Below, one piece after another: positions 1-32,326 of a stretch of DNA of 32,326 bases (within the stretch, counting starts at the first letter, position 1; each line of letters starts with the position of its first letter). This DNA is from a bacterium (GTDB lineage Bacteria > Patescibacteriota > Minisyncoccia > UBA6257 > JACOXY01). The translations under genes were made by a program, and so were the position numbers. The DNA lies in contig JAUXUB010000037.1 in the NCBI GenBank assembly GCA_030680955.1, positions 1 to 32,326 on the forward strand, given 5' to 3'. The notes beneath the pieces are model-generated. The model saw only the letters and a program-made list of their open reading frames with translations. It ran no database searches and was not told the DNA's origin.

Positions 1-3
1 TTT

Positions 4-366
4 TTGGTAAGTCGCGAAGTATTAGATATATTTAATAAACAATTTTACTTACTCTCGCCAGAAGACAAATCCGCAAAAGAAATGAGCTTTGATAACCAGA
101 AACGGGCAGCCCTATCCGTAACATGGACATTATATTCATTAATTATGCTTGTAATTGGAATTATCAAAAAATCAGAATGGACTCGTCTTTTTGGAGTAGT
201 GTTACTTAGCGTAACTATCATAAAGGTTTTTCTTTACGACACTGCAAATTTAGATAATTTATATAGATTTATTTCTTACATCACACTAGGCATAATATTG
301 TTGCTCATCGGTTTTCTTTATAACCGTTACAAGAGCCGCATTACAGAATTTATTAAGGTGGAGTAA
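4..366 (+). CDS. C-terminal part of a DUF2339-like multi-TM membrane protein (5' end outside window)
   Basis: Hydrophobic ORF open to the window edge; motif-like text VVLLSVTIIKVFLYDTANLDNLYRFISYITLGIILLLIGFLYNRYK resembles DUF2339 C-termini. Confidence 0.6.
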   Translation: MVSREVLDIFNKQFYLLSPEDKSAKEMSFDNQKRAALSVTWTLYSLIMLVIGIIKKSEWTRLFGVVLLSVTIIKVFLYDTANLDNLYRFISYITLGIILLLIGFLYNRYKSRITEFIKVE

Positions 367-416
367 AAAAATATTTTTACATTAGAGGTATTGAAATTTG
401 GTAATTTAATTGAAAC

Positions 417-1244
417 ATGAATAATAACAAAGGTTTTGCGTCAATTGCGGTGATTGGATTCGTTGTTTTGGTTGTTGCAATAGGCGGCAGTTTTGGTTTA
501 TATTATTTTAATAAATTAAATAATTCAATTTTTTCTTCCCGCCCGAGTGTAAGCAAAGTCGAGGTTGACCCCAAAATTATTGCTCAGAACCGCAGCATAG
601 CCATAGAAAAAATAAGTCAATCCATTAAAGCCATATCAGCTAATCCCGGATTTTCATATATTGACAGTTCATCATTTGACACTTGTACGTATAGCCCTCT
701 TGACCAAGGATTCATAACAACGGGTATAGAAAATATTTGTAATTATACTAAAAATATATATTTGGGTTTTAATGGTGATTTTAAGGAAAGCGTTTTAAAT
801 CTTCATAAGATAATAACTAACGATCACTGGCAAGGAACAAACAGAACCTTACCTTATATTATTGAATTTTACTATGATAGATCCTATGGACTCTTTACAG
901 ATGACCTCCTTTTAAACAGAATTCACAGACTATATGGTGTAAACGATATGCCTGCGGGTTTTTATACCATATCCAATAAAGAAAAGGCGCAAGGTAGTGG
1001 CAGTTATTACATGAACGTAAGATTTTTTGAAAGAGACGCATTTAAAAATTATGGAATGGATGCTGTAGTTATAGAAGACACAGGCTTAGGACTTGAGGCT
1101 TCGCCAAGAACTATTGAAGTTTATTATAATGATAAACAGCCTATTGATTTAGCAAAAATGTTACAAAATGCTTTTTCTAAATATGAATTCATCGTTAGGC
1201 TTACGGAGTCTTCAACTTATGTGCGTGAGATCTATTATAAATAA
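417..1244 (+). CDS. Hypothetical membrane-anchored protein with pilin-like N-terminal hydrophobic helix
   Basis: ORF 275 aa; N-terminus NKGFASIAVIGFVVLVVAIGGSFGLYYF. Confidence 0.6.
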   Translation: MNNNKGFASIAVIGFVVLVVAIGGSFGLYYFNKLNNSIFSSRPSVSKVEVDPKIIAQNRSIAIEKISQSIKAISANPGFSYIDSSSFDTCTYSPLDQGFITTGIENICNYTKNIYLGFNGDFKESVLNLHKIITNDHWQGTNRTLPYIIEFYYDRSYGLFTDDLLLNRIHRLYGVNDMPAGFYTISNKEKAQGSGSYYMNVRFFERDAFKNYGMDAVVIEDTGLGLEASPRTIEVYYNDKQPIDLAKMLQNAFSKYEFIVRLTESSTYVREIYYK

Positions 1245-1373
1245 TTGTTAATTTTTTAATAATAACTTAATATCACTATTCTATTGAGTCTAAAGCGTTT
1301 TTATTTTCTTTCTTTTATTTCGCCGAAGATTTTAAATAGGCATCTTTTAGCAGTCTCTTTATAAGTAAAATGG

Positions 1374-1511
1374 TATAATAAACGGGATGGATCCCGTTAG
1401 AAGTCGCGATCGCCGCCTACTAGTTTACGGGAAGACCATTTATTAATAAGTCGAGTTATTGTTTAACAAGTATTGAACGCGTTAAGTTTATCGCGATCTA
1501 CTTCTAACGGG
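1374..1511 (+). promoter_or_regulatory. Promoter -10 (TATAAT 1374-1379) plus 5' leader with long-range inverted repeat ending at the kefB-like ATG
   Basis: CCCGTTAGAAGT 1393-1404 pairs with ACTTCTAACGGG 1500-1511; CGCGAT 1405-1410 pairs with ATCGCG 1490-1495; AACGGGATGGATCC directly repeated at 1381 and 1506. Confidence 0.7.
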
Positions 1512-3221
1512 ATGGATCCTTTTTCAGAAATAGCCTTAGTAGTTGTGTTTGCGGCGGGTTTTGGTTTTATCGCCCATTATTTAAAGCAGCCAACACTCGT
1601 TGGTTATCTTTTCGCTGGTATTTTTTTGGCAGCTTTAATAAAAGCTGGGTTTATTCCAGAAGATCTTCATGGTCTTATGGATATTTTCTCGAAACTTGGC
1701 ATTGCCTTCCTTTTATTTTTAGTAGGACTTGAGATGAATTGGGGTAGCCTTAAAGCCGTTGGTAAACCAGCATTGTGGATCGCTTTAGGTCAGGTTGTGT
1801 TTACCTTTGGTATCGGATTTATTATATTACTCACTCTCGGAATGGAGGTTACTCCTGCGATTTATATTTCAATTGCGCTTACGCTTTCTTCAACAATTAT
1901 TATTGTTCAGCTCTTGTCTCAAAAGCGCGATCTTCAAAGTTTGTATGGAAAAATTGTTATTGGCTTTCTTTTGGTACAGGACTTTGTTGCTCTTCTTGCT
2001 TTAATATTTCTTGCTGGTCTATCTCAAGTAGGACAGAATGCTTCTGTGGTATATACAGTTGGAGTTTTTACGCTTTCGCTGATTAAAGGTGGCATCTTAA
2101 TTGTCGCATCACTTTTTCTTTCAAAGTATGTGTTTCCAAGGGTGCTAGATTTTCTAGGCAAATCTCAGGAATTATTATTTGTGTTTGGGAATGCTTGGGG
2201 GTTAGGGCTTGCGGCTCTAATGGCGTCTCCTTACATTGGATTTTCATATGAGATAGGAGGTTTTCTTGCGGGTCTTACTCTCGCAAGCTCTGTAGAGCAC
2301 TCTCAGCTCGCGAGTCGCATAAGACCAATGCGTGACTTTTTTATAATGTTATTTTTTGTGCTTTTGGGTTCTCAATTAGTTTTTTCAAATATTTCTACAA
2401 TTATAGTGCCTACAATTCTTCTTTCACTTTTTGTTCTTATTGGTAATCCACTTATTGTAATGTTTGTAATGTCGGCATTAGGTTATCGTTTGCGCACATC
2501 ATTTTTGGCGAGCTTAACTGTCGCGCAGATTTCAGAATTTAGTTTGATTATAGCGGCGAGAGGAAAAGAGTTAGGGCATCTTACAGACTCCGAAGTTTCT
2601 CTTGTGACACTTGTAGGTGTTATTACTATTACCATCTCATCTTACTTGATTCTTCATGGTGACGAACTATATTCGTTTTTGCGCCCAAGTCTTAAATGGA
2701 TGGAATTTAGAGGTGGTAAATTGGAGAAAGTTTTTAATGCTTCCGTTCCGTATGCTAATCACGTAATACTACTGGGCGTTCATCGCATGGGAGCAAATAT
2801 ACTATCTGCTTTAAAAGCCATAGAAGAGCAATATGTTTTGGTTGATTTTGATCCAGAGATTGTAGAGAAATATAAGAGTCGCAAAGAGCCAATTATTTAT
2901 GGCGATATAAGCGAAGACGAGATAAAGGAAGCCGCTGTTTTGCATCGTGCGCGAGCCGTCATCTCAACCATTCCAGCTTTTGATGACAATGTGCACTTGC
3001 TCCAGTATATAAAGAAAGAAAATCCAAAAGTAATTGTGATTGTAACAGCCGAAAACGAATGGGAAGCCAAAGAACTATATGAACTGGGTGCGCAATATGT
3101 TATTTTGCCACATTTTATTGGAGGGCTTCAGATTGCTCAAGCTATTAAGCGCGATCAAGATTTTGAGCATTTGGATAAACTTCGAGAGCACGATCTTTCA
3201 CTCATGCGCCATAACGCATAA
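1512..3221 (+). CDS. Cation:proton antiporter, KefB/CPA2 type with C-terminal TrkA-N (RCK) domain
   Basis: Multi-TM ORF; FLLFLVGLEMNW, GGFLAGLTLASS, C-terminal HVILLGVHRMGANILSAL...YVLVDFDPEIVEKY. ATG at 1512 preferred over the TTG used in the ORF track (1473). Confidence 0.88.
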   Translation: MDPFSEIALVVVFAAGFGFIAHYLKQPTLVGYLFAGIFLAALIKAGFIPEDLHGLMDIFSKLGIAFLLFLVGLEMNWGSLKAVGKPALWIALGQVVFTFGIGFIILLTLGMEVTPAIYISIALTLSSTIIIVQLLSQKRDLQSLYGKIVIGFLLVQDFVALLALIFLAGLSQVGQNASVVYTVGVFTLSLIKGGILIVASLFLSKYVFPRVLDFLGKSQELLFVFGNAWGLGLAALMASPYIGFSYEIGGFLAGLTLASSVEHSQLASRIRPMRDFFIMLFFVLLGSQLVFSNISTIIVPTILLSLFVLIGNPLIVMFVMSALGYRLRTSFLASLTVAQISEFSLIIAARGKELGHLTDSEVSLVTLVGVITITISSYLILHGDELYSFLRPSLKWMEFRGGKLEKVFNASVPYANHVILLGVHRMGANILSALKAIEEQYVLVDFDPEIVEKYKSRKEPIIYGDISEDEIKEAAVLHRARAVISTIPAFDDNVHLLQYIKKENPKVIVIVTAENEWEAKELYELGAQYVILPHFIGGLQIAQAIKRDQDFEHLDKLREHDLSLMRHNA

Positions 3222-3228
3222 AATATGA

Positions 3229-3349
3229 CCCGGTAGTGAAAACTCAACTATAACTTTACTATCAGATATTAAACTTGATAGATTAACAATATAATTAATC
3301 ATAAACTTGATTTTGGCACACTAAAACCAGTCGAGTTTCTACTACCGGG
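3229..3349 (+). promoter_or_regulatory. 5' leader bracketed by inverted repeat ending at UDG ATG
   Basis: CCCGGTAGT 3229-3237 / ACTACCGGG 3341-3349 and AAACTC 3240-3245 / GAGTTT 3333-3338; ATG at 3350. Confidence 0.65.
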
Positions 3350-4000
3350 ATGCGCCAAAAAACAAAAGCAGAAAAATTAAAACAAATTTCTGACGAGGTT
3401 TTTAATTTAAAAAAATCTCCACTTTATGAGTATCGTAACCAAAATAACTATTATCCCGTTTTAGGTGAGGGCAATCACGATGCCGAAGTAATGTTTGTGG
3501 GTGAAGCGCCTGGCGTGAATGAGGCAAAGCAAGGAAAGCCGTTTTGTGGAGCAGCAGGAAAAGTATTAGATAAATTGTTTGAGTCGATTGCGATGGATAG
3601 AAAGTCCGTTTATATAACGAATATTGTAAAAGATAGACCACCGAGCAATCGAGATCCGGCGTCTGATGAAATTGCAATTTACGCTCCATTCCTAATGAGG
3701 CAAATTGAAATTATCCAACCGAAAATAATAGTCACACTAGGACGTATTTCTATGGCCATAGTATTTCAAGAATTTGGATTACACGAAAAACTTCAAACTA
3801 TTGGTAAAATGCACGGAAGGGTATTCGATGCAGAGATGCCTTACGAGAATATAAACCCTCCAAAATTTCGTAATGCGAAACTTAGGAGGGTAAAGATTGT
3901 AGTGCTTTATCATCCCGCTGTAGGAACCTATAATCCAAATACAATAGATGTGATGAAGCAAGATTTTCAAATTATTAAAAAACTAATAGGGAAAAAATAA
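3350..4000 (+). CDS. Uracil-DNA glycosylase superfamily, family 4-like
   Basis: GEGNHDAEVMFVGEAPGVNEAKQGKPFCGAAGKVLDKL, YITNIVKDRPPSNRDP, HPAVGTYNP. Confidence 0.85.
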   Translation: MRQKTKAEKLKQISDEVFNLKKSPLYEYRNQNNYYPVLGEGNHDAEVMFVGEAPGVNEAKQGKPFCGAAGKVLDKLFESIAMDRKSVYITNIVKDRPPSNRDPASDEIAIYAPFLMRQIEIIQPKIIVTLGRISMAIVFQEFGLHEKLQTIGKMHGRVFDAEMPYENINPPKFRNAKLRRVKIVVLYHPAVGTYNPNTIDVMKQDFQIIKKLIGKK

Positions 4001-4016
4001 AAAAATACACAATTTT

Positions 4017-4160
4017 TTGTACAAGACGGATTCATAAGTAATACTTTTACTCTCAGTAAGAGCTTGTTAATCTTGTACGAAAACACGCTATGTCCACCTG
4101 CCCGCAAGGCCTCCGCGACAGTTTTCGCAGCAAAATTAGCAAGCTCTTGAGTATTACTTA
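4017..4160. repeat. Nested/overlapping inverted-repeat region
   Basis: TTGTACAAGA 4017-4026 / TCTTGTAC 4071-4078; TAAGTAATACT 4035-4045 and AGAGCTTG near 4059-4066 versus CAAGCTCTTGAGTATTACTTA 4140-4160; CGAAAAC 4078-4084 / GTTTTCG 4121-4127. Confidence 0.65.
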
Positions 4161-4215
4161 CGCATCTTATCTTTTGCATTATTTATTATTTAAGAATTGA
4201 GTTATAATTTAGGAG

Positions 4216-4563
4216 ATGACTCAATTTGCCTTAGTTTATATTCTTAAGAACATATTTTCGCAAACAGCGGAGTTTTTTACTCATTGGTATATTGGAGGAT
4301 ATCGTGCAATAAGCCGGCATCTTATAGATTTTTTGGAGGAGTTGGATAGGACAATTGCTTTTAGGATTACCCTCCATTATTTTGGAGCCCCGCTTTTTCA
4401 AGACAGGACAATAATAGGTTATATTTTAGGGTTTGTTTTTAGGTCTTTCAGGCTTCTTTTAGGAGGTCTTTTTTATATTGTGGTTATCGCACTTGCAATT
4501 TGTATATATATTGCCTGGGCAGGAATTCCACTTTTTATTATCTACAAAATTTTCAATTTTTAA
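4216..4563 (+). CDS. Small membrane protein, unknown function
   Basis: ORF 115 aa with C-terminal TM segments; TATAAT 4203-4208 just upstream. Confidence 0.6.
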   Translation: MTQFALVYILKNIFSQTAEFFTHWYIGGYRAISRHLIDFLEELDRTIAFRITLHYFGAPLFQDRTIIGYILGFVFRSFRLLLGGLFYIVVIALAICIYIAWAGIPLFIIYKIFNF

Positions 4564-4654
4564 TTTTCAGTTTACATTTAATTTTTAAAAGTTTGGTAAT
4601 TGTATCATTGAATGAAAATTGTAAATTGGGCATTGTAAATTAGCAAGAACAAAT

Positions 4655-7165
4655 ATGACTGATTCAGGAACAACAACTTTTTATTTTGATGATCCACGAC
4701 TTTTTATGACAGCTCCTGGGCGAATGTTGGTTCGTTTGTTTAGATTTGGTGGTTTTATATTTCTTTTCGTTCTTACACTCGTACTATTGTTTTCAAATAC
4801 GCCACATATTTTTTGGTTCGGAGTTTTATTGTCACTATTTCTTTTGCATCAGGCATTACACTTTACTAAAGGAGTGCGTTCGCTTGAATATATAACAAAA
4901 GGGAAGCGATATAATTTAGCGGATTCTCTTGCGCCAGAAGGTTTTGCGATACTTGAGTCGGCGTTAGACGGTGCTATATTTAGCGGAGTTGATTTTAGAT
5001 TTGTACTGCTCAAAAAACTTTGTTCTTTAAAAGACGTTCAACACGTTTTTTTACGAATGGAAATTGATTATAAAGAAATCTTAGGTGAAGCAGAGCGACT
5101 TTTTAGCGATAAAGTTAATTTAGATAGAGTCGCGATGCTTGGGATAATTGAGGAAGTTGTCTTCGGTGCTTTTAAAGAAAGTCAGCTTAGCAATGAACAT
5201 TTTATTGAAGCGCGCACACTTATAGCTGGCTATTTTGAAGTAAATGATCCTAAAATTAAAAAAATACTCACTATATTTTCTATAGACGTTGCGCAAATAA
5301 GATCGGCGCTTATTTTTGGACATGTACATCAAAGTTTCTTGCAAAAGTTATTACGTCCAAGGGAATTGGGAGGAGCTTATGTTAAAAGAGTGCGACATCG
5401 TACAATGAATAGGTCATGGACTGCCCGTCCTACTCCGCTACTTGATGTCCACGCAAATGATCTTACAGATCTTGCTTATGCTGGCGCTGTTGGATTTCTA
5501 ATGGGTCATAAAAATGAATATGATAGATTGCTAGACGTACTGTCGAGACCAGGGAGCCCCGCCGCACTTTTAGTGGGAGATACAGGAATAGGAAAGGACA
5601 GTATTATTCGTCATTTAGCATTTAATATTACCAAAGATAAAGTCCCAGCAATATTATTTGATAAACGTTTAGTTGAGCTTAGAATAGAAAGCGCTATAGC
5701 TGGTCTACCGCCACATGAAGCAGAAAAGCGGATGCAGGGTTTAATTAGAGAAATAGTTACTGCCGGCAATATAATTTTATATATTCCACAAATTGATATG
5801 CTTGCAAAGACGGCAGAAAGTGGTCTTTTGAATGTTGCAGATTCCCTACTTCCCGTTTTGCGTGATGGCTTATTCCCTGTAATTGGAGGTGTAACACCAC
5901 AAGCTTACAAAAAAAATATAGAAACAAGAGCAGATTTTGCTGCTATATTTGATGTTATCAATGTAGTTGAAATTAGCGGAGAAGAGGCACTTACATATCT
6001 AACATACTCTGCAATGTCATTAGAAAAACAATATGGTGTAATTGTTACGGTTGGTGCGGTAAAAGAAGCTGTGGCGCTTGCCAAAAAATATTTTAGAGAT
6101 AGACCACTTCCGGGAAGCGCTGGAGATCTACTGCGAGAAGCTATGGCAGAGGCCGCGCGACTTAAAGAAGAGGCTGTTACGGCGGCTATCATAATTAAAG
6201 TCGCTGAAAAGCGCATTAATATTCCTATTCACGAAGTAAGTGAAGGAGAGGCAGATGCTCTTATGCATCTTGAAGAGCGAATTCACGAGCGCTATATAGA
6301 CCAAATCAAAGCCGTTGCTTCGGTTTCGAGAGCACTGCGCGAATATAGAAGTGGTCTTACGCGACAAGGAGGTCCAATCGCTTCGTTTTTATTTGTTGGA
6401 CCAACTGGCGTAGGCAAAACTGAACTTTCTAAGATTTTAGCAGAACTTCAATTTGGATCAAAAGATATGATGGTGCGTTTTGACATGTCTGAATTTCAAG
6501 AAAAGGGAAGTTTAACTCGGTTTATCGGGTCTTCAGACGGGGTAATTACAGGAGCCCTAACGGATGCCATAAGATCAAAACCGTACGCATTGGTCCTACT
6601 TGATGAATTCGAAAAAGCTGAAAAAGACATTTTAAATCTTTTTTTGCAGGTACTAGATGAGGGGCGCCTTACAGATGGAGTGGGTCGAGTGGCTAATTTT
6701 GAAAATTCTATAATTGTTGCAACTTCTAATGCTCACTCAGAATTTATTACTCTGGCATTAGAAGTTGGCAAGAAATCGGAAGAAATACGAGATGAAGTTA
6801 AGCGTCATCTTGTTGATTATTTTAAACCAGAACTAATCAACCGTTTTTCTGATGTGATTATTTTTGAGCCACTCGGGATTGAAGATATGAAAAAAGTAAC
6901 TGAATTGCAACTTATGGAGCTCGCAAAAGATGTTTTGGGTACGCAAGAGATTGTGCTTACTTTTACGGCAGGAGTAGTTGAGGCCATAGCTCGCATTGGT
7001 TTTACTAAAACTTTTGGAGCGCGACCACTGCGTCGTGCTATAGAAGAAAATCTAAGAGGAGAACTCGCAAACCAAATTCTCCAGGGCAAAATTTTAAAAA
7101 GTGATGCAATTCTAATCAGTTATGAGGGAGAAAAATTTGTTTTTAGTAAAAATAAATCTAATTAA
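4655..7165 (+). CDS. Membrane-anchored ClpC-like double-AAA+ ATPase
   Basis: N-terminal TM pair; D1 Walker A GDTGIGKDS; D2 Walker A GPTGVGKTE, Walker B ALVLLDEFEKAE, NRFSDVIIFEPL, TFGARPLRRAIE. Confidence 0.88.
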   Translation: MTDSGTTTFYFDDPRLFMTAPGRMLVRLFRFGGFIFLFVLTLVLLFSNTPHIFWFGVLLSLFLLHQALHFTKGVRSLEYITKGKRYNLADSLAPEGFAILESALDGAIFSGVDFRFVLLKKLCSLKDVQHVFLRMEIDYKEILGEAERLFSDKVNLDRVAMLGIIEEVVFGAFKESQLSNEHFIEARTLIAGYFEVNDPKIKKILTIFSIDVAQIRSALIFGHVHQSFLQKLLRPRELGGAYVKRVRHRTMNRSWTARPTPLLDVHANDLTDLAYAGAVGFLMGHKNEYDRLLDVLSRPGSPAALLVGDTGIGKDSIIRHLAFNITKDKVPAILFDKRLVELRIESAIAGLPPHEAEKRMQGLIREIVTAGNIILYIPQIDMLAKTAESGLLNVADSLLPVLRDGLFPVIGGVTPQAYKKNIETRADFAAIFDVINVVEISGEEALTYLTYSAMSLEKQYGVIVTVGAVKEAVALAKKYFRDRPLPGSAGDLLREAMAEAARLKEEAVTAAIIIKVAEKRINIPIHEVSEGEADALMHLEERIHERYIDQIKAVASVSRALREYRSGLTRQGGPIASFLFVGPTGVGKTELSKILAELQFGSKDMMVRFDMSEFQEKGSLTRFIGSSDGVITGALTDAIRSKPYALVLLDEFEKAEKDILNLFLQVLDEGRLTDGVGRVANFENSIIVATSNAHSEFITLALEVGKKSEEIRDEVKRHLVDYFKPELINRFSDVIIFEPLGIEDMKKVTELQLMELAKDVLGTQEIVLTFTAGVVEAIARIGFTKTFGARPLRRAIEENLRGELANQILQGKILKSDAILISYEGEKFVFSKNKSN

Positions 7166-7192
7166 CATTGATTAGTTTTATATAATATAAAC

Positions 7193-7221
7193 TTGATGTA
7201 GCTCTTTATCTCGCTTATACT
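7193..7221 (+). promoter_or_regulatory. Sigma70-like promoter, leaderless start for NUDIX gene
   Basis: TTGATG 7193-7198, 17-nt spacer, TATACT 7216-7221, ATG at 7230. Confidence 0.65.
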
Positions 7222-7229
7222 AAAGCGAT

Positions 7230-7829
7230 ATGACTCCTCGCAACAATAGCAATAATGATATTAGACACAATCGCCCTCTGGAAGCGAATCGACATAGGTC
7301 CGCCGAAGCGTCTCGCGGAGGAGACCTTCGGCTCGCCGAAGCGTCTCGCGTAGGAGGCCATCGACTCGCCGAATCTTCTAGCGTGGACAATCAGAATGTC
7401 AAAAAAGAAATCACAGCTGGTGTGATTGTTTACAGGCGGACAAGTGAAGGCTTGAAGTTTTTACTCTTATATCATCGCGGTCAATATTGGAATTTTCCCA
7501 AAGGCCACGTTGAGCGCGAAGAGCGTAGTTTAGATGCTGCCATTCGAGAAACGCACGAAGAAACAGGTTTAAAGAGGACTGATTTGCGTATAATTTCGGG
7601 CTTTAAAGAGTATGAAAGGTTTTATTTTAAAAAAGGAAGGGAAACTATTTTTAAGGTAGTAATTGTTTATCTAGCCGAAACAAGAGAGTCTCGCATACGG
7701 ATATCTTATGAACATCAGGGTTATGCATGGTTTAATTATCGTGAAGCCAGACAAATTACCGCAAGATATAAAGAAAATCAAAAAATATTAGAGCGAGCCT
7801 ATAGATTTATTACTGAACGAGCTAAATAA
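7230..7829 (+). CDS. NUDIX hydrolase with repetitive N-terminal extension
   Basis: NUDIX box GHVEREERSLDAAIRETHEETGL; N-terminal RSAEASRGGD/LRLAEASRVGG/HRLAESSSVD repeats. Confidence 0.88.
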   Translation: MTPRNNSNNDIRHNRPLEANRHRSAEASRGGDLRLAEASRVGGHRLAESSSVDNQNVKKEITAGVIVYRRTSEGLKFLLLYHRGQYWNFPKGHVEREERSLDAAIRETHEETGLKRTDLRIISGFKEYERFYFKKGRETIFKVVIVYLAETRESRIRISYEHQGYAWFNYREARQITARYKENQKILERAYRFITERAK

Positions 7830-7931
7830 TTCATTTAATCATCGATGCGAACGGAGTTGTGGCAATATGTGACTCTTTTATCAAGCCCCTGTTATTGATT
7901 TTTATTAATCTACTATGATATAATTTTACAT

Positions 7932-8150
7932 ATGAACACAGTAACTATCCCTAGAAAAATAGCCAGTAATGACGACCTTATAGTTCTTCCCCGAAGAGAG
8001 TATGAAGAACTTTTATCAATCAAGAAATATAAAGAATTCACTCCCACAAAAGCACAAAAACAGGCTCTCATTAGAGCAGAAAATAATTTTCGTAAAGGTA
8101 AAACATTTTCATACGATGAGCTTGTCAAAAAACTGGATTTTACACATTGA
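7932..8150 (+). CDS. Antitoxin-like protein of a RelBE-type pair
   Basis: 72 aa, upstream of and overlapping a RelE-like reading frame; TATAAT 7919-7924 gives a leaderless start. Confidence 0.55.
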   Translation: MNTVTIPRKIASNDDLIVLPRREYEELLSIKKYKEFTPTKAQKQALIRAENNFRKGKTFSYDELVKKLDFTH

Positions 8151-8386
8151 ACCAGGAGTATATAAAATCCTAAAACGATTACCTCGACATGACCGTCGAG
8201 ACAATTTTTGAAGTAATCAGACTACTGCCAGAAGATCCTTATTTCGGTGACCTTCAAAAAATGAAGGGGCTTGATAATTCTTGGCGCCGCCGTATTGGTT
8301 CGTATAGACTTTTCTATCGAATCAAAATAGAGGGAAAGATAATTCTTGTATTTAATTTAGAGCGGAGGACATTAAGTACATATTAA
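8116..8386 (+). pseudogene. RelE/ParE-superfamily toxin, apparently frameshifted
   Basis: Frame 1 (from ATG 8116): WILHIEPGVYKILKRLPRHDR; frame 2 (ORF 8189-8386): ETIFEVIRLLPEDPYFGDLQKMKGLDNSWRRRIGSYRLFYRI. The join near 8193-8197 needs a 1-nt shift. Confidence 0.7.
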
Positions 8387-8487
8387 GCTTTTATTACAAT
8401 TACATTAAAGAGCTTTTATTAACTTCTCGTATAAATTTCTGCTGCTTCGCGATAATTATAGATAGCAATTCAAGGCTTTATTAATGC

Positions 8488-8832
8488 CTACCTTACCTTC
8501 TCCAGTATTTGTTTGAAGATTTTTGGATGATTTTCTGCAAGATCTGCTAATACTTTTCTGTCTAGATTCACTTTAGCTTTTTTCAGTTGGTTAATTAATT
8601 TACTGTAGCTTATTCCATTTTTTCTCGCTTCTGCATTTATTTTTACTTGCCACAAAGAACGAAAATCTCTTTTCTTTTTCTTTCTACCCATAAAGGCATG
8701 AGTCCATGCGTGGAGTAGTGCTTCTTTGGCGGCTCTCTCTTTGGATTTTCTTCCCCAGCGAAAGCCTTTGGTATATTTAAGTATTTTTTTTCGCTTTTTT
8801 GTAGCGATTTTTCCTCGTTTTACTCTTGTCAT
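8488..8832 (-). CDS. rplT: 50S ribosomal protein L20
   Basis: MTRVKRGKIATKKRKKILKYTKGFRWGRKSKERAAKEALLHAWTHAFMGRKKKKRDFRSLW. Confidence 0.97.
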   Translation of the reverse strand: MTRVKRGKIATKKRKKILKYTKGFRWGRKSKERAAKEALLHAWTHAFMGRKKKKRDFRSLWQVKINAEARKNGISYSKLINQLKKAKVNLDRKVLADLAENHPKIFKQILEKVR

Positions 8833-8979
8833 ATTAGAAATTCTTTAATTTTTTGAGCGATAGCGATAAAAAGTAATTAGAATTTGTTATACCGAGCGCA
8901 TAACAGCGCGGTTATGTGCTCGGTAAGGTTTTGCAATCGCTCGAGGTGCGCCTTAGGCTTCCTCTTGCGGACAAAGCCC

Positions 8980-9141
8980 TTACGCATCCATATTAACTAG
9001 TCTTCCAAGTTTTTTCATTTTGCGACCTCTTTGTTTTGTTATGCTAGATTTTTTGGCTCGAAAATGATTAAAGCCCGGAATTCTGTGCATAGCTTTTCCT
9101 GTGCGTGTAATTTTTATTCTTTTTTTTATGCTTGATTTCAT
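8980..9141 (-). CDS. rpmI: 50S ribosomal protein L35
   Basis: MKSSIKKRIKITRTGKAMHRIPGFNHFRAKKSSITKQRGRKMKKLGRL; the ORF track extends to 9369 but L35 similarity starts at ATG 9141. Confidence 0.9.
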   Translation of the reverse strand: MKSSIKKRIKITRTGKAMHRIPGFNHFRAKKSSITKQRGRKMKKLGRLVNMDA

Positions 9142-9388
9142 CCCATTAGAGACATATCGCAGTCGTGATAGACGCGTAAGTCTTTTTAATTTTGATTGAT
9201 ATTTTTTTAATTTATCCTGCGGTATTTTGTAAGTGACTGCGGTCTCTAACGGGATTTCATCCCTCACCCAAGAAGGAGCATTATCCGCCACTTCTTGTAT
9301 TAATAGTTTTTTGAAGTTAATTGTGATTAATAGTTTATTATAAAACAATACTTGATGTAAAGACCTCACTCATTCTTGTGTGAGGGAT
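9142..9388 (-). promoter_or_regulatory. Two successive inverted-repeat leader elements upstream of rpmI
   Basis: Plus-strand arms: TTAGAGACATATCGCAGTC (9146-9164) versus GACTGCGGTCTCTAA (9235-9249); ATCCCTCACCCAAGAA (9259-9274) versus TTCTTGTGTGAGGGAT (9373-9388). Confidence 0.65.
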
Positions 9389-9392
9389 TCAA

Positions 9393-9929
9393 TTATTTAG
9401 TTACTTGAACGATGAATCCGTTACCGGTATATCTTGGTGGTGAAACTAATTTGTGGTCGGGGATTAGTAATTTCAGAAATTCTTCAAGTTTTAATCTTGC
9501 CCAATCTCTGTTTGCTTTTTCGCGACCGCGGAGTCTCATCATTATTTCAACCCGTGATCCTTTTTCCAAAAAACCATTAACTTTTCTCGCCATTACATCT
9601 TGATCATGTTTCGCCGCTTTGGCGCTAATACGTACTTGTTTTAATTCTTCTGTTTTTTGTGCCAAGCGTTGTTTTCGGTCTTCTCTCTCCTTCTGATATC
9701 GAAATTTATCAAAACTCATAATACGAGCCACGGGAGGTTTAGCTGTGGGAGCAATTTCTATTAAATCTAAACCCGCTTCTATAGCTCTTCGGAGCGCCTC
9801 TTCTTTTGTAAGAACTCCAAGGTTTTCTCCATCAGGACTAATAACTCTAAGCTCTACTGCTGTTATTTGGTTGTTGATTTTAGCTCGTATAATGGTATGT
9901 ATTGTAGTCTTAATTTTAGGAATAATCAA
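9393..9929 (-). CDS. infC: Translation initiation factor IF-3
   Basis: INNQITAVELRVISPDGENLGVLTKEEALRRAIEAGLDLIEIAPTAKPPVARIMSFDKFRYQ; no ATG at the expected start, ORF opens at TTG/ATT. Confidence 0.96.
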   Translation of the reverse strand: MIIPKIKTTIHTIIRAKINNQITAVELRVISPDGENLGVLTKEEALRRAIEAGLDLIEIAPTAKPPVARIMSFDKFRYQKEREDRKQRLAQKTEELKQVRISAKAAKHDQDVMARKVNGFLEKGSRVEIMMRLRGREKANRDWARLKLEEFLKLLIPDHKLVSPPRYTGNGFIVQVTK

Positions 9930-9948
9930 GCCCGTAGCCTGGCATTTC

Positions 9949-10461
9949 CTATTTCAATAGATAAGCTAATGATATGATAATAAGTGATATTTGAGTAGTA
10001 GCGCCTAAAAATGCTTGATTTTTTTTAACTGTCCAATGAAAAAATTTATGGAATTTATGATATTTTGTTATTAATTTATATTTTGTTCGTAGCTTTTTAG
10101 ACCACAACGGAGACGAATCTATAATATCTGGCATTAAGCATCCCAGAGCGCCAATAATAAGGTAAAACCAGACATCTATTGGAAGGAGTGCTAGTAACGA
10201 CAAAAAAAGAGTTCCACCTAAGGCAAAATCTATTAAAAGCATAATCCAATCCCTTTTTATATAGGAAAATTCGGGGACGTTATCTATTTTAGTATTTAGA
10301 TAATTAGGGCCAGATTTTATTGCGCGATAGCTACCCTGATCAAAGTGTGGTAAGGAGTCCATTATATGGTGAGTCAAAAAACCTGCCGCAAAACCCAAAG
10401 CTGGATTTTTAGTGGCCACTCCTATTGCTGCGCCTACAATTGTGTGGGTAGTAAAAAGCAT
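9949..10461 (-). CDS. Membrane protein, YdjM-like putative metal-dependent hydrolase family
   Basis: MLFTTHTIVGAAIGVATKNPALGFAAGFLTHHIMDSLPHFD. Confidence 0.6.
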   Translation of the reverse strand: MLFTTHTIVGAAIGVATKNPALGFAAGFLTHHIMDSLPHFDQGSYRAIKSGPNYLNTKIDNVPEFSYIKRDWIMLLIDFALGGTLFLSLLALLPIDVWFYLIIGALGCLMPDIIDSSPLWSKKLRTKYKLITKYHKFHKFFHWTVKKNQAFLGATTQISLIIISLAYLLK

Positions 10462-10571
10462 TCTAACAATATCAAAAATTAAATATCAAATATAAAAATT
10501 TAGGTTGCTTGAAAATTATTGAATAATTTTCAAGCTTCATGAATTTTGATTTTTGCATTTTTATCTTTCAT

Positions 10572-11096
10572 TTATCTAATTTGGCTTCCCGGTTCTACTT
10601 CTCTCTCAGGCGTTAAAATTATCGGTAATCCATCTTCGTTTGTTACCGCAAGAAGCATACCTTGACTTTCCTCACCCATTAATTTTCTTGGTTCTAGATT
10701 GGCGATTATTACTATTTCGCGTCCTATTAAATCACTTGGTAAGTAGGATTTTCCTATTCCTGCAATAATTTGCCTGATTTCTCTAGATTCTGCGGGAATA
10801 GCTTCCAGTGTATTTAAATCAGCATTCCCCACAGCTACTTCAAGTATATTTTCAGGATTTTCTGCTGGAGGAATTATACCTAAAACGACTTTAAGTTTTA
10901 ACAATTTATCGGACCCTTCAATAGGTTCCGCACTTAAAATTTTAGCTACTCGTAGGTTTACCCTCTTAAAAATATCTAAATCAATTAAGTTGACGCTTTG
11001 GCTTTGCGGATCGTTTTTGTTATTAGCACTAGTGGCGCTCACATCCTTTTTGGGAGGGTCAACTTTCTTAAAATCATCTAAGCTAATCATAGACAT
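10572..11096 (-). CDS. Stand-alone tRNA-binding domain (EMAPII/Trbp111/MetRS C-terminal type)
   Basis: FKRVNLRVAKILSAEPIEGSDKLLKLKVVLG...REIVIIANLEPRKLMGEESQGMLLAV. Confidence 0.88.
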   Translation of the reverse strand: MSMISLDDFKKVDPPKKDVSATSANNKNDPQSQSVNLIDLDIFKRVNLRVAKILSAEPIEGSDKLLKLKVVLGIIPPAENPENILEVAVGNADLNTLEAIPAESREIRQIIAGIGKSYLPSDLIGREIVIIANLEPRKLMGEESQGMLLAVTNEDGLPIILTPEREVEPGSQIR

Positions 11097-11172
11097 AATA
11101 ATATCAAATAAATATAGTATTGTTAAGTAAATTTTTTAATAAAAAACCGACATTCGTCGGCTTTATATACAT

Positions 11173-11436
11173 TTATTTTTTCTTTGTTTTCACTTTTTTC
11201 TGTGAATAGTCGGAAGTGTATATTGGAATGCTGACTTTTGTATTTCCTAAACATACAGGAATTATTATCGGTTCCTCGGGATCTTTTATGGATTTGCAAC
11301 TCGGACAATTAAGTGGTATTCGTACAGCGGATCCAAAACAACCAGCTTCTACTATCGTTTTTTGTTCATATTCCTTCTTACAATCCCTACAGCGTACTTT
11401 TCTTGTTGGATAATCGCCGTGGCTTCGTATGCGCAT
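11173..11436 (-). CDS. Small zinc-ribbon protein
   Basis: VRCRDCKKEY ... LNCPSCKSI; GGGAGGAAATA-ATG ribosome site. Confidence 0.7.
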   Translation of the reverse strand: MRIRSHGDYPTRKVRCRDCKKEYEQKTIVEAGCFGSAVRIPLNCPSCKSIKDPEEPIIIPVCLGNTKVSIPIYTSDYSQKKVKTKKK

Positions 11437-11742
11437 TATTTCCTCCCTATAACTTGCTTCTTTTAGTATAGCAATATATCTAGAAAAATCAAAATAATTC
11501 AGAATTATTGTAGTATTTTGTCAATGGTTGCAGAGGTTTTAAATTAAAGTATAGTAAAAAAAGGTAATACATTTTTTTGTTTTAGTTAGTGGAGTGAGGC
11601 CCCTTTCTTAAATAAAAAAATTAAAAAACCATAAGTTAGCTTAAAATATTTTTAAGCGAAACTGTAGTATTATCCATTCGGCAAGCTCAGGATTAATGCT
11701 GAGCAGGGCCGAAGCATTAAAATTAAATAAGGATAATCGAGT

Positions 11743-12465
11743 ATGACTAATACTTTGAAAAGAAACATGCTCGGTGTGCTTTTGATAGTCGGATTGATGG
11801 TTGCAGTGAATATATCGCCAGCAAATGGTGAAGTGAGCGCTACGACAACAAATAATGGAGCTACCGTCACTGCAGTAACGACAAGCGCAGCACCAACCGT
11901 TACGATTTCTCAGCAAGATTTAATAGCGCTAAAGGCCGCGCTAGATGGATTGCAAGCAGTGGTTGTTTCGTTAGATGCGTATGTAAAGAAATTACCAAAA
12001 GATAGCAAAGAGAGAGCATTGATCGCGCCGAAATTAAGTGCAACGCTTAGTCAGATGACTTTAAGTTTAGTAGCGCTTAAAGGAACTCTTGCCGCCGCGA
12101 ATGTTTCGCAAAATACTAATTTGGTAGAAGTTAAGCCAGCACCAGTTATTGCAGATAAAACGAATGTTGTAGAAGTTAAGCCAGCACCGATTGTAGCAGA
12201 AAAGAAAGAAGTGGTTGTAAAACCGATAACCAAGATTAGCGAAAATACCGCAGGTCTATCTAGCGCAAAATCCACAGCAGATAGCGCTGTCGTAAGTGAA
12301 GAAAAAGCTGCAACGGATAATACAGAAAGCCAAGGAATATTATCTTCACTAAAGACTTCGCTTAACTCACCGCCTGGAGTAATAGTGCTTGTAGTGTTTG
12401 CAATCATCTTTGGAGTCGTTGTTTTTATGAGAGTATCTTCCAAAAAAGAAGCACAAACGACATAG
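11743..12465 (+). CDS. Secreted/surface protein with signal peptide and C-terminal TM
   Basis: N-terminal hydrophobic segment; repeated VEVKPAPVIADKTNV/VEVKPAPIVAEKKEV; C-terminal PPGVIVLVVFAIIFGVVVFMRV. Confidence 0.65.
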   Translation: MTNTLKRNMLGVLLIVGLMVAVNISPANGEVSATTTNNGATVTAVTTSAAPTVTISQQDLIALKAALDGLQAVVVSLDAYVKKLPKDSKERALIAPKLSATLSQMTLSLVALKGTLAAANVSQNTNLVEVKPAPVIADKTNVVEVKPAPIVAEKKEVVVKPITKISENTAGLSSAKSTADSAVVSEEKAATDNTESQGILSSLKTSLNSPPGVIVLVVFAIIFGVVVFMRVSSKKEAQTT

Positions 12466-12472
12466 TTTAAAA

Positions 12473-12509
12473 TAAATGACTCGCCAAAAAGCGAGTCATT
12501 TATTTTTTA
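12473..12509 (+). terminator. Rho-independent terminator
   Basis: AATGACTCGC-caaaaa-GCGAGTCATT then TATTTTTT. Confidence 0.85.
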
Positions 12510-12570
12510 CTTGCTTTTTGTTTTAAGACGAATATAATGTGCATAGCTCAATAAGTAAGGAGGATACAAA

Positions 12571-13071
12571 ATGTCGCGAAGAAAAATCTTTGTTAAAGTT
12601 TCTGGCGATGAATTTCTAAAGCCCGCATTTCTAAAGTGGATAAAAAAAATCTGCAAAAAAGCATGGGTCGTAATCTGTGTCGGTGGAGGTACGCAAATTA
12701 ATGAGGAGTTCAATCGTCGTGGATTTCCTGTTAAAGTTCACGGGCCTATGGGACGTGAAATAAACACTTTTGAAGAGAGACAAGTTCAACGTGATGTATT
12801 AGAGGTTAATCAGGAAGCATTGCAAGATCGGCTTGTTAAAGAGAATATTTTTGCTGTAGTAGAAATACCAATAATTACCATTGGAACAGTACTTTGTCCA
12901 GTAAATGGTGACGAAATGATACGCACGGCGTATCTTGGTTTTGATGAGTTGTATATTATTACCACAACTATTACACGAGCCAAAGAGAAGGCGGCGATAT
13001 TTTTAGATCTTCCTTATGTAACTATTCTCTATGAAGTAAATGGCGCGTTAAAACGTTTAGTTACTAAATAA
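12571..13071 (+). CDS. Amino-acid-kinase-fold protein, UMP kinase-like
   Basis: KIFVKVSGDEF, VICVGGGTQIN; AAGGAGG upstream. Confidence 0.65.
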   Translation: MSRRKIFVKVSGDEFLKPAFLKWIKKICKKAWVVICVGGGTQINEEFNRRGFPVKVHGPMGREINTFEERQVQRDVLEVNQEALQDRLVKENIFAVVEIPIITIGTVLCPVNGDEMIRTAYLGFDELYIITTTITRAKEKAAIFLDLPYVTILYEVNGALKRLVTK

Positions 13072-13074
13072 TAA

Positions 13075-13102
13075 ATGCTCCCGAATTATGGGAGCATTTT
13101 AA
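13075..13102 (+). terminator. Rho-independent terminator
   Basis: GCTCCC-gaattat-GGGAGC-ATTTTAATTT. Confidence 0.7.
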
Positions 13103-13124
13103 TTTATCGCAATAGTAAATATTA

Positions 13125-13361
13125 TTACTTGCTTTCACTTACTCTATCAGCAATCTCTCTGATTTGATTACGCTCTTCTTTAGTGATTTCTCTCTCAGTC
13201 CAGTCTACTTCTAAAACTTGTCCACCAACTTTTACTGATACCCACATAGAATTATAAACTATTCCAGCTTCTCTTAATGTTAACCATTCAGGCTTTTTAT
13301 TTACTATCATTCTATATAATGGGAACTGTTTTGCTGTTTTAACTGATGGGTCGTTAGACAT
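13125..13361 (-). CDS. Hypothetical small protein
   Basis: ORF 78 aa MSNDPSVKTAKQFPLYRMIVNKKPEWLTLREAGIVYNSMWVSV. Confidence 0.5.
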   Translation of the reverse strand: MSNDPSVKTAKQFPLYRMIVNKKPEWLTLREAGIVYNSMWVSVKVGGQVLEVDWTEREITKEERNQIREIADRVSESK

Positions 13362-13430
13362 TCACCGATCCTTTGTTTTACATAAATAAACTTTAATAAT
13401 ATTACTATAATAAAATTACATTTGCAAATA

Positions 13431-13471
13431 TAAAAAAGAAGCCTAACCGCGCGGAAGCAGTTGGGCTTCTT
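13431..13471 (-). terminator. Rho-independent terminator of the 13506-13747 unit
   Basis: Minus strand AAGAAGCCCAAC-tgcttccgcgcg-GTTAGGCTTCTT-TTTTATA. Confidence 0.8.
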
Positions 13472-13505
13472 GGTGGCGAGGCCATTACTCATCTGGTAAA
13501 ACTCC

Positions 13506-13613
13506 CTAGAACTCCCGCAGTTTTTTTATGCGTTTTGGATGTTTGGGACCCGTTACCCAACGACACCATCCAAAAAAATAGAGCGCAACAATAAAAATAA
13601 TTATTGGGATCAT
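13506..13613 (-). CDS. 35-aa single-TM peptide
   Basis: AAAGGAGGTCCC-ATG; MIPIIIFIVALYFFGWCRWVTGPKHPKRIKKLREF; start overlaps stop of the next ORF (ATGA). Confidence 0.65.
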   Translation of the reverse strand: MIPIIIFIVALYFFGWCRWVTGPKHPKRIKKLREF

Positions 13614-13747
13614 GGGACCTCCTTTCTTATAAGTGCAAGACATTTCTTGCACGTTACGTGGGTTGAAAGATAGATTGTTTTGCCTATCTTTTTGCACAGA
13701 GCGCCGTTGGTGTTTCCAACTTTTCTTTTATGTATCACTTCTTCCAT
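13610..13747 (-). CDS. 45-aa peptide with CxxC
   Basis: AAAGGAAACAAT-ATG; MEEVIHKRKVGNTNGALCKKIGKTIYLSTHVTCKKCLALIRKEVP; overlaps 13506-13613 by ATGA. Confidence 0.6.
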   Translation of the reverse strand: MEEVIHKRKVGNTNGALCKKIGKTIYLSTHVTCKKCLALIRKEVP

Positions 13748-13757
13748 ATTGTTTCCT

Positions 13758-13796
13758 TTCTAGATGAATACTAACATAAAATATAGTAGTTGTCAA
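13758..13796 (-). promoter_or_regulatory. Sigma70-like promoter for the 13747-13506 unit
   Basis: Minus strand TTGACA-N17-TAGTAT (about 27 nt inside this region). Confidence 0.65.
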
Positions 13797-13889
13797 ATTA
13801 TTATGGCTATTTTTGATGATAGGTGGACATCATAGAAAAAAGTTTGAACACATTATAAGAAGTTATTTTGATATTGATGATGGTTTAGA

Positions 13890-13922
13890 AATAAAAAAGA
13901 AGACCCATCGTGAGATGGGCCT
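13890..13922 (-). terminator. Rho-independent terminator
   Basis: Minus strand CCCATC-tcac-GATGGG-TCTTCTTTTTT. Confidence 0.75.
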
Positions 13923-13958
13923 GCCAGTAGTGGATACTGGACTTGGATGGGGGTGTAG

Positions 13959-14234
13959 TTATGACGAGTCTTTAGAAAAGTACTCGTCTTTTACTGCGCG
14001 AATAGTCACTGGGATGATGGCTAGTGCGCCAATACCGAACAAGATTTTGGCGATTAAGTACATCCATGGAAAGCGTATGTAGAAACCTGTAGCTTCCATG
14101 CACTCTCCTCTAAAATACTGCGCACAATCCACCGAATATGAAAAGAAGAACAGGACGATGGAAATGAGCCAAGATGAAGCCCAGAGGATGGTTGCAACCC
14201 CTGGGGCTGGTTCGAGATTTTCGATATCGTCCAT
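13959..14234 (-). CDS. 91-aa two-TM membrane protein
   Basis: AAAGGAGAAGCTCGCC-ATG; MDDIENLEPAPGVATILWASSWLISIVLFFFSYSVDCAQYF. Confidence 0.65.
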   Translation of the reverse strand: MDDIENLEPAPGVATILWASSWLISIVLFFFSYSVDCAQYFRGECMEATGFYIRFPWMYLIAKILFGIGALAIIPVTIRAVKDEYFSKDSS

Positions 14235-14260
14235 GGCGAGCTTCTCCTTTGATGTAGCAC

Positions 14261-14416
14261 CTAATTTAGAGTGAGTAGTATAGAGCCGTAGCTTAGCCCC
14301 TTTTGGAGCCTTTGGGCCGCCCAAGTGAATATCGCCCGAAGAAAAGAGTGGCACCACTCAAAAAAAATGGTGGCGATAACGAATGAAGTTAGGAACTCAA
14401 ACGGGTTGCTGTCCAT
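14261..14416 (-). CDS. 51-aa small membrane-associated peptide
   Basis: AAAAGGAGAAACGCC-ATG; MDSNPFEFLTSFVIATIFFEWCHSFLRAIFTWAAQRLQKGLSYGSILLTLN. Confidence 0.55.
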   Translation of the reverse strand: MDSNPFEFLTSFVIATIFFEWCHSFLRAIFTWAAQRLQKGLSYGSILLTLN

Positions 14417-14481
14417 GGCGTTTCTCCTTTTGTGATGCGATTGCGGGTTTACTCTGCGTACTTGGTCCGAAGTGTTTCGGA

Positions 14482-14637
14482 TCAGTAACCAAAGTAGTGA
14501 CAGGTAGCGGCAGCGGCGAAGAGCAGTGCGTTGAACATCATTGCTTCCTTTTTTACTCCAGCAGGAGGTATAAAGAATGCGAATGTGTTTAAGCCGAGCA
14601 TCACAACCCCCATTCCAAAAATCACACTTCCAAGCAT
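14482..14637 (-). CDS. 51-aa small membrane peptide
   Basis: AAAAGGAGATTCCC-ATG; MLGSVIFGMGVVMLGLNTFAFFIPPAGVKKEAMMFNALLFAAAATCHYFGY. Confidence 0.55.
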   Translation of the reverse strand: MLGSVIFGMGVVMLGLNTFAFFIPPAGVKKEAMMFNALLFAAAATCHYFGY

Positions 14638-14690
14638 GGGAATCTCCTTTTGTTTTAAGGTGACGCGATTGTCACTTTTTTACTAGTTGC

Positions 14691-14719
14691 ATTATACTAT
14701 ATAATCATAAGAAAGTCAA
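14691..14719 (-). promoter_or_regulatory. Sigma70-like promoter for the 14637-13959 unit
   Basis: Minus strand TTGACT-N17-TATAAT. Confidence 0.7.
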
Positions 14720-14762
14720 TATTACCAAAAATAGCCTTATTTTATAGGCTATTTTTGAATTG

Positions 14763-15110
14763 TGGAAGTGGGGAGATTGAACTCCCGTCCAGAATTTAAC
14801 TCGGAGAACTTCTACGGGCGTAGTCTGACATATTTTTTAAGTGTTGCATACCAAGTGTCAGACAGCCAAGTATATAGCACTTTCCCGCTCAATTTTCATT
14901 CCCTCCGCAGGAGTAGGGAACAGAGCCTGATAATTTAACACCGACGATCACTCTATCAGGCGTCGAGAGCGTCGATGGGTCTTATGCAAATGCTAAGGCC
15001 GGTTGTTTGTTGAATGAGTTTGCACTTATTCTTTTGTAGAAGTTTTAAGAGATTCCACAGCTCTGCACGCTGTTCTCAAAATCAGCATTCTGTCGAAACC
15101 TTTCACCCCC
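14763..15110 (-). ncRNA. ssrA: tmRNA
   Basis: 5' GGGGGTGAAAGGTTTCGACAGAATGCTGA; 3' GGACGGGAGTTCAATCTCCCCACTTCCA; tag ORF 14982-15023 GCA...TAA = ANSFNKQPALAFA; smpB adjacent. Confidence 0.95.
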
Positions 15111-15227
15111 ATAAATCATTTGCCTTACAAATGATCAAATTCTAAAATATAAAGTCTAATTTCTAAATATTTAAAATTTAGTTTTTATATTTTGTTTAGA
15201 ATTTAATTTTTTAGAATTTAAAATTTG

Positions 15228-15689
15228 TTATCTCTTGAGCCTTCGGCCTACTTCACGCTCAATATCTTTTTTCTTAATAGATGAGCGTTTGTCGTGCTTC
15301 TTTTTGTTTCGTGCCAAACCAACCTGTAATTTCAGCCGACTGCCTCTATTATACATCTTAAGTGGCACTAATGTCAAGCCGGTCTTTTCTGTTTTTCCTA
15401 TGAGTTCTGCAATTTCAGATTTTTTTAGAAGTAATTTTCTACTTCGCGTTGACTCATAATCTTTTGGAGAATTATTAGTCTGATATGGGGGAATGTTTGC
15501 ATTAAGTAAATATGCTTCGCCGCCGCGAATAACTACAAAAGCTCCTATTAAAGAAGCCGATCCTTTTCGGATTGATTTGACCTCAAAACCTAGAAGTTGT
15601 AAACCAGCCTCATATGTTTCAAGGATTTCATAATCAAATGTCGCCTTTTTATTTAAACTCAATATATTACTGTTATTTATTGTTGTCAT
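15228..15689 (-). CDS. smpB: SsrA-binding protein SmpB
   Basis: NKKATFDYEILETYEAGLQLLGFEVKSIRKGSASLIGAFVVIRGGEAYLLNANIPPYQ. Confidence 0.96.
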   Translation of the reverse strand: MTTINNSNILSLNKKATFDYEILETYEAGLQLLGFEVKSIRKGSASLIGAFVVIRGGEAYLLNANIPPYQTNNSPKDYESTRSRKLLLKKSEIAELIGKTEKTGLTLVPLKMYNRGSRLKLQVGLARNKKKHDKRSSIKKKDIEREVGRRLKR

Positions 15690-15999
15690 TTTGTTTCTAT
15701 TTTCCTCTATTCATAATTCTTAATTCATACTTCATACTTCACTCATTAAGCATAGACCATAGATTAATTTTTCGCTATTCCTAGCCTTTTCCAATACAAT
15801 ATGAGTCCCAAATGAGGTGTGGAATATAACGCAAACATGTCCAAAATAGTTCCCGAGCGAATTTTATGAGTCGAGGGACTACCTTGTAAAATAACGTAGC
15901 ATTTGTTGGAAATGTTGTATTCCTTCGACAAGTTCAGGAAATAATTTGTATAAAATCATTTCGAGATCATCTTGCATTGGAATATATTTTTCTAATATT

Positions 16000-16028
16000 A
16001 AAAAAGAGCCTTATATGGCTCTTTTTAG
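16000..16028. terminator. Rho-independent terminator, possibly bidirectional
   Basis: AAAAAGAGCC-ttatat-GGCTCTTTTT. Confidence 0.75.
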
Positions 16029-16033
16029 CGTAC

Positions 16034-16684
16034 TTAAATCATTGCATACTTTAATTTGAAGTACGTCCGCATTGCATTTTGGCATCGGAATGCCTTGTAG
16101 TAAGTAGTGCCTTTATCGCTGGATGTAAAAATGAATGGAGTGAGTCCTGCAAATCGCATCAGATACCAAACAAGCAACCTGCCAGTTCTGCCGTTACCAT
16201 CAATAAATGGATGAATTTCTTCAAAGGTAAAATGGAAGTTGGCTATAGTTTCCAAGGCATATTCATCGTAATTCTCTTTTGATGTATTTCTTTTCTTTAT
16301 CTGAAGTTGGAAATAACTTATTTCTTCGTTTAGCTTATTCATTTCTCCCTTAATCAATTTAAGCGCAAAACCCCGATGCGATCCAACGTATACATCGCAG
16401 TCCCTATATTGGCCAATTAGATAATCCGGAATTTTAGTCTCTCCAAAGAATGTATTATGTTCTTCAATTATTAGTTTATGGATTTGAAAGAGTATAGACT
16501 CATCCCAATATAGATTACTCGCAAGGCATTTTTCTAAATATATAAGTGCGGCGGTGTGTCCCTTTCTATGTCGCAGGTGAATACACATCATTAACAATTC
16601 TAGGTTTATACCGATGTTTTCTATTAAGTTAGATTCGTGAACAAACCTTGCGGCTAGATCTTCATCGAGAGGTTCGCGATGCAT
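16034..16684 (-). CDS. Fic domain protein
   Basis: Fic motif HPFIDGNGRTGR; N-terminal SNLIEN matches the (S/T)xxxE(G/N) inhibitory motif. Confidence 0.92.
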   Translation of the reverse strand: MHREPLDEDLAARFVHESNLIENIGINLELLMMCIHLRHRKGHTAALIYLEKCLASNLYWDESILFQIHKLIIEEHNTFFGETKIPDYLIGQYRDCDVYVGSHRGFALKLIKGEMNKLNEEISYFQLQIKKRNTSKENYDEYALETIANFHFTFEEIHPFIDGNGRTGRLLVWYLMRFAGLTPFIFTSSDKGTTYYKAFRCQNAMRTYFKLKYAMI

Positions 16685-16795
16685 GACTTTTTAGCCTCCA
16701 TATGAATATAAAGTTACTGTTCGTGATACTATCAAATTAATACTAAATCTACAAGTAGGCTTACCTTTTTAGATATTCCACGATACAATATAAAT

Positions 16796-18409
16796 ATGAG
16801 AAATAAGATAATCGCATTACTTAGAAATGTAATTGAGGAAGATATAGAAATTGTGGTTTCCTCACCAGAGAACTACGCATTTGGTCATTATTCCACAAGC
16901 GTGGCTTTTTCGCTTGCCAAAATTTGGAAAATGTCTCCAACTGTAGCGGCAGAAAAACTAAAAGAGAAAATAATTGCCATAGACAAAGACAAGCTATTTA
17001 AAGAGATTAATGTAGTAAGTCCTGGCTTTATAAATTTTTGGATATCTAGTGATAAGCTCGAAGGAGAATTTAAAGAAATACTAAAGAAAAAAAATAAATA
17101 TGGTAAGCCAAGCTCATCTAAGGGAGTCCGACTTCCTAAGATTCAGGTAGAATTCATTTCGGCAAATCCAACGGGACCTCTTACAATGGCAAATGGTAGA
17201 GGCGGTTTTTTGGGTGATGTGCTTTCTAATATTTTAGAATTTACAGGCAAGAAAGTTGAGCGCGAGTATTACGTAAATGATACAGGAAATCAAATTATAA
17301 CTTTAGGTAAATCTCTTTTGGCATCAATTGGATTAATTGCAGATGAGGAGAAGTTCTATAAAGGAGGATATATAAAAACGTGGGCTCTAAAAAATAAAGC
17401 TTTTATAAAAAAGAATCAAAAAAATCCTCTTCTTATTGGCAAAAAAGCAGCAAAAGAATTACTCGCTAATATAAAAAAAGTAATAATTAAAAAATCTGGA
17501 ATTAAATTTGATCGGTTTACGTCAGAAGATTCTCAAATTCATAAAAAGGATCTTATTAAAAAAACCTTAGAAATTTTTAGTACGAAAGGTTTAATATACG
17601 ACAAAGAAGGCGCTAAGTGGTTAAAAACTACGGAATTTGGCGACGACAAAGATAGAGTACTGATTACAAGCGATGGATTTCCAACCTATTTTTTAGCAGA
17701 CGCCGGTCATTTATTAGAAACTAAAACTAGAGGATTTAGTAATAAAATATTAATCTTGGGGCCTGATCATTATGGTTATGTGGCAAGAGTCAAAGCTGCT
17801 GCTAAAATAATTGGACTTGCGAATTTCGAAACTTTGATAACTCAGGCTGTGAGGATTATTAAGGATGGCGTCGAAGTTAAGATGTCTAAACGTAAAGGAG
17901 AATTCATAACATTCGAGGAAGTAGTAGATAAAGTTGGCGTAGACGCTGCCAGATTTTTCTTTTTAATGCACGCACCAGAGAGCCACATGGATTTTGATTT
18001 GAAACTTGCAAAAGAACGTTCCGTTAAAAATCCCGTTTATTATATTCAATATGCTTATGTGCGGTGTGGAGCGATACTGCAAAAAGTCAAAAGTCAAAAG
18101 TCAAAAGTCAAAATTGAAAGTAAAAATTTAGAAAGTCTTAAATCAGAAGTAAGCGAAAAATTAACCATGAAGCTGATAAAATTTCCAGAAATAATTGAAG
18201 ATATTCAAAAAGATTATCAAGTTCATCGCCTTACGCGCTATGCATCGGAGCTGTCTCATATTTTCCATAATTTTTATGAGAAAGAAAGGATTATAGGAGA
18301 AACAAATATTAATCTAATTTATAGCAGAATAATGTTTATAGAAGCAACGCAAATTGTTTTAGGGGGAGTGCTTAACCTTTTGGGAATAAGTAAACCAAAA
18401 AAAATGTAG
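16796..18409 (+). CDS. argS: Arginine--tRNA ligase
   Basis: QVEFISANPTGPLTMANGRGGFLGD, KMSKRKGEFITFEEVV, C-terminal anticodon-binding domain. Confidence 0.95.
   Translation: MRNKIIALLRNVIEEDIEIVVSSPENYAFGHYSTSVAFSLAKIWKMSPTVAAEKLKEKIIAIDKDKLFKEINVVSPGFINFWISSDKLEGEFKEILKKKNKYGKPSSSKGVRLPKIQVEFISANPTGPLTMANGRGGFLGDVLSNILEFTGKKVEREYYVNDTGNQIITLGKSLLASIGLIADEEKFYKGGYIKTWALKNKAFIKKNQKNPLLIGKKAAKELLANIKKVIIKKSGIKFDRFTSEDSQIHKKDLIKKTLEIFSTKGLIYDKEGAKWLKTTEFGDDKDRVLITSDGFPTYFLADAGHLLETKTRGFSNKILILGPDHYGYVARVKAAAKIIGLANFETLITQAVRIIKDGVEVKMSKRKGEFITFEEVVDKVGVDAARFFFLMHAPESHMDFDLKLAKERSVKNPVYYIQYAYVRCGAILQKVKSQKSKVKIESKNLESLKSEVSEKLTMKLIKFPEIIEDIQKDYQVHRLTRYASELSHIFHNFYEKERIIGETNINLIYSRIMFIEATQIVLGGVLNLLGISKPKKM
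18086..18113 (+). repeat. Heptanucleotide tandem repeat (GTCAAAA)x4 inside argS
   Basis: Read directly; encodes KVKSQKSKVK. Confidence 0.95.
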
Positions 18410-18457
18410 TCCCAGTTCATAGTTTGTCATATTAACATTATAAATTAATTAATAAGT

Positions 18458-19264
18458 ATGAAGGAGCCTAAGTTGCTAGATAATGATAATAAATTAGATT
18501 CAACTGATTTAGAGCGTTACAATAAACATCTAGAAGAGTTGAGAGCATATGGGTTGCCGGGGCTTGAAGGGCGGTTGGATCGCGGTCTTGATCACACCGG
18601 AATGTTAGCAGTTCAAGAGACTCGCAAAGAAATTCAAGAAATCGCTCAAAAGCTAAATGTAGACATAGAAAATATTGAAGTTTTTACTAAAGCTCTTCAT
18701 GTTGGAGATATTTGGAAAAATGCTGATGAGTTGGCTATGCCTAAAAAAACAGAAGTAAAAGTTTGGATGTTGCTTGCCGATTTATGTCACGAAGTAAATG
18801 GTAGAGATCTTTCTAAATCTGAATATTTAGAGGATTCCGCTAGAATTAAGCAAGGTCTTTTACAGGCAAAAGAAAATCCCGAAGCTCTGTTAGAAGCAGC
18901 AGTACAAAAAATCACAAAGGAAGCTCACTCAAAATTTGATTTAAAAGAGGAAGTTCCATTTTCAGAAGATGATGCATTTCTCTACATGGCAATTGCTGGG
19001 GAAAAATATGGCGTATGTAAAGCCGGGAATTTATATTTTGCAGGCGCGAATGAACTTGATTTCTCTGTTTTAGATAAAGAAGGGTTAACTAAGATTGAAA
19101 AAGAAGACCGTGGACGCATATCCACTTTTTTTCAAAAACAAGGTAGGGATGCTGTTAAGAAACTGTATCCAGGATTAGCAATTGTTTTTGATAATGAAGA
19201 GCTAGCACTTCGATTAGCAAAAAGCGCCGATAATTTAATTCAAAAAGATGAAAGAAAAATTTGA
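18458..19264 (+). CDS. Conserved-looking hypothetical protein, overlapping cca
   Basis: 268-aa ORF with consistent coding character; 17-nt overlap with the next CDS. Confidence 0.65.
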   Translation: MKEPKLLDNDNKLDSTDLERYNKHLEELRAYGLPGLEGRLDRGLDHTGMLAVQETRKEIQEIAQKLNVDIENIEVFTKALHVGDIWKNADELAMPKKTEVKVWMLLADLCHEVNGRDLSKSEYLEDSARIKQGLLQAKENPEALLEAAVQKITKEAHSKFDLKEEVPFSEDDAFLYMAIAGEKYGVCKAGNLYFAGANELDFSVLDKEGLTKIEKEDRGRISTFFQKQGRDAVKKLYPGLAIVFDNEELALRLAKSADNLIQKDERKI

Positions 19265-20816
19265 TCCTATAAATAAAAAAACTATAGAAGAACGTGAACG
19301 ATTCGAGAGTATGACAGAAACCAAAAAGGAAGAGCATATTGACGAGCTTCATGAGCGAGCTTTATTAGAAAATGTTTTGCCGCTACGACAAAAGGCAGAA
19401 AGTTTAAAAAATAAGACAGAAAGCAAAGATTTAAATTTGGTTGCAGATATTGCAGAACTAATAAGAGACAAGGGTGGTTTGGCTCTGATTGTTGGTGGCT
19501 ATGCTCGAGATGAAGTGCTAAATGAGTCTGGGTATGAATTAGAGCCTAAAGATCTTGATCTTGAAATATATGGCATATCTAGTGATGAGCTTCAAGAGAT
19601 TTTAAAAACTTTCGGAGATATTGATGAAGTTGGCGCGCAATTTCAAGTTACGAAACTTACTTTAGAAACCGGTACAATAATAGATGTTGCATTGCCACGG
19701 CGTGATTCTAAAACTGGTAGGGGACACAAGGGATTTAAATCAGAATCAGATATAGAAATGACTATTGAAGATGCCGCAAGAAGACGAGATTTTACGATTA
19801 ATGCCTTAGGGCTCGATCCGCTAACGGGTGAAATTATAGATAAATTTGGTGGGCTAGAAGATATACGCAATAAAAAGTTGCGCGCTATAGATCCAAAGAC
19901 TTTTATTGAAGACCCTCTACGTGTTCTTCGTGCAGCACAATTTGCAGGAAGATTTGGTTTTGGAGTAGATGATGAAACAGCAGAACTTTGTCGCTCATTA
20001 GATTTAAAAGAACTTCCTGGGGAGCGATTAGGTGAGGAATGGCGGAAGCTTCTTTTGAAATCTCCAAAACCAAGCATAGGGCTTGAGGTTGCAAGAGAGC
20101 TTGGTATTATAGAAAAGCTGCATCCAGAGCTTGAAGCACTTATTGGCACTCCACAAGATCCAAAATATCATCCAGAAGGCGATGTGTGGGAACACACCAA
20201 GCTCTCTGTAGATGCTGCCGCGCTAATTGTCTGCAGACAAAAGCTATCAGAGGACGAGGCATTTATCCTGCTTTTTACGGCCTTGTGTCACGACTTAGGC
20301 AAGCCCATAACAACAAAAAAGACCGACGAAGGAAAAATTATTTCACATGAACATGCCTCCGCTGGTGTTAAGCCAACTAAAAAAATGATGGCGTCGCTTA
20401 GGTTATCAAGTGACATCGTAGAGAAAGTATCGCCTCTTGTTGAGGAGCATATGTTTCCACTCACTAGTCCGAATCCTTCAGATTCTGCCGTCCGTCGGCT
20501 GGCAAAGCGATTAGGCAAGGCTTCAATTTTAGAATTGGTTATGGTTTCTGAGGCAGATTCTGGTGGACGCGGCAAAATTTTAAAATCTTTTCCAGAGGGA
20601 GAGGCGTTGCTTGCAGTCGCCGCTCGTTTAGAAGTCTTAGGCGAAGCTCCAAAGCCAATTTTGATGGGCCGCGATTTAATTGAAATTGGCTTTACACCAG
20701 GTCATCACTTTGGTGAAGTATTGCGCAGTATTTATGATGAACAGCTTGATGGAAAAATAAAAACATTAGATGAAGCGAAAGTTCGCGCGAAGGAGATTTA
20801 TCACTTTATTAAGTAG
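19248..20816 (+). CDS. CCA-adding enzyme/poly(A) polymerase family protein with HD domain and N-terminal extension
   Basis: LIVGGYARDEVL, KDLDLEIYG, RRRDFTINALGLDPLTGEIIDKFGGLEDI, DPLRVLRAAQFAGRFGF, HD motif ALCHDLGKP. Confidence 0.92.
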   Translation: MKEKFDPINKKTIEERERFESMTETKKEEHIDELHERALLENVLPLRQKAESLKNKTESKDLNLVADIAELIRDKGGLALIVGGYARDEVLNESGYELEPKDLDLEIYGISSDELQEILKTFGDIDEVGAQFQVTKLTLETGTIIDVALPRRDSKTGRGHKGFKSESDIEMTIEDAARRRDFTINALGLDPLTGEIIDKFGGLEDIRNKKLRAIDPKTFIEDPLRVLRAAQFAGRFGFGVDDETAELCRSLDLKELPGERLGEEWRKLLLKSPKPSIGLEVARELGIIEKLHPELEALIGTPQDPKYHPEGDVWEHTKLSVDAAALIVCRQKLSEDEAFILLFTALCHDLGKPITTKKTDEGKIISHEHASAGVKPTKKMMASLRLSSDIVEKVSPLVEEHMFPLTSPNPSDSAVRRLAKRLGKASILELVMVSEADSGGRGKILKSFPEGEALLAVAARLEVLGEAPKPILMGRDLIEIGFTPGHHFGEVLRSIYDEQLDGKIKTLDEAKVRAKEIYHFIK

Positions 20817-20907
20817 CACTATATTTTTTTAATTATTTGCCAAGCCTAAAAAGAAGTAGTATTGTATGGCTAGAAAGATAGAGGAATGATACGGGAAGGA
20901 GTTATAT

Positions 20908-21153
20908 ATGCACGGTCCATGCCTATATATAACTTTCAATAACTTGGATAGAAGTCAGAATAATACTTTACGTGATGATTGTGGAACAATAATTCCAAAA
21001 GAGTTGATTGCCCAATTTAAAAGAAGTTTTATTTGTTTTGCTCACGGCTGGAATCTTGAAGTAAAAAAAGATTCGATTGAAATTCATTACCCCGGACAGA
21101 CTTTTTTATTCTGCGAGGGGACGATAAAAATGGTCTCGGTGATTTATGATTAA
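20908..21153 (+). CDS. Hypothetical small protein
   Basis: 81 aa ORF with AAGGAG upstream and terminator downstream. Confidence 0.55.
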   Translation: MHGPCLYITFNNLDRSQNNTLRDDCGTIIPKELIAQFKRSFICFAHGWNLEVKKDSIEIHYPGQTFLFCEGTIKMVSVIYD

Positions 21154-21176
21154 GCTGCTACACGCAGCTTTTTTAT
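21152..21176 (+). terminator. Rho-independent terminator
   Basis: AAGCTGC-tacac-GCAGCTT-TTTTA. Confidence 0.8.
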
Positions 21177-22024
21177 TTGAAAAGTTGGGCCGCCGTAATG
21201 GAAATAAGAACAATTAAAAAAGCAATCATTTTTTTCTTATGAAATTTTTCTTTTAATAAGACAAGACCTCCCATATAAGTAAGGAGCGGTTGGAGTGTAA
21301 AAATTAAAGTTGTTCGAATGATTCCAAATTTACTATAGCTAATGAAAAACAGAATTGATCCTAGCGTAAGAATAGATCCGGTAAAAAAAATAGCTGCAAA
21401 TGAACGTGGCGAAACTTTCTTAAGTGAATCCGCATACATAAAACCTAAGAAAGGTACAATAATAATTTCGCGGGCAAACTGAAGAGAAATAGGGTGCCAT
21501 ATTGTTAGTATTTGCTTAAATACAGCTGCTTCAATTGGGGCTATTATTAAAACCCAAATAAGAAAAGGCCAAGTTTTCCTTTTGACAAAAGGATGCCCCT
21601 TTTCCCAATGAGACCAGATTACGGCAAGTGATGCTATAAGAGCCGCATAAAGAATTGGTAAGTTTTTATTTTCATCTGGAAAAAAAATAAATGCAGCTAA
21701 TATAATAGGAACATTAGCTAAAAGCGTCACCGTCTGCATCTCTGTTAAAAGGTCATTCTTTAGTGCATGAAAATAAAGTAGGTTTGAGATAAGAATTGTA
21801 ACTGTTGTAAAAATTAAAAGTAGGCCAGCATATCCCTTAAAAAGTTCTATGGTAATTGGAGTGCCGAATGCAAAAAAAGCAATTCCCGCAACAAATAATG
21901 CGGCAAGAAATGAAACTATCGAGAAATTTTTGTAAGTAATCCCTTTGCCACCAAGTAATATTTTATCTGTAATTGCTGCCCCAGAGCTGAGCAGTGCGCC
22001 AATAAATGGAATAAGAAAGTTCAT
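21173..22024 (-). CDS. EamA/DMT-superfamily transporter
   Basis: About ten hydrophobic segments; C-terminal IIRTTLIFTLQPLLTYMGGLVLLKEKFHKKKMIAFLIVLISI. Confidence 0.8.
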   Translation of the reverse strand: MNFLIPFIGALLSSGAAITDKILLGGKGITYKNFSIVSFLAALFVAGIAFFAFGTPITIELFKGYAGLLLIFTTVTILISNLLYFHALKNDLLTEMQTVTLLANVPIILAAFIFFPDENKNLPILYAALIASLAVIWSHWEKGHPFVKRKTWPFLIWVLIIAPIEAAVFKQILTIWHPISLQFAREIIIVPFLGFMYADSLKKVSPRSFAAIFFTGSILTLGSILFFISYSKFGIIRTTLIFTLQPLLTYMGGLVLLKEKFHKKKMIAFLIVLISITAAQLFK

Positions 22025-22169
22025 AGCAATATTATAGCATGCCTTAGTTTTTTGCCTTGCATTGCTTCACCCCACCACAACAAAAATATTTGTTTTTTTT
22101 GACGTAGCGCTGAAAGCTATATTTGCCTTAAATAAACAAAAGTAAACGTTCGAGGTGGGTTGTGTGGGG

Positions 22170-22198
22170 TTCACAAAACCATCTTATTTCTGTAGAAT
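22170..22198 (+). promoter_or_regulatory. Sigma70-like promoter of ileS
   Basis: TTCACA-N17-TAGAAT. Confidence 0.6.
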
Positions 22199-22223
22199 AG
22201 AAATATAACTTTAATTCTAGACT

Positions 22224-25200
22224 ATGTTAAAAAACCTTAAACAATTTGTTCTTCCAGAGGTTGAAGAAAAAATCTTAGCGTATTGGAAGACCAATCAAAT
22301 CTTTGAAAAAACATTAAAATCCCGTGAAAAAGGGGAGAAATTTGTTTTTTATGAAGGCCCACCTTATGCAAATGGCAAGCCAGGAATTCACCATGTTTTA
22401 GCCAGGGTTTATAAGGATATTATATTACGCTACAAAACAATGCGTGGTTATAATGTCCCACGCCGTGCCGGATGGGATACACACGGCCTTCCGATTGAAC
22501 TTGAAGCAGAAAAACAGCTTGGTATAAAATCTAAAAAAGAAATAGAAAAATTTGGCTTAGCGCTTTTTAATCAAAAGGCAAGAGAATCAATTTGGGTTTA
22601 CAAAGACGAATGGGAGAAAATAACCGAGCGAATCGGTTACTGGTTGGATCTTAAAAATGCTTACGTAACATACGAAAATTATTATATAGAATCTTTGTGG
22701 TGGATTTTATCAGAAATTTCAAAAAAGGGATTACTTAAAAGAGATTATAAAGTTGTTCCTTATTGTCCTAGATGTCAGACGGTTCTTGCTAGTCATGAAT
22801 TGGCTCAACCTGGCGTCTATAAAAGAGTGAAAGATCCATCTATCTTTGTAAAATTCAAAATTAAAAATGCAAAATTAAAAATTCATGAATATTTATTGGT
22901 CTGGACTACGACTCCATGGACGCTTCCGGCAAACGTAGCGGTTGCAGTTAATACAAAATTTACATATACAAAATATTCTGTAAAAAATAGCGGCACTAAA
23001 GGAAGTAAGGTTGAGTATTACTGGTCGCTTAACGCTCCGCCACCACAGGATGGTTATGTAATTGAAGCTATTGAAAAGATTTCTGGCAAGAAACTCATCG
23101 GCCTTCAATATGAACCCCTTTTTGTAAATTCAGAATTCAGAATTCAGAATTCAGAATTTTTTAAGGTTTACGGCGCAGATTTTGTCTCTGGTGAAGACGG
23201 AACTGGCTTTGTTCATATTGCGCCCGCCTACGGTGTAGATGATTTTAATTTAATTAAATCAGTCGTTCCAGATTTTTCTTATAAGGATATTCCTATAACA
23301 ATAGATGATGATGGAAAAGTTTTGGCAGGATACCCAGGAGAATTTAAATTTGTAAAAAGTGCGGATAATGACATAATTGCAGACTTAGAAAGCCGCGGTC
23401 TTATGTATAAGTCTGAAGTACAAGAACATGAATATCCATTTTGTTGGCGATGCTCTGCTCCTCTTTTATATTTTGCTCGCTCCGCTTGGTTTATTGAAGT
23501 TTCAAAACTTAGAGCAAAACTAGTTGCGGCAAATAAAAAAATCGCCTGGGTTCCAAATCATATTCAAGAGGGTCGCTTTGGAGAATGGATTAAAGAAGCA
23601 AAAGATTGGGCAATTTCAAGGCAACGTTTTTGGGGAGCGCCACTCCCTATTTGGGTTTGTGAAAAATGTGAAAAAGAACATGTGGTGCAGAGTTTGTCAG
23701 ATTTAGATCGTTTAGATTATCAGAAAAATACTTTTTTCCTTTTACGACACACGGAAGCCGAACATATTCTAAGCGGAGTTATAGCTTCGGGATCTGTTGG
23801 TAAAAAGGTTTCTCTTACTAAAAAAGGCCAAAAAGATGCGCAAGAACTCGCCAATCAAATAAAGAAGAAAAATCCTAATATAATTTATTCCTCACCATAT
23901 AAGCGTACACTTGATTTGGCAAAAATCATTTCGAAATCGACTGGTGCAAAAATAATAATAGATAAGCGTCTTGAAGAAATCAACTGTGGTAATTTTAATG
24001 GTCGTCAAGTTGATGAGTATTGGAAATTTTTTCTAGAACAAAAAGAAAGGTTTACAGAGGCTCCTTTGGGGGGTGAAAATCTTACAGATGTAAAGAATAG
24101 GATGTTTAATTTTGTGCGTGAGATAAATCAAAAGCATCAAAAAGAAAATATTTTGATTATTAGCCATGCAGATCCTCTTTGGGTATTAGAAGGTGCGATG
24201 AAGAATTTAACAAACGAAGAAATATTTTCTTTGGATGTTATTAAGCTTGGTGAATTACGAGAAGTTCAATTGCATAACTGGCCATACAACAAAGATGCGC
24301 AAATCGATCTCCATCGTCCTTTTATTGATGAAGTAGTTTTGAGGTGCAAGTCTTGCAAGGGAAAGATGGCGAGAATAAAAGAAGTTGCCGATGTTTGGTT
24401 TGATTCAGGTGCCATGCCGTTCGCTTCTGCGCATTACCCATTTGCTATAGAGAAGAAATTCCAAAAGGATAATCAATTAGTTAAGGATGATGCCAGATTG
24501 AAATTAGAAGCATTTCCATTTCCAGCAGATTTCATTTGTGAAGCAATAGATCAAACTCGTGGTTGGTTTTATACTCTCCTTGCGGTTTCAACACTTTTGG
24601 GTTATAAAGAGCCACCATATAAAAATGTAATCTGTCTTGGATTAATTAATGATAAGTTTGGGCAAAAAATGTCTAAATCACGTGGCAATGTTCTAGATCC
24701 TTGGGAGGTAATTCAAAAATATGGAGTAGATGCTGTCCGTTGGTATTTCTATACGGTAAATCCTGCAGGTGAGACAAAGAATTTTGACGAAGTTGATCTT
24801 AAGAAAGTATTAAATAGAGTTTTTAATATCGTTTATAACTCATATGTTTTTTATGATATGTATGCGGATAAAAAGTCAAAAGTCAAAAGTCAAAAGTCAG
24901 CGCTAAGCGCGCTTGATCTCTGGATACTCGCAAGTCTAAATAAAACAATCGAGCAGGCAACAGCTGAACTGCAAAAATATGAGGTAGGGAACGCTGCAAA
25001 AGCTATAGAAGAGCTAATTGATAATTTGTCGCGTTGGTACATTCGCAGGTCTCGTCGACGGTTGCAAAAGCCAGAAGATATGGCAGATTATGAGGCATGC
25101 TCCACAACTTTGGGATTTGTTATATCAGAGATAACTAAGCTTATGGCTCCGTTTGCTCCTTTTTTCTCCGAAGCCCTCTACCTTTCACTGAATATAGAAT

Positions 25201-25811
25201 CTAGAAATTTGAATTTAGCATCAAAAATTCCAAATTCCAAATTCCAAATTCCAAATTCTGTGCATTTGGAAGATTGGCCAGAAGTAAATAAGAAATTCAT
25301 TGATGATAAGTTAATTGCAGACATGACATGGGTGCGTAATATTGCAACGCTTGCTCTTGCAAAGCGAGCAGAAGTTGGAATTAAAGTAAGGCAACCACTC
25401 GCTTCTCTTAAATTCAGAATTCAGAATTCAGAATTTAGAATTAGCAAGGAGTTGCTACAGATTTTAAAAGATGAAATTAATATTAAGGAAATTATTTACG
25501 ACTCTAAAATTAAAGAAGAAGTTGAGTTAGATACTATTATTACCCCAGTACTTCGAGAGGAGGGAATAGTGAGAGAGTTTGCTAGACTAGTTCAAGAACT
25601 TAGGCAGAAGGCAGAAATGCAACCAAAGGATAAAGTGGAATTATATATAGACACGCCAGAGTTTGCAGAAATTTTGGAGCGGAGCGAAACAGAGCTCAAG
25701 AAACAAGTTGGCGCTGCAAAAATTAATTTTAAACGGGCAGAGAAATTAAATATCGAAATTGAGACAAAAATTGAAGACCATAATTTATGGGTCGGGCTAA
25801 AAAAAGCATAA
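22224..25811 (+). CDS. ileS: Isoleucine--tRNA ligase with internal histidine-phosphatase-like domain
   Basis: [93 protein letters not shown]. Confidence 0.96.
   Translation: [1195 protein letters not shown]
23128..23158 (+). repeat. Heptanucleotide repeat (ATTCAGA)x4 inside ileS
   Basis: Read directly; encodes [11 protein letters not shown]. Confidence 0.95.
23728..24290 (+). other. Histidine phosphatase (PGM-like) domain inserted within IleRS
   Basis: [81 protein letters not shown]. Confidence 0.85.
24875..24899 (+). repeat. Heptanucleotide repeat (GTCAAAA)x3+ inside ileS
   Basis: Same unit as in argS; encodes KSKVKSQKS. Confidence 0.95.
25228..25255 (+). repeat. Heptanucleotide repeat (TTCCAAA)x4 inside ileS
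   Basis: Read directly; encodes [11 protein letters not shown]. Confidence 0.95.
25412..25442 (+). repeat. Heptanucleotide repeat (ATTCAGA)x3 + ATTTAGA inside ileS
   Basis: Read directly; encodes [11 protein letters not shown]. Confidence 0.95.
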
Positions 25812-25850
25812 AGATTTTTAAGTTATTATGGAATAAGTTATAATATATCT

Positions 25851-26612
25851 ATGTTAGAAGAACTCAAAAAAATAGGATTATCAGAGAACGAAGCCAAGGT
25901 CTATTTGGTATTATTAGAGATAGGTAGTGCAACTGCAGATGAAATTGCCAAAAAAGCTGGAGTAAAGCGACCAACTACTTATGTGCAACTTGAAGACCTC
26001 ATGAATAAAGGTTTAGTTTCGAGTTTTGAAAAAATAGTTAAAAAAGGTGGAGCAGAAAAAACTTTCTTCCGTGCTGAAGACCCAGACCATTTGCAAAAAT
26101 TGGTTGAGACCGAAAATAAAAAAGCTAAGGAGAGAATGCTAGTCTTAGAGAAAAGTTTGCCAGAACTTGGTAGACTATTTCAGTTTGCAGGGTCTCGGCC
26201 TAAGGTTAGATTTTTTGAAGGGAAAGAGGGATTGCAAACGATGCAAGATGAAGCTTTTAAGATGAAAGATAAACATATAATATCAATTGTCGATTTTGAC
26301 GGTATTATAAAAATTTTCCCAGATCATCCAGAAAAGCATACTCCAATCCGCGTGCAAAAAGGTATTCAATCAAAAGTCATTTATACTAGTGTGAATGGCG
26401 ATATTTTAGGACGCGAAAATAAAGCAATGTTACGTGAAACAAGATTCATTTCCCCTGATCAATTTCCTTTTACGTGTGATTTGGCAATTTACGATCATAT
26501 TTTGAGTATCTCAGCACTTCGTGAAAAATCGGTAGGAGTTTTAATAGAGGATAAGGATATTTCAAATTCGATGCGAGCATTGTTCAAGCTTTTGTGGGAA
26601 AAACTAAGTTAG
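25851..26612 (+). CDS. TrmB-family transcriptional regulator
   Basis: LKKIGLSENEAKVYLVLLEIGSATADEIAKKAGVKRPTTYVQLEDLMNKGLV; TATAAT 25839-25844 leaderless start. Confidence 0.88.
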   Translation: MLEELKKIGLSENEAKVYLVLLEIGSATADEIAKKAGVKRPTTYVQLEDLMNKGLVSSFEKIVKKGGAEKTFFRAEDPDHLQKLVETENKKAKERMLVLEKSLPELGRLFQFAGSRPKVRFFEGKEGLQTMQDEAFKMKDKHIISIVDFDGIIKIFPDHPEKHTPIRVQKGIQSKVIYTSVNGDILGRENKAMLRETRFISPDQFPFTCDLAIYDHILSISALREKSVGVLIEDKDISNSMRALFKLLWEKLS

Positions 26613-26622
26613 TCAAAAAAAA

Positions 26623-26653
26623 CAAGGGGACTACACTTTGTAGCCCCCTTTTG
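26623..26653. terminator. Rho-independent terminator, possibly bidirectional
   Basis: GGGGaCTAC-acttt-GTAGcCCCC-TTTTG; U-rich on minus side as well. Confidence 0.7.
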
Positions 26654-27065
26654 AGTCAAAACAGAGATTATCTATCGTTTTCGAACGATTCTTTTCTGTT
26701 TGAGCGCATTTCGAGAAGAAGACATCTGCTTTTCAATGAATTTTACTTCACTTGCCTTCGTTAGATTCCTGATCCACCATATTTCATATGGCACCTCCTT
26801 GATGTTTCTTAAAGATGGATATTGGCCGGTTGACCTCTGGTTTATGTCTCGTATTTTCCACAGCATCCATGCTGGGGAGCCTGATACTAAACATTAACCC
26901 ATCTTTGCAGTAATTGTAGCATATTATTAAGAAATAGTCAAATTTATCACAAAACAGTCTATTGAAATTGACATATTTCTGTGTTTTAAGATTGAAGAAA
27001 TGAGTAGAAAAAATGTGGTGAATGCTTACTAAAAAGCCCATTTTATGGGCTTCTGTCATAGGTAC

Positions 27066-27094
27066 TTGACAAAAATCAATTTATCGAGTATAAT
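27066..27094 (+). promoter_or_regulatory. Near-perfect sigma70 promoter
   Basis: TTGACA 27066-27071, 17-nt spacer, TATAAT 27089-27094. Confidence 0.85.
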
Positions 27095-27099
27095 GGCGG

Positions 27100-27795
27100 C
27101 AGGTTAGAATGAAATCTTGACTGTGGGGCTTCAAGATCCCATATAAGGAGCTGAAGATACAGATTGACCGTAACCACAAAATAACAGGTCTAAGTATAGT
27201 CGCTCCATTGCCTTGCCGTAGCATATTTGCGAAGGCAGGCGCCTCCTCTAAGGAGGCCAGTACTAGCAAAACCAATTATTGAACTTTGTGGTAGTGGCCT
27301 CTTTAGTGGGATGGAAAGCTCTTTTAAATTAAATAAAATCATCTGTACAGGAATTAGAGATTAACCAACGATCAACCACCGATAACCAATAACGCGATAC
27401 AAACTCAGAAAAGAGTTTCAGGTCGTTAGTTGTAAGTTGTAGGTCATAAGTTGTATGTTAATTCCCAATTTCTGTACAGATGGTCGCGCGTAGCCATCCA
27501 GGTACGGGGTCACGGAGTAACCCCTCCGTGTTCAGCAAAGGCTGTGTCCGTGGAATGGCCACCCGGATACAGATTCTGAGGCGATTCGCTGCCAAGCTAT
27601 GTCGTTCAGGACGACGTGGTTTGCTCACACCAAAGCCCTTGGTGTGATGGGGTCCTTCTTATTAAAGATAAGGAGGATTCAAAGCGGACGAGCAGGATTT
27701 ATCGGGCCAGTCGACTGAGGCTAAGAACCTCCGATAAGGGCTCAAATCCTTCCTGCTCCCAGGTACCTGACCTGGACTGCGCGCGACGTTTTTTT
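27100..27795 (+). ncRNA. Candidate large structured noncoding RNA, class not recognised
   Basis: Strong promoter, no convincing ORF, three domains closed by long-range helices (27173-27180/27285-27292; 27341-27365/27457-27481; 27483-27503/27770-27787), many local hairpins, T7 tract 27789-27795. Confidence 0.65.
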
Positions 27796-27832
27796 GGGAA
27801 AGGTTTTTACGTCGATTAAAAACCTACCACCA

Positions 27833-27875
27833 CCAAGAGAGGCGAACACCTGCAACAAGGGTGCGCCTCTCTTGG
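27833..27875 (+). repeat. 12-bp perfect hairpin
   Basis: CCAAGAGAGGCG 27833-27844 / CGCCTCTCTTGG 27864-27875. Confidence 0.8.
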
Positions 27876-27929
27876 ATTCAAAAAAAGTTGTACCGTTTAG
27901 TGGGTTTCCCGGAGAAAGAATTCAAATTA

Positions 27930-28062
27930 GCCCGAGGGATCAGTATGACACTATTTCCCAGCTTCTGTGGTTCGTGTCGACCCTCGGGCCTCTTTCAAAG
28001 TTCATATATAAAATGTGGTAGTCTACGCCAAGGCTATGTCATACCGGTGGATTTTGAAAGGG
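27930..28062 (+). other. Structured module A
   Basis: GCCCGAGGG 27930-27938 / CCCTCGGGC 27981-27989, immediately followed by CTCTTTCAAAG 27990-28000 pairing with TTTGAAAGGG 28053-28062. Confidence 0.6.
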
Positions 28063-28192
28063 AAGACATGGGGTTTTCTCTTTGCACATAAAAAATTGAC
28101 GCTCTACCAACTAAAGGTAGCCTACGCTAAATAAGCTACGGTGAACCAAAACCCGCCTACGTCGAGACTTCGGCGAGGCAATGGAGGACGAG

Positions 28193-28483
28193 ATGCAGAA
28201 GACGAATGTTGAGCTCGCTCGCGAGCAGGGATGCACGGCGCGGCAGATTTCGAAGTCACGTCGACGTGGCTTGATCATGAAAATCATGAGGGTCGTAGGC
28301 AGGCGTAATGAAAGGGAAGCTGTGAAGTTTACGGCTCCTGCGCCACACCTCGATGAGCGTAGTCATCTCGCTCAAAAGCGTTCTCGCGCGGAGCGAGAGC
28401 GTGTCGAGCGGGCGCTCGCCGCGGCGGAGAAAGCCTCTGAAGCGAAGGGCGACGCGGAGGTGGCTGATTCATCGGCTAGCTAA
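28193..28483 (+). CDS. GC-rich small basic protein with HTH-like N-terminus
   Basis: GGAGG-N5-ATG at 28193; MQKTNVELAREQGCTARQISKSRRRG; local GC content clearly above surroundings. Confidence 0.55.
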   Translation: MQKTNVELAREQGCTARQISKSRRRGLIMKIMRVVGRRNEREAVKFTAPAPHLDERSHLAQKRSRAERERVERALAAAEKASEAKGDAEVADSSAS

Positions 28484-28500
28484 CGCACCACAACACAATC

Positions 28501-28815
28501 GGAGAGGTGAGCCTCGCTCACCTCTCCCTCTATCCAGTTTTATTTTTAACATGGGCTGCAAAAGTGGATCTGGATAGAGGGAGATGATTGAGTATGAATG
28601 ATAAATGTTTCAAATAGAAAGGGGGTGGATTGGTGAAGTATTATGTCCATCGTGGCGTAGTTTACTTCTCGCGTCGAGCCTATCTTCAGGCTCGAGACGG
28701 GGAGTAAACTGCCCCCAACAATTTGAAGGTTTTGTGGCGAACACCAGAAAGGTATTCTTCGGAATACCATCGCCACTCTTTTAAAGTCCGTATTTAAATG
28801 TGAACTTTGAAAGGG
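28501..28815 (+). other. Structured module B (series of 7-12 bp hairpins)
   Basis: 28501-28512/28516-28527; 28526-28537/28571-28582; 28659-28670 with 28703-28710 and 28674-28681/28688-28695; 28734-28740/28770-28776; 28751-28757/28762-28768; 28776-28787/28804-28815. Confidence 0.65.
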
Positions 28816-28944
28816 ATATTTTAAAAAAAAGTGAAAAAAATTGCCCAAGATAATAATGCGGCGTTTTTTTTCGTAACTAAATTCTAGTGTTTCGTTGTAT
28901 AATAGTTATACTATCCCTAATTAACCACTTCCTATAAGACTTTT

Positions 28945-29031
28945 GTCATTGCGAGGGCGAAGCCCGCGGCAATCCAGGAAATAATAGGATAAATCTGGAT
29001 TGCTTCGTCGTTCCTCCTCGCAAAGACGAGG
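28945..29031. repeat. REP/MITE-like palindromic element
   Basis: GTCATTGCGAGGGCGAAGCCCGCGGCAATCCAG ... CTGGATTGCTTCGTCGTTCCTCCTCGCAAAGAC; matches a GCGAAGC-type dispersed repeat pattern common in bacteria. Confidence 0.75.
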
Positions 29032-29066
29032 TTAAAAGAGTAGTGGTTAATTGGAGATGGTATTAT

Positions 29067-30857
29067 ATGGCTAAAAAGAAACTTACTTACAATCAAATAC
29101 AAGAAGGATTAGGTACTATTACACGTTTTTTAAAACCCTACCGTAGAGAGGTAATTATTTTAGTTGTAGTTAGCCTCATCTCTGCTTTAGGCAGTGCAAT
29201 TGCGCCATACCTTGTTGGGAAATTTTTTGATGCGTTATTAGGTAAAGTTGGGCCATTCATATTTTTTGGATATGTTGCCTCTCCCTTTGTGGTACTTTTA
29301 GGAATTTGGGCATTTGCCAAATTCTTAACTGATTTTGCAGAACGCTATAAAAATGTTGAATCGGAAAGAATTAGCACAACAATTGAAAGCGATTATATTA
29401 TTGGTGGCATGACGCATCTTATTAATTCTCCACTTGGATTTCACAAGAAGCACAAGATGGGAGAAATATTTAATCGCATTGAACGTGCCGCAGGTCGTCT
29501 AGGAAGCATAACAAGTCAAGTTGTCATTAACTTAGCGCCAGATATATTAAGTGTATTTTTTGCATTTTTTATTGTGATGTTTATTGATCCAATTTTAACA
29601 TTAGTGCTTTTTGGTGGCCTTTTAGTTTTCCTTATCGTTATTGCAATAGCGACGCCGCGATATATTGCTGTGCTTCAAAACGTCAACAAGGCATACAACA
29701 AGGCTTATGGCGAGGCATATGATTCGGTCATGAATGTTAATGCAGTAAAACAAGGTACGGCTGAGAATTATGAAAAAAGGAAATTGGAAAAAAACTTCAG
29801 ATACGCAGCTGTAAATTATTGGACGGATTACATGAAGATTCTTTCAAATCTAACGTTATCACAAAGGATTATTGTTTCACTTACTCAATTAACGATTTTT
29901 ATTATTTCTGTCTATTTTGTTCAAAATGGAAGAATTTCTTTGGGTGACTTAGCTGCATTTAATGGCTATGCCGCTATGGTATTCGGGCCATTTTATAGAA
30001 TGGGTTCCAATTGGGATCTTATCCAAAATGGACTAATTGCAATGCAGAGAGCAGAGAAGATTCTTGGAATTAATGAAGAACTATATACTCCTCCTAATGC
30101 TTTTGTATATGCTAATCCACAAGGAAATATAGAATTCAGAAGCGTTAGCTTTAAGTACGGAAGAGGACAGAGCTCGGTTCTTACCGATATTTCCTTTAAT
30201 ATAGAAGCAGGAAAAAAAGTTGCACTAGTTGGCGAGTCTGGTGTGGGGAAATCAACACTAACGGATTTAATGTCGTTCTATTATAAACCAACGAAAGGGG
30301 AAATTCTTATTGATGGCCGTGATATTTCGCGAGTTGACCTTACTTCTCTCCGTTCTTTTATCGCCGTAGTCGCACAAGAACCCATCTTATTTAATGAAAC
30401 AATTAAAAATAATATTAAGTACGGTTCATTTGGCATGACTGACGCAAAAATGTTAATGGCTGCCAAAATGGCTTATGCCGATGAGTTTATTCAGAAACTT
30501 CCTAAAAAATATAATCAACGGGTGGGAGACCGTGGTATTAGGCTTTCGGCTGGACAAAAACAGCGCATTGCAATTGCAAGAGCAATACTTAGAAATCCCC
30601 GAATTTTAATTTTAGATGAACCAACCTCTGCGCTTGATGCAAAAAATGAAAAATATATAACTGAATCTCTTGAAAAATTAATGGAAGGACGCACAACTTT
30701 TATTATTGCACATCGATTAAGCACAGTAAGAAAGGCGGATGTAATTTTTGTACTAGAGAAAGGAAAAATTGTAGAGCGTGGCAATCACGAAGAACTCATT
30801 AAAATTGAAGATGGCGTCTATAAAAAATTATACGATTTTCAAATAGGCTTGAAGTAA
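29067..30857 (+). CDS. ABC transporter, fused permease-ATPase (exporter type)
   Basis: N-terminal TMs; GESGVGKST, LSAGQKQRIAIARAIL, ILILDEPTSALD. Confidence 0.95.
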   Translation: MAKKKLTYNQIQEGLGTITRFLKPYRREVIILVVVSLISALGSAIAPYLVGKFFDALLGKVGPFIFFGYVASPFVVLLGIWAFAKFLTDFAERYKNVESERISTTIESDYIIGGMTHLINSPLGFHKKHKMGEIFNRIERAAGRLGSITSQVVINLAPDILSVFFAFFIVMFIDPILTLVLFGGLLVFLIVIAIATPRYIAVLQNVNKAYNKAYGEAYDSVMNVNAVKQGTAENYEKRKLEKNFRYAAVNYWTDYMKILSNLTLSQRIIVSLTQLTIFIISVYFVQNGRISLGDLAAFNGYAAMVFGPFYRMGSNWDLIQNGLIAMQRAEKILGINEELYTPPNAFVYANPQGNIEFRSVSFKYGRGQSSVLTDISFNIEAGKKVALVGESGVGKSTLTDLMSFYYKPTKGEILIDGRDISRVDLTSLRSFIAVVAQEPILFNETIKNNIKYGSFGMTDAKMLMAAKMAYADEFIQKLPKKYNQRVGDRGIRLSAGQKQRIAIARAILRNPRILILDEPTSALDAKNEKYITESLEKLMEGRTTFIIAHRLSTVRKADVIFVLEKGKIVERGNHEELIKIEDGVYKKLYDFQIGLK

Positions 30858-31858
30858 TCTATCTTAATCTTTTCCCTAACTTTTTTCATGGTTGTTTTTG
30901 CAATAGCTCTGGCCTTTTCTGTTCCTTCTTGCAAAAGGTTTTCTATAAATTTTGGATTTTTAGCTAACTCCTCTCGTCTTCCTCTGATTGGCGCAATGAT
31001 ATTTTCTAATATATCAATTAAAAGTTTTTTAACTTCAACGTCTCCCAAACCACCAAGCCTGTACTGAGCCTTTAATTTTTCAACCTCGATTTTATTTAAA
31101 TCAAAAATATCAAGATAGGTAAAAACAACATTACCCTCGACTTTACCAGGATTGTTTGCGCGAATATGATTTGGGTCAGTATACATCATCATCACTTTTT
31201 TTTTGATTTCCTTGAGCGAGTCACTAAGATAAATGGCGTTTCCTAACGATTTACCAGCTTTGTTGTTTCCATCAATTCCAATAAGGCGTGGTGCACGAGA
31301 GAGAATCGGCTGTATTTTCCTAAATGTTTCTCCATAAATAGAATTAAATTTTGTTACAATTTCATTAGCTTGTTCTATCACTGGCAGTTGATCTTCTCCA
31401 ACAGGTACTATGTTGCTGTCGCAAAATAAAATATCAGCGGCTTGACTTACTGGGTAAATTAAAAATCCAGCCGGTACGTTTTCTCCAAATCCCTTTTGTT
31501 TCATCTCATCTTTAACGGTTGGGTTTCTTCTAAGTCGAGCTAAAGTTACTAAATTTAGAAAGAGCACAGTCAATTCTGCAATTTCAGGAATTTGAGATTG
31601 GATGAAGAATGTAGTTTTTTTTGGAGATAGGCCTACAGCCAAGTTATCAAGAACTACCTCAAAAGCATTTTCTCTAACTTTACTAGGATTTTCAGCATTA
31701 TCAGTTAGAGCTTGAATATCTGCCACCATGTAAAAACAATGGGCATATTCGTTTTGAAGCTTGACTCTGTTTTGCATTGATCCAACAAAATGGCCAAGAT
31801 GGAGTTTTCCCGTTGGTCGGTCGCCTGTTAAGACCACATCCTCTTTAAGTTTTTTCAT
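30839..31858 (-). CDS. trpS: Tryptophan--tRNA ligase
   Basis: LTGDRPTGKLHLGHFVGSMQNRV; YMVADIQALTDN; GNNKAGKSLGNAIYLSD. Confidence 0.93.
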   Translation of the reverse strand: MKKLKEDVVLTGDRPTGKLHLGHFVGSMQNRVKLQNEYAHCFYMVADIQALTDNAENPSKVRENAFEVVLDNLAVGLSPKKTTFFIQSQIPEIAELTVLFLNLVTLARLRRNPTVKDEMKQKGFGENVPAGFLIYPVSQAADILFCDSNIVPVGEDQLPVIEQANEIVTKFNSIYGETFRKIQPILSRAPRLIGIDGNNKAGKSLGNAIYLSDSLKEIKKKVMMMYTDPNHIRANNPGKVEGNVVFTYLDIFDLNKIEVEKLKAQYRLGGLGDVEVKKLLIDILENIIAPIRGRREELAKNPKFIENLLQEGTEKARAIAKTTMKKVREKIKIDYFKPI

Positions 31859-31958
31859 AATAGTTTTGATATATTATTTATTTTTTCACCTGAAGGTTGA
31901 ATGTCAGATATTAGAATTGGTCTCGTCATGAGCTTGTCGAATGATTTAGACATAGGAA

Positions 31959-32150
31959 TTATTTTTTGATTTCTTGGACGCCTAAATCACGACAAATTTT
32001 GCGAGCTAAAAACTTATTAATTTCATTGTGGCGCGGTATCGTGGAGGCTCGATTTGTTAAAGGATTAATGAAAACGCTATGCTTAGCGCCTTCTCGAAGA
32101 AAAACACAACCTTCATTAACGAGATGTCTAATTAAATTTTGTCGTTTCAT
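31959..32150 (-). CDS. HicA-like mRNA interferase toxin
   Basis: MKRQNLIRHLVNEGCVFLREGAKHSVFINPLTNRASTIPRHNEINKFLARKICRDLGV. Confidence 0.85.
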   Translation of the reverse strand: MKRQNLIRHLVNEGCVFLREGAKHSVFINPLTNRASTIPRHNEINKFLARKICRDLGVQEIKK

Positions 32151-32326
32151 TAACGAGAAATAGTTATAAGTTCTCTAGTCACTTTACTGCCTGTTTTATT
32201 ACGATTAAGCATACGACTCGTTTCCAAAATCAGAGCGAGTGCTTCCTTAAGATTTTCTTTAACCTCTTTAAGTGTTTTCCCTTGAGTATTAACGCCTGGA
32301 ATTTCCTCAACCCAGCCAAGATACCA
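32150..32326 (-). CDS. HicB-like antitoxin (truncated by window end)
   Basis: Minus-strand translation WYLGWVEEIPGVNTQGKTLKEVKENLKEALALILETSRMLNRNKTGSKVTRELITISR*; stop overlaps the HicA ATG (TAATG). Confidence 0.82.
   Translation of the reverse strand, partial: WYLGWVEEIPGVNTQGKTLKEVKENLKEALALILETSRMLNRNKTGSKVTRELITISR

Follow-up and report, generated by a model that had tools for sequence, protein, structure and literature searches.

Gene content of the locus

The window, that is the whole 32,326-nt stretch of DNA analysed, belongs to a CPR bacterium whose genome (G000) comprises 1.07 Mb in 80 contigs. The gene for a TrmB-family regulator is followed by a promoter, TTGACA-N17-TATAAT, whose perfect match at 27066 was confirmed by a check of the sequence, and by a GC-rich island of about 1.8 kb that extends to ~28870, upstream of an ABC transporter gene. 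The island contains tiny basic open reading frames (ORFs) led by SD sequences as well as recurrent hairpins; its promoter-proximal part is the core described below. The same gene order is found in G001 (Ca. Liptonbacteria), the single relative of the same family examined, at the locus L073. The TrmB and ABC transporter products share 60% and 59% identity with those of the window, respectively, and 2.3 kb without a long ORF separate the two genes. The promoter region aligns with positions 10260-10321 of L073 (BLAST E value 3e-4). The features are listed in Table 1.

Table 1. Features of the TrmB–ABC transporter region (window positions unless a locus is named)
Feature	Position	Strand	Remark
TrmB-family regulator	25851-26612	+	upstream syntenic anchor
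SD, hairpin and 8-codon ORF	26761-26807; L073 9987-10035	-	conserved, seen in both
Promoter TTGACA-N17-TATAAT	27066-27094	+	perfect sigma-70 consensus; position downstream of TrmB kept in relatives
Promoter-proximal segment ("domain 1")	27101-27329	+	variable; structured, sequence not conserved
Domain 2	27330-27482	+	conserved basal helix 27341-27354/27468-27481; apical part variable
Domain 3	27483-27787	+	multi-hairpin junction enclosed by conserved closing helices 27487-27496/27773-27783
T7 run after domain 3	27789-27795	+	possible terminator in G000 only
Recurrent spacer hairpin CCTCTTTCAAAG...TTTTGAAAGGGA	27989-28063	+	same kind in L073, L085 and L087
Basic small ORF, 96 aa	28193-28483	+	led by GGAGG, pI 10.6; followed by hairpin 28501-28527
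Possible SD-led ORF, 24 aa	28633-28707	+	from ORF/SD scan
GCGGCGTTTTTTTT	28858-28872	+	likely unit end just 5′ of the ABC transporter promoter region; read from sequence
ABC transporter	29043-30857	+	downstream syntenic anchor

From the promoter to ~27945, neither an SD-led ORF of at least 20 amino acids nor a Pfam-supported ORF was found, which agrees with the original prediction of about 700 nt without a convincing ORF. The product of the 96-aa ORF has no match in Pfam or NCBIfam and only a sub-threshold match in PHROG. The spacer hairpin CTYCYAYCAAAG...TTTTGRYRGGAG of the window recurs in L073 (10451-10516 and 11529-11590) and several times in each of L085 and L087, the equivalent loci of Yanofskybacteria and Parcubacteria Gr01. 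This hairpin often stands shortly upstream of an SD-led ORF. Tiny basic proteins with a GGAH-like motif are encoded at L073 11676-11834, L085 10172-10330 and, in genome G095, L124 4196-4330; searches with the L073 and L085 proteins gave no family match. A GGAH-like ORF with an in-frame TAG after four codons was noticed by eye at ~12164-12297 of L087. At the place equivalent to GCGGCGTTTTTTTT, L073 carries CGCGCG...CGCGCGTTTTT.

On the opposite strand between the TrmB gene and the promoter, a conserved SD precedes a hairpin and an ORF of 8 codons (MKYGGSGI / MKHGGEAI). Just upstream of the ABC transporter gene, at 28945-29027, lies an imperfect 33-nt inverted repeat of the dispersed-repeat type (GTCATTGCGAGGGCGAAGCCC...), which was not seen in the G001 sequence. 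An ordinary tmRNA with the tag ANSFNKQPALAFA is located at 14760-15110 on the minus strand.

Folding of the region

The extensive complementarity predicted downstream of the promoter proved to be an extreme foldability. The segment 27100-27795 has a minimum free energy (MFE) of -284.6 kcal/mol, with z = -11.0 against dinucleotide shuffles, and domain 3 alone reaches z = -8.1, while eight coding control segments fold at z of -1.3 to +0.4. In this stability, well beyond that of the shuffles, the region resembles the large structured non-coding RNAs of bacteria; the antisense strand likewise folds unusually well. A scan of the whole window identified 27151-29000 as its most strongly folded stretch, and the structured region continues past 27795 to ~28870.

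The individual helices were assessed by their partition-function pair probabilities, and the three domains originally proposed fared differently. The closing helix of domain 1 and its TGCCTT/AAGGCA and GCCTCCT/AGGAGGC hairpins have probabilities of 0.00-0.01; the element AAGGAGGCCA of this domain pairs instead with TGGCCTCTTT. Domain 2 is well supported, with 1.00 for the basal helix and 0.95 for the apical one. Most of domain 3 stood as well: the closing helix (0.99), CACGGAG/CTCCGTG (0.98), GTCGT/ACGAC (1.00), CACACCAA/TTGGTGTG (0.98), CTTAT/ATAAG (0.99) and GAGCAGG/CCTGCTC (0.93) are all probable, but TTATCGG/CCGATAA (0.00) is not and TCCAGGT/ACCTGGA is weakly supported (0.26). The helix at 27690-27758 contains a T-loop-like CTCAAAT. 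A tRNA-like reading of it was rejected, since ARAGORN makes no call and the corresponding hairpin of L073 is just a short, simple stem.

Conservation of the core

Ordinary nucleotide BLAST overlooked the G001 homologue, which was exposed by synteny. With a gap-tolerant local alignment, 27330-27795 scores 53.7 against L073 10610-10955, compared with 20.1 ± 3.4 for dinucleotide shuffles (z = 10, reached in 0 of 300). Domains 2 and 3 thus have a homologue in G001. The alignment of domain 1 (z = -1.1) and of the sequence past 27795 to L073 is not clearly above shuffles. The T7 run, which the original prediction regarded as terminator-like, is present in the window and absent from L073.

The helices are conserved along with the sequence. 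Among the pairs of the window's own MFE structure, which was taken as the starting point of this two-sequence comparison, 55 have both bases aligned, and 47 of these are complementary in L073; sliding the partners by 1-3 positions leaves 15-24. The MFE structure of L073 itself contains 24 of the 55. All 17 aligned pairs of domain 2 are complementary, and a clear compensatory change occurs there at 27345/27477, which is G-C in the window and A-U in L073. Overall, the aligned pairs show two double and five single compatible changes, so that the covariation expected for a structured RNA is positive in direction but, with two sequences, statistically weak. The number and the sequence of the interior hairpins vary between the two, and the conserved part consists of the basal helices and short strings, in domain 3 GCGCGYAKCCATCCWGG and CCKGACSTGGAYTGCGCGMGAC. 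Directly upstream of domain 2, L073 has a second perfect promoter (10580-10608); the window matches it there (27312) at only 9 of 12 positions.

G000 and G001 each contain a single copy of the conserved 3′ string, and G000 has no second copy of either of two internal pieces that look repeat-like. These copy numbers speak against a multi-copy transposon. A MITE or REP element was looked for with these strings, and each of them has one copy in its own genome. The hairpin at 27209-27237 is also single copy in G000.

Search for known families and further relatives

No Rfam 15 covariance model matched the structured region of the window at gathering or permissive thresholds (E up to 10), and no family reached the gathering threshold in L073. 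The families without a match include OLE, ROOL, GOLLD, RNase P, tmRNA, 6S, SRP and the group I and II introns. A divergent RNase P, SRP or intron was dismissed on these grounds, and the suggested kinship with OLE, GOLLD or ROOL is reduced to a likeness of scale. BLAST in up to 246 genomes returned repeat-like short fragments only; since it missed the true homologue in the same family, these negatives are uninformative. When the 3′ motif was searched with three mismatches in the 246 genomes, chance matches lacking the 5′ motif were all that appeared outside G000 and G001, and the core has been found in these two genomes only. Of the seven exact matches to the 3′ motif in viral contigs, not one is accompanied by the 5′ motif, and the longer pattern has no match there; the phage and plasmid collections gave no match. 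The literature searched, whose coverage leaves out most subscription papers, contains no description of the locus.

Equivalent islands in other CPR families

A perfect or near-perfect promoter is also located 15 to ~1400 nt downstream of the TrmB orthologues in L085, L087, G013, G035, G095 and G044. The equivalent promoters in these further families are followed by a strongly folded stretch (z of -3.6 to -9.4) and, in most of the islands, by small SD-led ORFs. The contents of islands from different families are unalignable, with no sequence similarity detected; within family f13, the G013 and G035 islands are similar (z = 12.3). The G035 island contains a type III hammerhead ribozyme according to Rfam (L127 3689-3744, minus strand), and the same hammerhead core is present in G013 (L126 ~5866-5915, plus strand). 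In G045, tandem hammerheads lie between small SD-led ORFs (L133, minus strand, ~540-600 from its 5′ end), and a tyrosine-recombinase-like ORF adjoins this array. A hammerhead, recognised by its three stems and CUGANGA...GAAA core, was detected neither in the island of the window nor in that of L073.

Interpretation

Of the original prediction, a structured RNA remains in the form of domains 2 and 3, which are conserved and match no Rfam family. A discrete three-domain RNA of about 700 nt ending at the T7 run is not supported, because domain 1 as drawn lacks thermodynamic support and its sequence is not conserved, the T7 run is not conserved, and the segment lies inside a longer island that resembles a transcription unit with small ORFs. 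The core is most likely a lineage-specific structured RNA that is cut from, or leads, a polycistronic small-gene transcript.

We propose that the strong promoter downstream of the TrmB-type regulator transcribes the whole island. The first part of the transcript would be the structured non-coding core (27330-27795, about 460 nt), in which a long hairpin domain adjoins a domain of several hairpins that a GC helix closes; the second part would carry the tiny, mostly basic, SD-led ORFs with hairpins between them. The core would work as RNA and may be released from the primary transcript by cleavage or termination; the processing is suggested by the hammerheads in the islands of sister families, none being found in the window. 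In that form it would act as a stable structured RNA, to which the small basic proteins encoded with it possibly bind. This arrangement of promoter, island, structured core and small ORFs is the best explanation as a whole, and we give it about an even chance of being correct.

The core might instead be a cis-acting leader, a long structured 5′ untranslated region or a processing or stability element that controls the downstream small ORFs, with no independent role. In both genomes the fold does lie downstream of the promoter and ahead of the first SD-led ORF, hairpins of a recurrent type stand in front of ORFs in islands of this kind, and the G045 hammerheads are placed between small ORFs. 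Yet the first convincing ORF is reached only after ~1.1 kb (window) or 1.3 kb (L073), which would make a very long leader, and we consider this reading possible, if rather unlikely. Two features of the sequence favour, without proving, a role of the core's own: L073 has its second promoter immediately upstream of domain 2, which suggests that the core can be transcribed alone, and the core is conserved in preference to the region that follows it. It is improbable that the locus acts at the DNA level as an integron-like or other mobile cassette array with the palindromes as recombination sites. The fixed promoter followed by lineage-specific contents of odd GC would suit such an array, as would the tyrosine-recombinase-like ORF of G045, but an integron integrase exceeded the cut-off in none of six genomes, no attC-like core pairs were found, and both the core string and the two repeat-like pieces inside the region have one copy each. 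The joint presence of IntI and attC sites that defines an integron was not found.

Some stretches of domains 1 and 2 are similar to short repeats in other members of the order, as would be expected if the region were functionless decaying DNA or an accumulation of palindromic repeats. The maintenance of domains 2 and 3 between genera whose flanks have diverged, the complementary changes at helices and the conserved perfect promoter make this very improbable. Even less credence is given to a small protein whose frame (27616-27819) would cross the 3′ portion of domain 3 and has P-D-L/V-D-C-A-R in common with L073. A 7-codon stretch shows synonymous or conservative changes only between the translations of the window and L073, and a weak AGGA precedes the GTG at 27616; other conserved anchors, however, shift phase between the two, the frame has no family match, and the two ORFs terminate in unrelated sequence.

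The structured RNA is comparable with OLE, ROOL and GOLLD in scale, multi-domain architecture and non-coding nature. It differs from them in the missing Rfam match at E 10, the host group, the surrounding island of tiny ORFs and the shortness of the conserved primary-sequence stretches. With the hammerhead arrays of G035, G013 and G045 it shares the combination of structured RNA and small ORFs, and the G035 and G013 arrays likewise follow TrmB and a promoter of this type; unlike these arrays, the window and L073 have no detected hammerhead, and the sequences are unalignable. Integron cassette arrays have a similar fixed promoter, variable downstream content and palindromic spacers, but neither an IntI above the cut-off nor attC-like cores were detected here. 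Long structured 5′ leaders of bacterial operons occupy the same position between promoter and ORFs; here the length exceeds 1 kb, and the core is conserved whereas the downstream region is not.

It is tentatively suggested that large structured RNAs forming a class new to CPR bacteria and to RNA families at large are made here. Such an RNA would be encoded at a dedicated, fast-evolving locus downstream of TrmB, would be freed from a polycistronic transcript (in some lineages by self-cleaving ribozymes) and would form a lineage-specific RNP together with the tiny basic proteins encoded alongside it. Despite the streamlining of CPR genomes, several families keep 1-2 kb of DNA at this locus that is highly structured and for the most part non-coding, downstream of a textbook promoter. 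The missing Rfam match and a homologue invisible to BLAST even within the family may explain why such loci have not been annotated. If confirmed, TrmB and the promoter would provide a syntenic handle with which uncultivated bacteria could be searched for a fast-evolving group of structured RNAs and small proteins.
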